Source: Bacteriovoracaceae bacterium
Lineage (GTDB): Bacteria; Bdellovibrionota; Bacteriovoracia; Bacteriovoracales; Bacteriovoracaceae
Assembly: GCA_021737405.1 (NCBI GenBank)
Contig: JAIPEG010000004.1
Coordinates: 124,001-188,000, forward strand
Reading direction: 5' to 3'
DNA: 64,000 bases
The translations under genes and the position numbers were made by a program. Shown piece after piece: positions 1-64,000 of this stretch. Under the pieces are notes generated by a model. The model was not told the origin of the DNA, searched no databases, and saw nothing but the letters and a program-made list of their open reading frames with translations. Within the stretch, counting starts at the first letter, position 1. The number at the start of each line of letters is the position of its first letter.

Positions 1-2
1 TT

Positions 3-308
3 CAAGGCAATAACTTTTGGATGCAACAGCAACAGCAGCAGCAGCAACAAATGCAGCAGCAACAGTCTCGTTCAAATTTTTCAAATTACATAAACCAATC
101 AAATTATCAGACTGGCCAGGCGGCAGCGCAAGGGCTTTATCATAACTACTTGCAGGCAGGTCAAGCCTATGGCGCTGGTGTTCAGGGCTATGGTCAAGGT
201 GGTGCTGGTTATGGTGGCTTCTTTGGTGGCGTACCCTATGGTATGGGTGGCGTTCGTGCAGGAGCTTCTATTGGTGGTTACGCCGGTATTGGATTTGGCT
301 TTAATTAA
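3..308 (+). CDS. C-terminal part of a Q-rich, Gly/Tyr-rich protein (5' end outside window)
   Basis: The reading frame is open to the left edge of the window, so the start lies upstream; the first in-frame ATG at 21 is probably internal. The visible part begins with about 14 glutamines broken by one Met, then an N/Q/S-rich stretch, then a tail of Gly, Tyr, Ala and Phe with repeated GYG/GGV units, ending GIGFGFN. No catalytic motif or membrane segment can be seen. The composition recalls prion-like or amyloid-forming tails and surface-adhesive proteins, but this is inference from composition only. A bidirectional terminator follows 33 bases after the stop. Confidence 0.7.
   Translation, partial: QGNNFWMQQQQQQQQQMQQQQSRSNFSNYINQSNYQTGQAAAQGLYHNYLQAGQAYGAGVQGYGQGGAGYGGFFGGVPYGMGGVRAGASIGGYAGIGFGFN
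24..65 (+). repeat. CAG/CAA trinucleotide tract coding for polyglutamine
   Basis: Nine Gln codons, one ATG, then four more Gln codons, mixing CAG and CAA. The tract is inside the coding frame and would change protein length by slippage without shifting the frame. Confidence 0.8.
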
Positions 309-341
309 TGCGTGATAAGTAAGAAATAAATCTTAGAAAAG

Positions 342-367
342 AAAGGCTCCGTTAAGGAGCCTTTTTT
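342..367. terminator. Bidirectional rho-independent terminator
   Basis: A 9-bp stem (AAAGGCTCC / GGAGCCTTT) with loop GTTAA is followed by a T run on the plus strand and by TTTCTTTTC on the minus strand. It lies between the convergent genes ending at 308 and 366 and can serve both. Confidence 0.85.
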
Positions 368-782
368 ATTTGTTGTGAATCAGTGTTTTAATATCGTGCC
401 TAAATATGACTTGAATCTTGTCAGCATCTATAAGCTTATCAATAACACCAGGACCAAATTTAGGATGGTCAATAATGTCTCCAAGTTCAAACTTGGCCTT
501 AATAGAATATTTTTGAGATTTAGAACTAGAGCTTGCTACTCTATCCATCCAAATGTCTGAAATAGAATCAGCGCTTGTGGTTTTCTTAGTTGTTTTTCCT
601 CTTTTCGTTTTAGATGCTTTAACATTTGAAGGATCTTTGTAAGCATGAGTATTTTGGCAAGTCTTACATTGTACTTTGCCAATGGTTGTCTCACTTTTCA
701 TGGCCATGATCAGATGGGCCAATGTGAGTTTACATTTATTACAATAGGAGAGAACTTCTTTTCCAACGCCCAGTTGACTCAT
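366..782 (-). CDS. Small zinc-finger protein with a C-terminal HPKFGPG (tudor/SH3-like) motif
   Basis: About 138 aa. The ATG at 782 is preceded by AAAGGA six bases upstream, so I prefer it to the ATG 84 bases further out. Residues 13-45 hold two CxxC pairs (CNKC and CKTC), the pattern of a zinc ribbon. A basic Lys/Thr-rich linker follows. The last 40 residues contain GDIIDHPKFGPGVI, resembling the short beta-barrel module at the C-terminus of UvrD/PcrA helicases and in CarD-like proteins, which contacts RNA polymerase. A role in nucleic-acid or polymerase binding is inference. It is divergent from uvrC and I know no named family for the full length. Confidence 0.7.
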   Translation of the reverse strand: MSQLGVGKEVLSYCNKCKLTLAHLIMAMKSETTIGKVQCKTCQNTHAYKDPSNVKASKTKRGKTTKKTTSADSISDIWMDRVASSSSKSQKYSIKAKFELGDIIDHPKFGPGVIDKLIDADKIQVIFRHDIKTLIHNK

Positions 783-897
783 GAATATCCTTTGGATAGC
801 TGCTATAAGGGTTTTAAGAGGGTTTAAAGTAAATGACAATGCGTGCAAAGTAAAGACTGTATGCAATGGACTAAGTATTTGAAAAAATAGTGAATGT

Positions 898-2766
898 ATG
901 ACGAAAGAGAACCCTAGGGTATTGAAATTATTAGAGAAGGCAAAATCCCTACCGCGAAAGCCAGGGTGCTATCTCATGAAGTCCTCAAAGGGCAAAATAC
1001 TTTACGTCGGAAAGGCGAAAGATCTTAAGGCTCGGGTATCAAGTTATTTTCAAAAGTCAGTGAAATCTCCTAAAACAGAGATTTTGGTTGGTCACATTAG
1101 AGAATTTGAATTTCTTCTTACCGATACGGAAGCCGAAGCTCTGATCCTAGAAAATAACCTGATAAAGAAACATACCCCAAAGTACAACATTATGATGAGG
1201 GATGATAAGTCATACCCTTACATAACAATTGATTTTAACGAACCTTTTCCTCGCTTACAGTATCAACGAAAAGTTAAAAGAGGAGCAGGTAAAAAGGTCT
1301 TCGGTCCCTTCGTTCATGGAACAAATATTTCAGATGTATTAAGAATTCTTATAAAATCCTTTCAATTGAGGGATTGTACTATACGTGAGTTTCACTCAAG
1401 AAAAGAGCCATGCCTGCTTTATCAAATTAAGCAGTGTAGTGCTCCTTGTGTTGGAAAAATTTCTGCTCATCAATATGATGAAGATCTGAGATTAGCGACG
1501 AACTTCTTTGAGGATAAAGCGAAGACTTCATTCAAAATATTAGAAGAGAGAATGCATCTATTAGCAGAGAGCGAAGAGTTTGAGCACGCAGCGATGATTA
1601 GAGACAACCTAGAAGTACTTCAGCGTTTTATGGAATTTGGGAATCAAGAAAACGCAGAGATCAATGGCACTGCTAAAAATATTGATATCGTCTCCTACCA
1701 TGTTGGTGAAATTGAAGTGGATTTAGCGATTTACCTCGTTCGAAACGGCCTTTTGCTTGGACACAAGAACTTTCACTTTCCCGTTGTCGATTGTTCAGAG
1801 GAGATTGAAAGTGAAGTTATTAATTTTATCTTTCAATACTATTCTTCAGGTGGAGAGTCCCTGCCTGAAATAATTGTGACGGAGTTTTCAAAGGAGAATA
1901 ATAAACTTTTTCAAGATGCTTTAAAGTCGTTAGCTTCTATAAAGGTTTTGAAACCAAAGACTAAGAATCTCGATTTAACTTCTTTAATGAATCTAACCCA
2001 TGATCAGGCGAGAGAGCACCAAAGGGTGCGCATCACCAATGAAGACTCTGTCTATGTTGGTCTGAATAAACTCAAAGATCTTCTTGGGATGAAAGAGCGC
2101 CCCGTTGTTTTAGAGTGCTATGACATAGCCATTTTTCAAGGTAGTTCTCCAACAGCAGCACAAATCGTTTTTAGGGATGGAAGGCCAGATAAAGGGTCCT
2201 ACCGCAACTATCATCTGACGGAAAGAGAAGAAGGTAATAACGACTTTGCCATGTTGGAAGAGGTTCTTAAGAGAAGGCTAGAGAGTGGAGAACTTCCCGA
2301 TGTATTTATTGTCGATGGTGGAAAGGGACAATTAAGTTCGTTTTTGAAAGTATTGGAAGAGGCGAAATTAGATATCCCGGTTTGTGCGATTGCTAAGTCT
2401 AAATCAATTGGAGAGTTCAATGATGAGGTCGTGGAAAAGACTGAGGAAAGACTTTTTATTCCCAATCGGGCCAATCCATATCTTTTAGCAAAGAATAAAT
2501 CACTCTTTAGAATCATCACACAGATGAGAGATGAGGCACACCGTTTCTCTAGAAGACTTCACCATAAGGCAGAGAAGAAAAGAACCATTACGAGTTGGGT
2601 GGATCAGGTTGAGGGTGTTGGACCAAAAATGAGGAAAAAGATTTTAAATAATATTAAATTATCCCCAACAGATTTATCTCGGATGGAGCCTGAGGAGATC
2701 TCCCATGAATTGGAGGTCTCCTTGAAAATCGCAAAAAATATTTTGAAGGTTTTGCGACCTAATTAA
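898..2766 (+). CDS. uvrC: UvrABC excinuclease subunit C
   Basis: 622 aa, the usual length. UvrC makes both incisions, 3' and 5' of a bulky DNA lesion, once UvrAB has marked it. The N-terminal GIY-YIG nuclease is at about 18-95, with GCYLM and YVGKAKDL. The UVR (UvrB-binding) helix pair is at about 212-245. The C-terminal RNase H-like nuclease has ECYDIA near 407 and VDGGKGQL near 472, and a helix-hairpin-helix with VEGVGPKMRKK lies near 571. There is no clear Shine-Dalgarno before the ATG. Its stop overlaps the end of the convergent zinc-ribbon gene by 8 bases. Confidence 0.97.
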   Translation: MTKENPRVLKLLEKAKSLPRKPGCYLMKSSKGKILYVGKAKDLKARVSSYFQKSVKSPKTEILVGHIREFEFLLTDTEAEALILENNLIKKHTPKYNIMMRDDKSYPYITIDFNEPFPRLQYQRKVKRGAGKKVFGPFVHGTNISDVLRILIKSFQLRDCTIREFHSRKEPCLLYQIKQCSAPCVGKISAHQYDEDLRLATNFFEDKAKTSFKILEERMHLLAESEEFEHAAMIRDNLEVLQRFMEFGNQENAEINGTAKNIDIVSYHVGEIEVDLAIYLVRNGLLLGHKNFHFPVVDCSEEIESEVINFIFQYYSSGGESLPEIIVTEFSKENNKLFQDALKSLASIKVLKPKTKNLDLTSLMNLTHDQAREHQRVRITNEDSVYVGLNKLKDLLGMKERPVVLECYDIAIFQGSSPTAAQIVFRDGRPDKGSYRNYHLTEREEGNNDFAMLEEVLKRRLESGELPDVFIVDGGKGQLSSFLKVLEEAKLDIPVCAIAKSKSIGEFNDEVVEKTEERLFIPNRANPYLLAKNKSLFRIITQMRDEAHRFSRRLHHKAEKKRTITSWVDQVEGVGPKMRKKILNNIKLSPTDLSRMEPEEISHELEVSLKIAKNILKVLRPN

Positions 2767-2971
2767 GAATATGTAATAGCTTCTTATTTCCGCCACCACA
2801 CTCTGGACATCTTGCCGTTTCCTGAACGTAGAGATTTTTGTAGTCTGAAAGGTGAGTGAAAATAAGCTTTCCTCCACATACTTGGCAGTCATCAATTTGC
2901 TTTTTTACTTGAGAAATATCGCCGAAATATTCTTCGAATCTTTCAAATTTAAAGTCGACCTCTTTTGACAT
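2759..2971 (-). CDS. Small zinc-ribbon protein
   Basis: 70 aa. The start at ATG 2971 is supported by GAGGAG seven bases upstream; a longer frame from 2986 would translate the ribosome-binding site itself. Two CxxC pairs (CQVCGG near residue 30 and CPECGGG near 58) make a four-cysteine zinc ribbon. The N-terminus is charged (FKFERFEEYFGDISQ). Function is unknown; proteins of this size are often regulators or accessory subunits. It is convergent with uvrC and shares its last 8 bases. Confidence 0.75.
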   Translation of the reverse strand: MSKEVDFKFERFEEYFGDISQVKKQIDDCQVCGGKLIFTHLSDYKNLYVQETARCPECGGGNKKLLHILN

Positions 2972-3115
2972 GGTCGTTCTCCTCAAATTTTATGGGGTCT
3001 ATGACCCGTTGCAGGTAATACTATTTCGACTTAACTTAAGTGCTCCTTTACATAAGATTGATACAATGGGATTACTTGGATTAATTTACCCTTCTTAATG
3101 CAAAGGTGACTGCCA

Positions 3116-3961
3116 GTGTCAGGTATAGACTATAAAAAATTAAGAGCAGCTCAAAAGGAAATGGCCAGAAAAGGGACCTTTCCCTTTCCAACCTATGCCG
3201 AAGCCCTTTTCTCGCAAGTTTTGATAACCAGAAGGCCTATTGAAAGTGCTTTTGGAAAAAACTTTGAAAAGAAGAATAATAAGAAGCCTTTGGCCGTACC
3301 CGGACCTCAAGTGGCTTCGACAAGAGAAGAAGGCCCGCGAGGTGATGAAGAGAAGAAGGGACTATTACAATCTTTGGGGCGATTTGTTTCTGAATCAGCT
3401 GATGAGGAATCTATTGTTTCTTTTAAAGGCGGTGAACTTAAAGATAAATCTACTTTAAAAAGTGATCTTGTTCTGAAGCAATCAGACCTAGTAACAGGCA
3501 TTCAGCCCCGTATAATCGATACCTTTAATGAAAAAACAAAGGTTATATTCGTAGGAGAATGTCCAAAAGATTTTGATTCTGAAAGTCCTGATTCAGATCT
3601 TTTGAGTAAGATGATTACTGCTATGAAGATAAGAGTTGGAACTCATTGTCGTGTATTTATCACAAAAGATAGTGAGATTGCTGAGCAGGAGTGGTTTGGC
3701 CTCTTAAAAGAGTTAACAAGTGATATTCAAGAAATCATTGTTGTTTCTCTTGGGGCGCTGGCAACCAATACAATTCTTCAGAAAAAAGAGCGACTTTCAA
3801 AAATTCACGGCAAAGAATTCAATTTATCTCTTAAGAGAGGGGCTGAGACGGTTCAAATCAGAGTATTTCCGGTTTTTCACCCTGATATTCTTCAAATTAA
3901 TCCCAATATGAAGCGCTCTGCTTGGCTTGACCTTCAAAAAGTCATGGAGTTTCTTTCTTAA
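3116..3961 (+). CDS. Uracil-DNA-glycosylase-fold protein with degenerate motifs
   Basis: 281 aa from a GTG with AAAGG upstream. Residues 1-140 are low complexity and charged. The C-terminal half (about 142-281) keeps the outline of family 4/5 UDGs: VIFVGECP at the place of the GEAPG motif, SLGALATNTIL in the middle, and FHPDILQINPNMKRSAW near the end, like the HPSxLL..P..KR.xW motif. The first motif has lost its glycine (GECPKDF) and the four iron-sulphur cysteines of family 4 are not seen. It may be a DNA-binding relative without glycosylase activity, or a divergent enzyme. The placement rests on motifs only. Confidence 0.6.
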   Translation: MSGIDYKKLRAAQKEMARKGTFPFPTYAEALFSQVLITRRPIESAFGKNFEKKNNKKPLAVPGPQVASTREEGPRGDEEKKGLLQSLGRFVSESADEESIVSFKGGELKDKSTLKSDLVLKQSDLVTGIQPRIIDTFNEKTKVIFVGECPKDFDSESPDSDLLSKMITAMKIRVGTHCRVFITKDSEIAEQEWFGLLKELTSDIQEIIVVSLGALATNTILQKKERLSKIHGKEFNLSLKRGAETVQIRVFPVFHPDILQINPNMKRSAWLDLQKVMEFLS

Positions 3962-4066
3962 TAATGCTCAATGCTGTGTTGAATAAAGCATTAAATATCG
4001 ATAAGATAGATATGTAATAAGGCGGCCACGGATTGGCCGTTTCTCGGGACCAAGGAAGGAAGCCCT

Positions 4067-5332
4067 TTGAAGGACAAACTCCTCTTCATCACCATGCTTT
4101 TCGTCTGGATCAATGCGACCAGAGGAAATGTTGCGCATATTTATGGTCGCCATTTGGAGGATAATGCGAAGTCTGGTGGAGCAGAGCTTAGAACACTGAA
4201 AAGTGACTCTCTTATTGAGACCCCGAAGATAAAGGTTCGCGTTCAGAAGTCTTTGAAAAATGTCTTCATTTCTGGAACTGATTTAAAGAGAAAATTTCAC
4301 CTCAGTAATGATATCCAGACCTTTAAAGGGCGTAAGGCGATCAAGTTTAAGTGTGAGAATTTTCAATCCAAATCCTCATTTAAAAAGCCCATACTCTTGG
4401 CGTCGCTTGGTTCAAGCACAGGCCTTATTGGTTTAGCAAAAGAGAAGTTTAAAGGTCTTCTTCATGTTGTGACCTCCAGGGAAAATGATAGTTGTGATGT
4501 TATTCATGAGACAAATTTAGAGACTTATATATCGAGTCTACTAGCTAGAGAGATGAATTCTAAATGGCCACTTGAGGCCTTAAAGGCTCAGGCCATTGCT
4601 GCTCGAACCTATGCTCTTCATAAGATGAATAGTGGTCAGGTTAAAAAAGAGGCCGGGCACGAAACTTATTATCATATTGAAAGTTCTGAAAAGCATCAGG
4701 TAAGTGGTAATTTCTTTGATGCCAATTTAAATACAGAGCTTGCTTCTCAATCGACGGCTGGATTGGTTCTTGTAAACGAAAATGAAAAAATAGCCCCCAT
4801 TTTCTTTCATGCAAAGTGTGGAGGACGGACGCTTAGACCAGAGCAAGTTTGGCAAAATTCTCTTAAGAGTTATAAGGCCGTGCCCTGTCCTTATTGTAAA
4901 GATCACGGCTCACAAGGATTTGATAATCAAATAACCCTAAAGAAATGGCAGACATTCTTAAATTGGACCGTGAAGAAAAGGTACCTTGATAAAGAGGTAT
5001 TAACATTAAGCCTTAAAGAAGATCTTCGTATCGTTCCTGATAAAAAGTATACTCGCTATATTCGTTTTTATTTGGGGGAGCGTATTTTCTCTTTTAAGAA
5101 GGCCTTGCTTCGAAGATATTTTGGTCGCTTTATTGTGCCCTCGAATAATTTTACTTTAAAATTAGAGAATGCAGGACCAAGGGAGGTTTTGCTTAGGGTT
5201 AAGGGCGATGGGTTAGGTCATGGAGTTGGAATGTGCCAACTTGGCGCTTTGGATTTAGCTGATAAAGGTTGGGACTATCAGAAAATTTTAAGTCATTACT
5301 TTCCTGGACATGCATTGAAGAAGATTTACTAG
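4067..5332 (+). CDS. SpoIID/LytB-domain peptidoglycan lytic transglycosylase, exported
   Basis: 421 aa from a TTG with AAGGAAGG upstream, giving the signal-peptide-like start MKDKLLFITMLFVWI. The SpoIID domain covers about 140-400: YISSLLAREMNSKWPLEALK carries the catalytic glutamate of the family (about residue 161), followed by AQAIAARTYA, cysteines in HAKCGGRT and PCPYCKDHG that could bind metal, and the closing motif GLGHGVGMCQLGAL. SpoIID cleaves glycan strands from which stem peptides have been removed. The next gene, two bases on, is an amidase that could make that substrate, so the pair likely acts as a unit on the periplasmic wall. This organism shows no sign of sporulation. Confidence 0.85.
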   Translation: MKDKLLFITMLFVWINATRGNVAHIYGRHLEDNAKSGGAELRTLKSDSLIETPKIKVRVQKSLKNVFISGTDLKRKFHLSNDIQTFKGRKAIKFKCENFQSKSSFKKPILLASLGSSTGLIGLAKEKFKGLLHVVTSRENDSCDVIHETNLETYISSLLAREMNSKWPLEALKAQAIAARTYALHKMNSGQVKKEAGHETYYHIESSEKHQVSGNFFDANLNTELASQSTAGLVLVNENEKIAPIFFHAKCGGRTLRPEQVWQNSLKSYKAVPCPYCKDHGSQGFDNQITLKKWQTFLNWTVKKRYLDKEVLTLSLKEDLRIVPDKKYTRYIRFYLGERIFSFKKALLRRYFGRFIVPSNNFTLKLENAGPREVLLRVKGDGLGHGVGMCQLGALDLADKGWDYQKILSHYFPGHALKKIY

Positions 5333-5334
5333 AA

Positions 5335-6093
5335 ATGAAAAGTTTAATTTTAACACTATTGTATATATTTTCTTGTGCTACTTCAGCCTATACTATTCTC
5401 ATTGATCCCGGTCATGGAGGAGAGGATGAGGGGGCAAGGGCCAGATATTATTTTGCTAAGAAAAAGTGGCGGTTGATCAAAGAGAAAGATATAGCTTTAT
5501 CATTAGCAAAAATGATTCATGAGGAATTAGGAAAGAAAAACTTTAATACCTATCTGACAAGAAGTGTTGATCGAACGGTTACCCTTGCAGAGAGAGCGGA
5601 AATTGCAGAAAAGATTAAAGCAGACCTATTTATAAGCGTGCATATTAATAGTTCAGAAGGAAATGCTCCTCGTGGCTTTGAAACATATTATCTTGATAAT
5701 CACGAAGATTCCGCCATCAAAAAAGTAGAGCAGGTTGAAAATAAGGACTTAACAGGAAAAGAATTAATTGTGAATAAGATCTTAACGGATCTAGTGATAG
5801 AAAGAACAGTAAAGAGCTCGAAGGGGCTGGCCTCAAGTATTCATTCAAATATTCAAGTCTTAGTTGGAAAGCGCTATAAGCTAATCGATCGAGGAGTGAA
5901 ACCTGGACTTTTCTATGTTTTGGCCCTGACTAAAAGACCTGGGATTTTGTTAGAGGTGGGCTTTTTGTCAAACTCGCGAGAACTCATGAAACTTTTAGAT
6001 GAAAAGTTTCAACGACGATACGCTGTGGCAGTCGCAAAAGGAATTTCTGACTACATAAAAATGCAAAATAAATTTGAACCTGCCCTTTTATAA
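5335..6093 (+). CDS. N-acetylmuramoyl-L-alanine amidase (Amidase_3), exported
   Basis: 252 aa. The ATG at 5335 gives a clean signal peptide (MKSLILTLLYIFSCATSA), so a longer in-frame start inside the upstream gene is rejected. It cleaves the bond between muramic acid and the stem peptide. Zinc-site motifs are DPGHGGEDEGA near residue 24 and SVHINSS near 102; the catalytic glutamate lies in LLEVGFLSN near 206. The stretch between them (about 120-180) is longer than in the smallest family members and may be a regulatory insert. It follows the SpoIID gene after two bases. Confidence 0.9.
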   Translation: MKSLILTLLYIFSCATSAYTILIDPGHGGEDEGARARYYFAKKKWRLIKEKDIALSLAKMIHEELGKKNFNTYLTRSVDRTVTLAERAEIAEKIKADLFISVHINSSEGNAPRGFETYYLDNHEDSAIKKVEQVENKDLTGKELIVNKILTDLVIERTVKSSKGLASSIHSNIQVLVGKRYKLIDRGVKPGLFYVLALTKRPGILLEVGFLSNSRELMKLLDEKFQRRYAVAVAKGISDYIKMQNKFEPALL

Positions 6094-6163
6094 CTCTACT
6101 TTTTTTCCTAAGAGAGGAGCGAAAGGTTGCCCCCTCACTCCTCACTTTGGAGAGAGTAGAGAG

Positions 6164-6185
6164 TGGCCCCAATTCCGTGGGGCCA
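6164..6185. repeat. GC-rich inverted repeat between convergent genes
   Basis: TGGCCCC and GGGGCCA (7 bp) around AATTCCG. It stands where a terminator is expected for the amidase gene and the convergent lipoprotein gene, but neither strand has a T run after the stem. It may be an atypical terminator or only an RNA-stabilising hairpin. Confidence 0.5.
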
Positions 6186-6203
6186 AAAAATTCTTAAATT
6201 AAA

Positions 6204-6827
6204 TTAGTAACAATTAAGACCTGCTGAAGCGACTTGAATTGGTATGTAACCACCATAGGCTGGGCTATAAAAGCCGATGTAGCCACTTGTCACTGCACCA
6301 GTTGCACATGATCCACTATTGTTTAGGACAAGGTTTTGGACCATAAAATTACTCATCTGAGCATTGGGACCTATATACGGTACCCCATATTGAGGATCAG
6401 TCCATTGACAAAAGGAAAGTACAACATTGAAAGCTAGTTGGTTTCCATTTGTGACTTTACTTATAAAGACTAAGTCACCATTACCTGATCTTCCGTAATA
6501 AGAGCCTTGTGAGCTTCCACCCACAGAACCACTTTGAAGATTGCCAGAGATATAATTTCCGCTGCCACCTTGCTGCAGGGTAAAGGTCATGTCTTGCATA
6601 CGACCTTGTGAACATGAATAAGAACTCTTTAAGGAGTTCCAAACACTAAGGTCATTTCCGCCGTTAAAAACAGGGCTTGTACCTACTGGTAAGGTACCTG
6701 TTCCGCTGTTGCCGGGTCCAGTTTCATTTTTGTCTGAACCACATGATGTAGCTAACATAGCTACTAGTCCTAGAAGGCTAAGTTTTCGCCCTATAGATCT
6801 AAGTTTAAAATAGTTAAATGTTTTCAT
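6204..6827 (-). CDS. Hypothetical lipoprotein, Ser/Gly-rich
   Basis: 207 aa with AGGAG before the ATG. Residues 1-29 form a lipoprotein signal ending LATSC, so Cys29 is the likely lipidated residue. A Gly/Thr/Asn linker follows. The mature part is beta-rich in appearance (TFTLQQGGSGNYISGNLQSG) with three more cysteines (YSCSQ, SFCQW, GSCAT) and a final ...LNCY, so two disulphides are possible in the periplasm. No family is recognised. Confidence 0.75.
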   Translation of the reverse strand: MKTFNYFKLRSIGRKLSLLGLVAMLATSCGSDKNETGPGNSGTGTLPVGTSPVFNGGNDLSVWNSLKSSYSCSQGRMQDMTFTLQQGGSGNYISGNLQSGSVGGSSQGSYYGRSGNGDLVFISKVTNGNQLAFNVVLSFCQWTDPQYGVPYIGPNAQMSNFMVQNLVLNNSGSCATGAVTSGYIGFYSPAYGGYIPIQVASAGLNCY

Positions 6828-7160
6828 TTCTCTCTCCTGTTAAATAACTCTCTCATAGTTATGTACTGAACTAGTTGCAGAATGCGTGCCACTTTGTGCA
6901 GAGCACCCTGGAAAGCGGTAGACAGGCCTTGTTTATAGTGAATTCAGGCACTTGGGAGGTTTTTGATCGTGAAGAGATACTTTAAAATCAGAAGGAAAAT
7001 GTAAATTCTCTAACCCCTGTCAATAATTTAGTCACTCTATTGCCCCTACAGGCCCACTAGAATTGACAAGAACTTTACCCTAAGCGGCTAATGCTTTGGC
7101 ACAAAACCTTCGATCTTAAAGCATCATATTGATTGGGAAGATTTTTCTGGAAGGTAATAA
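6828..7160. other. Intergenic region between divergent genes
   Basis: 333 bases with no credible gene. It should hold the promoters of the lipoprotein (minus) and the membrane protein (plus). I can see a TTGACA at 7063-7068 but only a poor -10 about 17 bases later, and an inverted pair ATGCTTT (7091-7097) / AAAGCAT (7118-7124) spaced by 20 bases that could be an operator. Nothing else stands out. Confidence 0.5.
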
Positions 7161-8174
7161 GTGACTGAAAACACTATAATAACCTCATACTACAAAAGAG
7201 AGTGTTTAATGAGTGTCTTTGTCAGCACAGTGAAGCTTAAAGAATTGATGGTAGGAAAATGGCGAAAACTTTGGAAGAACGATGAGGCCAAGTTCCGTAT
7301 TTTTACCAGCTTAAAGATGACCTTAATTCCTCTCTTCTGTTTTTTGTTAACAGCATCGTTCTTTGCTATTCTTCTTCATATAAATCTGATCTTTTTTAAA
7401 GCTAATGAATTTAGAGGAATTTCTTCATTCGAGGAGGTTTATTTTGACTTCCTTTCTACTAGCTTGATGGATCTGGTGCCCTACATTGCCCTTTTATTTA
7501 TTTTCGTAAACATAACAGGCATCTATGTATCAGATATTCTTTTGAGACCTTTTCGGATCATAGGGGACTATTGTGAAAAGAGAAATAATGGAGAAGAGGC
7601 CAGTTATAATCCTGATTTTTTTACAGATCTAAAGCTACTAAGCCAATTTAGTGAGTTTTTCTTTTCTTATATGGAGACGGCCGAACTCAATAAAGAGCTT
7701 CATGAGGTCGCTGTGCCGAAGAAATATACAAGAATTCATCAGCCAGTTTTTGAGACGACCTTCTTCCTTCATTACTTGCTCTACATATTCGCAAGTATTC
7801 TAGTTGTTTCAATTGCTCTTTATGCCTTTGCAAATGGATTGTACGACAATCTTATTTTATTGGCGGAACAAACCCTACCTAATAACCCTAAGATCAATGT
7901 GTTTTTAAGTGAGCAAAAAGCCGTTATTGACCTTATTATTTGGTTTGGCCTCTCGGTGAGTACAATATTATACTTATTCTTAGCGAGCCATCTTTATTAC
8001 TCTGTTGCAGCACCTGCGTTTGCTGTCTTTGCTACCATGAAGTCATTCCTTAAGGGTAATTATGAACAAAGAGTTCACTTAATCGGCTTTCCGGCCCTAA
8101 GACCCCAAACGAGAAAGCTTAATAAGTACTTAGATTGGATAAATAAAAATTTAGTAAAAAAACCTACAAACTAG
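7161..8174 (+). CDS. Hypothetical inner-membrane protein, four TM segments
   Basis: 337 aa from a GTG with GGAAGG upstream; an ATG at 7209 (MSVFVSTVKL) with a weaker GAGAG is an alternative. Hydrophobic segments lie at about 52-78, 101-125, 198-220 and 250-280, with a basic N-terminus (KWRKLWK) and a charged middle loop. The layout of two TM pairs each followed by a hydrophilic stretch (for example DYCEKRNNGEE after TM2 and KSFLKGNYEQR after TM4) is loosely like HAMP-containing sensor stubs, but no signalling domain follows. Function unknown. Confidence 0.75.
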   Translation: MTENTIITSYYKRECLMSVFVSTVKLKELMVGKWRKLWKNDEAKFRIFTSLKMTLIPLFCFLLTASFFAILLHINLIFFKANEFRGISSFEEVYFDFLSTSLMDLVPYIALLFIFVNITGIYVSDILLRPFRIIGDYCEKRNNGEEASYNPDFFTDLKLLSQFSEFFFSYMETAELNKELHEVAVPKKYTRIHQPVFETTFFLHYLLYIFASILVVSIALYAFANGLYDNLILLAEQTLPNNPKINVFLSEQKAVIDLIIWFGLSVSTILYLFLASHLYYSVAAPAFAVFATMKSFLKGNYEQRVHLIGFPALRPQTRKLNKYLDWINKNLVKKPTN

Positions 8175-8246
8175 TGGTTGATTTTCTATAAGACTAATGA
8201 AGAATAGTAGAGATATTGCTCTCTCAAAAAGAAAAGGATGTATTCA

Positions 8247-9038
8247 ATGAAAAATGTTAAGTTTGGTTCTGTGCTAGGGCTAGTGCTGATTCTCTCTCTG
8301 GCCTCTTGTATGAACAAAGACTCACTAAAGAAAACTCTTAAAGAAAACCCAGAGATTCTTTATGAGGCGATTAAGGCCGATCCGGCAGAATTTATGATGG
8401 TGCTTCAAGAAGCGGCTCAAAATGCTAAAGGGGCCATGCAGGAAAAAAAGGCAGAAGCTGAGAAAAAAGCTTTTGAAGAAAGCTTTTCTAACCCACTTAA
8501 ACCACAAATCAGAGATGATGAATCTATTAGAGGAACGAAAGGTGGACCACTTGTTCTAATTGAATACTCTGATTTTGAGTGTCCATTTTGTAGTAGAGGC
8601 TTTGAAACAGTTACTAAGATCATGGAGAAATATGAAGGTAAGGTTCAATTTATCTATAAGCACTTACCACTAAGTTTTCACCCGGCCGCGATGATTTCTG
8701 CTCAATACTACGAAGCGATTCGTCTTCAATCAGAAGAAAAGGCCTTTAAATTTCACGATGCAATTTTTGCAAACCAAAGAAAGTTAAAGAATGGGAAGTC
8801 TTTTCTCGATGCAGAAGCTAAGAAGCTAGGCGTTAATATGAAAAAACTTGGTGATGATGTAAATTCAGAATCAATTAAAAAGCGTATTAATGAAGACATG
8901 GAAGAAGCGGCTAAGTTTGGTATTCAGGGAACCCCAGGGTTTGTTCTTAACGGAATACCTGTGAAGGGTGCTTATCCTTTAAATCACTTTGTAAAAATAG
9001 TTGATGAGCTTCAAAAGAGAGATTTGGTAAAATTATAA
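8247..9038 (+). CDS. DsbA-family thioredoxin-fold lipoprotein
   Basis: 263 aa. The ATG at 8247 has AAAGGATG seven to eight bases upstream, whereas the ATG at 8238 abuts it. A lipoprotein signal ends LASC. Residues 25-90 are charged and helical (KKTLKENPEILYEAIKADP). The thioredoxin domain follows, with active site CPFC in YSDFECPFCSRGF and the cis-proline loop GIQGTPGFVLNG; this is the arrangement of DsbA/ScoA-like thiol oxidoreductases. It is probably anchored facing the periplasm and acts in disulphide formation or isomerisation of exported proteins. A strong terminator follows. Confidence 0.9.
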   Translation: MKNVKFGSVLGLVLILSLASCMNKDSLKKTLKENPEILYEAIKADPAEFMMVLQEAAQNAKGAMQEKKAEAEKKAFEESFSNPLKPQIRDDESIRGTKGGPLVLIEYSDFECPFCSRGFETVTKIMEKYEGKVQFIYKHLPLSFHPAAMISAQYYEAIRLQSEEKAFKFHDAIFANQRKLKNGKSFLDAEAKKLGVNMKKLGDDVNSESIKKRINEDMEEAAKFGIQGTPGFVLNGIPVKGAYPLNHFVKIVDELQKRDLVKL

Positions 9039-9064
9039 AAAAATGATTAACCAAAATTAATTTG

Positions 9065-9089
9065 ACCCCGCCTTGTGCGGGGTTTTTTT
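9065..9089 (+). terminator. Rho-independent terminator
   Basis: ACCCCGC / GCGGGGT stem with loop CTTGT and seven Ts. It ends the DsbA-like gene and abuts the extended -10 element of the next gene. Confidence 0.9.
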
Positions 9090-9090
9090 A

Positions 9091-9099
9091 TGCTAAAAT
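9091..9099 (+). promoter_or_regulatory. Extended -10 element for a possibly leaderless gene
   Basis: TGCTAAAAT is a TGn-extended -10. Transcription would be expected to begin about seven bases later, at or next to the A of the ATG at 9106. No Shine-Dalgarno lies between, and no good -35 is seen, as is common for extended -10 promoters. Confidence 0.45.
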
Positions 9100-9105
9100 A
9101 TGAGC

Positions 9106-9525
9106 ATGTTTGAAGGTACCTATAATAACTTTTTAAAGCGTCCTCATAAAAGAGCGGATATTCTTAAAAGTGAGAATAGCTTTGAATCCTTGTATAGAAG
9201 TAGCGAAGTACCAGAAGAAGAAGATATTATTAAAGTCTTTTTAGATTCTTTAAAAAGGCTTTTAACTCTTTCCTCAGCGGTTGAACTGATAGAAGGGATA
9301 CATGCCTTGGAGGCGAATATCTCCAAGCTTGAAGATAAGTATCCTGGCATTGAAGCCCCTAAATTGAATGATTTTTATCAAGAACTTTCACCTCTTATCC
9401 TGCAAAAGTATTGGGAAAAGAGGAAAAATCCCCTCTCAGACGAGTCGACGAATCAGTTGTTCCTGGAGAGTATCCATATTGCTATTGAAGAAGAAATTTA
9501 TCTTTGGCAAGAAAAAATTGGATAA
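9106..9525 (+). CDS. Hypothetical small acidic helical protein
   Basis: 139 aa beginning MFEGTYNNFLKR. An ATG at 9100 (MSMF...) is in frame, but it overlaps the end of the -10 element and has no ribosome-binding site either, so I place the start at 9106 as a leaderless message. The protein is mostly helical and acidic with no signal peptide, TM segment or cysteine. Segments such as FLDSLKRLLTLSSAVELIEGI and ESIHIAIEEEIYLWQEK look like packed helices. No family is recognised. Confidence 0.65.
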   Translation: MFEGTYNNFLKRPHKRADILKSENSFESLYRSSEVPEEEDIIKVFLDSLKRLLTLSSAVELIEGIHALEANISKLEDKYPGIEAPKLNDFYQELSPLILQKYWEKRKNPLSDESTNQLFLESIHIAIEEEIYLWQEKIG

Positions 9526-9636
9526 AAACCCCTAAAAGCCTTTCCCAATCGAGGTTTCAAAAAAAAATTTGTCAATTAAAGTAAAATGCGTGACCATTTT
9601 CCTATCCAAATAATTTACTTACCAATAGGAGTTGGA

Positions 9637-9915
9637 ATGAACAGAAAAGAGCTAATTGAAACGATCCTTAAGGACAAACAACTTAACCACCTTACAAAGA
9701 AAGATGCTGATCACTTTGTTGCTACATTGATCGACGTTGTAAAGAAAACTGTAAAGAAAGGTGATGATGTTTCTCTTATCGGTTTTGGAACTTTCTCTAA
9801 AACTCGTCGTGCTGCACGTATGGGCGTAAACCCTGCAACTGGTGAGAAAATCAAAATTAAAGCAAAAACTCTTCCAAAATTCCGTCCAGGAAAAGCTTGG
9901 AAAGAAATGATGTAA
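9637..9915 (+). CDS. hup: HU/IHF-family DNA-binding protein
   Basis: 92 aa; the ATG at 9637 follows TAGGAG. The HU fold is evident: N-terminal helices MNRKELIETILKD, then VSLIGFGTFSKTRR, the DNA-bending arm with NPATGEKIKIKAK, and the closing KFRPGKAWKEM. It binds and bends DNA as a dimer and compacts the nucleoid. The arm's NPATG matches HU better than sequence-specific IHF. Monocistronic, with its own terminator. Confidence 0.93.
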   Translation: MNRKELIETILKDKQLNHLTKKDADHFVATLIDVVKKTVKKGDDVSLIGFGTFSKTRRAARMGVNPATGEKIKIKAKTLPKFRPGKAWKEMM

Positions 9916-9945
9916 TTTCCTTTTTTGGAATTTATATATAAAGAG

Positions 9946-9970
9946 ACCCTCCTTTTGGAGGGTTTTTTTT
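9946..9970 (+). terminator. Rho-independent terminator after HU gene
   Basis: ACCCTCC / GGAGGGT stem, TTTT loop, then seven further Ts. Confidence 0.9.
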
Positions 9971-10008
9971 GGTGTCAAGATTACACCACTAAGCTGGTCG
10001 GGTAATGG

Positions 10009-10033
10009 AAACGTCAGGGCATTGACGTTTTTT
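10009..10033. repeat. Inverted repeat upstream of the flagellar operon
   Basis: AAACGTCA and TGACGTTT around GGGCAT, followed by Ts. It could be a second weak terminator after HU or an operator about 90 bases before the fliL promoter. Confidence 0.5.
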
Positions 10034-10096
10034 CGGTACATTGGCAAAAGTTTCCCCCCTTAGTGGGTAGAAAATTCCTTCCTCTATTCTCTCTGA

Positions 10097-10124
10097 TTGA
10101 ATTCTTGAACACAGCGTGTATAAT
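10097..10124 (+). promoter_or_regulatory. Sigma-70-type promoter of the flagellar operon
   Basis: TTGAAT (10097-10102), 16-base spacer, TATAAT (10119-10124). The predicted start is near 10131, about 57 bases before fliL. No other good promoter is seen up to fliA, which fits one long transcript. Confidence 0.65.
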
Positions 10125-10187
10125 TTTTGACAGAGGGTAGGTAATAAAATCCTCTCGTCATAGCTAATAAACCAGGATGGTAATGAG

Positions 10188-10739
10188 ATGGCCGATGAAA
10201 ATCAAATGGAAGTGCAGCCACCTGCGAATAAAGTTTCCTCCGCGAAAAATCCTCTTCTCACAATACTTGTTGTTATTAATACCGCAGTGATGGGAGCCGT
10301 TGCTTATTTTCAGTTTATGAGTCATCAGAAATTAGCTCAAACTCCTTCTATTAGTGATGTTGTTAAGGCTGAGATGAAGAAGGTCAGTGGTGAAGAAGGG
10401 GAAGTAGAGCTAACTGGCGAAGCTAGAATTGATGACGGTAAGCTATTTCCTTTAGAAGGTTTTACAGCAAACTTGGCGCAAGGTGATGGACCTCGTCGTT
10501 TTGTTCGTTTAAATACAGTTTTAAAATTTTCAAAAGAATCAAATGAAGAAGAATTTAAGAGAAGAAAGGCTCAAATAAGGGATTCTATAATCACGACTTT
10601 GAATGGAAAACGTCCAGAGGATCTTTTAAGTGTTCAAGGAAAGAGTTTTTTAAAAGAAGAAATAAAAGCGGCGATCAATGCCTTTTTGGTTGATGGTGCC
10701 GTCATAGACGTTTTTTACGTCAGTTTTCAAATTAACTAG
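10188..10739 (+). CDS. fliL: Flagellar basal-body-associated protein FliL
   Basis: 183 aa. A short cytoplasmic N-terminus, one TM helix at about 23-44 (LLTILVVINTAVMGAVAY), then a periplasmic domain with the FliL pattern FTANLAQGDGPRRFVRLNTV and a C-terminal helix pair ending VIDVFYVSFQIN. FliL sits around the stator units and supports torque. It is the first gene of the operon; AGGATGG lies seven bases before the ATG. Confidence 0.92.
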   Translation: MADENQMEVQPPANKVSSAKNPLLTILVVINTAVMGAVAYFQFMSHQKLAQTPSISDVVKAEMKKVSGEEGEVELTGEARIDDGKLFPLEGFTANLAQGDGPRRFVRLNTVLKFSKESNEEEFKRRKAQIRDSIITTLNGKRPEDLLSVQGKSFLKEEIKAAINAFLVDGAVIDVFYVSFQIN

Positions 10740-10804
10740 CTAGTTTAAATCTAGCGGGCGGTGAACAGGAAGTTCACTGAGCATTTTCCCAGGAGGGGAT
10801 TCTA

Positions 10805-11836
10805 ATGGCCCAGGTTCTAAGTCAAGAAGAAGTTGATGCTCTACTCAATGCTGTTAATGACGGCGAGTCAGATGATATGTTGGGTGGCGGCGGTTCTGAT
10901 TTTGATGCTGCTGATGATGTCGATGACAATATTCAAGCCTATGATCTAACAAATCAGGATAGGGTTATTCGAGGAAGAATGCCTATCCTCGAAATTATTT
11001 ATGAAAGGTTTATTAGGTCATTTCGAGTATCGCTTTCTAACTCTCTAAGAAAAATCTCTACCATTTCCATGATTTCAACAGATCTTTTGAAATTTGGTGA
11101 ATTCGTAAACACACTACCTATACCATCGTGTATGTGCATTATGCGTTACAACGAACTTAGAGGACCTGCCTTGTTGGTATTTGAGTCAAAGCTCGCTTAT
11201 GCCATTATTGACTCCTATTTTGGTGGAACCGATCGTCCTTTTACAAAAATAGAAGGAAAAGAATTCACAATGATTGAGCTCTCTTTCATGAAGAAGGTCA
11301 TGGATATGGCGATTACGGATTTGGAAGAAGCATGGGCACCAGTACATAGAATTGATGCTCAGTATTTAAGAACTGAAATTAACCCCCAGTTTGTTGGCGT
11401 CGTTCCTCCATCAGACGTCATTATCGCTACAACACTTGAAGTTGAGTTTGAATCAGCTTCTGGAACCATCATGATCGTTGTTCCTTATTCAACAATTGAG
11501 CCGATTAAGCAAAAGTTAAGTTCAAGTTTCCAAACCGATAATGATATGGCCGATAGTATTTGGACGACTGCCATGAATGAGCACATCATGGACGCAGCCA
11601 CAGATGTGATTGTTAAGTTAGGTGAAGCTCAGATGACCGTTGGCGATTTAGTGACTTTAGAGAAAGGTGACATTATCCCACTTAATCAAGAGGCTTCGGG
11701 AGAGGTAACTCTCGCTGTTGAGGGAGTTGAGAAAATGAAGTGTCTGATAGGCGTTCACAAGGGCAATCGGGCCATTCAGGTGACAAAAGTATTAAATGAC
11801 GAAAGACGAAATATTAGATTAAAGCAGGGAGAATAA
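10805..11836 (+). CDS. fliM: Flagellar motor switch protein FliM
   Basis: 343 aa, strong AGGAGGGG site upstream. The N-terminus [13 protein letters not shown] is the CheY-P-binding peptide. The middle CheC-like domain covers about 45-235 with [13 protein letters not shown] and [10 protein letters not shown], and the C-terminal SpoA domain is at about 250-335. It forms the C-ring with FliG and FliN and switches rotation. The intact CheY-binding motif implies a working chemotaxis input, although no che genes lie in the window. Confidence 0.97.
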
Positions 11837-11838
11837 AT

Positions 11839-12219
11839 ATGGAAAACGAGACAAATAACGAAGGACCACTTAGCAATGTAGATCCAAAGGATTTACATGA
11901 AATATCCAATATTGCTGATAATGTTCAGGCAGGGGATGATGCGCTAAATAAGCTTAAGGTCCAAAATCTAGATTTTATTTTAGATATACCCTTAAAGGTT
12001 ACTGTTGAATTGGGTAGGACATCTGTTGTTATAAAAGATTTATTGCAGTTGGGTCAGGGTTCGGTTTTGGAATTAGATAAACTTGCTGGTGAACCTCTTG
12101 AGATCCTTGTAAATGGAAAACTCGTAGCAAAAGGTGAAGTTGTGGTAGTAAACGAAAAGTTTGGGATTCGTTTAACTGATATCATCTCGCCCGTTGAGAG
12201 AATCGAAACGCTTAAATAA
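11839..12219 (+). CDS. fliN: Flagellar motor switch protein FliN
   Basis: 126 aa, two bases after fliM. The C-terminal 75 residues are the SpoA domain, with [19 protein letters not shown] and [17 protein letters not shown]; the first 45 residues are acidic and variable as usual. It builds the lower rim of the C-ring and helps dock export chaperones. Confidence 0.97.
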
Positions 12220-12246
12220 TTATTAAAAAGTAACTTAGGAAGAGTT

Positions 12247-13389
12247 ATGAAGATTTTAGTAAGCCTTGCTTTTATTCTAACAATACTTTCAGCTCAAGCT
12301 GATAAAGCCAAAGTGCTGAATGTCACCTTTGAGGATATCGGAAATGAGGGAAGGTTGATTGTTCAACTTGACCGAGAGCTCGCAGATTTTCCAGAGCTGT
12401 CAGTTAAGAATAATTTTGTCCAAGTTGCGATACCTAGTTCGTTTGTTTGGCCAAAAATTGAAAAGAAGTTTTCAGTCATTAAGTCTTTTGATTCCAAAAT
12501 ACTGGCCTATCAATTTGATAAGGAAAAAGTAAGAGTGCGCGCCATACTGCCGCAAAATATGGAAAATAAGGCAGATCGTGTCGCTCTAGTTTTGAAGGGA
12601 AAAAATATAATTGTAAATTTTCCTAAAAATAAGACGGTCCTTAATGATGCGGGAAGATCACCAGCATTGGCGCCGGCGAGTCGAGAAGCATTGGCAAAGA
12701 AAGATCCAGGTGTTTATGACGAGTCTTATCTAGATAAATTATTAAAAGAGAAGGATTCTCGTGAAGAGGTAAAAAAACCTCAAGCAAAGATTGAAAGTGT
12801 TTTACCCGTTAAAAAAGACACCGTCACTGTTACACAGGCCGCTCAGAGTAAAAATGAGGGCTTCTCATTATCCTCATATGCTGGAAAGTTTGTAGGCTTT
12901 TTGGCCCTTGTTCTTCTCCTTTTTTATGGAGTTGTGACCCTTCTTAAGAAAGGTGCTTTTGGGAAAAATAAACTCGGCTTCCTAAATAGTACGAAAGTAA
13001 TTGAGGTGCTTAACACCACTTATATTGCACCAAAGAGAAGTCTCTTACTGATCAGAGCTCATAAACAAGTCTTCCTTGTTGGGAGTTCGGAAAAGGGACT
13101 TCACATGATTTCAGAAGTGAATGATCTGAATGGGCTATTTAAAGAAAGTGAAAAGCAGTTGAGTGGATCAAATTTTGATTCCTCTTTGGGAAAAGCAAAT
13201 GACGACAATAAGTCTTTTAAATTAAAAGAATTTTTAGACAGCGGAAGTGAAGAAGAAATTAATCCAACAGAAGATTCTGCTGCGTTAAGGGCCATTGAGA
13301 AAGAAATGGCAGCCGCTAAAGAAAGCCATAAAGTGAAATTTAGCGATCAGATTAAAAGTAAACTAAAAGATCTGAAGCCTCTTCAGTAA
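12247..13389 (+). CDS. fliO: FliO-type export-apparatus protein with a large periplasmic N-terminal domain
   Basis: 380 aa, far longer than typical FliO (about 100-150). A signal peptide (MKILVSLAFILTILSAQA) is followed by about 115 beta-rich residues resembling an AMIN-type domain, then a charged linker. One TM helix lies at about 216-237, and the FliO cytoplasmic module follows with IEVLNTTYIAPKRSLLLIRA. The C-terminal tail is acidic and helical. FliO helps assemble FliP. Its position just before fliP supports the call. The AMIN-like assignment is inference, and would suggest contact with peptidoglycan. Confidence 0.85.
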   Translation: MKILVSLAFILTILSAQADKAKVLNVTFEDIGNEGRLIVQLDRELADFPELSVKNNFVQVAIPSSFVWPKIEKKFSVIKSFDSKILAYQFDKEKVRVRAILPQNMENKADRVALVLKGKNIIVNFPKNKTVLNDAGRSPALAPASREALAKKDPGVYDESYLDKLLKEKDSREEVKKPQAKIESVLPVKKDTVTVTQAAQSKNEGFSLSSYAGKFVGFLALVLLLFYGVVTLLKKGAFGKNKLGFLNSTKVIEVLNTTYIAPKRSLLLIRAHKQVFLVGSSEKGLHMISEVNDLNGLFKESEKQLSGSNFDSSLGKANDDNKSFKLKEFLDSGSEEEINPTEDSAALRAIEKEMAAAKESHKVKFSDQIKSKLKDLKPLQ

Positions 13390-13401
13390 TTAGGAGTATT
13401 A

Positions 13402-14136
13402 GTGAAAAAAATTGTCTCCATTCTCCTATTGTTGATTTCGGGTATGTCTCATGCTCAACAGGGGAACCTTGGTCTACCGGGGCTCTCTGTAAACTTTGGG
13501 CAAGGAACTGACTTAGTCGATACAATGCAGGTTTTGGTACTCTTTACCGTGCTAACCCTTGCACCAGCTATCTTGATTTTATGTACTTGTTTTACTCGGA
13601 TTATTGTCGTTCTCTCATTTATGAGACAGGCAATTGGTACTCAAAACTTACCACCAAACCAGTTGTTAATAGGTTTTGCTTTATTCTTGTCAATATTCGT
13701 AATGAAGCCCACTGGTATGGCCATTTATAATCAAGGCATTCAGCCTTATGTTAAAAAGCAAATCAAAACAGAGCAGGCCCTATCGGTTATTGAGTACCAT
13801 TTAAGAGGCTTCATGGGTAAGCAGGTCAGAAAGGCTGATATTGGCTTGTTCTTCGATATTACTGGTGAAAAGGCTCCTAATGATATTCAAGATGTGCCCA
13901 TTCATTACCTCATTCCTGCTTTTATAATATCGGAGCTTAAGACAGCTTTTCAGATTGGCTTTCTACTTTATATACCCTTTTTGATTTTAGATATGGTGGT
14001 AGCTTCCGTTCTCATGGCCATGGGGATGATGATGCTTCCTCCAGTTGTCGTTTCTCTACCTTTTAAGCTTCTATTATTCGTTCTTGTAGATGGTTGGCAG
14101 TTGGTAACAGGTTCGATTTTGCGATCTTTTAATTAA
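13402..14136 (+). CDS. fliP: Flagellar export gate protein FliP
   Basis: 244 aa from GTG with TAGGAG upstream. Cleavable signal peptide (ISGMSHA). The core shows TRIIVVLSFMRQAIGTQNLP, then EQALSVIEY, and PAFIISELKTAFQIGF, all FliP signatures. With FliQ and FliR it forms the helical gate of the flagellar type III secretion system in the MS ring. Confidence 0.97.
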   Translation: MKKIVSILLLLISGMSHAQQGNLGLPGLSVNFGQGTDLVDTMQVLVLFTVLTLAPAILILCTCFTRIIVVLSFMRQAIGTQNLPPNQLLIGFALFLSIFVMKPTGMAIYNQGIQPYVKKQIKTEQALSVIEYHLRGFMGKQVRKADIGLFFDITGEKAPNDIQDVPIHYLIPAFIISELKTAFQIGFLLYIPFLILDMVVASVLMAMGMMMLPPVVVSLPFKLLLFVLVDGWQLVTGSILRSFN

Positions 14137-14145
14137 GGAAAACTT

Positions 14146-14421
14146 ATGGGTTATGACGTTTTTTCAGAGATAACGAATCAGGCCATTAAGGTGACTCTCT
14201 ATGTCGCTTCTCCGATGCTTTTAGGAGCTCTCGTAATGGGTATATTGGTCTCCCTTTTTCAGGCGGTGACCCAAATTAACGAGCAAACTTTATCATTTAT
14301 CCCAAAGATCATCGTGATCGTAGGGGCGTTGGTTATCTTTGCACCATGGATGTCAGATACCTTAGTAAATTTCACGAAAGAGTTAATTTTAAATATTCCA
14401 CAAATTATTAGTCAGAATTAG
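14146..14421 (+). CDS. fliQ: Flagellar export gate protein FliQ
   Basis: 91 aa with two TM helices and the conserved FQAVTQINEQTLSFIPKI between them. Four copies pack around FliP and FliR in the export gate. The gap to fliP is 9 bases. Confidence 0.96.
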   Translation: MGYDVFSEITNQAIKVTLYVASPMLLGALVMGILVSLFQAVTQINEQTLSFIPKIIVIVGALVIFAPWMSDTLVNFTKELILNIPQIISQN

Positions 14422-14432
14422 GAGTAGTGCAC

Positions 14433-15212
14433 TTGGTAAATATTAGCATCAACGACATTCACGCCTTAACTTGCTTTTGGCTTGTGTTTACGAGATGGAT
14501 GCTTGTGATTATTCAATTACCAATTTTTGATAATGTTAGTATTCCAAACATTATTAAAATCTTGTTTTCTCTTGTATTGAGTTATGCTTTTTTTCCTCTT
14601 GTTAAGGGCGAAGTGTATAAAGATATGGCGTATATGGGGGCAGATAGCTTTTGGACCCTCACAATTTTCTATGCGGTAGTTAGTTTGCTTATAGGATTTC
14701 TTGTAAAGTGTTTAATGGACCTTTTTACGGCCAGTGGTTCAATAATTACCCAGCAGGTTGGTTTTGGTGCCGTCGCTTATTTTGATCCTCAAAGTGCCAG
14801 TCGTGTTGGTCCCTTTGAAAGAATCATTCAGTGGACAATGGTTGTCGTCATTATCAGTTCCGGAGCTCTTCTCCCAATGTTTAAGGGGATTTTTAATTCT
14901 TTCTTTAGTATTCATGTGTATGATCTTGGAAAAATGGCAACGTCTCCTGAGTACTTTACAACAGTTTTTAAAGGTCTTTTTCTTTCAGCACTTTTATTAG
15001 CCTCTCCTTTAATTTTTACAAATATGCTTATCATGACAGTTCTTGGAATCGTGGCGCGAACGGTTCCACAGATGAACGTCATTATGGTCTCCTTTGTTGT
15101 AAATATTGGATTGGGTTTATTAGTTTTTGCAGCAAGCTCAAGTGAATTTTTTAAAGTGGCGTTTCAACTTTATACCGAGAAATTGGGAAACTGGTTTCAG
15201 TTTCTTTTGTAA
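14433..15212 (+). CDS. fliR: Flagellar export gate protein FliR
   Basis: About 259 aa with six predicted TM helices; FTRWMLVIIQLPIF and ITQQVGFGAVAYFDPQ are recognisable FliR segments. The start is uncertain. A GTG at 14427 lies only two bases after GGAG, whereas the TTG at 14433 has the normal eight-base spacing and gives MVNISINDIHAL, so I prefer it. FliR is separate from flhB here, unlike the fused genes of some clostridia. Confidence 0.92.
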   Translation: MVNISINDIHALTCFWLVFTRWMLVIIQLPIFDNVSIPNIIKILFSLVLSYAFFPLVKGEVYKDMAYMGADSFWTLTIFYAVVSLLIGFLVKCLMDLFTASGSIITQQVGFGAVAYFDPQSASRVGPFERIIQWTMVVVIISSGALLPMFKGIFNSFFSIHVYDLGKMATSPEYFTTVFKGLFLSALLLASPLIFTNMLIMTVLGIVARTVPQMNVIMVSFVVNIGLGLLVFAASSSEFFKVAFQLYTEKLGNWFQFLL

Positions 15213-15223
15213 GAGGATAATAA

Positions 15224-16306
15224 GTGGCTGACGAGTTTGAATCAGATCAGGACAAGACGGAAGACCCGAGCCAACATAGGATCGATGAATTTCGCAAGAG
15301 AGGTGAGGTCGCTAGTTCGAAAGAACTAAATAGTGTCCTCGTTCTCTCTGCCTGTATTTTGGCTTTGATGCTCTCTCTTGTTTATATATACGAGACTCTT
15401 GGTGAGTTCGTTCAATGGCTTTACACACTAGACGTAGCATTTGCTTATACTGAAAAAAGCTTCAAAACGATTGTAACAAAGACAGCGGTCACTGGTTTCA
15501 AGTGTATTGCCCCAGTTATGTCGACGGCGATGTGTGTAGGGATCATTGCCAACGTCGCCCAAATAGGTTTTCTCTTTAGTACGGAAGTTTTGGAATTTAA
15601 GCCAGAAAGAATTAATCCTTTGGCCGGAATAAAAAGACTACTTTCGATGAAGAGTATGGTTGAGGCAATTAAGGCCGTCTTCAAATTTATTTTTGTTATG
15701 GGAATCGTTTATTATGTTGTTAAAGACGATATAAATTCCTTTCAGGGATACTTTCATGTCTCCTTTGTTGAGGGTTTCATGCATGCTCGTTTCTTTATGG
15801 CAAAGATAGCCTTTTCTATAATTGGCTCTATTGGAATTATCGCTATTGCTGACTTTGCTTATCAAAAAATCAGTTACCAAAATAAGCTTAAAATGACGAA
15901 AGAGCAGGCGAAGAAAGAGAGTAAAGAACAAGATGGTAACCCCGAGGTCAAACAACGTATCCGTGCTATTCAACGAGAGATGGCCACACAAAGAATGATG
16001 AGTGATATTCCGAATGCCGATGTTGTCGTGACGAATCCCACTCACTTTGCTGTTGTTTTAAAATACGATCCGGAAGGAATGGTCTCGCCACAAGTCATGG
16101 GGAAAGGAGCCGATCACTTGGCCCTTAAAATCAGAGAAATAGCTAAGAAACACAATGTTCCCGTTGTTGAAAATGTACCATTGGCGAGAGCACTTTATAA
16201 AACTTCGAAAGTCGGGGAGTACGTTCCTCGAAACTTATATAAAGCAGTCGCAGAAGTATTAGCATTTGTTTACAAACTGAAGAGAAAGCAGAAAGCTATA
16301 AGCTAG
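15224..16306 (+). CDS. flhB: Flagellar export switch protein FlhB
   Basis: 360 aa from GTG with AGAGGATAA upstream. N-terminus DKTEDPSQHRIDEFRKRGEVASSKEL, typical of the family, is here with four TM helices and a cytoplasmic domain after it. The autocleavage site NPTH is intact (VVTNPTHFAVVLKY), as is the following ENVPLARALYK. Self-cleavage switches export from rod/hook to filament substrates. Confidence 0.97.
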   Translation: MADEFESDQDKTEDPSQHRIDEFRKRGEVASSKELNSVLVLSACILALMLSLVYIYETLGEFVQWLYTLDVAFAYTEKSFKTIVTKTAVTGFKCIAPVMSTAMCVGIIANVAQIGFLFSTEVLEFKPERINPLAGIKRLLSMKSMVEAIKAVFKFIFVMGIVYYVVKDDINSFQGYFHVSFVEGFMHARFFMAKIAFSIIGSIGIIAIADFAYQKISYQNKLKMTKEQAKKESKEQDGNPEVKQRIRAIQREMATQRMMSDIPNADVVVTNPTHFAVVLKYDPEGMVSPQVMGKGADHLALKIREIAKKHNVPVVENVPLARALYKTSKVGEYVPRNLYKAVAEVLAFVYKLKRKQKAIS

Positions 16307-16319
16307 GATTAATTAATCT

Positions 16320-18395
16320 ATGGATGGATTATTTAAAAAATTAAAATTCTTCACTAATAACTCCGACTTAATGGTCGCCATCGGCCTTTTGTTGGTACTT
16401 TCAGTAATGATTGTGCCAATTCCGCCGATGCTTTTAGACCTCTTGCTCGCACTTACTCTATCTTTAAGTATTGTTATTCTTCTAGTTTCTGTTTATACGA
16501 AAAAGCCTTTAGACTTTTCTACCTTTCCTTCAATTCTTTTGGTGATGACGCTTTTTCGTCTTTCCCTAAACGTAGCCTCAACTCGAAATATTCTTCTTCG
16601 AGGTGGTGGGGAAGGAACAGAAGCCGCTGGGGAGATTATCCGGTCTTTCGGTGAATTCGTTGTAGAAGGTAACTACGTAGTTGGTATTATTGTCTTTATC
16701 ATCTTAGTCATTATTAACTTTATGGTTATTACTAAGGGTGCTGGTCGCGTTGCTGAAGTTGCTGCACGATTTACGTTAGATGCTATGCCAGGTAAGCAAA
16801 TGGCCATTGATGCTGATTTAAACGCTGGCTTAATTGATGACACTGAAGCAAAACGACGAAGAAAAGAAGTGGCCGAGGAAGCAGACTTTTATGGTTCTAT
16901 GGATGGTGCTAGTAAGTTCGTAAGAGGGGATGCCATTGCTGGTATCTTGATTACAGTTGTCAATATTATTGGTGGTATCATTGTTGGGGTCGCCCAAAAT
17001 GGTCTTGATATAAGTGAAGCGACAAGAGTCTTCACACTACTTACTGTGGGTGATGGTCTTGTCTCCCAAATTCCTGCACTTATCATCTCTACTGCCGCTG
17101 GTCTTATCGCCACAAGAAACAAAAGTGATGATGCTCTAGGGGCACAAGTTGGTAAACAATTTAAGATTCATCCAAAGGCCATCTATATGGCATCTGGCGT
17201 ACTCTTTACCTTTGCAGCCATCCCAGGACTTCCTAAATTTCCTTTCATCGTAATGGGATTAGTTCTTGTCGGGACTGCTTATAAGATAGAGCAATTCAAT
17301 GATAAGGAAGTAGAGGATGCTAAATTGGCAGATTCTGAGGTTGATAAAGGAAAGCCAGAGCATCTTGAAGACCTTCTTGGGCTTGAGTTGGTTGAATTGG
17401 AAGTAGGCTATGGTCTTGTCAATCTGGTTGACTCTGAACAAAACGGTGACCTTCTAGAGAGAATCACTCATATTCGTAAACAATTTGCTTTGGATTGGGG
17501 GGTCATTATTCCTTCTGTCAGAATTAAAGATAATCTTGAGTTAAAGCCTGGTGGATACAATATTAAGATTAAGGGGATCAAAGTAGCGGAAGGGGATCTT
17601 ATGACTGATCACTTTTTGGCCATGGACCCTGGTGGAATTATAGAACCAATGGATGGCATTGAAACCACGGAGCCTGTTTTTGGTCTACCAGCGGTATGGA
17701 TCAGTGAAGATCAAAGAGAAGATGCCCAATATAATGGTTATACTGTAGTAGATTTATCAACTGTAGTTGCCACTCACTTGACAGAACTACTCAAGTCTAA
17801 TGTACATGAGTTATTTGGCCGCCAAGAATTGGTAAACCTTCTTGATACATTTAAGCAAAATTACCCCAAAATTGTATCAGACTTAATCCCCGAAATTCTT
17901 ACGATGGGTCAAGTCCTGAAAGTTTTACAAAATCTTCTTCGCGAGGGTGTTTCAATCAGAGATCTTCGTACTACTCTTGAGACACTGGCCGAGTATGGTG
18001 CTACAATTAAGGACACGGATAGTCTTACAGAAATGGTAAGGCAGTCCCTATATAGAACAATTACTTTTAGTATTAGCAGCGAGCAGGGAGAAATACCCTT
18101 GTTTACACTCGATAGGGGAATTGAAGAGTCAATCGCTCAGAATATTATTCAGACAGAGCAGGGGCAGCAGGTTTCTCTTGACCCCAAGGTTACTCAATCG
18201 ATCCTTGCGAGCTTAAATGAAAAAATTGAAGAGGCGACTAATATGGGTGAAAAAATGATCGTTTTATGTTCTCCAGTAATTAGAAGTCATTTTAAGAAAC
18301 TAACAGAAAAGTTTATTCCAAACTTAGTTGTTGTGTCACACAATGAACTAAGTCCTGATGCTAATATTAGATCACTAGGAACGGTGAGGTTGTAG
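16320..18395 (+). CDS. flhA: Flagellar export protein FlhA
   Basis: 691 aa. The N-terminal half has eight TM helices with the FHIPEP-region signatures STFPSILLVMTLFRLSLNVA and GRVAEVAARFTLDAMPGKQM. The soluble C-terminal half (from about 340) is the chaperone-docking ring, including PSVRIKDNLELKPGGY. FlhA couples the proton motive force to export. No insertion or truncation is seen. Confidence 0.98.
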   Translation: MDGLFKKLKFFTNNSDLMVAIGLLLVLSVMIVPIPPMLLDLLLALTLSLSIVILLVSVYTKKPLDFSTFPSILLVMTLFRLSLNVASTRNILLRGGGEGTEAAGEIIRSFGEFVVEGNYVVGIIVFIILVIINFMVITKGAGRVAEVAARFTLDAMPGKQMAIDADLNAGLIDDTEAKRRRKEVAEEADFYGSMDGASKFVRGDAIAGILITVVNIIGGIIVGVAQNGLDISEATRVFTLLTVGDGLVSQIPALIISTAAGLIATRNKSDDALGAQVGKQFKIHPKAIYMASGVLFTFAAIPGLPKFPFIVMGLVLVGTAYKIEQFNDKEVEDAKLADSEVDKGKPEHLEDLLGLELVELEVGYGLVNLVDSEQNGDLLERITHIRKQFALDWGVIIPSVRIKDNLELKPGGYNIKIKGIKVAEGDLMTDHFLAMDPGGIIEPMDGIETTEPVFGLPAVWISEDQREDAQYNGYTVVDLSTVVATHLTELLKSNVHELFGRQELVNLLDTFKQNYPKIVSDLIPEILTMGQVLKVLQNLLREGVSIRDLRTTLETLAEYGATIKDTDSLTEMVRQSLYRTITFSISSEQGEIPLFTLDRGIEESIAQNIIQTEQGQQVSLDPKVTQSILASLNEKIEEATNMGEKMIVLCSPVIRSHFKKLTEKFIPNLVVVSHNELSPDANIRSLGTVRL

Positions 18396-18396
18396 T

Positions 18397-19824
18397 ATGT
18401 ATGTGAGAAAATTTGAAGCCGATTCATTGGACGAAGCGCTCAAATCCATTAAAAGAGAACTTGGACCAGATGCCATTATTCTAAAGACGGTAACGAATAA
18501 GGGTCTGAAGGGTGCATTCAAAAAGAAGAGAGTTGAAATCACTGCGGCAATTTCTGAGAAAAACTATAGTAAAAAAGCTAGAGTAGATCAGGTATTTGAT
18601 GATGAAACAAAAGATAAGTTTTATCAAAATGATTCATCATATATCTCCAAAATGATAGACGGACATATGGATAATCAAGGTACTCAGCCCACTAATCGCA
18701 TTGCCTCTAAGGGCTACTCAAGTCTTGGTTTAAACAAGCCCGTTCAGTCTATGAAAGAATTGGGTGGGAAAATGAGAAGTGGTTTAGATGACTTTTTATC
18801 TGGTCCACAAGCAGATGATAGGCAATATTTAAGTCAAACGCCTGAGCAGGTTCAGCTCCCTCGTGAAAAGGTTATAGTTAACGACTCGATTGCTCAACGC
18901 CATAAAGAAGTAGAGGCTAATTTAAACCAAGAAAGAAATGAAAGACATTTTGAACAAGAAAATCAGCAAATTGAAGGTCAAAGAAAAAAGATTGATGAGC
19001 TTGAAAGAAAACTTTATGAGCTAACAAAATCGATAGATAGATTAGATAAGAAAGAGCCTATTGGTCTGTATCAACTTCGAGTAACTTTAAAGAGTTTATC
19101 CATTGCAGATTCTACGATTAATGAAATCCTCAAGAAGGCAAGTTTTGAATTAGATGAAAATGATCAAAAGGATATCGATATTGTCTTTGAATTTGCTCTT
19201 CGTGAAATGCTTGAGAGAGTGCCTACGGCAATGCCAAAGTTCTCTAGCCTAGAAGGTAGTGAGACACCTTGCCTAACGATACTGGTCTCTGATAGCTCAT
19301 GTGGACAAACGTCGATGCTCTATAAACTAGGGGCATTGAAAAAAGATAGCCGTCTAGTTCAATATCAACCTGGCAAAAATAAAACCTTCACGGAATCTAT
19401 CTTTGATTTAAAGATTGATAAAGTGGGCACTATCCCAGAAGTCGTTTCATGTATTCGCAAGGCTCTTGAGAATGGGGAAAATGTAATTGTAGATTACAGA
19501 AATAATAAAACAGAACTAAATGACACGAAGAAATTTATCGATGGGGTCCGTCGTGCTTTTGGCAATGTGGAAGTATTGATCTGCCTTTCAGCGATTCACT
19601 CAGAGATTTATAATAGAAAAGTAACATCAACCTACGAGTCATTGGCCGATGGATTGATTATTACTAACTTAGATTTGTGTTTAAATTATGGCGCATTATT
19701 TAATATTAGTGAGGAGTATCCGAGCCTGCCTTTAAAGTTTTTTGGCACAGGAGAAGTTATTCCCGAAGATATTGAATCGGCGACTGGAGAGAGAATTCTC
19801 GCTGGTATGTTTAAGTTGAATTAA
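18397..19824 (+). CDS. flhF: FlhF, flagellar placement protein with a degenerate GTPase domain
   Basis: 475 aa. The N-terminus matches FlhF (ADSLDEALKSIKRELGPDAIIL), followed by a low-complexity and coiled-coil linker (about 60-220) and an SRP-type NG region. The C-terminal FFGTGEVIPEDIESA is also an FlhF signature. The nucleotide motifs are lost: where GPTGVGKTT is expected there is SDSSCGQTS (about 297-305), the DTAGR motif is replaced by DYRNN, and the TKLD motif reads TNLD. The P-loop lysine is gone, so GTP hydrolysis and probably binding should be absent. FlhF recruits the first basal-body parts to the pole; here it may work as a nucleotide-independent scaffold. Confidence 0.9.
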   Translation: MYVRKFEADSLDEALKSIKRELGPDAIILKTVTNKGLKGAFKKKRVEITAAISEKNYSKKARVDQVFDDETKDKFYQNDSSYISKMIDGHMDNQGTQPTNRIASKGYSSLGLNKPVQSMKELGGKMRSGLDDFLSGPQADDRQYLSQTPEQVQLPREKVIVNDSIAQRHKEVEANLNQERNERHFEQENQQIEGQRKKIDELERKLYELTKSIDRLDKKEPIGLYQLRVTLKSLSIADSTINEILKKASFELDENDQKDIDIVFEFALREMLERVPTAMPKFSSLEGSETPCLTILVSDSSCGQTSMLYKLGALKKDSRLVQYQPGKNKTFTESIFDLKIDKVGTIPEVVSCIRKALENGENVIVDYRNNKTELNDTKKFIDGVRRAFGNVEVLICLSAIHSEIYNRKVTSTYESLADGLIITNLDLCLNYGALFNISEEYPSLPLKFFGTGEVIPEDIESATGERILAGMFKLN

Positions 19825-19872
19825 ATTAATAATTAACCAGGGCCACTAGGATGGTGACCTTGAGGAGAATGA

Positions 19873-20769
19873 ATGTCACGGAAGACACCTGGGGAATGGT
19901 TACTTTCCCAAAACTCTAGTTTTAGTCGTATTGATGTTAAAAATATTCCAAAAAAATCTTGTAAAACAATAGCCGTATCTAGTGGAAAGGGTGGTGTCGG
20001 TAAGACATCTGTGGCCATTAAATTGGCTAAACTTTTAGTAGAAAAAGGTGAGCGGGTCCTTTTAATCGATTGTGATTACAATCTAAGTAACACAGCTGTT
20101 AAGCTAGGATTTCCACTAGAAGATAAGTTTTACGATTTACTACAAAGTAAAATTGAGTTTGATGAGGCCATCCATAAAGATGGTGATTTCCATCTTCTAA
20201 GTGCTTGCAATGGTAACCTTGATATTTTCGAAAATGACCTAAGTTTAGAGAATCTAATTATTGATATAGTTTCTGTTCATCGTGAAGACTACGACTCTAT
20301 TATCTTAGACTGCCCTGCAGGTTTAACGAGAGAGATCTGTACTCTTAGTAGCTATTGCGATTATCGCTTTGTTGTGATTACTCCGGATAAGTCTTCTATT
20401 ACAGATAGCTATTCGTTGATTAAGGTCCTAAGCCAGAAACTCGGGGTTAGAGAACACCACTTAATTTTCAATAAAATTTCTAATGAAAAACAATATGATC
20501 GCCTTACAAAAACGTTCTTAGAAACAGCGAGTCTTTATCTCGACTGTCGTCTAAATGTGCTTGGTGCGATTCCTTTCTTTAGACAAAATGTCGATCTCTT
20601 TGATCAAGAACTGTTAAAAGTTGCCGATTCAAAGATTCATAACTCTTTTAATAATGTCATTAATAAATTTGCCGAGGAGAACATTGGCAGCAGTGCTATC
20701 TCATTTCCTATTCTTCATAAGGACTTGAGTAGTAGCTTTGCACATAAACAGGATGTTCAATCATTTTAA
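19873..20769 (+). CDS. flhG: FlhG (FleN/YlxH), MinD-like ATPase controlling flagellar number
   Basis: 298 aa, GAGGAG five bases upstream. The deviant Walker A motif SGKGGVGKTS is at 36-45 and DCPAG serves as the second nucleotide motif; both are intact. FlhG normally stimulates FlhF GTPase through a short N-terminal helix with a DQA..LR motif. That motif is not visible in residues 1-30, which read PGEWLLSQNSSF in that place. This fits the degenerate FlhF next door. The C-terminal 45 residues are divergent, without the clear amphipathic membrane helix of MinD. Confidence 0.9.
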   Translation: MSRKTPGEWLLSQNSSFSRIDVKNIPKKSCKTIAVSSGKGGVGKTSVAIKLAKLLVEKGERVLLIDCDYNLSNTAVKLGFPLEDKFYDLLQSKIEFDEAIHKDGDFHLLSACNGNLDIFENDLSLENLIIDIVSVHREDYDSIILDCPAGLTREICTLSSYCDYRFVVITPDKSSITDSYSLIKVLSQKLGVREHHLIFNKISNEKQYDRLTKTFLETASLYLDCRLNVLGAIPFFRQNVDLFDQELLKVADSKIHNSFNNVINKFAEENIGSSAISFPILHKDLSSSFAHKQDVQSF

Positions 20770-20786
20770 TGACAAGGAGTATGTCG

Positions 20787-21572
20787 ATGTCTTCTCTCTC
20801 TAAAAAGCTAAAAAACCTTAAAGACTATAAAACAGATATAGATGCTCAGACAAAAGATGAAATTATTATCGAGTACGCCCCCTTGGTTAAATTTATTGCT
20901 CAAAAAATTGCCTCAAGGCTTCCTTCTAATATCGAATTAGATGACTTGATTTCATGTGGTGTTATTGGTCTGATGGACGCGATAGATAAGTTCGACCCTA
21001 CCAGAGACAATAAATTTAAGACTTATGCGGAATTCCGCGTTAGAGGAGCGATCTTAGATGAGCTCAGAGCTCAAGATTGGGTACCTCGTTCTGTTAGAGA
21101 AAAAGCAAAGCTTGTAGAGAGAACGTACGCACGTTTAGAGTCAGACTTAGGGCGACCAGCAACTGATGACGAAATGTGTGAGGCACTAGAGTGTACTCAG
21201 GAAGAATTTCATGATCTCTTAAATAAGGCAAAGTCAGTTTCACTCTTAAATATTGATGATTCAGCTTCTTTTAACAGAGGCGATAAGAAATTAATGGCCG
21301 GTTTAATGGAGGAAAGTCGTTCTTCAAATCCATTCACAGCTGTAAATTACAAAAACGTGAGAGATAAAATTAAAGAAGGAATTAAGTCCCTTCCAGAAAA
21401 GCAGAGACTTGTATTGTCCCTCTATTATTATGAAGATCTGAACTTGAAAGAAATTGGTTCAGTGCTTGATGTAACGGAGTCGAGAGTTTCTCAGCTACAT
21501 ACACAGGCAATATTGAAATTGAAAACTAAACTCAGAACAGTCTTTGAGACGCCTGAGGATCTAGCGAGCTAA
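20787..21572 (+). CDS. fliA: Flagellar sigma factor sigma-28 (FliA)
   Basis: 261 aa. AAGGAG at 20774-20779 is seven bases before the ATG at 20787, which decides against the ATGs at 20769 and 20781. Region 2 is EYAPLVKFIAQKIASRLP with DLISCGVIGLMDAIDKFD and RVRGAILDELRAQDWVPRS, a FliA hallmark. Region 4 holds LKEIGSVLDVTESRVSQLHT. It directs RNA polymerase to late flagellar promoters. No flgM anti-sigma gene is in the window. Confidence 0.96.
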   Translation: MSSLSKKLKNLKDYKTDIDAQTKDEIIIEYAPLVKFIAQKIASRLPSNIELDDLISCGVIGLMDAIDKFDPTRDNKFKTYAEFRVRGAILDELRAQDWVPRSVREKAKLVERTYARLESDLGRPATDDEMCEALECTQEEFHDLLNKAKSVSLLNIDDSASFNRGDKKLMAGLMEESRSSNPFTAVNYKNVRDKIKEGIKSLPEKQRLVLSLYYYEDLNLKEIGSVLDVTESRVSQLHTQAILKLKTKLRTVFETPEDLAS

Positions 21573-21600
21573 ATAATTAGCCTATTTACTAGGATGGTAA

Positions 21601-22515
21601 ATGGAGAACGGTCATTTAAAAGACAATTTTAAGCAGGGTATGGATACTTTAGGCGATCTTTATAGTCTTGGTGATTCAAGTCTATACCCAATCATCGACC
21701 GGCTTCATTTTCACTTAAATGAAATTAACCTCGTTCAAAGAGTCGCCTCAACAGAGCAAGAATTTAGCTCATTGAGGCGGTTATTTAATAAGGAAATTGA
21801 CTATCTGGTAAGCGACTTCTTTCGTGAACAGCCTATTGGTGTAAAAGTAGATATTCTAAATAATTTGGAAAATCCCAACCTAAGAACTTTGGATCGCTTG
21901 GTTGCCACCTTTCCTCTTGCAGGGGATGTTTGTCGTCTCTTTAGCTTTCAGAAAAATGTGTGCATAACAATAACGAATAATAAATTTTCATTTTGTGGTG
22001 ATGTTCCACTAGGCTTAGACTTTGAGGCCTTACGATTAGAAAGTTACCGATTAACTCGGTTATTCCTTGATAAGAATATTCTTTTTACCTTTCAAGTTTT
22101 TGAAACTAATAGTAGTGATACTTTTTCCATTCAATTTGACTTTCATATGGATGGAGACGATTCACCGCTATTAATACATGTCAAAGAAGATACTGTCCTT
22201 TCGTTGTCACCAGTTATGAAGGCTTTTTCACGGCCGTTAGAGGACATTGAAAAGATAGGCGAACACAATATTTTCTTTATAAATGAGGATTATAAAGCAA
22301 CACCCCTAGACCGCTTAAACTTATTAAATTTCATACAAGACCAAAATTATCACCTTTTCCATTTTCCCTTTCTCTTTCGTCCCATATCTTTAATAATAAA
22401 GAGAAGTATTTATGGTGGTACAGGTGCCATAGATTCAGGTAGGTTGAGTAGCTTAAGTGAGGAAAACTCGCTAAAAGTATTACCAATAAACCTATTTGAA
22501 ATTTTTCAAAAATAA
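21601..22515 (+). CDS. Unrecognised protein at the end of the flagellar operon
   Basis: 304 aa, start ATG with AGGATGG just upstream. No signal peptide or TM segment. The first 110 residues look helical (LYPIIDRLHFHLNEINLVQRV, shown here as a fragment), while the rest alternates strands and charged loops, with two cysteines near 117-125 and another in FSFCGD. I recognise no family. It lies 28 bases after fliA and 26 before a large membrane protein, all on one strand, so co-transcription with the flagellar genes is likely and a role in motility or its control is a reasonable inference. Confidence 0.75.
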   Translation: MENGHLKDNFKQGMDTLGDLYSLGDSSLYPIIDRLHFHLNEINLVQRVASTEQEFSSLRRLFNKEIDYLVSDFFREQPIGVKVDILNNLENPNLRTLDRLVATFPLAGDVCRLFSFQKNVCITITNNKFSFCGDVPLGLDFEALRLESYRLTRLFLDKNILFTFQVFETNSSDTFSIQFDFHMDGDDSPLLIHVKEDTVLSLSPVMKAFSRPLEDIEKIGEHNIFFINEDYKATPLDRLNLLNFIQDQNYHLFHFPFLFRPISLIIKRSIYGGTGAIDSGRLSSLSEENSLKVLPINLFEIFQK

Positions 22516-22541
22516 AAGATCCAGGAAGGAGATTTATAAAA

Positions 22542-24944
22542 ATGTTTCTTAAAGCTAGCCGTGCGCTTCAGGTGTATTACGTAGTCGTCTTAACCCTTAC
22601 AATAAGTACTTTTGGAGTTGGGGTTAAATACTTCTGGGACAATGGTCCATTTGATGTCGAAAATTTGAACTCAGCATTTGAAGCTTCTCTTCACTTTGAT
22701 GAGCTAAAGAATAAGGCAAGCCTTGATTCTGTAAATAGTCTCGTAGAAGAAGACAGAGCAAGAGACGCTATACTACGCCTAAATACAGTAGATAAGAGAA
22801 CGAAGACGCTTCACCATTTTAATAAAGTTGAATCTTATGAAAACTTTAATAGCTCTCTTACTCAAACAAAAAAACATTTAAATGAACTAATCTCCTATCC
22901 ACAAATGGGAAGTGTGATTCTCGTTCTTGCTAATAAAGTAAGTTCATTTGAGAGCTTCGTGGTTCAAAATAATTGGCGAACATTAACGAGAGTTGCCAGT
23001 CGAGTTATGGCACGAATGTCAGGGCGATCCATTCAAACGCCAGGATTCTTTACCCATGAAAAATTAAGCACACTTTTAAGACTTACAGAAAAAGATATCG
23101 AATTAATGAAGAAGGTAACCTTAGGTTCAGTGCTCGCTGAAGGGGATAAGCAAAATATAGTAGGTAAGTTAAAAACCTTAAATACTGAAATCTCCATGCT
23201 TTCTCGCTACTTGAGCGCGTTTGAGAACTTTTCAGGCAGCTTTAGAACACTTAAAACTCGTTATAAAAAGTGGTTTGAAGATGTGGCACCACAGATTACT
23301 TTAACAAAACTTAAAATGGAAAAAGACACTCAAACAATGGCATTCGCTTTATTGGGGATTGGGTGTTTTCTCTTCTTTGCTTTGGTCGGTGGGATATGGT
23401 TTTACCCAAGAGTGAAAAGAAAAGAACAGGAAGAATTAGAATTTAAGATATTAAAAAGAATTCAAGATGGACTGTTTCCAATGGAAAATAAAATAGTCGA
23501 TCAAAATACAAGTGAAGAATTCAAACGTGAATTTGAAAGATGTAGAGAATACTTTCATAAGCGTATTTCTTTTGGAACTGTTTTTCAGGAAGCGGTTCCC
23601 TTTAGTAGTGTTCTTTTAGATTCCAATTTGAATGTAACATGGGCAAATGATCTGTTCTATGAACACTGGAATCTATCGGAGACCCACCGCGAGGGATCTT
23701 CTGTTTCTTGGGACTTTCTTCAACAGTATACAAATCTTGGTGAAGACGACCCAGTTTTAATGGCACATAACCAGGGGATTGCAGGAATTTATCAAATTCA
23801 GGTTAAAGACCCTAAAACAAACGAATGTTTGCCCTATGAGATGTACGTTTCACCAGTTGAATATTCTAAGCAGAAAAGAATCATGATTTTCTTTTATCCT
23901 TTAAGAAGTTTAGAAGAAACAATTGCTAATCAGACCAAGGCGATTGTCGGACCGATTGGACGTACGCTTGATGCCTTTGCCGAGGGTAACTTTAACACTA
24001 AGACTCAAGAAAGGCTTATTAAAGATTACGAAGTCGCTGGTATCGGCGAGTTATATGAAAAGCTAAAAAACTTCTATGATAGTACTGAGCTGGCCAAGTT
24101 TGAATTTCTTGAGGAAATACAAATTCTTGAGAACTCCATCAATGACCAAATGAAACTAGTCGCAGATTTAGAAGCTTTTGGCGAACGTCAGTTGTCACTT
24201 TCTGGTGAATCAAAGATCTATTTTGAAAAAACTAAGTCGGCAATTATTCATAATATCGACCTTCGTTATGAACTAGAGCATCTCTTTAATATGACAATAA
24301 ATATTACTAAGAATTTACTGAAGCAAGAGAGTGATTTAGTAGAATCAAGTAATAGGTCAAAAAGCATAATTGAAGAAAATCAAAAAGCCTTTGTTTCTGT
24401 TAATGCTACTAAAGATGAATTTAAAACGTTAAAGAATTCAATTGATGAACTTAGGGCACGCTTGAATCAATCGCTAGAACAAACCTTACTCTTTATGAAA
24501 AAAGATGGAGTTGATCCAAAGCTGGAGACAAGTATTAGCAAAGTTCGTTTAGAAATGAAGGGTGTTGAGCAGGTTCTTCAAAACTTTAATAAAGTCCTTA
24601 GAAGTCTCGATGTGGGTCTTGGTAAAATGGCATTGATTTCGGAACAGGCCCAGGTTCCTAGTCTCGATAAGGTAATAGAAGGCATAGAGAGAGCTCGTCA
24701 GGATGTGGATAATTCTACGTTTGAGTTTGGGAGAATTTCTCGCTCAGGTGAAAAGACTGATGAACTGGTTGTTGAGTCTTTAAAAGAACTTTATCAAGGA
24801 TTCAGCTTAACGAATGAGTTGAATCAAAATGGTCTTGGTATAATCGAAAGAAATCGTGAAGAAGATGATCTTAAGCAGGTGCTCTTTACAGAGGATCAAA
24901 GCTTGAGTGAAGAAATTAACGATGAAATAAGACCAAGTCTTTAA
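22542..24944 (+). CDS. Large membrane sensor-like protein: periplasmic helical domain, PAS-like and long coiled coil, no output enzyme
   Basis: 800 aa, AGGAAGGAG upstream. TM1 is at about 9-31, a periplasmic helical domain at about 35-262 and TM2 at about 266-289. Inside the cell a PAS-like segment spans about 348-460 (FSSVLLDSNLNVTWANDLF), then a HAMP-like stretch at about 466-515 (GPIGRTLDAFAEGNF), then about 240 residues of heptad-rich coiled coil. The order is that of a chemoreceptor or sensor kinase, but the conserved chemoreceptor hairpin tip, a kinase core and a GGDEF motif are all absent. It may be a polar or flagellar organiser or a receptor signalling through its coiled coil. Its last four bases overlap the end of coaE. 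Confidence 0.8.
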   Translation: MFLKASRALQVYYVVVLTLTISTFGVGVKYFWDNGPFDVENLNSAFEASLHFDELKNKASLDSVNSLVEEDRARDAILRLNTVDKRTKTLHHFNKVESYENFNSSLTQTKKHLNELISYPQMGSVILVLANKVSSFESFVVQNNWRTLTRVASRVMARMSGRSIQTPGFFTHEKLSTLLRLTEKDIELMKKVTLGSVLAEGDKQNIVGKLKTLNTEISMLSRYLSAFENFSGSFRTLKTRYKKWFEDVAPQITLTKLKMEKDTQTMAFALLGIGCFLFFALVGGIWFYPRVKRKEQEELEFKILKRIQDGLFPMENKIVDQNTSEEFKREFERCREYFHKRISFGTVFQEAVPFSSVLLDSNLNVTWANDLFYEHWNLSETHREGSSVSWDFLQQYTNLGEDDPVLMAHNQGIAGIYQIQVKDPKTNECLPYEMYVSPVEYSKQKRIMIFFYPLRSLEETIANQTKAIVGPIGRTLDAFAEGNFNTKTQERLIKDYEVAGIGELYEKLKNFYDSTELAKFEFLEEIQILENSINDQMKLVADLEAFGERQLSLSGESKIYFEKTKSAIIHNIDLRYELEHLFNMTINITKNLLKQESDLVESSNRSKSIIEENQKAFVSVNATKDEFKTLKNSIDELRARLNQSLEQTLLFMKKDGVDPKLETSISKVRLEMKGVEQVLQNFNKVLRSLDVGLGKMALISEQAQVPSLDKVIEGIERARQDVDNSTFEFGRISRSGEKTDELVVESLKELYQGFSLTNELNQNGLGIIERNREEDDLKQVLFTEDQSLSEEINDEIRPSL

Positions 24945-25594
24945 ATATTCTTATTTTTAAAGAGGAGCTTAATGGCATTGTGGCATTGCTCCTCTAATTC
25001 TTTCAGGCTTCCCGTATTTTCAATAATTAGGTCAGCCTGATTTCTTTTTTGATCATTTGGAATTTGTTGTTTAATGATGGCCTTCAGGGTTTCTTCTTCA
25101 GAAAGTTGATCCCTTTGCAAGAGCCGTGTTAGCTGAGTATCTTCATCAGTGGCAACAACGATAATAAAATCAACCATATGATGGAGCTCTTTCTCAAAGA
25201 GAAGGGGGACATCATAAATGATAGGAATAAACTTATTGGGTACCTGCTTTTTAAAGTAGGTAGGGATTTCTTGGTATAAATACTGTTCTAATTTGGATTT
25301 TATCGCCTGATCACGAAAAAATACCTTTCTCAATACAGGGAAATCAATTTTATCTTGATTGATTGCCTCTGGGCATACTTCTTTTACAAATCTTTTTGTT
25401 TTGGGGTCCTCATATATTTTGTGAATGAGAGAGTCTGCATTGATAACGTTTAGACCACTTTTGGCAAAAAATGATGAGACCGTGCTTTTTCCACCACCGA
25501 TATTTCCTGTAATCGCTACAATCGGATTATCGATTTGATGAAGCCTTTCAGTCTTTGAAAGTTTAATGAATTGATCATTAAGAAGAAGTTTCAT
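24941..25594 (-). CDS. coaE: Dephospho-CoA kinase
   Basis: 217 aa. Phosphorylates the 3'-hydroxyl of dephospho-CoA, the last step to CoA. The Walker A motif GNIGGGKST and the acceptor-site motif NADSLIHKIY are present, followed by YDVPLLFEK, typical of CoaE. The start codon overlaps the mazG stop in an ATGA arrangement, so the two are translationally coupled. Other CoA genes are about 23 kb away in this window. Confidence 0.95.
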   Translation of the reverse strand: MKLLLNDQFIKLSKTERLHQIDNPIVAITGNIGGGKSTVSSFFAKSGLNVINADSLIHKIYEDPKTKRFVKEVCPEAINQDKIDFPVLRKVFFRDQAIKSKLEQYLYQEIPTYFKKQVPNKFIPIIYDVPLLFEKELHHMVDFIIVVATDEDTQLTRLLQRDQLSEEETLKAIIKQQIPNDQKRNQADLIIENTGSLKELEEQCHNAIKLLFKNKNI

Positions 25595-26388
25595 TTATGT
25601 TCTTGATCCTTGGCAAACGTCCAGTATCTATCAAGTTGTTCTTGAGTCATATCTTTAAACTCTTTACCGTCAATACTTAGCTGATCTTCCATAGCATAAA
25701 AACGTTTAAGAAATTTTTGGTTCGCCTTCTTTAAAAGTTCCTCTGGGTCTAGGTTGAGGTGTCGTGCTAATTGGGCAGCAGAAAAAAGAAAGTCACCGAG
25801 TTCTTCGGCAATTCTCTCGGGGTTAATTTTGCTTGGCATTAGCTCTTCTTTTAACTCTTGCCATTCTTCTTCAACTTTCCATGCCACTTGATTAGCATTC
25901 TCCCAGTCAAAATTTAACTCTTTGGTTTTGTGGCCAATATTTTCGGCTACCTTTAGCGCTGGACCATAAATGATTTTCTCTTTTATCGCCCGGGACTTTT
26001 TAAGTCCCTTTTCTTGAGCCTTAATTTCGTGCCAGTTTTGATTAACATCTTCAGCTGAAATTTTCTTATTCTCGGGATTATTAAAAACATGTGGATGGCG
26101 TCTGATAAGTTTTTCGGCTAAATTCTTAGAAACTGATTCTAGGTTAAAATGATCTGCTTCACTTGCAATTTCTGAGTGCAGGAGAACTTGGAGTAATATG
26201 TCCCCTAATTCATCATTCATTAAGATAGGGTCATTTTTTTCTACGGCTTCTTTGAATTCATAGCTTTCTTCGAATAAATACTTAAGCAAGCTTTGATGAT
26301 TCTGTTCCAAATCCCAGGGACAGCCAGTATCCGGATCCCTTAATGCTTTGACCACTTGTACCAAGTTTTTAAATTCATTTAATTCCAT
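25591..26388 (-). CDS. mazG: Nucleoside triphosphate pyrophosphohydrolase MazG
   Basis: 265 aa, the full two-domain form. The N-terminal domain shows CPWDLEQNHQSLLKYLFEES and EAVEKNDPILMNDELGDIL, with the EExxE..DE metal site; the second domain repeats the pattern (EEWQELKEEL, AEELGDFLFS). It hydrolyses abnormal or excess NTPs to NMP and pyrophosphate. It heads a two-gene operon with coaE. Confidence 0.95.
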   Translation of the reverse strand: MELNEFKNLVQVVKALRDPDTGCPWDLEQNHQSLLKYLFEESYEFKEAVEKNDPILMNDELGDILLQVLLHSEIASEADHFNLESVSKNLAEKLIRRHPHVFNNPENKKISAEDVNQNWHEIKAQEKGLKKSRAIKEKIIYGPALKVAENIGHKTKELNFDWENANQVAWKVEEEWQELKEELMPSKINPERIAEELGDFLFSAAQLARHLNLDPEELLKKANQKFLKRFYAMEDQLSIDGKEFKDMTQEQLDRYWTFAKDQEHK

Positions 26389-26505
26389 AAGATATCCAAT
26401 GCTTTGGTTCAGAAAGTATTCAGCTTATATGACAAGTGTTAGTATAATTCAGCAAAAGAATTCTGTCTTTACCAGGTATGACGCTATGTCTAAGTGAAAG
26501 GAAGT

Positions 26506-27039
26506 ATGAGTCACCAGTTTTCAGCAAAAAAGTTAACCATCTCCTACGATACCTCTCTTAAAGAGAATCCCTTTCCTGTAGTTTTCAAAAAGAACTTTGA
26601 AAAGGTTGTTACAATTTTTGACCGTTTTCTTAGTGATAAAAAGCAAAACCTTTTTTCAGATAAATATACAATAAAGCCATTTTATTATTTCAATGTAAGT
26701 CTATGCGGTGACACCAAAATGAAACGTCTTAATACGATGTTTCGTCAAAAAAATAAAACGACTGATGTCCTAACCCTCGCGTTATATGAAAATATTCGCA
26801 GCGGAGATGAGTTTTTACTTAATGAAGTGGAATTAGGTGATATTCTGATTTCAGGACCAGTTATGAAGAAGCAAGCGAAGGAGTATGACGTTACTTTTGA
26901 GCAAGAGTTCTTTCATCTTTTGGTTCATGGTCTTCTTCACTTATTGGGATTTGATCACGAGATATCCGATGAGGAAGAGAAATTAATGCAAAAGCTTGAG
27001 AAAAAAATAATGGATAAAATTTTTAAAGAAATATACTAG
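26506..27039 (+). CDS. ybeY: Endoribonuclease YbeY (rRNA maturation factor)
   Basis: 177 aa. The ATG at 26506 follows AAAGGA; a GTG twelve bases earlier lacks any ribosome-binding site and its reading frame runs through that site. The zinc motif HGLLHLLGFDH (three histidines) is intact, as is the upstream KNKTTDVLTLAL. It acts in 16S rRNA 3'-end maturation and ribosome quality control. The N-terminal 40 residues are longer than in E. coli. It lies 8 bases before prfB. Confidence 0.94.
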   Translation: MSHQFSAKKLTISYDTSLKENPFPVVFKKNFEKVVTIFDRFLSDKKQNLFSDKYTIKPFYYFNVSLCGDTKMKRLNTMFRQKNKTTDVLTLALYENIRSGDEFLLNEVELGDILISGPVMKKQAKEYDVTFEQEFFHLLVHGLLHLLGFDHEISDEEEKLMQKLEKKIMDKIFKEIY

Positions 27040-27047
27040 GGGAAAAA

Positions 27048-28191
27048 ATGGAACAGACCGTAAAAATAGAGCTTGATGAATGTCGCTCTTCTATTAAAAG
27101 CTTTCAGGAAAAATTAATGGTTTTACGGAGGTCACTTTGAGGTAGATCGTAAGAAAACTCGACTTCAAGAAATTTCTCAAATGGAAGCAATGGAGGGGTT
27201 TTGGGATGACTCTGATAATGCTGCCAAAGTACAAAAAGAGAAAAGTCTTCTTCAAGATGTCGTCCTAACTTACGAAGCCTTAAGTGAGCTAAATGAAGAG
27301 TTTGAAATTCTTAATGAATACGCTCAAGGGGATGACGATCAGGGGTCCGCTGAAGAGGCGATAGAGATTTATAAGAAATTTATTTCTAACTTCAACAAAG
27401 CAGAACAAAAAGTCCTGCTTAGCGAAGAGGTCGATCCAAACAATGCCATTGTTAATATTAATGCCGGAGCTGGAGGTACTGAGTCTTGTGACTGGGCCTA
27501 TATGCTTTATCGAATGGTCGTAAGATGGGCAGAGTCAAAGAAATTCAAAGTAAACACTTTGGATTATCAAGATGGAGATGCGGCGGGAATAAAATCTGCC
27601 ACTCTGACAATTGAAGGTCCTTATGCTTATGGCCTGTTAAAGTCAGAGTCAGGTGTTCACCGTCTTGTAAGAATTTCACCATTTGATTCAAATGCACGTC
27701 GCCATACTTCTTTTGCAAGTCTCTATGTCTCTCCAGAAGTTGACGACGATATAGAGATTGAAATTAACGATGGTGATTTAAGAATTGATGTTTATCGCTC
27801 TGGTGGTGCTGGTGGCCAGTCTGTTAACACAACTGATTCAGCAGTAAGGCTAACCCATAGACCTACTAATATTGTCGTTACCTGCCAAAATGAAAGGTCG
27901 CAGTTACAAAATAAGCTTCAGGCCATGAAAGTTTTACGGTCGCGTCTCTACGAGCTTGAGATGGAAAAGAGACGAGAAATTGAAGCAGAGGCAGAGGCCA
28001 ACAAAAGAAAAATTGAATGGGGAAGTCAGATTCGCTCTTATGTTCTCCACCCTTACAAGATGGTTAAAGATCATCGCACCAACTTTGAGAGTTCACAAGC
28101 CGAAAAGGTTCTAGACGGTGACCTTGATGGTTTTATGGACTCTTTTCTGCGATGGAGTGTCCAAGGGGACACCAAAGAGGGGGATGAGTGA
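27048..28191 (+). CDS. prfB: Peptide chain release factor 2, expressed by programmed +1 frameshift
   Basis: The zero frame runs from ATG 27048 for 30 codons to an in-frame TGA at 27138. Skipping the T at 27138 moves translation to the +1 frame, which stays open to 28191, giving about 380 aa. RF2 hallmarks lie in the second part: the UGA/UAA-reading SPF motif near residue 210 and the catalytic GGQ in SGGAGGQSVNTTDSAV near 255. The shift site is of the classic type, so RF2 should regulate its own synthesis through UGA termination efficiency. Reading the gene from the in-frame ATG at 27181 would miss the N-terminus. It overlaps the next gene by four bases. Confidence 0.95.
27126..27140 (+). promoter_or_regulatory. 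RF2 programmed frameshift signal
   Basis: An internal Shine-Dalgarno CGGAGG (27126-27131) is followed after three bases by the slippery codon CTT and the stop TGA (27135-27140), then G. This is the same geometry as the E. coli prfB site. Confidence 0.93.
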
Positions 28192-29399
28192 GAGGAGGAG
28201 TCTTTTCATCTTTCTCAAAAACTTTAATTTGGGATCGGGCCAACTTTAAATTTGCAATCGGCGTTTGGTTGGGTCTTTCCTTCTCTATCGCAGTTATCTT
28301 AAGCACCATCGGTATCATGGACGGCTTTGTATCGTCGATGAAGAAGGGCTTAAGACAAAGTAATGGTGACCTTTATTTTTATTCTCGAAGTGGCTTTTTT
28401 ACATTGGATACTGACACACTTAAGGCAATAGAAGGCCTTGATTTTAAAACCATCACCCAATCAATTGAATCTCAAGCATTTTTGGTGGTAGAGGGGGCTT
28501 CAAAGGGAGTAGCGGTAAAAGGAATAGAGGGAGACAGTTTTTCAAAGTTAACGGGAAAGGACTTAAACCCAGAAGCTGGAAAAATTATTATAGGAGATGA
28601 GCTTGCTGAGGTTATGAGGTTGAAAATTGGGGATAATGTTGTCTTAGTTCTTGCAAAGGGAAATAAGAGCATGGAAGGACTCCCGCTTTTGAAGAACTTT
28701 ACGGTTCAGGGAATTGTTGATCACGGAATTTACCAAAAAGATCTTCGCTTCGCTTACTTAAAGAAATCCGAGCTTTCTCAAATGCTAGGAGTAGGTGACA
28801 AAGTAAATATGGTTGCCGTTAATGTAGCAGATAATTTAAAAGAGGGAGCTTCAGAAAAATTTGAAAGCATCATCAATGAAAAACGCTTTATATTAGAAGA
28901 TATTCTTGGAATAGACTTTAGAGTAAAGCCTTTTTGGTATGATTTTAGTTCATTATTAGAGGCTGTAGAAATCGAAAAATTCACGATCGGTCTAATCCTT
29001 CAGATAATTGTCATCATCTCTATTTTTAATGTTCTCTCTTTTGTTACCTTTTTAAATGAGAAAAAAGCCCGTGAAGTTTTTCTATTTCAAGCACTAGGGC
29101 TTAGTTCAAAGGCCCTACGGAGATCTTGGCTTTACTTGGTTTTTATTCTTTGGGTGGCCTCGTGTGCATTCTCTCTTTTCTTTGTGGTCTTTTTTAATTA
29201 CCTCCTAGAAAATCTTCCACTGTTGAGCCTACCAGGAGATGTTTATCACTTGGGGAGGCTAAGTTTATCCCTAGAATTGAATGATTTTATTTTAGTGTTT
29301 GCTAGCGCACTTTTATGGCTCTTAATCATCGTTGCCTTTTCTTTGTACCGTATGAATAAGCGATCCATTCTTTATGGTCTTAGAAAGGAGTTCTCTTAA
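28188..29399 (+). CDS. lolC: LolC/E-type lipoprotein-release ABC permease
   Basis: 403 aa from a GTG that overlaps the prfB stop (GTGA). One TM helix lies at about 23-45, a large periplasmic domain follows, and three TM helices occupy the C-terminal 140 residues: the MacB/FtsX-type layout of LolC and LolE. The N-terminal GIMDGFVSSMKKG corresponds to the conserved VMNGF region. Only one permease accompanies lolD here, so it may work as a homodimer, as in single-permease (LolF) systems. It extracts mature lipoproteins from the inner membrane. Confidence 0.87.
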   Translation: MRGGVFSSFSKTLIWDRANFKFAIGVWLGLSFSIAVILSTIGIMDGFVSSMKKGLRQSNGDLYFYSRSGFFTLDTDTLKAIEGLDFKTITQSIESQAFLVVEGASKGVAVKGIEGDSFSKLTGKDLNPEAGKIIIGDELAEVMRLKIGDNVVLVLAKGNKSMEGLPLLKNFTVQGIVDHGIYQKDLRFAYLKKSELSQMLGVGDKVNMVAVNVADNLKEGASEKFESIINEKRFILEDILGIDFRVKPFWYDFSSLLEAVEIEKFTIGLILQIIVIISIFNVLSFVTFLNEKKAREVFLFQALGLSSKALRRSWLYLVFILWVASCAFSLFFVVFFNYLLENLPLLSLPGDVYHLGRLSLSLELNDFILVFASALLWLLIIVAFSLYRMNKRSILYGLRKEFS

Positions 29400-30107
29400 A
29401 TGTCCTTAGTTAATGTAAAAAATGTTTCTAAAAAATATGGCAGTCAATATGCTTTAAAAAACCTAACTCTCAGCCTTGAAGAAAAGGGTCAGTACGCTAT
29501 TGTTGGGGCTTCTGGTTCAGGTAAGTCGACTTTGCTTTACCTTCTTGGGGGATTAGATAAGCCGGATGTCGGAGAAATTGAGGTCGATGGTCTCAACCTT
29601 GGGCAGTTAAGCGATGGGGAAATGGCCAATTATCGAAACACAAAGGTTGGCTTCATCTTTCAATTCCATTTTTTGTTGCCGAGCATAAATTGTTTAAAAA
29701 ATATTTTGCTACCCGCCGAGATTGGCGTCCATAAGATTGGGCCCGTCAAAAAGCAGGCATTAGAATTAGCGGAGCACCTTGGGATTACTCAATGTTTAAA
29801 GAAATTTCCTTATCAACTCTCTGGCGGTGAGCAGCAAAGAGTAAATATTGTTAGGGCGTTGAGCTTAAGACCCCAGATATTGCTATGTGATGAGCCAACT
29901 GGAAATTTAGATTCAGAAAATTCTGTTAAAGTTACTGCTTTGCTCCAAAAACTCGCTAAAGAATTTGATTCAACGCTAGCTGTCGTTACTCACGATCACA
30001 GTGTGGCCAATAGGTTTAAACAAAAATTTGTCTTAAAAGATGGTCAGCTGGTTGATGGTCAGCAAAGTTTAGATGTTGCGACGCCTCCACCACCTCCAGA
30101 AAATTAA
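29400..30107 (+). CDS. lolD: LolD-type lipoprotein-release ABC ATPase
   Basis: 235 aa, starting on the base after the permease stop. Walker A GASGSGKST, Q-loop IFQFHFLLPS, signature LSGGEQQRVNIVRAL and Walker B LLCDEPTGNLD are all intact. It powers lipoprotein release with the adjacent permease. The last residues are a proline run (TPPPPPEN) not usual in the family. A hairpin terminator begins at its stop codon. Confidence 0.93.
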   Translation: MSLVNVKNVSKKYGSQYALKNLTLSLEEKGQYAIVGASGSGKSTLLYLLGGLDKPDVGEIEVDGLNLGQLSDGEMANYRNTKVGFIFQFHFLLPSINCLKNILLPAEIGVHKIGPVKKQALELAEHLGITQCLKKFPYQLSGGEQQRVNIVRALSLRPQILLCDEPTGNLDSENSVKVTALLQKLAKEFDSTLAVVTHDHSVANRFKQKFVLKDGQLVDGQQSLDVATPPPPPEN

Positions 30108-30164
30108 CTCTGAAGATTGTAATAGCCTGTGATTATTGATAATTTTCTTTATTCAGAGTTTTTT
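30106..30164 (+). terminator. Long-loop terminator after lolD
   Basis: AACTCTGAA / TTCAGAGTT (9 bp) separated by 37 bases and followed by TTTT. The long loop makes it a weak case, but placement between lolD and bamA is right. Confidence 0.5.
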
Positions 30165-30205
30165 CCTAAAGTTTAAGGATCGTAAGCATTCAAAAAGGAC
30201 TGTCG

Positions 30206-32536
30206 TTGACCTCGGGCCAAGTATTATCTCATTCATACTCAAGAAGTAAGGGATCGTTCTTTCTTCTAAAAATATCTTTAATTTTTAGTGTTTTCCTTTT
30301 TCACTCCCTCTCAAGCTTTTCTTATGACGACTTAGGTCCCAGAAAAAATCTATTTAAGATTGATGGGATCGATATAAGTGGTCTTAAGAAAGTTGAAAAA
30401 GAGGCCATCTTAGAGAAAATTGGCGCACGTACCGGCATGGTGCTTGATAATTATCTTCTGAAGAGAGACATCGAAAAAATTTACGCCCTAAAATATTTTG
30501 AATTCGTAGAAGGGCATAAGGAAGTTCGTGGTGGTAAGAACTTTCTCGTCTATAAAGTTCAAGAAAAACCCATTATCACTAATATCGTTTTTGAAGGTAA
30601 CGACGAAATAGATATTGATGATTTAACTGCAGTACTAAAGTCAAAAGAATACGCCATCCTAGACGTCAACACGATTCAAACAGATGTGGCGGCCATTCAA
30701 AAACAATATGAAGAAAAAGGCTTTTACTTGGCCAAGGTTAAGTATGAGCTTCGTAAAGTTAATGCGGAAAATGTTGAGCTCGTATTCAAGGTAAAAGAGT
30801 ATGACAAAGTCTTGGTTAAGAAAGTCATTTTCCTTGGTAATAAGGCGTTCTTTGATAACGAGCTAAAAGACATTATGGAAACTCGTGAAGAGGGTCTTTT
30901 CTCTTTTATGTCTGGAAGTGGAAATTTTAAAGAGTTTAACTTTCAAACAGATATAGAACGCATTAAGTACTTTTATAAAACCAAAGGATATCTTCAAGTC
31001 AATGTTGGGACACCCGAAATTACTGTGTCTGAAGATAAGAAATGGGTATTTATCACTCTCAAGATAAATGAGGGTCCTCAATTCACAGTTAATGACATTT
31101 ATTTCCAGGGAGAGGTACTTTTTCCCCAGCAAGAGCTTCTCGAAAAAGTTCAGCTTAAAAAGGAAAATATCTATTCGGAAGAACTTTTAAGGCAGGATAT
31201 TCAAGCTTTGACTGAGATGTATCAGGATGAGGGTTATGCCTTTGCTAACGTTCTTAGAACCTTAAATGTTGTGCCAGGTGAAAATAAGGTAGATGTTGAA
31301 TTCTCTTTTGAGAAAGGGAAGATCGCCTACTTCGGTCGTATTGCCGTGAAAGGGAATACAAAGACGCGGGATAAAGTTGTTCGTCGTGAACTTTTTATTC
31401 GTGAAGGTATGAAATTTTCTGGATCGGCACTTCGTAAGTCAAAAGAGGCCGTAAATCGTCTGGGCTTCTTTGAGCCTAACTCCGTACTTTTTAACACAGT
31501 CTCACCAAAGGGGCGCGATGATGTTCTTGATGTTGAAATCCAGGTTAAAGAAAGAAATACCGGTCAAATTAGTTTAGGTGCGGGTTACTCTACTGCAACA
31601 GGTGGTTTCCTCCAGGCATCTATTGCTCAAAACAATTTTCGTGGTTTAGGTCAAAACTTATCTTTTTCCCTATCCCTGTCAGGCGTTCAAAAAACCTTTA
31701 ATTTAGGATTCACTGAGCCCTACCTCTTCGATTCTAAATGGACTGCCGGTGGAGATATTTTTCAGACGGAAAATGCGAACTCAGACAACTTCACCTTTAA
31801 AAGAGAAGGCTTTAACTTAAGAGTTGGTTACCCGATCTTTGATTTTACTCGTCTCTTTGCCACTTATAAATACGAAGATACACAAATTAGTGCCACGGAT
31901 GATCCGACCTTAAAAGTTGATATTGAAAATGGCGTCGCCTCATCAATTAGGTTTTCATTGATTCGTGACCTAAGAGACAACGCATTTGAACCGAGTAAAG
32001 GTTATTTTCTTTCTGTGGCCACTGAATATACTGGTATTGGCTTTGAAAAGAGATGGTGGAAAAATGAGCTTGATAGCCGTTTCTACAAGAAGGTTTATGG
32101 GGACCTTGTCTTAAGGACCAGACTTTTCGCGAGTAAAATTGAAGAAATTGATCCGAGGCCAATTCCTCGTTCTGAAAAGTTTGCCCTCGGTGGAGCTAGA
32201 AACCTAAGAGGTTATGACATTGAAGGAGTTGGACCTTTTGAATTAGTTTCTCTGGCTGATGGAAGGACTCGCCAAATTAATCAAAGGGGCCTCTTTTCGA
32301 CCTTCGCTACCGTAGAATTTGAGCATCCTCTGGCCCAAGAAGCTGGACTCAAATGGGTGGTTTTTGCTGATGCGGGGCATGCAGGAAATTATGACGATTT
32401 CAAACTTTATAAAGATTATGGTTTTGGCTTTAGATGGTTTTCTCCTATTGGTGTGCTTCGCTTTGAGTTTGGCTATCCATGGGGTGATGAAGGCCAAGGT
32501 AGCCAATTCCATTTTGATATAGGACAATTATTTTAG
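30206..32536 (+). CDS. bamA: Outer-membrane protein assembly factor BamA
   Basis: 776 aa from a TTG with AAAAAGGA upstream, giving a signal peptide (ISLIFSVFLFHSLSSFS). Five POTRA domains cover about 45-420. The C-terminal half is a 16-strand Omp85 barrel with FTEPYLFDSKW and the lid-lock motif region FALGGARNLRGYD (the VRGF/Y element reads LRGY). It ends with the outer-membrane signature phenylalanine (FDIGQLF). It is the core of the BAM complex that folds beta-barrels; skp follows. Confidence 0.97.
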   Translation: MTSGQVLSHSYSRSKGSFFLLKISLIFSVFLFHSLSSFSYDDLGPRKNLFKIDGIDISGLKKVEKEAILEKIGARTGMVLDNYLLKRDIEKIYALKYFEFVEGHKEVRGGKNFLVYKVQEKPIITNIVFEGNDEIDIDDLTAVLKSKEYAILDVNTIQTDVAAIQKQYEEKGFYLAKVKYELRKVNAENVELVFKVKEYDKVLVKKVIFLGNKAFFDNELKDIMETREEGLFSFMSGSGNFKEFNFQTDIERIKYFYKTKGYLQVNVGTPEITVSEDKKWVFITLKINEGPQFTVNDIYFQGEVLFPQQELLEKVQLKKENIYSEELLRQDIQALTEMYQDEGYAFANVLRTLNVVPGENKVDVEFSFEKGKIAYFGRIAVKGNTKTRDKVVRRELFIREGMKFSGSALRKSKEAVNRLGFFEPNSVLFNTVSPKGRDDVLDVEIQVKERNTGQISLGAGYSTATGGFLQASIAQNNFRGLGQNLSFSLSLSGVQKTFNLGFTEPYLFDSKWTAGGDIFQTENANSDNFTFKREGFNLRVGYPIFDFTRLFATYKYEDTQISATDDPTLKVDIENGVASSIRFSLIRDLRDNAFEPSKGYFLSVATEYTGIGFEKRWWKNELDSRFYKKVYGDLVLRTRLFASKIEEIDPRPIPRSEKFALGGARNLRGYDIEGVGPFELVSLADGRTRQINQRGLFSTFATVEFEHPLAQEAGLKWVVFADAGHAGNYDDFKLYKDYGFGFRWFSPIGVLRFEFGYPWGDEGQGSQFHFDIGQLF

Positions 32537-32556
32537 ATCTATTTTTGGGAGTTACT

Positions 32557-33054
32557 ATGAAAAGAATTTTAATTCTGTCTCTTGCTATGGCCTTCTCATT
32601 TTCCACTCTAGCAGCAAAGATTGCTAAGGTTGATGTTCAAAAGGTTCTTTTGACGGTTGAGGAAGGTAAGAATGTTCGCGCAACGCTTAAAAAGAAGTTT
32701 GATGAAAAACAAAAAATCATTAAGCAAGAAGAAGATAAAATTAGAAAAATGCAACAAGACTTTCAAAAGCAAAGCCTCGTTATGAACGATAAAGCAAAGC
32801 TTAAGAAAGAAAAAGAAATCCAAGAAAAGATCATGGCCCTTCAGCAAAAGACAATGACTTTTCAACAAGAAATTCAAGGCCAAGAAAATCAGTTAAAGAA
32901 ACCAATCCTCGAAAAAGTTCGTACTGTCATTGAAGGAATTTCTAAATCTGGTGGTTACGATATGGTTTTTGAAGTCTCAACTTCTCCCATTTATGTGAAA
33001 GAAGTTTCAGACATTACTGATGAAGTAGTTAAAGCATACAATAAGAAAAAATAA
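32557..33054 (+). CDS. skp: Periplasmic chaperone Skp (OmpH family)
   Basis: 165 aa. The ATG at 32557 follows GGGAG; a TTG twelve bases earlier has none. Signal peptide MKRILILSLAMAFSFSTLAA, then a short strand (AKVDVQKVL) and two long Lys/Gln/Glu-rich helices that make the tentacles, returning to the strands GYDMVFEVS. It holds unfolded outer-membrane proteins for BamA, its upstream neighbour. Confidence 0.92.
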   Translation: MKRILILSLAMAFSFSTLAAKIAKVDVQKVLLTVEEGKNVRATLKKKFDEKQKIIKQEEDKIRKMQQDFQKQSLVMNDKAKLKKEKEIQEKIMALQQKTMTFQQEIQGQENQLKKPILEKVRTVIEGISKSGGYDMVFEVSTSPIYVKEVSDITDEVVKAYNKKK

Positions 33055-33083
33055 GACCGAAATAAATTGATTGAAAGTAATGA

Positions 33084-33112
33084 AAAGGGGAACTTGGTTC
33101 CCCTTTCTTATT
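33084..33112 (+). terminator. Hairpin terminator between skp and lpxD
   Basis: AAAGGGGAAC / GTTCCCCTTT with a three-base loop, then CTTATT. The T run is short and lpxD starts 12 bases later, so it may only attenuate. Confidence 0.6.
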
Positions 33113-33123
33113 AAGGTGACTTT

Positions 33124-34146
33124 GTGAAAGGTTTAATAATAAAAGAAATTCTTCAAGACTTTTGTCTTGGTGAGTCCAAGATGGACTTTGACTCTTATGA
33201 ATTTAACAGCATTAGTGACAAGCATTCCCTAAAGAGTGGAAGTGTTTACTTCTGCGGTAAATTAACTTTTTGGGAAGCTCTCTCTCAAAGCTCAGTAAAA
33301 GATCTCTTGATTATTTTTGATAAGAAATTCTTTGATGAGTCAGGGGAAGATATAAAGAAGGCCCTTGAAAATTATTCCTCTTGGGGAACTGTCGAAAATT
33401 TACCTCTTGCTATGTCTCATTTATCAGGGCCTTTTTATAGAGAGCTTTCTGCAAATGACAATGATGAGGTTGACGGCAGGCAAATGGGAACCTGTGATAT
33501 TCATCCCACGGCAGTTATCTCTCAGGGGGTATTCCTTGGGGCCAACGTTAAAGTTGGAAGGGATGTAAGGCTCTATCCTGGTTGTGTTGTTTCAAGCTTT
33601 TGTGAAATTGATGAGGGAACAACTCTATTTCCAAATGTGACTCTCATGCCTCGAACCAAGATTGGTAAGGCATGCCGAATTCATAGTGGGACTGTTATTG
33701 GTTCAGATGGTTTTGGTTATAATTTTGCCGGAGGAGTCCACCATAAAGTTTGGCATATCGGAGGAGTCCTGATCGGAGACAATGTTGAAATAGGAAGTAA
33801 CTCTTCTGTCGATCAGGGAACTTTTTCACCAACTCAGATCCATAGTGGAACAAAAATCGATAATTTAGTTCAAGTTGCCCATAATGTTCAACTCGGTTTG
33901 GGAACAATTCTCTGTGGTCAAGCTGGAGTTGCAGGGTCTGCAAGTGTTGGAGACTTTACTGTGGTTGGGGGCAGAGGTGCTATTGCCCCTGATTGTCATG
34001 TCGGAAAGGGCTGCCAGATCGGTGGAAGAGCTGGAGTTATGAATAATTTGGAAGATGGTGCTATAGTGGCCGGCTTTCCCGCTCGTCCAATTAAAGAGTG
34101 GTTAAAAGGTCTTGCTTACGTTCGAAAGATGACGTTAAAGAAATAA
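33124..34146 (+). CDS. lpxD: UDP-3-O-acylglucosamine N-acyltransferase
   Basis: 340 aa from GTG with AAGGTG upstream. The N-terminal uridine-binding domain (1-105) is followed by a left-handed beta-helix of hexapeptide repeats (from IHPTAVISQGVFLGANVKVG). The catalytic histidine lies in QVAHNVQLG. It adds the second acyl chain to the lipid A precursor, using acyl-ACP. It heads the lpx cluster. Confidence 0.96.
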   Translation: MKGLIIKEILQDFCLGESKMDFDSYEFNSISDKHSLKSGSVYFCGKLTFWEALSQSSVKDLLIIFDKKFFDESGEDIKKALENYSSWGTVENLPLAMSHLSGPFYRELSANDNDEVDGRQMGTCDIHPTAVISQGVFLGANVKVGRDVRLYPGCVVSSFCEIDEGTTLFPNVTLMPRTKIGKACRIHSGTVIGSDGFGYNFAGGVHHKVWHIGGVLIGDNVEIGSNSSVDQGTFSPTQIHSGTKIDNLVQVAHNVQLGLGTILCGQAGVAGSASVGDFTVVGGRGAIAPDCHVGKGCQIGGRAGVMNNLEDGAIVAGFPARPIKEWLKGLAYVRKMTLKK

Positions 34147-34159
34147 TGAGGAGTCAAAA

Positions 34160-34654
34160 GTGCTAATTGGTAATGAAGAAGTTAAAGAATTTTTACCCCA
34201 TAGAGACCCCTTTCTCTTTGTTGATAGTATCAAAGATATTCAATTGAGAGAGGGTGTAGAGAAAAAAGACGTTTATGAAATAAAGGACGTAATTGGTGGC
34301 ACTGTTTTTGGGAACTACGCCACGAAAGCAGACCATCCAATCTTCGCGGGACACTTTCCTGGAAACCCCATTCTTCCGGGAGTTGTTCAAATTGAAATGA
34401 TGGCGCAAGTGTCGTCGTTTGCTCTCATGAAAATCTATCCTAATTGGAAAGATCTTCGAATGGATGTCATGCTTCTAGGTGTGAATTCATCAAAATTTAG
34501 AAAGCCAGTTTTTCCAGAAATGAAACTAACAATTAAAACAGAGTGTGAAAAAGTACGCGGTCCATTTATGACAAATAACTGTACTGTTTATTGCGAGGGA
34601 GAGGTGATGTCAGAAGCCTCTGTTTTGGCCTCTGTTAAATTTGTAGAAAAGTGA
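34160..34654 (+). CDS. fabZ: 3-hydroxyacyl-ACP dehydratase FabZ
   Basis: 164 aa from GTG after GAGGAG. Hot-dog fold with the catalytic motif HFPGNPILPGVVQIEMMAQ, histidine and glutamate both present, preceded by the FabZ opening LPHRDPFLFVD. It competes for the same 3-hydroxyacyl-ACP that LpxA and LpxD use, and stands between them as in many Gram-negatives. The segment at 30-50 (EKKDVYEIKDVIGGT) is slightly longer than usual. Confidence 0.95.
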   Translation: MLIGNEEVKEFLPHRDPFLFVDSIKDIQLREGVEKKDVYEIKDVIGGTVFGNYATKADHPIFAGHFPGNPILPGVVQIEMMAQVSSFALMKIYPNWKDLRMDVMLLGVNSSKFRKPVFPEMKLTIKTECEKVRGPFMTNNCTVYCEGEVMSEASVLASVKFVEK

Positions 34655-34661
34655 GATAAAT

Positions 34662-35456
34662 ATGGAAGCATCTATTCATGAAATGGCGATTGTATCCCCA
34701 GACGCTAAATTAGCAGAAGGTGTCGTTGTAGGTCCTTTTTCAATTATTGGTCCTAATGTTGTGCTTGGAAAGGACACGATTGTTCATGCCCATGTGAAAA
34801 TTGAAGGTCATACAGTTATTGGAGAGCGAAATGAGTTTTACTCTTTCTGTACGATAGGGGCTCCTCCACAAGATTTAACGTATGAGGGCGAGCCCACTGA
34901 GACGATCATAGGTGATGAGAATATCTTTAGAGAGTACGTTAGCATTCACAGAGGGACTCAAAAAGATCGAGGCAAAACAACTATCGGAAATAAGTCTTTA
35001 TTCATGTCTTATGTTCACCTTGGTCATGATGTTGATTTTGGAAGTCATTGCATAGTCGCGAACTCTACTAACTTTGCCGGGCACGTAAAGGTCGGTGATA
35101 AGGTCATTATTGGTGGAGGGTGCAATATCTCTCAATTTGTAAGTCTAGGTACTGGTTCTTATTTAGGGGGTGCTTCTGCCATAGATCGAGACATTCCAAC
35201 ATTTTGTACAGCTTACGGTAATCGCGTAAGGTTAAAGGGGATTAATATTATTGGTCTTCGTCGAAATGGTCATTCAAAACAGATTATCACTGAAGTTGTA
35301 GATTTCTATAGAATGATGGAGTCAAGCCCTTTAAGCCCAAGAGCCTTTGTTGAACATGAGGAACTCATGGTTGAGTTTCAAAATAATGAAGTCATCGATC
35401 AGATGGTTTCCGAAATAAGAAAGAGTGAAGTTGGAATTGCTCCGTTTATGTCTTAA
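34662..35456 (+). CDS. lpxA: UDP-N-acetylglucosamine acyltransferase
   Basis: 264 aa, the family length. A trimeric left-handed beta-helix with hexapeptide repeats (IHEMAIVSPDAKLAEGVVVG). The catalytic histidine is in YVHLGHDVDFG, and CTAYGNRVRLKGINIIGLRR follows at the end of the helix. It makes the first acylation of lipid A. Enzymes of this family may prefer UDP-GlcNAc or its 3-amino analogue; the oxidoreductase downstream makes the latter possible. Confidence 0.96.
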   Translation: MEASIHEMAIVSPDAKLAEGVVVGPFSIIGPNVVLGKDTIVHAHVKIEGHTVIGERNEFYSFCTIGAPPQDLTYEGEPTETIIGDENIFREYVSIHRGTQKDRGKTTIGNKSLFMSYVHLGHDVDFGSHCIVANSTNFAGHVKVGDKVIIGGGCNISQFVSLGTGSYLGGASAIDRDIPTFCTAYGNRVRLKGINIIGLRRNGHSKQIITEVVDFYRMMESSPLSPRAFVEHEELMVEFQNNEVIDQMVSEIRKSEVGIAPFMS

Positions 35457-35467
35457 GGAGGTCCATT

Positions 35468-36406
35468 GTGATTAAAGTCGTTCTCTTTGGTCTAGGTCAC
35501 TTAGGTAAGTGGCATGCTGACAAGATTATTGCCTTACCAGATGCTAAATTAGTTGCTGTCGTTGATCCAAACCCTAAAACATCAGAAATCCTTAAAGAAA
35601 AAGGCATCGATGTGCCAGTCTTTAAAGATCTGGCCAATTGTGCCATTCCTTTTGATGCTGGCATTGTGGTCACTCCAACATCCCTCCATTTTAACTTATG
35701 TATTGAGCTTGTTGCTCTTGGAAAACATGTCTTTTGTGAAAAGCCAATGACTTCAACTTTTGAAGAATCAATAGAGCTTGAAAAAATGGTTAATGAGCGC
35801 AAGGTTGTTTTTCAAGTCGGTCACAGTGAAAGATTTCATTCAGTATGGAAAGAAGTCATGAAGAAAGATCAATACTTTGTTGGTCAGCCTATTTTTCATT
35901 TAGAGAGGCAAGCGGCTTTTAAGGGACGGGCAACAGATGTTGATGTAGTTCAAGACCTCATGATTCATGATCTTGATATTCTTCTTTATTTAATAAATGA
36001 GCGTCCCTTTAAGGTAACGGCCTTTGGAAAAAAAATAAGAACGGACAAATGGGATTATGCTGAAGCTCATTTTGAATATTCTTCGGGAATAATGGCCACA
36101 ATAAAAGTTGGCCGAAACTATATCCGTGAAGTCAGAAATTTCGAAATTATCAATGAAGCGGGAACCTTATTTGTGGACTTGTTTGAAAAGAAACTAATTG
36201 AGGCTCCAGGTAAAGAGGATCGTGAATTTGTTGTAGAGAGCTCATATGATGCCAGGGATCATCTACTTGAAGAGCATATAGCTTTTTACAAGGCCATAAA
36301 AGGTAATGGTGACATTCCTGTTACTGTAGAAGACGGACGAAATGCCGTTTATCTTGTCGAAAAAGTTCTATCGGCCATAGAGTCTGGTCAAACTGAAAAA
36401 TGCTAA
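35468..36406 (+). CDS. Gfo/Idh/MocA-family NAD-dependent oxidoreductase, possibly GnnA-like
   Basis: 312 aa from GTG with AAGGAGG upstream. Rossmann start VVLFGLGHLGKWHADKI, the family lysine in CEKPMT, and the catalytic helix VVQDLMIHDLDILLY. It lies between lpxA and lpxB, and its last 7 bases overlap lpxB. In organisms whose lipid A contains 2,3-diaminoglucose, GnnA of this family oxidises the 3-OH of UDP-GlcNAc and GnnB transaminates it. Bdellovibrio lipid A is known to have that sugar. A GnnA role is therefore a reasoned inference; no GnnB gene is in the window. Confidence 0.85.
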   Translation: MIKVVLFGLGHLGKWHADKIIALPDAKLVAVVDPNPKTSEILKEKGIDVPVFKDLANCAIPFDAGIVVTPTSLHFNLCIELVALGKHVFCEKPMTSTFEESIELEKMVNERKVVFQVGHSERFHSVWKEVMKKDQYFVGQPIFHLERQAAFKGRATDVDVVQDLMIHDLDILLYLINERPFKVTAFGKKIRTDKWDYAEAHFEYSSGIMATIKVGRNYIREVRNFEIINEAGTLFVDLFEKKLIEAPGKEDREFVVESSYDARDHLLEEHIAFYKAIKGNGDIPVTVEDGRNAVYLVEKVLSAIESGQTEKC

Positions 36407-37554
36407 AAGAAAATTGTCTCATTATTGCAGGAGAAAAATCAGGAGAGGAGCACGCCATGAGCTTTCTTCCCGATCTTCTAAGATCAAATGAAGAAATCTC
36501 TCTTTTTGGGGTTGGTGGCGATGAGATGGAAAAGTCTGGTGTAGAGCTTTTATTTCACTTGAAGGATTTCTCTTCATGGGGATTTAGCGAGGTCATTCAT
36601 AAAATCCCTTTTTATTTTAAGGCCTTAAGTAAAATTGTTGAAGAGGTGAAGAGTCGAAATTGTAAAACAGCGATTCTTATAGACTTTCAAGACTTTAATT
36701 TGAGACTAGCAAAGAGATTAAAGAAAGAGGGAGTTAATGTTCTCTACTACGTTGCTCCTCAAGCTTGGGCATGGAAGGCTTGGAGGGCCGAGGTCCTAGG
36801 AAAAACAGTGCATACCCTTTTTACGATCATTCCTTTTGAAAAAAAATGGTTTCTTGATCGTGGAGTTTCTCAAGTTAAATCCGTTCCTCATCCCCTTTGG
36901 TTTCATTACCAAAGTATTTTAGAAAATAAGAGTAAGGGTATTTCTAAAAGATTATTAGCAGACATAGGCGATGAACCGAGAGTGCTTTGTTTACCTGGAA
37001 GCCGAAATTTTGAGGTCAAAAACCTATTACCAATTTTTACAAAAGCATTAAGTGAATTTCCCAAAGCTAAGGTTGGAATAGTCCTGTCGCCCAATGTGAA
37101 AAAAGAACTATATTCTCCTTATTTAAAGTACTTTTCTCATCAGTGGGATCATGATCAAATTTCAGATGCCTTGCTGTGGGCGGATCTTGCTTTGGCCGCA
37201 AGTGGCACCGTAACACTTACATGTGCTCTCTTTGAAGTTCCCACTATCGTTTGTTACAAAACTTCTTTATTAAATGAATATATTTTCCATACATTCTTAA
37301 ATTATGACGGACCTATTTCCTTGGCGAATATTGTCCACAATGAACAGGTTTTTCCTGAATATGTGCAGGAGAGGGCTACTGAATACAACATAGTATTGGC
37401 GCTTAAAGAGTGGCTAAGTGATGAAAGTAAATATCAGGCAGTGAAGGAAAAATTGGCCCTTACAAAGTCCCTTGTTCACGGCGAACTTAATAATATTGGT
37501 GAATTTATGGGAGATGTTATAAATTTGAGGAAGGAGAATAATATTGAGCGTTGA
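36400..37554 (+). CDS. lpxB: Lipid-A-disaccharide synthase
   Basis: 384 aa, start overlapping the oxidoreductase stop. GT19 fold: IIAGEKSGEEHA at the start, GVGGDEM, then VAPQAWAWKAWRAEVL and CLPGSRNFEV, and the acceptor-side motif ALAASGTVTLT. It joins UDP-diacylglucosamine and lipid X into the lipid A disaccharide at the inner membrane. Confidence 0.95.
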   Translation: MLKENCLIIAGEKSGEEHAMSFLPDLLRSNEEISLFGVGGDEMEKSGVELLFHLKDFSSWGFSEVIHKIPFYFKALSKIVEEVKSRNCKTAILIDFQDFNLRLAKRLKKEGVNVLYYVAPQAWAWKAWRAEVLGKTVHTLFTIIPFEKKWFLDRGVSQVKSVPHPLWFHYQSILENKSKGISKRLLADIGDEPRVLCLPGSRNFEVKNLLPIFTKALSEFPKAKVGIVLSPNVKKELYSPYLKYFSHQWDHDQISDALLWADLALAASGTVTLTCALFEVPTIVCYKTSLLNEYIFHTFLNYDGPISLANIVHNEQVFPEYVQERATEYNIVLALKEWLSDESKYQAVKEKLALTKSLVHGELNNIGEFMGDVINLRKENNIER

Positions 37555-38611
37555 TAATCCTATCCTTAAATTCTTTTTGAATCTTCTCTATCCTTTAGCA
37601 TTATTGTGGGATGGTGTTTATCGATTTCGTCGATTTCTTTATAATTATGACTTTTTTAAATCAGAGAAATTTCAGGTTCCTATCATTTCGGTGGGTAACC
37701 TAACCTTTGGAGGAACAGGAAAGACCCCGTTCACGATTTGGCTTAGTGAATATTTAAACGAAAAAAATAAGAAGGTCATGGTCCTCTCAAGGGGATACAA
37801 GGGAAAGCTTGAAAATAGTAGCGGTATTCTCCGATCTGGAAAAAGGTTAGGTTTCAACCCATTTGAGTATGGTGATGAGGCCTTATTGTTAGTGAGAAGA
37901 TTAAAAAATGCTGTCGTCGTTGTAGGAAAAAATCGAAAGGAAAATTTAGAGTTTTATTTTGATAAGGAGCTTCCTGACGTCGTATTGCTTGATGATGGCC
38001 ACCAACATTTAAAGCTAAAAAGAAATTTAAATATCGTTTTATTTGACGCTTTGATGGCCCCAGAGCGCTACAAAGTCGCTCCACTAGGCTATATGAGAGA
38101 AGGCTTTTCTGCTTTAAAAGACGCAGACCTTATCGTTATTGGTCGTGCTTCACAGGTAAATAGTGATCGCCTTAAGGATTTAAAGGGTCTTATCAAAAAA
38201 CATTGTAACCCCGGTGTAAAGTTCTCTCTTATGGATTATCGTCCTACGGGCTTCTTTAATTCTTCTTACGAGTTGAGTAAGACAAAAGAGCAGATGCAGG
38301 GAAAGAAAGTCATTTGCTTGGCGGGAATCGCTTCCCCGGAGTCTTTCTTTAACCTTGTCGAATCAATTGGTGCGGATGTAATTGAAAGGTTGTCTTTTCC
38401 TGATCATTATTTCTTCGAAGTGGAGGAAGTAAAAGAAATTATCGATCGCGCACATATTGAAAATGCCTATGTGGTCACTACAGAGAAGGACATTGTTAAA
38501 ATTAGAAGAATAATTGACGATCCCAGTCTTCTTTATCTTGAAATTCAAGTCGATTTTCTATCTGGTAAGGAAGAAGCCCTAGAAATAATTTCTCAAGCTA
38601 TTGAAAATTAA
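37544..38611 (+). CDS. lpxK: Tetraacyldisaccharide 4'-kinase
   Basis: 355 aa from a TTG with AAGGAG upstream, overlapping lpxB by 11 bases. One N-terminal membrane helix, then PIISVGNLTFGGTGKTPFT with the P-loop GGTGKT, and DVVLLDDGHQHLKLKR. It phosphorylates the 4' position of lipid A. Its presence suggests a 4'-phosphate is made at least transiently, whatever later modification occurs. Confidence 0.95.
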   Translation: MSVDNPILKFFLNLLYPLALLWDGVYRFRRFLYNYDFFKSEKFQVPIISVGNLTFGGTGKTPFTIWLSEYLNEKNKKVMVLSRGYKGKLENSSGILRSGKRLGFNPFEYGDEALLLVRRLKNAVVVVGKNRKENLEFYFDKELPDVVLLDDGHQHLKLKRNLNIVLFDALMAPERYKVAPLGYMREGFSALKDADLIVIGRASQVNSDRLKDLKGLIKKHCNPGVKFSLMDYRPTGFFNSSYELSKTKEQMQGKKVICLAGIASPESFFNLVESIGADVIERLSFPDHYFFEVEEVKEIIDRAHIENAYVVTTEKDIVKIRRIIDDPSLLYLEIQVDFLSGKEEALEIISQAIEN

Positions 38612-38633
38612 TGGATCTGATAGACTTAAGGGT

Positions 38634-39743
38634 GTGACGACAGCTCTGAATTCTAAAATTAAAATCTTTATTTTATCCTCACTATATTTAAGTGTTTTAA
38701 GTTCGTGTGCGACTAAAAAAGACACTGATTTTATGGAGATTGATTCTGAGGCAGTAGAAACGAATCTAAAGTTAGATGAGAAAAAGTTAAAAAGGTTTGC
38801 AGTTAAAAATATTTCCGAACCTCAAATAAAAGAAACTTTCACAAAAAAGAACAAGCCTTCCATTCCCGCAGCAAAAAAATTCAAAAGTAAAAACACAAGT
38901 GAGCGTTCAAAAAAATCAAAAGTAAAAAGAATAGACCATTTAAAACTAGTTAAAGGCCTCTATCCTATAGACTATCCTGAAGCCTTTAAAAATTACGACA
39001 AAAAATCAAAGAAGGCATGGGGGCTTTCAAGGCCAAAAATATTCCTTGGTGAAAAGTTCACTTTTAAAGTCGCTTATTTAGGTATTACTGCAGGTCATAT
39101 TCAAATGGAAACTCTGCCTGTTGTAGAGATTGGTGAAGAGAGGGCTTATCACTTCAAGGCCCGCATGCGCTCTGCTCGCTACTATAGCTATATATACAAA
39201 TTAGACGACTCTTTGGAATCTTTCACTTCTGTAAATGACTTTATTCCGATGAAGTATGTTCTCTTACAGCGTGAAAGTGGTCAGAAAGTTGATGATTTAC
39301 AGCTCTTTGATAGAGGTGAACTTAAAACCTATCATTTTTATAAGAGACTAAAAAAAGGAAAGCGAAAAGAGCATGAGATAGAAAGGCCGATCCCTCGTTT
39401 TTTTCAGGACTCTTACTCAGCTCTCCATTTTGTTAGAGGGTTCCCTATGGAAAAGGGAGATAAGTACGAGTTTCCAATTGTGACACGTGGGAAAATATGG
39501 ATTTTAAAGATTAAGGTCGAAGGAAAAGAGACAATAGACGTTAATGGAAAGGAAATTAAAGCAATCCGTTTAAATGCTGAAACCCACTTTCCAGGGGTTT
39601 TGGAGAAAAAGGGCGATATTCTCTTTTGGTATTCGGCAGACGAACAAAAAAGGCTTTTAAAGTTTAAAGCTCATGTCAAGATTGGTGCAGTTGAGGGAGA
39701 GTTAGTCGATTATGTCCCTGGAAAAGAAATTGAAGCCCTTTGA
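38634..39743 (+). CDS. DUF3108-type lipoprotein
   Basis: About 369 aa from the GTG at 38634, with TAAGGG just upstream; a TTG at 38601 inside lpxK is a less likely start. Lipoprotein signal ending LSSC. Residues about 35-115 are Lys/Ser-rich and disordered. The DUF3108 beta domain starts at GEKFTFKVAYLGITAGHIQM and continues to the end (VEGELVDYVPGKE). DUF3108 proteins are periplasmic and uncharacterised; this one follows the lipid A genes and overlaps a glycosyltransferase, so an envelope role is likely. Confidence 0.8.
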   Translation: MTTALNSKIKIFILSSLYLSVLSSCATKKDTDFMEIDSEAVETNLKLDEKKLKRFAVKNISEPQIKETFTKKNKPSIPAAKKFKSKNTSERSKKSKVKRIDHLKLVKGLYPIDYPEAFKNYDKKSKKAWGLSRPKIFLGEKFTFKVAYLGITAGHIQMETLPVVEIGEERAYHFKARMRSARYYSYIYKLDDSLESFTSVNDFIPMKYVLLQRESGQKVDDLQLFDRGELKTYHFYKRLKKGKRKEHEIERPIPRFFQDSYSALHFVRGFPMEKGDKYEFPIVTRGKIWILKIKVEGKETIDVNGKEIKAIRLNAETHFPGVLEKKGDILFWYSADEQKRLLKFKAHVKIGAVEGELVDYVPGKEIEAL

Positions 39744-40929
39744 TGGCAAGACATTTTTTTATATGGGACTTACCAACCGGTGGGGAACGGAAGAGAGAAC
39801 TATTCTCAAAGACTGTCTTCTTGCCAAGAAACTTGGGGCCACTGTTTTCCTTTACACTTACAAGGACTCTGTACTCGATGAAAGGGCTAAAGAGAGAGGA
39901 ATAGAGTGTTTCTATCACCAAGGTAAGTTTGTTACAAAAGTCTATAAGTGGCATAAGCTTAGAAAACTAAAAAGCCTTCTGACAGAATTAAATGTAAATG
40001 TCGTTCATTGTTATGACATAAAAGTTTTGTGGCCACTGTGCTTTTATATGCGCTCCTTACCTCTGGTTCCCCTTGTTTTTACTCTAAGTAATGACTTGAA
40101 AAATTACTATCGAGACTTTTGGTATCGGCCTCTCATTGAAAGAGTAGATCAAGTACTATTACCTATGGGTGAGATGGTGGAAAATGTTTGGGGTCACTTA
40201 GGCATACCCCCTCGTAAGATTGAATTTGTGGGCCTTGGTTTAAAACCTCTAAAAGCTTTGGCTGACGCGACAAATCCTCCTTTTAGATTCACGAATAAGC
40301 GCTGGTACATAGGTACGAATTTAAATGGCATCGAAACGAATACTCATTTCTTAGATACAGTCTTCCACTCGTTTAGAGTAATGATGGAAAAAGGTCTTGA
40401 TGAAAAAAATTATACATTCGCTCTTTGTAATGAGCGGGTCTGGTCGGAGTGCGTTTTAACAAACGAATTACGCCGCCAGGTAAAGGATTGGGGTCTCGAA
40501 GAGCATGTGGCGTTTGTTGATGAGAGTAATGTAGCCAAACATCAGTTAGACGTAGATCTATGGTTAGGCTTAGAGAGACGTGAGGATATAGAGGACTATG
40601 CTATCCAAGCCCTGCTAGATGGAAAGCCAGTGTGTATTCCAAGAACGGCCTTTTCAATGGAAATATTTAGAAGTTTCGGCGTTGTCGGAGAAACTTACTT
40701 AAAGGGTGATTCACGAGAGATTCGTGAAAAATGTGAAATGATTTTAAGGAACATTTCTACCTACGAAAAGAACCTTCATAAGTCCCATAAAGCGCTTAAA
40801 GAAACTTATGGTGATATTCTCTATGAGGCGAAAATGACAAAAATGTACCAAAAGCTTCTCAATAGAAGACGACGCCTTTGGAAAACAAAGCAGAAGAGAA
40901 AACTATCCAAACTTAACCCATTGAAATAG
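39712..40929 (+). CDS. Glycosyltransferase, GT-B fold (group 1-like)
   Basis: 405 aa; it overlaps the DUF3108 gene by 32 bases. N-terminal Rossmann-like half with LTNRWGTEERTILKDCLLAK and NVVHCYDIKVLWP, then a link GIPPRKIEFVGLGL and a C-terminal half with DLWLGLERREDIEDYAIQAL, in the position of the E-x7-E nucleotide-sugar motif of GT4 enzymes. The C-terminus is strongly basic (NRRRRLWKTKQKRKL), which could bind membrane. By position it probably acts on LPS core or a related envelope glycan; the sugar cannot be told. Confidence 0.8.
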   Translation: MSLEKKLKPFDGKTFFYMGLTNRWGTEERTILKDCLLAKKLGATVFLYTYKDSVLDERAKERGIECFYHQGKFVTKVYKWHKLRKLKSLLTELNVNVVHCYDIKVLWPLCFYMRSLPLVPLVFTLSNDLKNYYRDFWYRPLIERVDQVLLPMGEMVENVWGHLGIPPRKIEFVGLGLKPLKALADATNPPFRFTNKRWYIGTNLNGIETNTHFLDTVFHSFRVMMEKGLDEKNYTFALCNERVWSECVLTNELRRQVKDWGLEEHVAFVDESNVAKHQLDVDLWLGLERREDIEDYAIQALLDGKPVCIPRTAFSMEIFRSFGVVGETYLKGDSREIREKCEMILRNISTYEKNLHKSHKALKETYGDILYEAKMTKMYQKLLNRRRRLWKTKQKRKLSKLNPLK

Positions 40930-41173
40930 CGTTGAATTCCTTGTCAAAATCATTGACGCGGAGTGAATAATTTCCAATGCTATAGCTCTCTCTTGAAAGA
41001 TCTTTATAGTGTGAGAAAGGCTTAACAAAAGCCAACGTTTGCGTTATTCTTCGCGACCAAAATCAAAGAAATTTCAATGCTTACAGTAGTAAGGTTGAAA
41101 ACATTGGGCCTTGCCCATTGCTAACGAAAAAGATTCTTTTTCCAAGTGATTAAGAATCAAAAAGAGGTGTTTT

Positions 41174-42901
41174 ATGTCAACACAAGACATTAAACAAAAA
41201 TGGATGGAAAGTTTTGAAGTTGTTTTCGGCGAGGACGTCGAAGTTAAAGAAGCAACTCCATTTTCCGAGCTTCTCGATTCAGAGGAGACAAAAGATTTCG
41301 CAGAAGGTGAAGTCTACAACGGTAAGGTTATTAATATTGGACCTGACTACACAATGGTAGATATTGGCTACAAGCAAGAAGGCCTAGTATCGACAAGAGA
41401 GTTTTTAAACTACGATGGAACTCTTAAAATTAAGCAAGGTGAAACTATTGAAGTTTATCTCGACAAGCTCGAGTCTTCTATGGGGAACCTCGTTCTTTCA
41501 AAAGATAAGGCCGAAATTCTTAAAGCATGGGATAAAATTTCTGAAGCTTGTGAATCTGGTACTCCTCTAGAAGGTACTGTTGTTGCTAAGGTTAAGGGTG
41601 GTCTATCTGTCGATATCGGCGTTAAGGCATTCCTTCCTGGTTCACAAATTGATCTACGTCCAACTCGTTACCTTGATAAGTACATTGGTAAGAGAATGGA
41701 ATTTAAAGTTATCAAGTTTAACAAAAAACGTGGAAATATCGTTCTTTCTCGTCGTGCTATTCTTCAAGAAGAGCGCAACAAGATGAGAGGAGAAATCCTT
41801 GAGCAAATGCAAGAGGGAATGATCGTTAAAGGTATCGTTAAGAATATCACTGACTACGGTGCCTTTATTGATCTTGGTGGTATCGACGGTCTTCTCCATA
41901 TCACTGATATGTCTTGGGGACGTGTTAAGCATCCAAGTAACCTTCTTAACATTGGTGATGAAATCGAAGTTAAGATTCTTAAATTTGATAAAGATAAAGA
42001 GCGTGTTTCTCTTGGTCTTAAACAAGTTCAGCCAAACCCTTGGGAAGAAGCCCAGAGTAAGTATGTTGCTGGTAAGAAAGTTAGTGGAGAAATCGTATCT
42101 GTTAAAGATTACGGTATCTTTATCGAGCTTGACGACGGTATTGAAGGACTTATTCACGTTTCTGAAATGTCTTGGACAAACAAAATCAAAAACCCTGCAA
42201 AACATTTCACTGTTGGTGAGCAAGTTGAAGCTCAGGTTCTTGATGTTGACGTTGAAAACAAGAGAATCTCTCTTGGTCTTAAGCAACTTCAGCCTAACCC
42301 ATGGGATGATATCGCAGCAAAATTCCCTATTGGTAAAAAGGTTAAAGGAACAGTTAAGTCTATTGTCGACTTTGGTGTATTCATTGACCTTGGCGAAGAT
42401 GTAGATGCTCTTATTCACGTATCTGACCTTTCTTGGACTAAGAAAACAATTAACGTAAGTGATGTTTTCAAAGAAGGACAAGAAGTTGAAGCGGCGGTTG
42501 TTTCTCTAGATAAAGAAAACCAAAAGTTCTGTCTTGGTATTAAACAACTAGAGGAAGATCCTTGGAAGAAAATCGAAGAAAGACTTCCAGTTGGTGTAGT
42601 CGCAGAAGCTGAAGTTGTTCGTGTAACTGACTTTGGAGCTTTTGTTGAACTAGAAACTGGTATTGAAGGTCTCATTCATATTTCTGAACTTTCTGAAGAT
42701 AGAGTTGAAAAGCCGGAAGAAGTTGTTCAAAAAGGACAAGTTGTTAAGGCGATGATTATCTCAATTGATAAGGAAGCTAAGAAAATTGCTCTTTCCATGA
42801 AGTCTGCGGTTAACGCCGAAGCTGGTGGATTCAATTCTAAGGAAACAGTTCGTTCAGCAACACTTGCTGACAAACTTGCTGGCTTTAAAGTTGATGAGTA
42901 A
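41174..42901 (+). CDS. rpsA: 30S ribosomal protein S1
   Basis: 575 aa with six S1 (OB-fold) repeats, the full-length form; repeats 3-6 each carry G.I..I..FG.FV/I.L..G..GLIH.S and end in SLGLKQ-like strands. S1 brings mRNAs to the 30S subunit, which matters for messages with weak ribosome-binding sites. GAGGTG is well placed before the ATG. A 244-base leader region upstream has no gene and probably holds the promoter; I cannot fix a clear -35/-10 pair there. Confidence 0.97.
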   Translation: MSTQDIKQKWMESFEVVFGEDVEVKEATPFSELLDSEETKDFAEGEVYNGKVINIGPDYTMVDIGYKQEGLVSTREFLNYDGTLKIKQGETIEVYLDKLESSMGNLVLSKDKAEILKAWDKISEACESGTPLEGTVVAKVKGGLSVDIGVKAFLPGSQIDLRPTRYLDKYIGKRMEFKVIKFNKKRGNIVLSRRAILQEERNKMRGEILEQMQEGMIVKGIVKNITDYGAFIDLGGIDGLLHITDMSWGRVKHPSNLLNIGDEIEVKILKFDKDKERVSLGLKQVQPNPWEEAQSKYVAGKKVSGEIVSVKDYGIFIELDDGIEGLIHVSEMSWTNKIKNPAKHFTVGEQVEAQVLDVDVENKRISLGLKQLQPNPWDDIAAKFPIGKKVKGTVKSIVDFGVFIDLGEDVDALIHVSDLSWTKKTINVSDVFKEGQEVEAAVVSLDKENQKFCLGIKQLEEDPWKKIEERLPVGVVAEAEVVRVTDFGAFVELETGIEGLIHISELSEDRVEKPEEVVQKGQVVKAMIISIDKEAKKIALSMKSAVNAEAGGFNSKETVRSATLADKLAGFKVDE

Positions 42902-42924
42902 GATTAAACTAAATTAATCTAATG

Positions 42925-42953
42925 AAAGGCTCCCTTCGGGGAGCCTTTTTTTT
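42925..42953 (+). terminator. Strong terminator after rpsA (TTCG tetraloop)
   Basis: AAAGGCTCCC / GGGAGCCTTT stem closed by a TTCG tetraloop and followed by a run of Ts. Confidence 0.94.
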
Positions 42954-42968
42954 GGTCAAGGAACGGAC

Positions 42969-43223
42969 ATGAAGAAACTTTCAATATACCTAGTTTTATC
43001 TTTTATATTTGGCTGCTCCACGGGCCCTTATTCCCCTCCAGAGAGAGAGTACCTAAAGGATAGGGTATCAGTGAAGATTGTCCTTCAACAGGCACATGCA
43101 GCCTATGTACGGGGCTGTTTAATCGCTCATAAAGAGTACAAGAAACAGGGTGTAATTAAATATTGTAAGAATCTTGCTGATAAATATGTTGAAACAGATA
43201 TTCTTAAGATTATGGACCAATAG
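42969..43223 (+). CDS. Small lipoprotein
   Basis: 84 aa with AAGGAA upstream. Lipoprotein signal ending IFGC, then STGPYSPPERE, and a helical body with two further cysteines (RGCLIAHK, KYCKNLA). No family recognised. It lies between the rpsA terminator and a convergent transporter gene, with no own terminator visible. Confidence 0.75.
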   Translation: MKKLSIYLVLSFIFGCSTGPYSPPEREYLKDRVSVKIVLQQAHAAYVRGCLIAHKEYKKQGVIKYCKNLADKYVETDILKIMDQ

Positions 43224-43236
43224 ATCTATAGGAAGG

Positions 43237-44043
43237 CTATAAATCACCACAAAATTTAATGATGTTCTTAACTGAAACGAGAAAAAGAATAATGGCAAAA
43301 CCTCTTCGAAGCTGCTCCTGAGGAATTTTGTGAGCATAATAAGTCCCAATCTTTGAGAAGATGAGGCTTGTTGAAAGAACACCTAGAACTCCTGGTACAT
43401 AAATATAGCCATAGGTGTAAGGAGGGAGGGTCGCGGTATTAACAGGCTTTAAAAGTGTGGCGATAGTTCCAGTTAGAGCAATGATGAAGCCAATTGCTGC
43501 TGATATACCAACCGCTTGAGTAAGGGGGACTTTTTTCCAGGTCAAATAAGGGACGCTTATAGTGCCTCCTCCAATACCTAGAACTGCAGACTTAAACCCG
43601 ATAATATTGCCAATGAGAAAATTCCAAAAGCGAGTCGGTCTCGTCTCTCCCTGATCATTAACGTTGAAGCCAAACCACATTTTTAGCGCAATTAAGGCAA
43701 CATAAACCATGAGAATTGTCTCGAGAACCTTAGGCGGAATGCTCCTCACAAAAAAGGTCCCAATCACTGTTCCCATGATGACAAAGAAGCTAAGTTCCCA
43801 AAGCACCTTTTTATTTAAAGGACTTTTCTTATGATGATTCCAAGATGAGTAGAGGCTAGTAAAAAGGATAACGCCAAGAGAGGTGCGAGTGGCCATATAG
43901 ATCGCATGATGTGAGTCGACCCCCATTTTCTCCATGGCAAAGAGTAGGGCTGGAACCATGATTACGCCGCCGCCAATACCAAATAAGCCGCTGACACTAC
44001 CAACGAGTATTCCTAAGAATATGAAAAGAATAAAGGGATTCAC
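43237..44043 (-). CDS. TSUP-family membrane transporter (TauE/SafE)
   Basis: 268 aa with about eight TM helices in two similar halves, each opening with the family's glycine-rich motif: GLFGIGGGVIMVPAL in the first and AVLGIGGGTISVPYL in the second. The family exports or takes up sulphite, sulphoacetate and other organosulphur anions; the substrate here is not evident. It ends 13 bases from the convergent lipoprotein gene. Confidence 0.9.
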   Translation of the reverse strand: MNPFILFIFLGILVGSVSGLFGIGGGVIMVPALLFAMEKMGVDSHHAIYMATRTSLGVILFTSLYSSWNHHKKSPLNKKVLWELSFFVIMGTVIGTFFVRSIPPKVLETILMVYVALIALKMWFGFNVNDQGETRPTRFWNFLIGNIIGFKSAVLGIGGGTISVPYLTWKKVPLTQAVGISAAIGFIIALTGTIATLLKPVNTATLPPYTYGYIYVPGVLGVLSTSLIFSKIGTYYAHKIPQEQLRRGFAIILFLVSVKNIIKFCGDL

Positions 44044-44073
44044 AAAGCCAGTTTAATCTATGTGGCTTGGTAA

Positions 44074-45321
44074 TTAAAGGGGCGCTGGAATGAAGACGAG
44101 GGCCTTGTCGCCTAATTTCTTGATGAATTTCTCAACCCGATCATAAGTATCAAAATCGTAGCGCTTAAAGACTCCGCGAAGACCTTTTCGACCACTATCA
44201 AAGAAGATCGTCTCTAGGCTTAGGTTTTCATCTGGAAGTTCAACCCGAAGGTCTCTGAGTTTATCAGATCCAAGATATTCGCCATCATAATTAATGCAAA
44301 CTCCATAGGAATTTAAATCAATAATCTTGACCTCTTTTTGCCAGCCAGTAGTAGGGTTTTTAAGGATTACTGGACCTTCATATAACCAACGAGGTTCTAA
44401 TATTTTTTTCTCAATGGGAATTTCTTTGTCGTAAAAAGGATGGATTCCTTCACTTTGATAAATTTTTCCATCAAGAGCAAATTCTTTATAGGTGTTGATC
44501 ATAAGTTCTTTTTTTACAAAAGGAGCGAGGTGATCACAATCCCTAAGAACAGCTACCAGTACATTTGTGCATCTGTTTGCGACAGCTAGGCACTCACTAG
44601 GTGTCGTGAAATTGTCATATTCACCAGCGATAACCAGAGTTTCACAGGTTGGAGATTCCCCAACTAACCCATCAAGATCTAAGAGTCTTTGAGTGTTTGA
44701 GCGATATCTGTCTTTATCATTTTCGGAGAGGGCCATAAGGGACTTATGAAAGCCACGAATTAACATTCTAGGGATTCTAGTTCTTTTTCTCTGAGAATAA
44801 TTAAAGAGATTGAGAATAACACCTGTAGAAAAATCTTTAAGACGACCTTCGTCTAAAGCAATAAGACTCTCTTCTAGAAGAATACGAACAGACTTTCTTA
44901 ACTTAGGGGTCGTTCCTCCTAAAATAAGTCGATCAGTTTTTTCAGGATATTTACCAGCAAAGGTAAAGCCAATGGCCGAACCGTAGCTGAGGGCGACAGG
45001 CGTGATCTTTGGAATTTTAAGCTCATCTAGGAAGCTGGCCAAAATATCGGCATATACATCAAAACCAATATCTTTAGCTTCTTGGTCATTACTACCTTGT
45101 CCAGGTAGGTCTACCAAGATAACAGGAAGATGCACGGAGAGTTGCTCAACTTCTTTTTTAAATGAGTGAAACTTTTGAAAGGCCCCACCTAAAATAACGA
45201 GTGGACTCCTACCAGGAAAACTTTCCTGGGCAAAAGCGAGATAATTGACTTGCCAGCCGCCTTTCACTGTAACCGATTTATGCGATTGCAGATCTGGTGC
45301 TGAAAACAAAGAAAATTTCAT
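44074..45321 (-). CDS. Alpha/beta hydrolase with a C-terminal PilZ-like domain
   Basis: 415 aa. The ATG at 45321 has GGGAG nine bases upstream; an ATG at 45345 lacks one. The N-terminal hydrolase (about 20-285) has the nucleophile elbow ALSYGSAIG (Ser112), the acid in GEYDNFTTP (Asp236) and the base in DCDHLAPF (His264), so the triad looks complete. The C-terminal part (about 312-405) resembles PilZ: EPRWLYEGPVIL, then KIIDLNSYGVCI in the place of the (D/N)xSxxG motif, with Asn for Ser, while the second arginine of RxxxR is missing. Binding of cyclic di-GMP is thus uncertain. An FNR-type palindrome lies about 105-118 bases upstream. Confidence 0.8.
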   Translation of the reverse strand: MKFSLFSAPDLQSHKSVTVKGGWQVNYLAFAQESFPGRSPLVILGGAFQKFHSFKKEVEQLSVHLPVILVDLPGQGSNDQEAKDIGFDVYADILASFLDELKIPKITPVALSYGSAIGFTFAGKYPEKTDRLILGGTTPKLRKSVRILLEESLIALDEGRLKDFSTGVILNLFNYSQRKRTRIPRMLIRGFHKSLMALSENDKDRYRSNTQRLLDLDGLVGESPTCETLVIAGEYDNFTTPSECLAVANRCTNVLVAVLRDCDHLAPFVKKELMINTYKEFALDGKIYQSEGIHPFYDKEIPIEKKILEPRWLYEGPVILKNPTTGWQKEVKIIDLNSYGVCINYDGEYLGSDKLRDLRVELPDENLSLETIFFDSGRKGLRGVFKRYDFDTYDRVEKFIKKLGDKALVFIPAPL

Positions 45322-45425
45322 ACTCCAATACTCCCAATGATTCACAACCGTAGAAAAAGAAACGGTGCAAAATCTGTCAGGCCCTCTCCCATATAAGTCT
45401 TATCATGCACCCCCAAATAATCAAA

Positions 45426-45439
45426 TTGATTTACATCAA
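45426..45439. promoter_or_regulatory. FNR/CRP-type palindrome
   Basis: TTGATTTACATCAA matches TTGAT-N4-ATCAA exactly. On the minus strand a GATAAG (45399-45404) about 30 bases downstream could be the -10 of the hydrolase-PilZ gene, putting the box near -41, the class II activator position. Confidence 0.5.
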
Positions 45440-45517
45440 TACATAGTAGGACGAGAAATACCGTTGGCTGTTAACTTATTGAAATTATTGGTCTTTAAAA
45501 GAGGAGATATTTAAATG

Positions 45518-45802
45518 TTAGTGAAGGTTTGATTGTTGCGATGTGTTGCAGCAATTTGGTCCATGATCATTGATTTCTTGATCAATTTCTTCTTTGAGTT
45601 GATCCGTTTCTTTTGGGCCAGCTCCAAGTGAGAGAATAAGGGATTCGGGTAGTGATGGCTCTTTTAAATGTACCTCAATACCCATATCTTCAAGCTTTTC
45701 AGCATAGGCAAAGGCTTCTTCTCTTTTAGAAAATGGGTAACTGGCCAGTTCTTGCCCTTCTTTGTCTACCAAGAGAATTTTGTGATTCTTATTTTCACTC
45801 AT
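45518..45802 (-). CDS. Small acidic protein, unknown
   Basis: 94 aa from the ATG at 45802, which has AAGG seven bases upstream. The N-terminal half looks like a small alpha/beta fold (KILLVDKEGQELASYPFSKRE, shown in part), followed by a helix and a tail with two adjacent cysteines (GPNCCNTSQ). No signal peptide. No family recognised. It is divergent from the receiver-like gene. Confidence 0.65.
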   Translation of the reverse strand: MSENKNHKILLVDKEGQELASYPFSKREEAFAYAEKLEDMGIEVHLKEPSLPESLILSLGAGPKETDQLKEEIDQEINDHGPNCCNTSQQSNLH

Positions 45803-45830
45803 GGACATACCTTAGCTCAAAATACCTGTC

Positions 45831-45861
45831 TTGACACTATTAAGTAGAAGCCGTTTACTAA
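45831..45861 (+). promoter_or_regulatory. Possible promoter of the receiver-like gene
   Basis: TTGACA at 45831-45836 and TACTAA at 45856-45861, spaced by 19 bases, which is longer than ideal. Confidence 0.35.
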
Positions 45862-45885
45862 CGCCAAAATAAACATGGATTTACG

Positions 45886-46248
45886 ATGACAAAAATATTT
45901 TTAGTGGAAAGTGATGATCTCATTCGCCATCTTTTTGAAGAAAAATTTGGTGAGACAGTTTATACATTAGATTCAAGTGATGATTTATCTTTTCGTTTAC
46001 CTGACTTTGCTCCCGAGCTCGTAATATTTAGTGCAAATTTGTTTTTGAAAGATAGCGCTCAAGAGAGTGAGAGAATGAGTATTTGTGCGGATATTCCTTG
46101 CGCACTTTTGGGCTTCGCTGATGAGCTGGAAGAGGGAAGAGGGCGTGGTTGGAGGGGAGGAGTCTTACTTAAACCTCTAGAAATAGAGCATTTAGAGCAA
46201 ACCATTGCTGATCTTTTTGCTCAATTGTCAAAGGGATTGAACCGATAA
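45886..46248 (+). CDS. Receiver-like protein lacking the phospho-acceptor aspartate
   Basis: 120 aa, one domain. The start IFLVESDDLIRHLFEEKF has the acidic pair of response-regulator receivers, and LLKPLE (Lys96-Pro97) matches the conserved Lys-Pro near the end. At the position of the phosphorylated Asp, PELVIFSANLF has Ser49, and the usual Thr/Ser near residue 76 is Gly. It therefore should not be phosphorylated in the normal way and may act by constitutive protein contact. No ribosome-binding site better than GGAT is seen before the ATG. Confidence 0.7.
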   Translation: MTKIFLVESDDLIRHLFEEKFGETVYTLDSSDDLSFRLPDFAPELVIFSANLFLKDSAQESERMSICADIPCALLGFADELEEGRGRGWRGGVLLKPLEIEHLEQTIADLFAQLSKGLNR

Positions 46249-46255
46249 ATAAGGC

Positions 46256-46351
46256 ATGGATAGAGATCAGATTATAGTTTTAGCAGGCATAGGGATAGTG
46301 ATCGTTGTCTTTTCAGTCACTCTCGTCTTTCGTAGTGGAGCTTTTTTTTAA
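46256..46351 (+). CDS. Candidate 31-aa single-TM microprotein
   Basis: ATG to TAA, 31 codons: a charged start (MDRDQ), then about 20 hydrophobic residues (IIVLAGIGIVIVVFSVTLVF) and RSGAFF. AAGG lies one base from the ATG, which is too close for a good site. It follows the receiver-like gene by 7 bases and its last codons overlap the stop of the convergent hflX by four bases. The composition is clearly that of a membrane helix, but expression is unproven. Confidence 0.4.
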   Translation: MDRDQIIVLAGIGIVIVVFSVTLVFRSGAFF

Positions 46352-47679
46352 AGAGATTCTTTCTTTTGTAGGGATTCACTTTCTTCAGGTTTTAAAACAA
46401 ATTGGTGTAGCCCTAATTGATTAAAAATAAAATCAGGCACACGAACACGATAAAAGATCCCTTTTTCGTGATTACTTGTTTTCATAATATTTGTTTTGGA
46501 AGCAACAGAGCTATGAGCAGCGCCCTCATCATAGGGGACAAATAGATCATACTGGTCTTGTTTATCGAGAAAATAATTAATGACATGTGAACGCAGGCTT
46601 CTCATATCCTCATCGCTAAAGGAGCTAACGACATAGGAGTCAGGGTGAACCCTTTTTATGATCTTTGCTTTTATGGGGTCATTTAATAAATCTTTCTTAT
46701 TAAAAACGATAAACTTTTCTTTATCACCTACGCCAAGCTCTTCTAGAACTTCCTCAGTTACTTTTAACTGCTTTTTATAGTTGGGGTCACTGATATCACA
46801 AACAATAATAAGAAGATCAGCCTCAAGAGCTGATTCTAAGGTTGTTTTAAAGCCATCAATAAGTGTGTTTGGTAGGTTTGAAATAAATCCAACCGTATCA
46901 ATAAGAATCATTGGGGGATGAGTATCAGGGTTTAAGGTTCTAAACGTCGAGTCTAATGTTGCAAAGAGTTTATTTTCCTCTTTGATCGCCACCTGACATA
47001 AGCGATTCATAAGAGAGGATTTTCCAGCATTGGTGTAACCCACAAGGGCTGCCGTTACGGCCATATTTTGGCGCTTTTTCTTCTGCTCTCCTCTCGATTT
47101 TGCGAGGAGTTTGAGTTCTTTCTTATAGAATTCTATCCGTTGACGAATAATTCTTCGGTCAAGTTCAATTTGCTTTTCACCTTCACCACCTTTTACACCG
47201 ACACCACCTCTTTGGCGGCCTAAGTGGGTCCAAAAACCTGAAAGTCTTGGGAGTACGTATTGAAGGCGAGCAATTTCAATTTGTATTTTTGCGTCTCTCG
47301 TTCTGGCGTGGCGAGCAAAAATTTCTAAAATTACGTGAACTCTGTCCACGACGGATAATTCAGTAATTTTTCGAATGTTTCTAATCTGTGAAGCCGTTAA
47401 TTCAAAATCAAAGACGAGGAGAGTTGAACCTTCATCTTTGGCCTTGGAGGCAATTTCTTTGAGTTTTCCTGAGCCTAAAATCGTTGCCGGATCAAGACTG
47501 TTGCGACTTTGGATATACTGATAGCCCGCTGGAATATCAAGTGTTCTTAAGAGTTCCCGTAACTCTGCAATAGAGCGACCAGTTTCAACTTCAGTTTTAT
47601 GTTCTTCAAACTTAGGACAAATGATAGAAACGAGCGATGCCCTAGCGTCTGTTGAGATATGAAATTCATTATCAAGCAA
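46348..47679 (-). CDS. hflX: Ribosome-associated GTPase HflX
   Basis: 443 aa. The N-terminal HflX domain has LGSGKLKEI and FDFELTASQIRNI, and GGVGVKGGEGEKQIELDRR leads into the coiled coil. The G domain shows GYTNAGKSSL (P-loop), DTVGFISNLP and NKKD. HflX splits stalled 70S ribosomes, notably under heat stress. It starts two bases after panC, so it appears to be the last gene of the pantothenate operon. Confidence 0.95.
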   Translation of the reverse strand: MLDNEFHISTDARASLVSIICPKFEEHKTEVETGRSIAELRELLRTLDIPAGYQYIQSRNSLDPATILGSGKLKEIASKAKDEGSTLLVFDFELTASQIRNIRKITELSVVDRVHVILEIFARHARTRDAKIQIEIARLQYVLPRLSGFWTHLGRQRGGVGVKGGEGEKQIELDRRIIRQRIEFYKKELKLLAKSRGEQKKKRQNMAVTAALVGYTNAGKSSLMNRLCQVAIKEENKLFATLDSTFRTLNPDTHPPMILIDTVGFISNLPNTLIDGFKTTLESALEADLLIIVCDISDPNYKKQLKVTEEVLEELGVGDKEKFIVFNKKDLLNDPIKAKIIKRVHPDSYVVSSFSDEDMRSLRSHVINYFLDKQDQYDLFVPYDEGAAHSSVASKTNIMKTSNHEKGIFYRVRVPDFIFNQLGLHQFVLKPEESESLQKKESL

Positions 47680-47681
47680 TC

Positions 47682-48518
47682 TTAGTCCCTTACTTTAAGG
47701 ATGACGTTGTCTATAAGACGAGTATCTCCCATGAAATAAGCACCTGCAACCACAACTTTAAAAGTATTTTTATCTGGAATTCTAAGGGTTTCAGCATCTC
47801 TAATTTCAAGATACTGCCAAGAGCGACTACTCATTAGGTACTTTTGTCGGAGAGACTCTGATTCACTAGGATCTTTTAGGTAAGTCTTTGCTAATTCATT
47901 GAGTGTATTAAATAAAATAATAGCTTCATTTTTTTGTTGATTGCTTAGATATTGGTTGCGGCTTGATAGGGCGAGACCTGAGGGTTCTCTGGCAATCGGT
48001 ACCATTTTTAGGGAAATAGGAAGCTGTAAGTCCTTAACCATTTTTTCAATAATCTTGAACTGCTGATAATCTTTTTGGCCAAAATAGGCGACATGGGCCT
48101 TTGATGTAACAAAGAGCTGATAAACAACCGTGGTGACCCCTTGAAAGTGACCAGGCCTATGCTCTCCACACATTGTTTGATCAAGACCGTGGACAGAAAT
48201 TTCGGTATTAAATCCTGGTGGATATATTTCCTGGGTACTCTCTGGGGCAAAAACTAAGATATTCTCTGAATTGGTAAGCCCTTTTAACGCCGATAAGTCG
48301 TCTTCAAGAGTGCGGGGGTATTTGCTAAAATCCTCGTTTGGTCCAAACTGTTTTGGATTCACAAAAATAGTGACAAGAGTTTTATCATTTTCTTTCAATG
48401 ATTCTGTGACAAGATTTAAGTGACCCTGGTGCAGATTACCCATTGTCGGAACAAGACCAAGCCTATTTTGACCTAAATTATAATGTTGATAATCCGATTT
48501 CTTAGTGAAGAGCTTCAT
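47682..48518 (-). CDS. panC: Pantothenate synthetase
   Basis: About 278 aa starting at MKLFTKKSDY. An ATG nine bases upstream is an alternative, and either overlaps the end of coaBC. It joins pantoate and beta-alanine with ATP. Motifs: VPTMGNLHQGHLNLV (ATP site, with HxGH), FVNPKQFGPNEDFSKYPRT, and GQKDYQQFKIIEKMV; SGLALSSRNQYL carries the KMSKS-like loop. All look functional. No panD (beta-alanine supply) is in the window. Confidence 0.95.
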   Translation of the reverse strand: MKLFTKKSDYQHYNLGQNRLGLVPTMGNLHQGHLNLVTESLKENDKTLVTIFVNPKQFGPNEDFSKYPRTLEDDLSALKGLTNSENILVFAPESTQEIYPPGFNTEISVHGLDQTMCGEHRPGHFQGVTTVVYQLFVTSKAHVAYFGQKDYQQFKIIEKMVKDLQLPISLKMVPIAREPSGLALSSRNQYLSNQQKNEAIILFNTLNELAKTYLKDPSESESLRQKYLMSSRSWQYLEIRDAETLRIPDKNTFKVVVAGAYFMGDTRLIDNVILKVRD

Positions 48519-49752
48519 TGCTTTCATCCAGTAGATTGAGAAGGGCAAAAGCCGCCATTTCTCTCTTCGATAAAGATGTGGTTTCTGTAAGTGAATCTTT
48601 TGTCATGAATCGATAGTTGGCCCGATCATTTTGAAAGCCAGTAATCATTTTATCTGAGGTTAAACCATTATTGACCTCAGTCGCGACGAGAAGATCAACG
48701 GGCTTCCTTTGATACTTTTCTTGAAGAATGACTTCATCTAAAGATGCTTCAGCTGCAAAGCCAATAACTTTTTGATGTTCTTTTTTAAGGCTAAGAACTT
48801 CCTTTAAAATATCCGGAGATTCTTTTATAGAGAGGTGATCATTCATCTGTGCTTTTTTTAACTTTCCATTAAATTGAGTAAACTCGAAATCGCCAATAGC
48901 AGCACTAGATATATACAAGTCACATTCTGGAAAGAAATGAATGACCTGTTGGCGCATATCATTCGTTGTTTTGATTCTGATAAGTTTAAATTTTGGATGA
49001 TCGTTGAAGTGATCCAATTCTTTTGTGGCAAATATACCTGCAATAACAGTGACACCTAATCCTCTTTGAAGGCATTCCTCGATAAAAGGCACGGATGTTT
49101 TTCCACTTGAAGCATTTGTTAAGTATCTTACTGAGTCGAGTGGGGCGACAGTTGCTCCAGTGGTAATGAGAACCTTCTTTTCATTTTGAATCATGTTGTA
49201 GGTCTTTGTAAGTTTAGCAATGATTTCAATATCCTCAAGTTTTCCTTCTCCAATATCACCGCAAGCAAGTTCACCTCTTTGAGTATTGCCTAGAAAAATA
49301 TTGGGAAGTTCTTTAATTTTTCTTAAGTTGTCTTGAACAAAGGGGTGGCCCATCATCTCTGTGTTCATGGCAGGATAAACGAGTAAGGGTTTCTCTTTTC
49401 TCCAAGCGAGAAAAAGTGAAGAGAGGAGATCTGGTGCCAAGGCCTGACAAAAGGTTGCTAAAGTATTTGCACTTAAGGGAGCAATGAGTCCTACATCTGC
49501 CCACTTGGCCAAGGCCACATGAAGAACAGGTCCCAATAATTCTTGGTCCTGAGAGGAGCGACTTGAAAAGTCTTCTTCAGGTCCATAAACGGCAACGCAT
49601 CCAAGATAGAGAAATGTCTCTTTTTTAATAAATTGCAAGGCCCCCTTAGTGAGAATGACTCTCACTTGATGACCTTCTTTTATAAATATTCTTACTAGGT
49701 CAAAGGCCTTATAGGCGCTAATAGAACCAGTGACACCCAGGGCTATTTTCAT
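48502..49752 (-). CDS. coaBC: Bifunctional phosphopantothenoylcysteine decarboxylase / phosphopantothenate-cysteine ligase
   Basis: 416 aa. The N-terminal flavin-dependent CoaC half begins ALGVTGSISAYKAFDLVR and has the active-site PAMNTEMMGHPFVQ and the loop with NTQRGELACGDIGEGKL. The CoaB half starts VLITTGATVAPLDSVRYLTN and has SSAAIGDFEF and KINGFAAEA-like VIGFAAEAS. It converts 4'-phosphopantothenate to 4'-phosphopantetheine in two steps. The next operon gene, panC, overlaps its end. Confidence 0.95.
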   Translation of the reverse strand: MKIALGVTGSISAYKAFDLVRIFIKEGHQVRVILTKGALQFIKKETFLYLGCVAVYGPEEDFSSRSSQDQELLGPVLHVALAKWADVGLIAPLSANTLATFCQALAPDLLSSLFLAWRKEKPLLVYPAMNTEMMGHPFVQDNLRKIKELPNIFLGNTQRGELACGDIGEGKLEDIEIIAKLTKTYNMIQNEKKVLITTGATVAPLDSVRYLTNASSGKTSVPFIEECLQRGLGVTVIAGIFATKELDHFNDHPKFKLIRIKTTNDMRQQVIHFFPECDLYISSAAIGDFEFTQFNGKLKKAQMNDHLSIKESPDILKEVLSLKKEHQKVIGFAAEASLDEVILQEKYQRKPVDLLVATEVNNGLTSDKMITGFQNDRANYRFMTKDSLTETTSLSKREMAAFALLNLLDESNEALH

Positions 49753-49796
49753 GAGCGCAATATTTCATAAAGCGTTAATTTTGGCCATAAGAACTT

Positions 49797-50486
49797 CTAA
49801 CTAACGTATTGAAAGTACAAAGAGTAGTGAATGAGGTGAGGTTCAATAAAGGCAGGCTTCAAATAGGGAGCAAGAAGGTCGGCACTGCCACCGGTTAGAA
49901 TCACACTCTTATTATTTGTTAGGGTTGCGATTTTTTCAAAAAGAGCGTCGACTAAAAGTTTTGATCCGCAAGAGATGGCCTCTTGGGTGTTCTTTGGCCA
50001 CTGCTGGTTATTGCTTGTTTCTAATTGAGCTGTAAAAAGCTGTTCGCCATTTTGATAAGTTTTTAACAAAGTTGTTATGCCAGGAATAATGTAGCCGCCA
50101 ATGAATCCATCTAAAGAGACACAATCAACTGTAATAAAAGTTCCAGCATCAATAATGATAACTTCTTTTTGGAGCCAGTGATAAGCCAAGCTAGCTAGGG
50201 CCAGGCGGTCATGGCCCAGGGTTGCACTATAGTGAACGGGCATTCCTTTAAAACTTTCGCCAAAATTTTGAAAAATAGCAGAAGAAGCGACTTTCTTCGA
50301 AACAGAGCAAACGATTTTATTTTGCCCATTTGCAAGCTGGTCAATATCACTTAGAGAAAAGGGAGAGACTTCTTTTAGTGTACCATTTTGAAAGCTTCCG
50401 GCGTGTGGGTGAGAATTTCCAATATCAAATGTTTGGCAATCTTTCTTGGGGAATTTATCAAGAAACTCTAGTAAGGACTGCTTCAT
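49797..50486 (-). CDS. coaX: Type III pantothenate kinase
   Basis: 229 aa, slightly short for CoaX. The ASKHA-fold motifs are there: DIGNSH (phosphate 1; usually DxGNT), GHDRLALASLA, IIDAGTFITVDCV (phosphate 2) and GGYIIPG. It phosphorylates pantothenate, the first committed step to CoA, and type III enzymes are not inhibited by CoA. The start overlaps the panB stop by four bases. Confidence 0.92.
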   Translation of the reverse strand: MKQSLLEFLDKFPKKDCQTFDIGNSHPHAGSFQNGTLKEVSPFSLSDIDQLANGQNKIVCSVSKKVASSAIFQNFGESFKGMPVHYSATLGHDRLALASLAYHWLQKEVIIIDAGTFITVDCVSLDGFIGGYIIPGITTLLKTYQNGEQLFTAQLETSNNQQWPKNTQEAISCGSKLLVDALFEKIATLTNNKSVILTGGSADLLAPYLKPAFIEPHLIHYSLYFQYVS

Positions 50487-51295
50487 GACTGAAGAGGTTT
50501 TGCATTTCCCTTGAGAGGTGTAGCTTTTCCTTTGACGTCATTTAGGAATAGCTCAATACCTTGGCGTTTTAATTCATAGAAATCGGCCACGGGATGACAA
50601 AAATTAGGAGGTCTATTTGGACCCATCTTTAAAAGATCATTAATAACTAAGACTTGCCCATCGGTCATGTCTCCACTGCCGATACCAATCGTGGGGATAT
50701 TTAATTTTTTGGTTATTTCTGTTGCAAGCTCTGGAGTAACACACTCTAGTACAAGAGCGAAGCAGCCTGCTTCTTCTAGGGATTGGGCCTCTAAAATTAA
50801 GCGTTGAGCCTCTGAATCATTCTTTCCATGAGTGTAATAACCACCCTGCTGATGAACACTCTGTGGAGTTAGACCGATATGACCCATAATAGGGATACCT
50901 GCTTGGGTGCATCTTTTGATTAACTGGCAAAATTCCTCTGAGGCACCTTCCAACTTTAAGGCTTCGGCCTTGGTTTGTTGAAAGAGCTTGATCGCATTTT
51001 TAGTTCCACTTTCAAGAGAAGCATAGGTTCCAAAAGGAAGATCGACGACTGTGAATACTTCTGGAGCTCCGCGCTTTACAGCACTTCCAAATGTAATCAT
51101 GTCAGCTAAGGTAACTTCAACAGTTGTCTCGTAACCTAAAACAACGTTGCCAACAGAGTCGCCAACAAGAATTAAGTCGAGTTCACTTTCATTAAGAAGT
51201 TGAGCCGTTTGAAAGTCATAGCAAGTGAGCATGCTTATGGGCTTTGCTCCATTATGGATCTTTCTTGCTTTAATTTTTCTCGTATTAAGTTTCAT
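50483..51295 (-). CDS. panB: 3-methyl-2-oxobutanoate hydroxymethyltransferase
   Basis: 270 aa. Transfers a one-carbon unit from methylene-THF to 2-ketoisovalerate, giving ketopantoate. Motifs: MLTCYDFQTAQLLNES, LVGDSVGNVVLGYETT (metal-binding Asp), VVDLPFGTY, GHIGLTPQSVHQQGGY and TIGIGSGDMTDGQVLVINDL. Its start lies inside the end of the KARI-like gene (11-base overlap), so the two are coupled. Confidence 0.96.
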   Translation of the reverse strand: MKLNTRKIKARKIHNGAKPISMLTCYDFQTAQLLNESELDLILVGDSVGNVVLGYETTVEVTLADMITFGSAVKRGAPEVFTVVDLPFGTYASLESGTKNAIKLFQQTKAEALKLEGASEEFCQLIKRCTQAGIPIMGHIGLTPQSVHQQGGYYTHGKNDSEAQRLILEAQSLEEAGCFALVLECVTPELATEITKKLNIPTIGIGSGDMTDGQVLVINDLLKMGPNRPPNFCHPVADFYELKRQGIELFLNDVKGKATPLKGNAKPLQS

Positions 51296-52241
51296 CTTTT
51301 TTGGGACCGATTAGGTCGTCCTTCATTTTTTCAAAAGTCTTTTGAAGCAAAGAGTTTTGCCAATTCTCTAATGCGCTCTTCCTTTCTTGATCAAGGTCTC
51401 GCTCATTTACTTGTTTAAAGAATTCACCGCTCCAAATGTTGCTCTGCAGACTTTTTATGGCTTTATGGTACTCTTTGTCAAAGAGCGTTTGGGAGGCAAT
51501 TTGGGCACCAACGAGAGCATGGGGACTTATGAGTTCAAATAGTCCTTTTGGTCCCGCCTGACTCATTGCGTTCGCAATCAATTTCACCTCGTGCCATGCC
51601 TCTAGGTAGGCAAGTTCGGCAGGAATTCCTTCTTCTATTAGGATATCAAAGCAGTTTTTGGCAGCATAAGGAATCAGCCCGCATAAAAGAGTCTGCTCGC
51701 TTAAAAGATCGGCCCTTGTTTCTTGCTCAAAGGTTACTTCATAGGGGCCTGCCGTGATTCCAAGATCCTTTGCAAGTCCTAAAATATTAGAACGTAATTC
51801 GCTCTTATTATTTATAGCACCCTCAACACTATAAACAGCTCCAAGACCCGTGCCTTTTAAAAAAGCCTCTCTTAACTCACTTGCAATGGCCTTTGGCGCC
51901 AGTAATAGATGGTTCCACTGAGGAAAGGCACAAAGAGTGTCATGTTCTACAAGACTTGCACCATGAGCGTAGAGAATCGGCATGCCTTTTGGAATGAGGT
52001 TTTCATTTTCTTTTAAAAATTTAATGTGAGCATGATCTGGAATTAACAAAAGAAGAACATCAGACTTTTCAAAGTTGCGAACTTGATTAAGGCCATGGGC
52101 CTTTGCTCGCTTTTCACTGGTACTATTGGCCCTTAAAAAGCAGCTGCACTGATAACCACTATCTCTCAGGTTTTGGGCCCAGGCCAAGCCTTGGGAGCCT
52201 AAGCCAATGACCGTTATATGCGACCACGCTGAGTGCGTCAC
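51285..52241 (-). CDS. Ketol-acid reductoisomerase-like protein heading the pantothenate operon; likely ketopantoate reductase
   Basis: 318 aa, near the length of class I IlvC (about 330). NADPH-binding motif GLGSQGLAWAQNLRDSG at 13-29, LAPKAIASELREAFLKGTGL in the region of APKGPG, then FEQETRADLLSEQTLLCG and YLEAWHEVKLI, which keep the acidic residues (D..E and E...E) that bind magnesium in KARI. The sequence departs elsewhere (IPDHAH for LPDE, no ISNTAEYG). It is coupled to panB, and the operon has no panE. IlvC is known to reduce ketopantoate, so this paralogue probably supplies pantoate. A true BCAA-pathway role is possible, but no other ilv gene is near. Confidence 0.82.
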   Translation of the reverse strand: MTHSAWSHITVIGLGSQGLAWAQNLRDSGYQCSCFLRANSTSEKRAKAHGLNQVRNFEKSDVLLLLIPDHAHIKFLKENENLIPKGMPILYAHGASLVEHDTLCAFPQWNHLLLAPKAIASELREAFLKGTGLGAVYSVEGAINNKSELRSNILGLAKDLGITAGPYEVTFEQETRADLLSEQTLLCGLIPYAAKNCFDILIEEGIPAELAYLEAWHEVKLIANAMSQAGPKGLFELISPHALVGAQIASQTLFDKEYHKAIKSLQSNIWSGEFFKQVNERDLDQERKSALENWQNSLLQKTFEKMKDDLIGPKKDET

Positions 52242-52320
52242 GAACTTCTCCTTTTCTTATCCTCTTGATAGGATGCGAGTTGTTTAGCATAAATGGAACT
52301 ATAGAGCGAGAATCTTAAGC

Positions 52321-53139
52321 GTGGCCAATACAATTGATTATTACTTTTTAAACGGTAAAAGCGTACAGTCTGTGCCCGCTTCTTTAGCCTTTTCCAATAC
52401 AGGATTTTTGTGGTCTCAATCGGCTTTTACAACGGTTGCCATTAAAAATGGTGAAATGCTTTTTTATAAAGAACATATGGATCGTCTTGAGTCTTCTAAC
52501 GAATGGTTGTTAGTTAAAAATCCTCCCAAAAAAGAAGAAGTTTTGAAATCCATTATAGAGGCCTACCAAGAGATAAGAAATCAAACTCAAATATTGAATT
52601 GGAGACTTAGGGTAACCGTTTTTAAAGATCTCATAGGGGAGATGAATACTTTATTTACTTTTTCGAAATCGTTAGAAAATTCACCTCCACTCGAAAACCT
52701 AACCACTGTCGAACTCCCTCTTAAGAGAAATTATAAGAGTGAGGGAATAAAGCTTGCCGACTATGGAGAAACATTTCGACTAAAAGAAAAACTACAATCA
52801 GAGATTCTTCTATGTGATGAATTAGGATTTGTCTCTGAAGCGAGTGTCGGAAATATTATCTTTTTTAATGGAGTAGAGTGGCATACGCCAGAAAATGAGG
52901 CAGCAATCTTTAAGGGAATAGGTCTCTCTTATGGGTTAGAAGGGCTTAAGTTAAAAGAGACTAAGATTCATCGAGATAGTCTTGTCCAATATCAAGCAGC
53001 AATGTTTATTAATTCTGTTCGTGGTGTGGTCCCAATCTTAAAGATTGATGGCCTTCTATTTAACTCCTCCTTGCAAATGGGGGAGAAGATCATGAAAATA
53101 TTTAATGAAAATAGTGTGAAAAGGAGTTGTTCTCTATGA
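52321..53139 (+). CDS. Class IV PLP-dependent aminotransferase family protein (PabC/IlvE-like)
   Basis: 272 aa from a GTG without a clear ribosome-binding site. The fold is that of branched-chain aminotransferase / aminodeoxychorismate lyase: FLNGKSVQSVPASLAFSNTG at the start, the PLP lysine probably in GIKLADYGETF, and the cofactor-phosphate region LLCDELGFVSEASVGNIIFF followed by WHTP. Which reaction it runs cannot be decided: 4-amino-4-deoxychorismate lyase, D-amino-acid or branched-chain transamination. It is divergent from the pantothenate operon. Confidence 0.82.
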   Translation: MANTIDYYFLNGKSVQSVPASLAFSNTGFLWSQSAFTTVAIKNGEMLFYKEHMDRLESSNEWLLVKNPPKKEEVLKSIIEAYQEIRNQTQILNWRLRVTVFKDLIGEMNTLFTFSKSLENSPPLENLTTVELPLKRNYKSEGIKLADYGETFRLKEKLQSEILLCDELGFVSEASVGNIIFFNGVEWHTPENEAAIFKGIGLSYGLEGLKLKETKIHRDSLVQYQAAMFINSVRGVVPILKIDGLLFNSSLQMGEKIMKIFNENSVKRSCSL

Positions 53140-53363
53140 CAGAGAAAAGAACTATGAATGTAAGATGCCCAAAGTGTAATGAGAGTTTCTCTTACTACTC
53201 GTCAGAGTTTAGACCATTTTGTTCAGAAAGATGTAAACAAGTTGATCTGGGCAATTGGTTTACTGAAAATTACCGGGTACCCTCAAAGGAAAATTTAAGC
53301 GAAGATGATATTGAAGTTGTTTTAAAAAATTTAAACGATGGCGATACTGAATATGAAGACTAA
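53136..53363 (+). CDS. yacG: YacG-type DNA gyrase inhibitor, zinc-binding
   Basis: 75 aa; the ATG at 53136 lies nine bases after AAGGAG and overlaps the aminotransferase stop. Four zinc cysteines in CPKCNES and PFCSERCKQVDLGNWFTENY, the YacG signature. It binds the GyrB C-terminal domain and inhibits DNA binding by gyrase. The acidic tail (DIEVVLKNLNDGDTEYED) is usual. Confidence 0.92.
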   Translation: MTEKRTMNVRCPKCNESFSYYSSEFRPFCSERCKQVDLGNWFTENYRVPSKENLSEDDIEVVLKNLNDGDTEYED

Positions 53364-54210
53364 TGCTTTAAAAGCAAATGAGATAAAAGAAATTTCAGAT
53401 AGAGTAATCTCTATTTCAGCTGCAGTTGGTGTAAAGCTAATACGTCGTCAGCGAAAACTTGCTGATCTTAAAATTAGTACTAAGCAGGCTCAAGGTGTCG
53501 TTTCAAATGCTGATATAGAAGCGGAAAGTTTTTTAATAAATAACTTAAGACCTCTTATAAAAAGTGCCGAGTTTTTAGCTGAAGAAAGTGCTTTTAAAGC
53601 CTATGGAGGCAAAAAAGCTGCTTTAAAGAAATACAAAGAAAAAGAATTTGTATGGATTATAGATCCCCTAGATGGAACCACTAATTATCTAAATAATATG
53701 GATTATTTTGGAGTCTGTATTTGCCTTGCCTACTATGGTGAGCCAATTATTGGAGTGGTGCATAGACCTTCTACTCATGAAACTTATTGCGCGATCAAAG
53801 GAAAGGGTGCGTTTTTAATTGATGTTCATGGGAAAAAGAGTCGTCTCAAACTTCAAAATACCAAAAAAAGATTAAAAGACAGTCTTCTCGTTACAGGATT
53901 TGCTTGTGAAAAAGGAGAGGTATTTAATAGGGAATTTTCGATATTTAAAAAAATGATGAAAGAATCTCGAGGAATTAGGCGAATGGGCAGCGCTGCCCTT
54001 GATATTTGTCTTGTGTCTCAAGGAATTTTTGATTCATTTTGGGAAAGAGGGCTCTCCCCGTGGGACGTGGCTGCATCGGCCCTTATTTTGGAAGAATCTG
54101 GTGGAATTGTAACTGACTATTCTGGTGCAGTTTTCAACCCTTTTAAAGACACAATCGTAGGATCTAAAAAGTTTATTCATGAGTCAGTTTTACAAGTGAT
54201 AAAAAGTTGA
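53338..54210 (+). CDS. Inositol monophosphatase-family phosphatase
   Basis: 290 aa, overlapping yacG by 26 bases. Lithium-sensitive phosphatase motifs are present: the first metal ligand in LAEESAF, WIIDPLDGTTNYL, and WERGLSPWDVAASALILEE. The family includes SuhB, CysQ and inositol phosphatases; RRMGSAALDICLVSQG is as in SuhB/IMPase. Substrate unknown. No ribosome-binding site is seen before 53338 or the ATG at 53353, so translation may depend on coupling to yacG. Confidence 0.88.
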   Translation: MAILNMKTNALKANEIKEISDRVISISAAVGVKLIRRQRKLADLKISTKQAQGVVSNADIEAESFLINNLRPLIKSAEFLAEESAFKAYGGKKAALKKYKEKEFVWIIDPLDGTTNYLNNMDYFGVCICLAYYGEPIIGVVHRPSTHETYCAIKGKGAFLIDVHGKKSRLKLQNTKKRLKDSLLVTGFACEKGEVFNREFSIFKKMMKESRGIRRMGSAALDICLVSQGIFDSFWERGLSPWDVAASALILEESGGIVTDYSGAVFNPFKDTIVGSKKFIHESVLQVIKS

Positions 54211-54238
54211 CCTAGGTTGACCGATATTCCCTTCTGCG

Positions 54239-54268
54239 TTGACACCAATTCCGCACAACCACTATAAT
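54239..54268 (+). promoter_or_regulatory. Consensus sigma-70 promoter
   Basis: TTGACA (54239-54244), 18-base spacer, TATAAT (54263-54268): both hexamers are perfect. The start would be near 54275, about 54 bases before the coiled-coil gene at 54329. Confidence 0.8.
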
Positions 54269-54328
54269 TTTAAATAGATACCCATTGGAGAGAGTAGTCT
54301 CTCTACATTATTTTCCAAGGATGGATTT

Positions 54329-55306
54329 GTGGAATCGTTAAGACTTGTTCTTACTCAATTTACTGATGAAACGATTAGTATTTCTCTGGCCGTTTTGGTC
54401 GTTGTCTTCGCAGGCCTTGTCGCCTACTGGTTTTATAACAGAAGAAAATTTCATCAATTAAGTCATCAAATACCGGCATCAGTTGTTAAGAATTATCTTG
54501 ATAGCATCATTGCTAACTCCACGGCACTTAAGTCTTCACTCTTTAGAGGAGGAGGTCTTGAACTTGGACAGGGGATACCTTCTATCATCCCAACCTCAGA
54601 TCTTCCGATTGGTGGAGTCTCTGTAGGTGGTGATAATTCTGAAGCTCTTGCTCAAAAAAATGCAGAGATTGCGAATCTTAAATCTCTCGTTGGACAAAAA
54701 GATGCAACCATAGCTGAATTAGAAAAGATGCTAGACGCTGCCCGCTCCAGTAATGGTGGTGGTGTTTCTGAAGAAGAAGTCGGAATCTTAAAAAGTGAAA
54801 TTGAATCTTTAAAGGCTCAACTAGAAGAATCAAACTCTGCGCTTGAAAATGCCCGTGCAGGTGGAGACGGCGGAGGTGATGCTGCTCTTGAAGCACAAAT
54901 TGATAGCGTAACCAAAGAGAGAGATGAGCTAAGAGAACGCCTTATGGAGTATGAGATTATTGAAGAAGATCTCGCCAACCTTAAAAAATTCCAACAAGAA
55001 AATGAGCAACTTAAGAAAACAATTGCAGAGTTAAAAGGCGGAGCCGCGGCGGAAGAGTCTCCTGCTGAAGAGGAACCTGCTGATGAACCAGAAGCAGAGG
55101 CTCCTGCCGAGGAACCGGCCGCTGAAGAAGTTTCAGAGGAACCTGCTCCTGAGCCACCACCAGAAGTGACTGCTGAAGAAAATCCTGCCGCAGATGATGC
55201 TGCTACTGCTGCCGCTGCTGAAGAAAACCCTGACGTGCCAGAAAATGATGGTGAGCAAAAGTCGGCTGCAGAGCTGCTTAGTGAATTTGAAAAGATGTTA
55301 GGTTAA
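54329..55306 (+). CDS. Membrane-anchored coiled-coil protein with an Ala/Glu/Pro-rich tail
   Basis: 325 aa from GTG with AAGGATGG upstream. One TM helix at about 17-37 (ISLAVLVVVFAGLVAYWFY), a short basic turn, a Gly/Ser linker, heptad coiled coil at about 105-235 (with IANLKSLVGQKDATIAELEK), and a tail from about 240 made mostly of Ala, Glu and Pro. No enzyme motif. The shape suits a scaffold or tether on the cytoplasmic face. A perfect promoter implies strong expression. The following HEAT-type gene is three bases on. Confidence 0.8.
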   Translation: MESLRLVLTQFTDETISISLAVLVVVFAGLVAYWFYNRRKFHQLSHQIPASVVKNYLDSIIANSTALKSSLFRGGGLELGQGIPSIIPTSDLPIGGVSVGGDNSEALAQKNAEIANLKSLVGQKDATIAELEKMLDAARSSNGGGVSEEEVGILKSEIESLKAQLEESNSALENARAGGDGGGDAALEAQIDSVTKERDELRERLMEYEIIEEDLANLKKFQQENEQLKKTIAELKGGAAAEESPAEEEPADEPEAEAPAEEPAAEEVSEEPAPEPPPEVTAEENPAADDAATAAAAEENPDVPENDGEQKSAAELLSEFEKMLG

Positions 55307-55309
55307 TAA

Positions 55310-56131
55310 ATGTTTCAAGATCCATGGATGGAAATGATGAAAAAGACTCTTACGAAAGCCTTATGTTTAATTTTTCTGTTCAACATTTCTGCTTTTGGAA
55401 ATTCAGCGAGCGGATTTATCCATCCAGATAATAAGTTGGTTCCTAAAAATAGCGATATGGTTAGAAAGGTTCTTCTTGGAGAGTTTAAGAAGAATTTATC
55501 AGGTCCGGAAGTTATTCGTTTAAAAAAGCAAACCTTAACCTATTCTGGAAAAGCCATTCCAGCTTTGATTCAAGTGATGAAGTCTGATACTTATCCGGAT
55601 AAAAATCGTTGGGTCGCAACTTTTCTTGTTGGCAGAATTATGGGAAAGAAAAGTTCTCCCTTCCTCGCTAAATTTCTCAAACATCCTAATTGGGTCATGC
55701 GAATGGCTTCATTAAAAACGTTACTTGCCTTAAAAGAGAAGAGTTATAGCGTGGCCTATGCAAAAGCATTAAAAGATCGCAGCTTAATTGTTCGTAAACA
55801 GGCGTTAGAGAATATCAGAAAGCTTGGCCTTAACGACAAAGGAGCTGAGGTTTGGAGCATGTTATACGATAAAAGAAATTACTATAATCCAAAGGATGGT
55901 CAGAAAAAGCGTACAAATCTTATAAGGGAAGCGATTAAAACTGTAGGCGATTTGAAATTTGAAAAAGCTAAAACACCTCTTTTGAGTATGGCCCAAAAAG
56001 ATAAATACGAAGACGTCTTCAGTGAAATAGATTATTCACTATCTAAAATTACCGGAAAAAAGTCTCCTGATGATACAAACTTGAAAAAGAGATTCTGGAA
56101 GAAAATGGCCATTAGCAATCAAACCATTTAG
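55310..56131 (+). CDS. Exported HEAT-repeat-like protein
   Basis: 273 aa. The ATG at 55310 has AGGTT upstream; an ATG at 55337 would put the signal peptide (MKKTLTKALCLIFLFNISAFG) at the very start and is equally likely. The mature part is a chain of helix pairs with HEAT-like spacing: IPALIQVMKS, RWVATFLVGRIMG, NWVMRMASLKTLLALKE, SLIVRKQALENIRKLG. It is probably a periplasmic protein-binding platform. It is co-transcribed with the coiled-coil gene, and its end overlaps the convergent lipoprotein gene by four bases. Confidence 0.78.
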   Translation: MFQDPWMEMMKKTLTKALCLIFLFNISAFGNSASGFIHPDNKLVPKNSDMVRKVLLGEFKKNLSGPEVIRLKKQTLTYSGKAIPALIQVMKSDTYPDKNRWVATFLVGRIMGKKSSPFLAKFLKHPNWVMRMASLKTLLALKEKSYSVAYAKALKDRSLIVRKQALENIRKLGLNDKGAEVWSMLYDKRNYYNPKDGQKKRTNLIREAIKTVGDLKFEKAKTPLLSMAQKDKYEDVFSEIDYSLSKITGKKSPDDTNLKKRFWKKMAISNQTI

Positions 56132-56670
56132 AAGTTCGCTTCGAGCTCTTTGGCCTTTTGCTCTTCTATCTTTTTAAGACGCCCAGCAATTTTTAAGTTT
56201 CTCTCGATTCTATAGAGAATAGTATTTTCGAGGATCCCATCGGTTGGTATCACCTTCCAGCCTTGCAGAAAATCTTGTTCAATCATCTGTCTTCTATATA
56301 CGGTGACCTTACTAACTTCTTTATTTGTACGAAAACCTTTTACGACATTCACAATAAGTTTAAAGCGCGCCGCTTTTACAGAGTCTGATGAACCAAAACT
56401 GTCAGCAAAATTAACTTCCAGCGTGTTGTCTTCCCATCTTGTCTTGATCACACCAGCTTCCTGATTTGTTAATTCGAGATTATACTTTTTCATGACCTGC
56501 AAAACTGCTAACCAAGTCTGGTTATAATCATATCGAAAGACCTTATTCGGTATTTCAAACTCTTCGGTAATATAGCGAAACTGCTCGTAACTACTACAGC
56601 CCGTAGGGGCCATAATGAGTATTAATAACGCAATGGGTAGGATACTTTTGAAATAATTCTTAAAATTCAC
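56128..56670 (-). CDS. BamC-like / hypothetical lipoprotein
   Basis: 180 aa. Lipoprotein signal ending PTGC. The body begins FRYDYNQTWLAVLQVMKKYN and continues AGVIKTRW, a pattern like the small repeated domains of BamC (helix packed on strands). A long helix with KKIEEQKAKELEANF closes the protein. A link to the BAM complex is inference; it is outside the bamA operon. Confidence 0.72.
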   Translation of the reverse strand: MNFKNYFKSILPIALLILIMAPTGCSSYEQFRYITEEFEIPNKVFRYDYNQTWLAVLQVMKKYNLELTNQEAGVIKTRWEDNTLEVNFADSFGSSDSVKAARFKLIVNVVKGFRTNKEVSKVTVYRRQMIEQDFLQGWKVIPTDGILENTILYRIERNLKIAGRLKKIEEQKAKELEANF

Positions 56671-56760
56671 TTTTATCGGCCCTGATGCTAAAAAGATTAT
56701 ACCTGTGTTTATTTTAACCCGAGGTTGTCCACCTGCAAAACTTTGTTGGAGAAGTTGGTC

Positions 56761-57738
56761 ATGGAAATAGTAGAATTAATGGCAAATGTTTTAAGTACGG
56801 AGGCATTTGCCTTAAATGAGGCTGCAAAGCGTCTAGAAAAGGCCCAAGCAGATTCACTTGCCGAGCTTTTTAAGGATCTTATCCTCAAAGATGGGAGCTT
56901 GATCTTTTGCGGGGTGGGCAAATCTGGTCTTGTTGGCCAAAAACTAGCAGCAACCTTCACCTCTCTTGGTCTTCCAAGCCATTTCCTTCACCCAACTGAA
57001 GCCCTTCATGGGGATCTTGGGACCGTCAGAGAAAAAGACGCCATCGTGCTCATTTCTTATTCTGGTAAATCTGAGGAAATATTAAAGCTAGGCCCCTATT
57101 TGACGGTCACTCCCGATAGAAGAATCGCTTTAGTTGGAAATGTTGAATCACCTATCGCTCAAATGTCAAAAATTGTCTTTGATTGTCAGGTTCACAAGGA
57201 AGCATGTCTAAATAATCAGGCTCCAACAACATCCTCAACTGTAACCATGGCCATCGGTGATGCTATGGCCGTACTTTTTGAGCACATAACAGGTCTTTCA
57301 AAAGAAGGTTTCGCTAAATATCACCCTGGTGGAAAACTCGGTAAGTCTTTAAGACTAAAAGTGAGTGACCTCCTGGTTCCCATTGAAAGCTGTGCCCTTT
57401 TAAATGGTAATAACTCTTTTAAAGATGCCATTGTTAAAATGACTGAATTTCCTTTGGGAGCAGCTGTTATTTTAGGAGATGATAAAAAATTGCTCGGTCT
57501 GGTTGTTGAAGGGGATGTAAGAAGACTTCTCTCTAAAGATCATTTTGATTTAAATGTTAATGCTTTAGGCATGGCAAATCACAATCCAGTCACGATTCAT
57601 CAAGATCAATTGGCCAGTGATGCTTTGGCGTTGATGGAAGGACGAAAAAATCCATTCTCTGTATTGCCCGTGGTTGATGAGGATAAAAAGTTTTTAGGAC
57701 TACTAAGACTTCACGACCTTTTTAAGGAAGGCCTTTAA
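56761..57738 (+). CDS. kdsD: Arabinose-5-phosphate isomerase (KdsD/KpsF)
   Basis: 325 aa from the ATG at 56761 (GGAG nine bases upstream); a TTG at 56725 is in frame but gives an N-terminus longer than the family. SIS domain at about 35-170 with FCGVGKSGLVGQKLAATF and HPTEALHGDLG, then two CBS domains (about 200-320). It turns ribulose 5-phosphate into arabinose 5-phosphate for Kdo, the inner LPS-core sugar, which agrees with the lipid A genes in the window. Confidence 0.94.
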   Translation: MEIVELMANVLSTEAFALNEAAKRLEKAQADSLAELFKDLILKDGSLIFCGVGKSGLVGQKLAATFTSLGLPSHFLHPTEALHGDLGTVREKDAIVLISYSGKSEEILKLGPYLTVTPDRRIALVGNVESPIAQMSKIVFDCQVHKEACLNNQAPTTSSTVTMAIGDAMAVLFEHITGLSKEGFAKYHPGGKLGKSLRLKVSDLLVPIESCALLNGNNSFKDAIVKMTEFPLGAAVILGDDKKLLGLVVEGDVRRLLSKDHFDLNVNALGMANHNPVTIHQDQLASDALALMEGRKNPFSVLPVVDEDKKFLGLLRLHDLFKEGL

Positions 57739-57739
57739 A

Positions 57740-59407
57740 TTAACTTTTTTTAAACCTCTCATAAAACCAAGAGAACCCAAAAACTAGAAGAAATAAAGTG
57801 GTCACTGGCCATAAACCAAATCGCTGATAAAAACTAGCCTCTCTGTCTTTTAGTGCTAAGGTGAGGTCTAAAATATCTTTTTTAAACAGGGGTAATCTCT
57901 TTGACTCTGCTCCGTCTGGATAGAGCACACTTGTCACTCCTGTGTTTGTCATTCTAACAACTGGTATTTGAAATTCGAGGGCCCGCCAAAAGGCCAGGTA
58001 TTGATGTTGATAAGGCTCACTCGTATCTCCGTACCAACTATCATTGGTAAGATTTACAATAAAATCAGCTTGTTGTTTATTTTGATTTAGATACTTTCTT
58101 ATAAAACCTGAAAAAAGGATTTCATAACAAACAGCTGAGATAAATGTTTGACCACCATCAAGTTGAAATAACGTATATTTTTCGCCTTTTGCAAAAAAGG
58201 CCAGATTGTCTATCAATCCTGCGAAATAAGGATTCAGAGGGCCAAAAGGAAGACTTTCTCCAAAGGGAATCAAAAGCATTTTATGATAGGTGTCGTTTAG
58301 CTTTCCTTCCCGGTTAATTAAGAAGCCTGCATTGTATTCAGTTTCGTAATAATTCTTATTCTCCTGGCCTGACTTATCGTAGCCACCAAAAAAGAGCTGC
58401 GCCCCTGTTTCAGAGACAGACTTCCTTACAATACTTGGAATGAAAGCAGGACTGACTCGCATCATGGCAGAGTTTAATAATTGAGGATAAGCAGTCTCTG
58501 GCCAAATAATAAGATCCATTGGCTCCTTAAATACAGAGCTCTCTTTAGTGCTTAATTGATGATAGCGATTATAAATCTCTTGCATTGAAGATTGGCCACC
58601 ATCTTCTGAATTTAACTTCATAAAGTTTCCAACATTGGCCTGGACTAATCTAATATTGAGATTCTTTTCTTGATTCTTTGAATATTCAAGAGGACTCAAA
58701 AAATTAATTATGAGACAAAAGATAAATACAACTAAACTAAAGAAATCGAACTTTTTGATGCGCCAGAGTCCGACAAATCCAAAAATAAGCCAATAGCTGA
58801 CAAAGCTAAAAAGAGGGACACCAAAGTAGGGACTTAAGCCCAGATAGGGAGCAAGTTGTAACCATGTATGGCCTAGGTGTGCTGGAAACTGTTGAGGAAC
58901 AAAATTTTCAAGAAGAACGAGAATAAAAGCATAGAGAAGGTTTCGCGTATAAGGACCTCCTGCAAGTGAGCTCTTTTTTAGGTTAAGCTTATTCCAGTAG
59001 TGAATAATGAGAACGAAAATTAAATACTGGGGAACAATGATGAAGGAGAAAAGGGCTCCAAGAAGCATATTTATAGGAAAGGGAATTCCGCCAAATTCAT
59101 TTAAAGTATAGGGAATCCAATAGTAGCCAAGAAAGCAATATCCCAGTGAAAAAAGTAAAAGAGAGAGTAGGGTACTTTTTAAATTGGGGGCCTCAAACTT
59201 TGTTTCTCCATAAGATAGAGGCGTTGCTTGTAATAAAAGAAAAAGACCAATAAAGGTAAATCCCATGAAATGCGGCAGTCCTTTAATTGGAAAGCCCAGT
59301 GGAAAAAGTAAGCCCCCGATAAAAGGGAAGAGATAGCGGACAACTTTTTGGTTAAAAGCAAATGAATTCATGGGTTTATAGTATCGATAGGACTGACCGT
59401 TTGCCAA
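57740..59407 (-). CDS. lnt: Apolipoprotein N-acyltransferase
   Basis: 555 aa if started at TTG 59407; the ATG at 59371 (MNSFAFNQKV) gives 543 aa, and neither has a good ribosome-binding site. About seven TM helices in the first 240 residues, then the nitrilase-like domain with the catalytic set: Glu in IIWPETAYPQ, Lys in HKMLLIPFGESLPFG, Cys in SAVCYEILFSG, and a final TM helix. It adds the third acyl chain to lipoproteins before LolCD exports them; many lipoproteins are coded nearby. It starts 28 bases from the divergent zinc-ribbon gene and ends one base from kdsD. Confidence 0.94.
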   Translation of the reverse strand: MANGQSYRYYKPMNSFAFNQKVVRYLFPFIGGLLFPLGFPIKGLPHFMGFTFIGLFLLLQATPLSYGETKFEAPNLKSTLLSLLLFSLGYCFLGYYWIPYTLNEFGGIPFPINMLLGALFSFIIVPQYLIFVLIIHYWNKLNLKKSSLAGGPYTRNLLYAFILVLLENFVPQQFPAHLGHTWLQLAPYLGLSPYFGVPLFSFVSYWLIFGFVGLWRIKKFDFFSLVVFIFCLIINFLSPLEYSKNQEKNLNIRLVQANVGNFMKLNSEDGGQSSMQEIYNRYHQLSTKESSVFKEPMDLIIWPETAYPQLLNSAMMRVSPAFIPSIVRKSVSETGAQLFFGGYDKSGQENKNYYETEYNAGFLINREGKLNDTYHKMLLIPFGESLPFGPLNPYFAGLIDNLAFFAKGEKYTLFQLDGGQTFISAVCYEILFSGFIRKYLNQNKQQADFIVNLTNDSWYGDTSEPYQHQYLAFWRALEFQIPVVRMTNTGVTSVLYPDGAESKRLPLFKKDILDLTLALKDREASFYQRFGLWPVTTLFLLVFGFSWFYERFKKS

Positions 59408-59435
59408 TCTTTACTCAGAGAGGCATCCTAATTTT

Positions 59436-60089
59436 ATGGCGATAATCGAGAAGAATATTAAGAGCATTGACCCGTCGCGTCCCTTTGCTCAAGTAGAACC
59501 AAAAAAGCAATGTCCTAGGTGCGCCTCAGTCTTTGTTACAAAGAAAGAGTGTGAATCTTGTGGCTATCAATTTTGGATAGATCTTTTAGGGGAGCCTTTT
59601 GGAGCAAGAAGTTTCTTTAATATTCGAGATGTGTTCCAGCATCAATACAAGTGGCTCTATCGTTTTTCATTTCTTGGGAGCGTTCGAAAAAGTTCTCATG
59701 TAAGCAGGTATAAACGTTCTCTTATAAAAAGATTAGAAATACTATGTGGCTATTTCTTTGACGAATTTGATGAAGACAAAGAGAGGCGTAAACTTTTCCT
59801 ATTCGAGGCCCGGGAGATCATGAATGAAGTTTTCCTTTGGGGCGGTAGTTTAAGTCAAATGTGGTTAATGCTTGAAAAGGGTGAAAGACACCCCCTATTT
59901 CAAAATTTATCCTCACAACTTAGTGAGCTTGAACAATCTCGCTCTTTGAAGGTGCCAATTAAGGAAAAGATAAAGGCCTTCAGAATTTATGGAACCATTC
60001 CATTTGTATTTATAACTAAACTTTTCATTGGTATCTCAGCGATCGTACTAGCAGCTTTCTTAGTCATGAAAGTTTTATTAAATGCCTAA
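59436..60089 (+). CDS. Zinc-ribbon membrane protein, unknown
   Basis: 217 aa. A four-cysteine ribbon near residues 25-42 (CPRCASVF and CESCGYQFW), a basic helical middle (RKSSHVSRYKRSLIKRLEIL, cut here) and a C-terminal TM helix at about 193-214 (TKLFIGISAIVLAAFLVM). It is therefore probably tail-anchored with the ribbon in the cytoplasm. No family recognised. It ends next to the convergent subtilase gene. Confidence 0.72.
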   Translation: MAIIEKNIKSIDPSRPFAQVEPKKQCPRCASVFVTKKECESCGYQFWIDLLGEPFGARSFFNIRDVFQHQYKWLYRFSFLGSVRKSSHVSRYKRSLIKRLEILCGYFFDEFDEDKERRKLFLFEAREIMNEVFLWGGSLSQMWLMLEKGERHPLFQNLSSQLSELEQSRSLKVPIKEKIKAFRIYGTIPFVFITKLFIGISAIVLAAFLVMKVLLNA

Positions 60090-61331
60090 TTATCTAGCTC
60101 TTCTGTAGAAAATTTGACCTTGTTTTTTACCTTTTGTTTTATGAGTGGCAACTTCTCTTTGACGCTTGTTTGCCAATGAGCGGGTTTTCTTTGCCTTAAG
60201 GTATTTTGCAGCAAATACTTGTGCCTTTCCGGCATCAAGCCTACCACCACTTGAGCACTTGCTTACGAGGGTGATCTCTTTCTTAGCTGATTGTTTAAGG
60301 ATTTCTTTGATTTCCTCTGTTCTTAATTCTGGGTATTGACCCATGATAAGTGCAGCAGATCCGGAGACAAAAGCTGTTGCCTGACTGGTACCCGTTAGGT
60401 AGCCGGCCCGACTGTTTGGAAGCGCAGATCTAATTCGGTATCCAGGTGCTGAAATATCAACACTTCTCTTGCCCCAGTTCGAAGAGCTGAGCATTTGTAG
60501 GTTTTTGTCGTGTGCTGTAACAGTGATTATGTTGTTAAGCCCATAGCTAGCTGGATAGTAAGCATTAGATTTAACATCAATATTAGATTCCTCATTGCCA
60601 GCAGCAGCTACGATGAGGATTCCTTTTCTCTCAGCTTCTTTTAGAATCTTAAGCTCTTCAAGCGCTGGCTCTGGTCCACCGCCAGAGTAATTAATAATAT
60701 CAACATTTTGCTCAACAGCGTACCTTAAGGCTTCGATTGTTGAATTTAGATTGTCTTGACCAGATGCTTTTGGGTTGTAGTACTTTAAAGATAATATTTT
60801 CACTCCAGGATAAACACTTTTGATGATGCCAGAAACATGTGTTCCATGGCCATGACTATCCATTGGTTGTTGTTTGCTAATTTTACTCTTTGAAAAATCA
60901 ATACCGTAATTTTGAGAAGATGGAGTTCCTTGAGGGACATAAATATTATCTTTTAAGAATGGATGACTTGGATCAATGCCAGTGTCGATTACAGCGACAA
61001 TAATTTCTTTCTTTTTACTAAAGGTTTTCCATGCTGGAATGAGGTTAATTGAAGACCTCGTGTTCGATGGCTCTACTCCCCAACTTGCAAACTGTGAATC
61101 TAAAAGGGATAAGCTAAAGGCTGACTCTGTATCGGAAGAATCTGTCTCAGCAGTAGTTAATGGCTTTTGATACTTTTTCTTTAAAACTTTATTGAGAAGG
61201 TTTTGGGGTATAGAAGACTGTCTCTTTAGATTATCTTTTGAGAATGCATAGGGAGCACTCAATAAAGATAAGGTAAGAAGGGTACTTCTAAGTGTGTTTT
61301 TGATACTGATGTGTGACTGTGATCTTGCCAT
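60090..61331 (-). CDS. Exported subtilisin-family (S8) serine protease
   Basis: 413 aa. Signal peptide (LRSTLLTLSLLSAPYAFS), a propeptide-like region to about 105, and the S8 catalytic domain: Asp116 in AVIDTGID, His162 in DSHGHGTHVSG, oxyanion Asn246 in AAAGNEES and Ser316 in GTSQATAFVSG. All four are intact, so an active enzyme is expected. The tail is very basic (KKTRSLANKRQREVATHKTK, cut). Secreted proteases of this type are plentiful in predatory bacteria; a predation role here is inference. Confidence 0.93.
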   Translation of the reverse strand: MARSQSHISIKNTLRSTLLTLSLLSAPYAFSKDNLKRQSSIPQNLLNKVLKKKYQKPLTTAETDSSDTESAFSLSLLDSQFASWGVEPSNTRSSINLIPAWKTFSKKKEIIVAVIDTGIDPSHPFLKDNIYVPQGTPSSQNYGIDFSKSKISKQQPMDSHGHGTHVSGIIKSVYPGVKILSLKYYNPKASGQDNLNSTIEALRYAVEQNVDIINYSGGGPEPALEELKILKEAERKGILIVAAAGNEESNIDVKSNAYYPASYGLNNIITVTAHDKNLQMLSSSNWGKRSVDISAPGYRIRSALPNSRAGYLTGTSQATAFVSGSAALIMGQYPELRTEEIKEILKQSAKKEITLVSKCSSGGRLDAGKAQVFAAKYLKAKKTRSLANKRQREVATHKTKGKKQGQIFYRRAR

Positions 61332-61521
61332 GTATTCAACCTTCTCCGTTAAAAAAGTTGTCTTCTCTCATCCTGAGAGATGTCCTGTTCCTATACATAA
61401 AGCAAGTCATAGGCCAACAAGACTCTTGTAATATTAGCGTCTTAAGGCACTTTCGGGGGGAGGGTTCGTAAAACCTTTAGGGGGGTGTATAAACATTGGT
61501 CATTCTTGAGGTGACTACGAG

Positions 61522-62334
61522 TTAATCAGTCCCGTGATAATCTAATTTTACCCTGAGAAACAAGGGGTTATGATCTGATCCTTTGGTGACAATGACCTTG
61601 GCCTCTTTAACCTCTAATCCACGGACAAAAATATGATCAAGGGAGTGGCCTAGGAATCTTTTGATATGCTGAATATTTGTGAGCAAAACCTTTTTTATGG
61701 AAAGCTTTTTAGTGGAATCTTCAAGAATGGCATTTCTTCCGGGATTCCAGGTATTAAAATCTCCTGCCCAAATGACTGCACCATTCCAGTCCTGGATAAA
61801 TTCAGTAATCTCTTTCATTTGCGTTTGATAGGCATGGAGACCCACGAAGTTAATTCCATGAGTATTTATAATCAATAACGGACCCTTTGGTGTATTGAGG
61901 ACATTCGCTAAAGAAGACTTTGGGATTTTTAAAAGGGGCTCCATTAAATCACTGTGAATTGTATTAGCTGTTTCTAGGGGATATCGAGAGGAAGTTAGGA
62001 CTCCAAAGTGTTTTTCTTTTTTATAAAACGCTGACGAAAAATAGCAATCAGACTCTTTTAAACATAGGTCTGTTGGGTAAATGGCTTCCTGGAGCATTAA
62101 GATATCTGGCTTAGTGGTATCAATGAGATGCTCTAAAGATTTCTTGAAGTTGCGCTTTCCCTCTTTGTAGATATTCCAAACAAGGAGGGAAAGCTCTTCT
62201 TTGTCACTAGTACTTGCTTCTTGCATTAGGGTGATGGTCGCATGACCTTCTTCTTTGACTAAATACCCAAGTCCACCCCATGTTAGGGGGGACCAGAGAA
62301 AAAGAAATAGGTGAAAATAGGAAATTAAAGGCAT
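61522..62334 (-). CDS. Endonuclease/exonuclease/phosphatase-family hydrolase, exported or membrane-anchored
   Basis: 270 aa with a hydrophobic N-terminus (LISYFHLFLFLWSPLTWGGL). The EEP fold is clear: LLVWNIYKE, the metal-binding glutamate in DILMLQEA, WAGDFNTWNPGR, LDHIFVRG and SDHNPLF. Members cut DNA, phosphoinositides, sphingomyelin or other phosphodiesters, so the substrate is open; a periplasmic or secreted nuclease or phosphodiesterase is the best guess. It overlaps the upstream small secreted-protein gene by 10 bases. Confidence 0.88.
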   Translation of the reverse strand: MPLISYFHLFLFLWSPLTWGGLGYLVKEEGHATITLMQEASTSDKEELSLLVWNIYKEGKRNFKKSLEHLIDTTKPDILMLQEAIYPTDLCLKESDCYFSSAFYKKEKHFGVLTSSRYPLETANTIHSDLMEPLLKIPKSSLANVLNTPKGPLLIINTHGINFVGLHAYQTQMKEITEFIQDWNGAVIWAGDFNTWNPGRNAILEDSTKKLSIKKVLLTNIQHIKRFLGHSLDHIFVRGLEVKEAKVIVTKGSDHNPLFLRVKLDYHGTD

Positions 62335-62828
62335 TTTGCATCAATTATTGAAAGTTTACCTTTCTTTATAGCGTCAGCACCTTGATTTCGAATATTCCTT
62401 ACAAATCTTCTTAAGGTATTTCCGTCTTGATCGATATCTGAGTTTAAATTTTCACTATCATCAACAAAGGTAACAGACTCTTGATTACCTGAAAGTACTG
62501 CTCTTACACGGACACGCTCTCGTAGTCCTTTGTAAAGGGTTTTATAATTATCAACACACTCACTAACATCAGGACTTTCTGTAAAATAACAAGCGGCTCT
62601 AAGTGAACTAACGGCCGTTGATATCGTCCCAACCTCTGCTGCAAATTCACCGCGCTCTAATTGTTTTTTATTATAAAGGACAATAGCATCTCTTAAATCG
62701 AGATAACCGTCTCTATATACCTCTACGCACTTTTGGTTTGATAAAGGCCCCTTATCTTGTGCCTGCGTTTGCAATGAGGAAAGACTTACGAGTGTAATGA
62801 GTAGTATTGATAGCTTTTTCGGGGTCAT
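62325..62828 (-). CDS. Small secreted protein, unknown
   Basis: 167 aa. The ATG at 62828 has AAGGAG six bases upstream, which decides against an ATG 33 bases out. Signal peptide (LSILLITLVSLSSLQTQA). The mature part is helical with four cysteines (NQKCVEV, RAACYF, VSECVDN, DAKCL), enough for two disulphides, and a stretch NLNSDIDQDGNTLRRF. No family recognised. It shares an operon with the EEP-family gene. Confidence 0.75.
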   Translation of the reverse strand: MTPKKLSILLITLVSLSSLQTQAQDKGPLSNQKCVEVYRDGYLDLRDAIVLYNKKQLERGEFAAEVGTISTAVSSLRAACYFTESPDVSECVDNYKTLYKGLRERVRVRAVLSGNQESVTFVDDSENLNSDIDQDGNTLRRFVRNIRNQGADAIKKGKLSIIDAKCL

Positions 62829-62924
62829 GGGTGCTCCTTGTAGTTTTAAAAACAACGCCATTATAGTAATGCAACAGATGGGCTTCTAGAGACTATGAAA
62901 AATGTTTTGGGGGCCGTTAGAATT

Positions 62925-63809
62925 CTAACGGTTTGATTTTTGTAAGAAATTGGCAATCATTGGGAAGTGATCATTAGGGCCTGTCGAAGAAGTTAGAATA
63001 TCAATGTGATTATAGTCTAGTAAGTGACCATTCTCTTTAGAGAGTAAATGTACGTCTCTTAAAGAACTTCCTGATTCAAGGGCAAAGCGAGTAACATCTA
63101 AAATATGGCCTAGGCAGTAATCCTTTTTTCCCGTTATATAAAGAGTTGGTGGAAGAGGATGCTCTTTGGCCAAACGGTTGTAGTCAAGGTCATTCTCGTG
63201 ATCTACCCATTTGCGGGAGTAAACCCATCTTTGACTGTCTTTTAGAGTTCCCTTGGATTCTCCTTCTGGTCCATAAATCTTTGGGGGTAAATAACCTTTT
63301 ATCGCACTGATGATACTTCCAAAAAATATCCACATTAAATCTATATAAAAGAATCGATGAAAATTAATAACTCCAACTCTTCTCTTTGTAGAGATATGAA
63401 TATTACTCAAACAGCTCTCTAACCATTGTGGGCTTTTAAGGAGGAAACTATTTACCAATACTCCTCCCCATGAGTGGCTCACAAAGGAGAAGGTATTGGA
63501 TTTACTTTTTTCTCTCACAAAATCGATGATGAGGGGGAAATCGTGGTCGAGTATATCAAATTGATTAAAGTCTTCTGCTTCCTTTAGAGGAGGCGTTGAT
63601 AAACCTCTCGCCCTAAGATCTACGACAAAGCATTGGTGGCCCTGTTGGCATAGGTAAGGAGCTAAGCCCTTTCCGGTCTTTGAGTAAAAAATTGTGCCGC
63701 TTTCAATAGCACCGTGAATGAATATAAGAGGAGCTCCTTTACCTTTAAACTCCAAAACATGAAGAGAGTGGCCTAGGGGAGAATGGATATAATGAGTTGT
63801 TGTTTGCAT
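62925..63809 (-). CDS. Alpha/beta hydrolase
   Basis: 294 aa, no signal peptide. Opening LIFIHGAIESGTIFY (oxyanion region HG), the nucleophile elbow VSHSWGGVLV, the acid probably in ITGKKDYCLG and the base in KENGHLLDYN. The insert between (about 150-215) is the lid. The family covers lipases, esterases and lactonases; GHLLDYNHIDIL near the end is as in lipase-like members. Substrate unknown. Confidence 0.87.
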   Translation of the reverse strand: MQTTTHYIHSPLGHSLHVLEFKGKGAPLIFIHGAIESGTIFYSKTGKGLAPYLCQQGHQCFVVDLRARGLSTPPLKEAEDFNQFDILDHDFPLIIDFVREKSKSNTFSFVSHSWGGVLVNSFLLKSPQWLESCLSNIHISTKRRVGVINFHRFFYIDLMWIFFGSIISAIKGYLPPKIYGPEGESKGTLKDSQRWVYSRKWVDHENDLDYNRLAKEHPLPPTLYITGKKDYCLGHILDVTRFALESGSSLRDVHLLSKENGHLLDYNHIDILTSSTGPNDHFPMIANFLQKSNR

Positions 63810-63892
63810 CTATTCTTAGAGTATTAGAAAGGTACGAAAATTTAAAGGTGTCATCTTATCCAGACAATTTTGACAAGTTGACCCCTCGGGTC

Positions 63893-63906
63893 TTGATCGA
63901 GATCAA
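63893..63906. promoter_or_regulatory. FNR/CRP-type palindrome
   Basis: TTGATCGAGATCAA, exact for TTGAT-N4-ATCAA and palindromic over 14 bases. A second palindrome GACCC-CTC-GGGTC lies at 63880-63892, directly next to it. Confidence 0.55.
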
Positions 63907-63957
63907 TTTCGGGGACGTCTTGTTACCACCTAAGTCACTGAATATTCAATTTTCATT

Positions 63958-63974
63958 TTGGCACAGTGCTTGCT
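63958..63974 (+). promoter_or_regulatory. Sigma-54 (RpoN) promoter for a gene beyond the right edge
   Basis: TTGGCACAGTGCTTGCT: TGGCAC and TTGC separated by five bases, with GG at -24 and GC at -12, essentially the consensus. A TATAAT at 63976-63981 follows but has no matching -35. The target gene is outside the window. Confidence 0.75.
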
Positions 63975-64000
63975 TTATAATAGTCAGGTGCAGTCAGGAA

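Follow-up and report, generated by a model that had tools for sequence, protein, structure and literature searches.

A probable pseudo-GTPase form of the flagellar positioning protein FlhF in the family Bacteriovoracaceae

FlhF directs the single flagellum to a pole of the cell, as a rule by acting as a GTP-driven switch. In several species, FlhF proteins mutated in the GTP motifs misplace flagella. The need of polar flagellation for GTP binding or hydrolysis by FlhF is unsettled, as GTP-site mutants behave differently from one species to another (PMC12826062, PMC6092412, PMC12713375). In Vibrio, flagellation is abolished by T306A or D439A, diminished but not lost with K305A or K437A, and normal with R334A (PMC6092412). 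In Shewanella, the NG domain binds the polar landmark HubP whether or not GTP is present, and FliG is the partner of the N-terminal domain (PMC11236974). In Pseudomonas, the contact between FlhF and FliG is strengthened by GTP binding (PMC12713375). Canonical FlhF works with the ATPase FlhG, whose N-terminal DQAxxLR helix stimulates FlhF and supplies a co-catalytic Gln (PMC12826062). GTPase-type domains that survive the decay of their motifs are known from the pseudoGTPase domains of p190RhoGAP (PMC5593906) and from degenerate septins (PMC10731463), eukaryotic families unrelated to the bacterial SRP-type (SIMIBI) flagellar FlhF. No report of an FlhF pseudo-GTPase was found among the open-access papers searched.

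The window studied here is a 64,000-nucleotide stretch from a member of the Bacteriovoracaceae, a family of predatory bacteria, and the features of flhF and flhG described below all lie on its + strand. The flhF gene (18397..19824) is an ATG-initiated frame of 475 codons with no internal stops, as originally predicted. Directly 5′ of it lies flhA (16320-18395; TIGR01398, 899.7 bits) and 3′ of it lies flhG (19873..20769; 298 aa), a MinD-type ATPase partner. The genes fliL, fliM, fliN and fliO, among others, lie upstream in the same flagellar gene run, and a gene for a sigma-70-family sigma factor follows flhG. The two ORFs 3′ of the sigma factor gene (21601-22515, 304 aa; 22542-24944, 800 aa) gave no match in a Pfam search and mark the end of the flagellar run. 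The FlhF profile TIGR03499 matches the protein with E=4.6e-16 and 59.7 bits, under its equivalog cut-off of 174.15 bits, a threshold also missed by many other Bdellovibrionota FlhF proteins. The Pfam SRP54 match covers the C-terminal half only. With one profile below its cut-off and the other partial, an annotation pipeline would recognize the protein only as a poor FlhF. A PHROGs search found nothing. The placement between flhA and flhG and the two FlhF end signatures, MYVRKFEADSLDEALKSIKRELGPDAIILKT and GTGEVIPED, bear out the assignment, and the protein is an FlhF orthologue by descent. It shares the flhA-flhF-flhG order and the N-terminal signature with the FlhF proteins of B. subtilis (2px0/2px3) and S. 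putrefaciens (8r9r).

The N-terminal domain (residues 1-55; 18397..18561) is the equivalent of the FliG-interaction domain, or FID (PMC11236974). It contains many columns that are invariant across the family, has a pN of 0.016 and, in the nearest pair, a dN of 0.016, and is modelled as beta-alpha-beta-beta, with a pLDDT of about 90 at residues 1-30 and lower values at 36-41. A variable linker follows (residues 56-195; 18562..18981), with a dN of 0.30 in the nearest pair and a middle part predicted to be disordered (pLDDT <50 at 95-169). The helical N domain (residues 196-290; 18982..19266) is placed by alignment, model and structure search. In the G domain the nucleotide motifs are remnants. 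The P-loop or G1 reads SDSSCGQTS (residues 298-306; 19288..19314), with Gln304 in place of the Lys. The I-box DTYRxAAxEQL, which carries the catalytic Arg, is missing from the region at 19348..19431 on alignment with 2px0 and 47 FlhF proteins from the rest of the phylum. G3, canonically DTAGR, reads DYRNN (residues 366-370; 19492..19506) and G4 reads TNLD (residues 423-426; 19663..19674), having lost the base-recognition Lys. Between G3 and G4 a near-invariant new motif, SAIHSEIYN (residues 398-406; 19588..19614), occupies the place of the canonical LSATxxxxD. The closing-loop signature GTGEVIPED (19744..19770) is retained. The three altered motifs are thus present as the original prediction described them; the I-box deletion, the SAIHSExYN motif and the breadth of these changes across the family go beyond it.

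In a whole-genome search of the class the protein was detected in 119 of 129 genomes, all of one family (44 of 48 genera); among those that gave no match, several are drafts of incomplete genomes. This family is the Bacteriovoracaceae, also labelled Halobacteriovoraceae, and includes Halobacteriovorax and Bacteriovorax. All 95 distinct family sequences carry Gln where the P-loop Lys is expected, and all 47 FlhF proteins from other Bdellovibrionota families carry Lys. An intact GPTGVGKT is found in none of the 95. The second P-loop position (residue 299) is Asp or Glu in 89/95, which is unfavourable for phosphate. The I-box is deleted in the family relative to the FlhF proteins of B. subtilis and of the phylum. 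At G3 the Asp alone is conserved and the rest of DTAGR is gone; at G4 the Lys occurs in 2/95 and the Ser/Thr is mostly kept. SAIHSExYN, absent from canonical FlhF, is found in the family with S in 92, I in 91, H in 83, E in 93, Y in 91 and N in 93 of 95 sequences. With Gln304 and Lys310 invariant, this motif newly arisen and the G domain under strong constraint, the site is not one that has drifted. The closing loop GTGxxxPxD is conserved in the family as it is in canonical FlhF. An acidic residue at 299 and a basic residue at 368 occur together in 86/95 and are both missing in three, a pattern suggestive of a salt bridge that closes off the pocket. The pairing is confounded by descent and is not used as evidence. 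Judged on its P-loop, I-box, G3 and G4, the protein fails as an SRP-type GTPase at every sequence feature of the active site tested, and GTP binding and hydrolysis have probably been lost across the family. The pseudo-GTPase proposed for this one protein is supported by sequence, constraint and predicted fold, but as a property of the whole family.

The NG domain is kept as a fold. An AlphaFold model of the monomer, built on 45 family sequences, has a pLDDT of about 80-95 over most of NG. The top Foldseek matches of this predicted model come from SRP GTPases, among them FlhF with GDP (8r9r; TMt 0.78) and FlhF with GTP (2px3; TMt 0.70), so that the SRP-type NG fold is predicted to be common to canonical and family FlhF. 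Together with the coding constraint described below, this points to a domain that is maintained without most of its GTP contacts. A general decay of SRP GTPases in these genomes was considered and rejected: FtsY of the same genomes is canonical, with GxNGxGKTTTxGK, DTAGR and TKCDG. Replacement by an intact FlhF paralogue was rejected likewise, as none appeared in family-profile or SRP54 searches. In most genomes the family profile matches at a single FlhF locus, further matches being fragments of split loci or weak ones to the C-terminal part, and the SRP54 search of family genomes returns Ffh and FtsY besides FlhF. Ffh was not found in the incomplete draft of the source itself and is found in relatives.

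In a maximum-likelihood tree of FlhF, computed by a quick search with the P-loop columns removed and with two long rows inside the family poorly placed, the family is separated from all other FlhF by a 100%-supported split. Its stem, at 2.75 changes per column, is longer than any other branch. A single change suffices to explain the P-loop character, and on this tree the replacement of Lys by Gln is best read as a single ancient event. G3 and G4 have another history. They are already non-canonical in other Bdellovibrionota families that keep the P-loop Lys, so the G3 and G4 changes partly predate the one in the P-loop. The contention that three motifs are broken stands for all three. In the family f6, for example, G3 (D[YF]xG, as in DYTGL) and G4 (TSLD) are degenerate and FlhG lacks DQAxxLR, points of likeness to the Bacteriovoracaceae. 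Unlike the Bacteriovoracaceae, such families retain GxxGxGK[TS] and the I-box in FlhF and have no Trp-Leu motif in FlhG. The decay therefore looks stepwise, and what is specific to the Bacteriovoracaceae is the change of Lys to Gln, the I-box deletion and SAIHSExYN. Loci L078, L079, L081, L084 and L093 of the family f3 encode a short FlhF (349-382 aa) whose P-loop is intact but whose C-terminus does not resemble GTGxxxPDD, and their FlhG lacks DQAxxLR.

FlhG of the Bacteriovoracaceae shares with FlhG/FleN/YlxH the gene adjacency, the deviant Walker A GKGGVGKT and the D-x-P-A-G switch. In the window the Walker A reads SGKGGVGKTS (19981..20010) and is intact. GKGGVGK is present in 88/88 aligned family copies, in which the ATPase motifs KGGxGKT and DxPxG are conserved. 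The N-terminus differs from the described proteins. DQAxxLR is found in none of the 89 family genes. In its place stands a conserved Trp-Leu motif, WLLS in the window (residues 9-12; 19897..19908), which follows the strict pattern WLx[ST] in 76/89 and small variants of it in ten more; Trp9 is kept in 87/88 aligned copies. Elsewhere in the Bdellovibrionota, DQAxxLR occurs in 8/34 FlhG proteins (counts that ignore kinship), all eight of which are paired with an FlhF carrying DT[TASF]G and [TS]KxD. In most of the 26 pairs without it, G3 or G4 of FlhF is altered. That P-loop loss led directly to loss of the helix was rejected as too simple a view, since many Bdellovibrionota with the P-loop preserved in FlhF also have an FlhG that lacks DQAxxLR.

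These observations are probably best explained by the dismantling of the FlhF GTP site in the family's stem lineage, after which the protein became fixed as a pseudo-GTPase that serves as a nucleotide-independent tether, with the FlhG ATPase as the remaining switch. The conserved N-terminal domain would hold FliG, and hence the FliF/FliG starter ring, and the NG domain would hold the pole or partner proteins. This bridge from pole to flagellar base would no longer open and close with GTP and would act as a constitutive tether. The tether is inferred from the Vibrio mutants, the binding of NG to HubP regardless of GTP and of the N-terminal domain to FliG in Shewanella, and the single polar flagellum of cultured Bacteriovoracaceae (PMC5760749, PMC12642874). 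When the Vibrio positions are assigned by motif, with D470 the less certain assignment, the family retains the equivalents of T306 and D439, whose substitution abolishes flagellation, and has lost those of K305, K437 and R334, the missing I-box Arg being equated on sequence with R334. As FlhG has lost DQAxxLR, gained a Trp-Leu N-terminus and kept a full ATPase, its ATP cycle would remain as the nucleotide switch that governs flagellar number. FlhG would then act on FlhF by binding and not by stimulating hydrolysis. If the tether is right, compensation must exist, because GTP binding matters for the FliG contact in Pseudomonas. On this evidence the Bacteriovoracaceae seem to place their polar flagellum without an FlhF GTP switch. 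A clade of polar monoflagellates that has apparently managed without the GTP site from the beginning amounts to a natural experiment. It reveals the residues that placement truly requires and sets tethering apart from switching. It also leads to the prediction that flagellar number can be controlled by FlhG without any stimulation of FlhF GTPase activity.

The tether may be taken further, more tentatively. FlhF could form a constitutive homodimer, or bind FlhG through a remodelled active-site face that receives the Trp-Leu motif as a structural latch instead of the catalytic DQAxxLR helix, an extension to which we give somewhat less than an even chance. The FlhF changes co-occur with the new N-terminal motif of FlhG, and SAIHSExYN replaces LSATxxxxD between G3 and G4; both traits, however, mark one single clade, so that their association is phylogenetically confounded. 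In its fullest form, a possible but not favoured one, the circuit would be rewired, with FlhF a nucleotide-free tether and FlhG, latched onto the former GTP site, the sole switch; the erosion of G3, G4 and DQAxxLR would have begun earlier in the phylum and been finished in the Bacteriovoracaceae.

A different and unlikely reading is that the site has been re-tooled, the loop S-[DE]-x-x-x-G-Q-[ST] binding a nucleotide, phosphate or other anion in a new way so that FlhF is still a ligand-operated switch. Gln304 and Lys310 are invariant (95/95), Gly303 before the Gln is kept in 94/95, Ser298 in 93/95, the Ser/Thr after the Gln in 92/95, Asp366 in 94/95 and Asp426 in 94/94. Such fixation exceeds the obvious need of a bare scaffold, and the fold is kept. 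With the P-loop Gly and Ser/Thr and both Asp residues retained, weak or unusual nucleotide binding is possible. Against re-tooling stand the acidic residue in the loop and the loss of the I-box, the G4 Lys and the Gly and Arg of G3, after which few of the canonical contacts to phosphate or guanine survive beyond Asp and Ser/Thr. The nucleotide-independent tether is preferred.

That FlhF is relaxed and heading for loss, the gene persisting passively in organisms that no longer need it, is very improbable. The long stem branch would fit, as would an in-frame TAG near flhF codon 21 in L021/L107 (genome G056), which interrupts an otherwise intact frame and is either an error or a young pseudogene in a metagenome assembly. 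Yet in the nearest pair (85% identity; dS is saturated for more distant pairs) the G domain has a dN of 0.014 and a dS of 1.36, a dN/dS of about 0.01. Dozens of residues are invariant across the family, the frame is intact nearly everywhere and the gene stays next to flhA and flhG.

Although the source genome is known from a fragmented draft of 56 contigs that is 84% complete, faulty sequencing or assembly and a mutation private to this genome can be dismissed, as there is no frameshift and the same residues are fixed in 95 distinct sequences, including those of the cultured isolates Bacteriovorax sp. BSW11_IV and DB6_IX, alongside a Halobacteriovorax marinus record.

A few further loci deserve a remark. 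Genome G000 carries, besides a full FliG on contig C20, two short proteins of 148 and 144 aa (L223 and L224; C26:1233-1631 and C24:308363-308764) that resemble the C-terminal part of FliG only. At the FlhF loci L067, L068, L069, L072, L092 and L190 of the families f12 and f15, no FlhG-type ATPase was found in the fetched flanks. At L003 in G000 (C37:31342-34449), two adjoining ORFs of 371 and 288 aa, with the Walker A sequences CGTGGVGKT and TGKGGVGKT, look like an ArsA/Get3-type ATPase pair.
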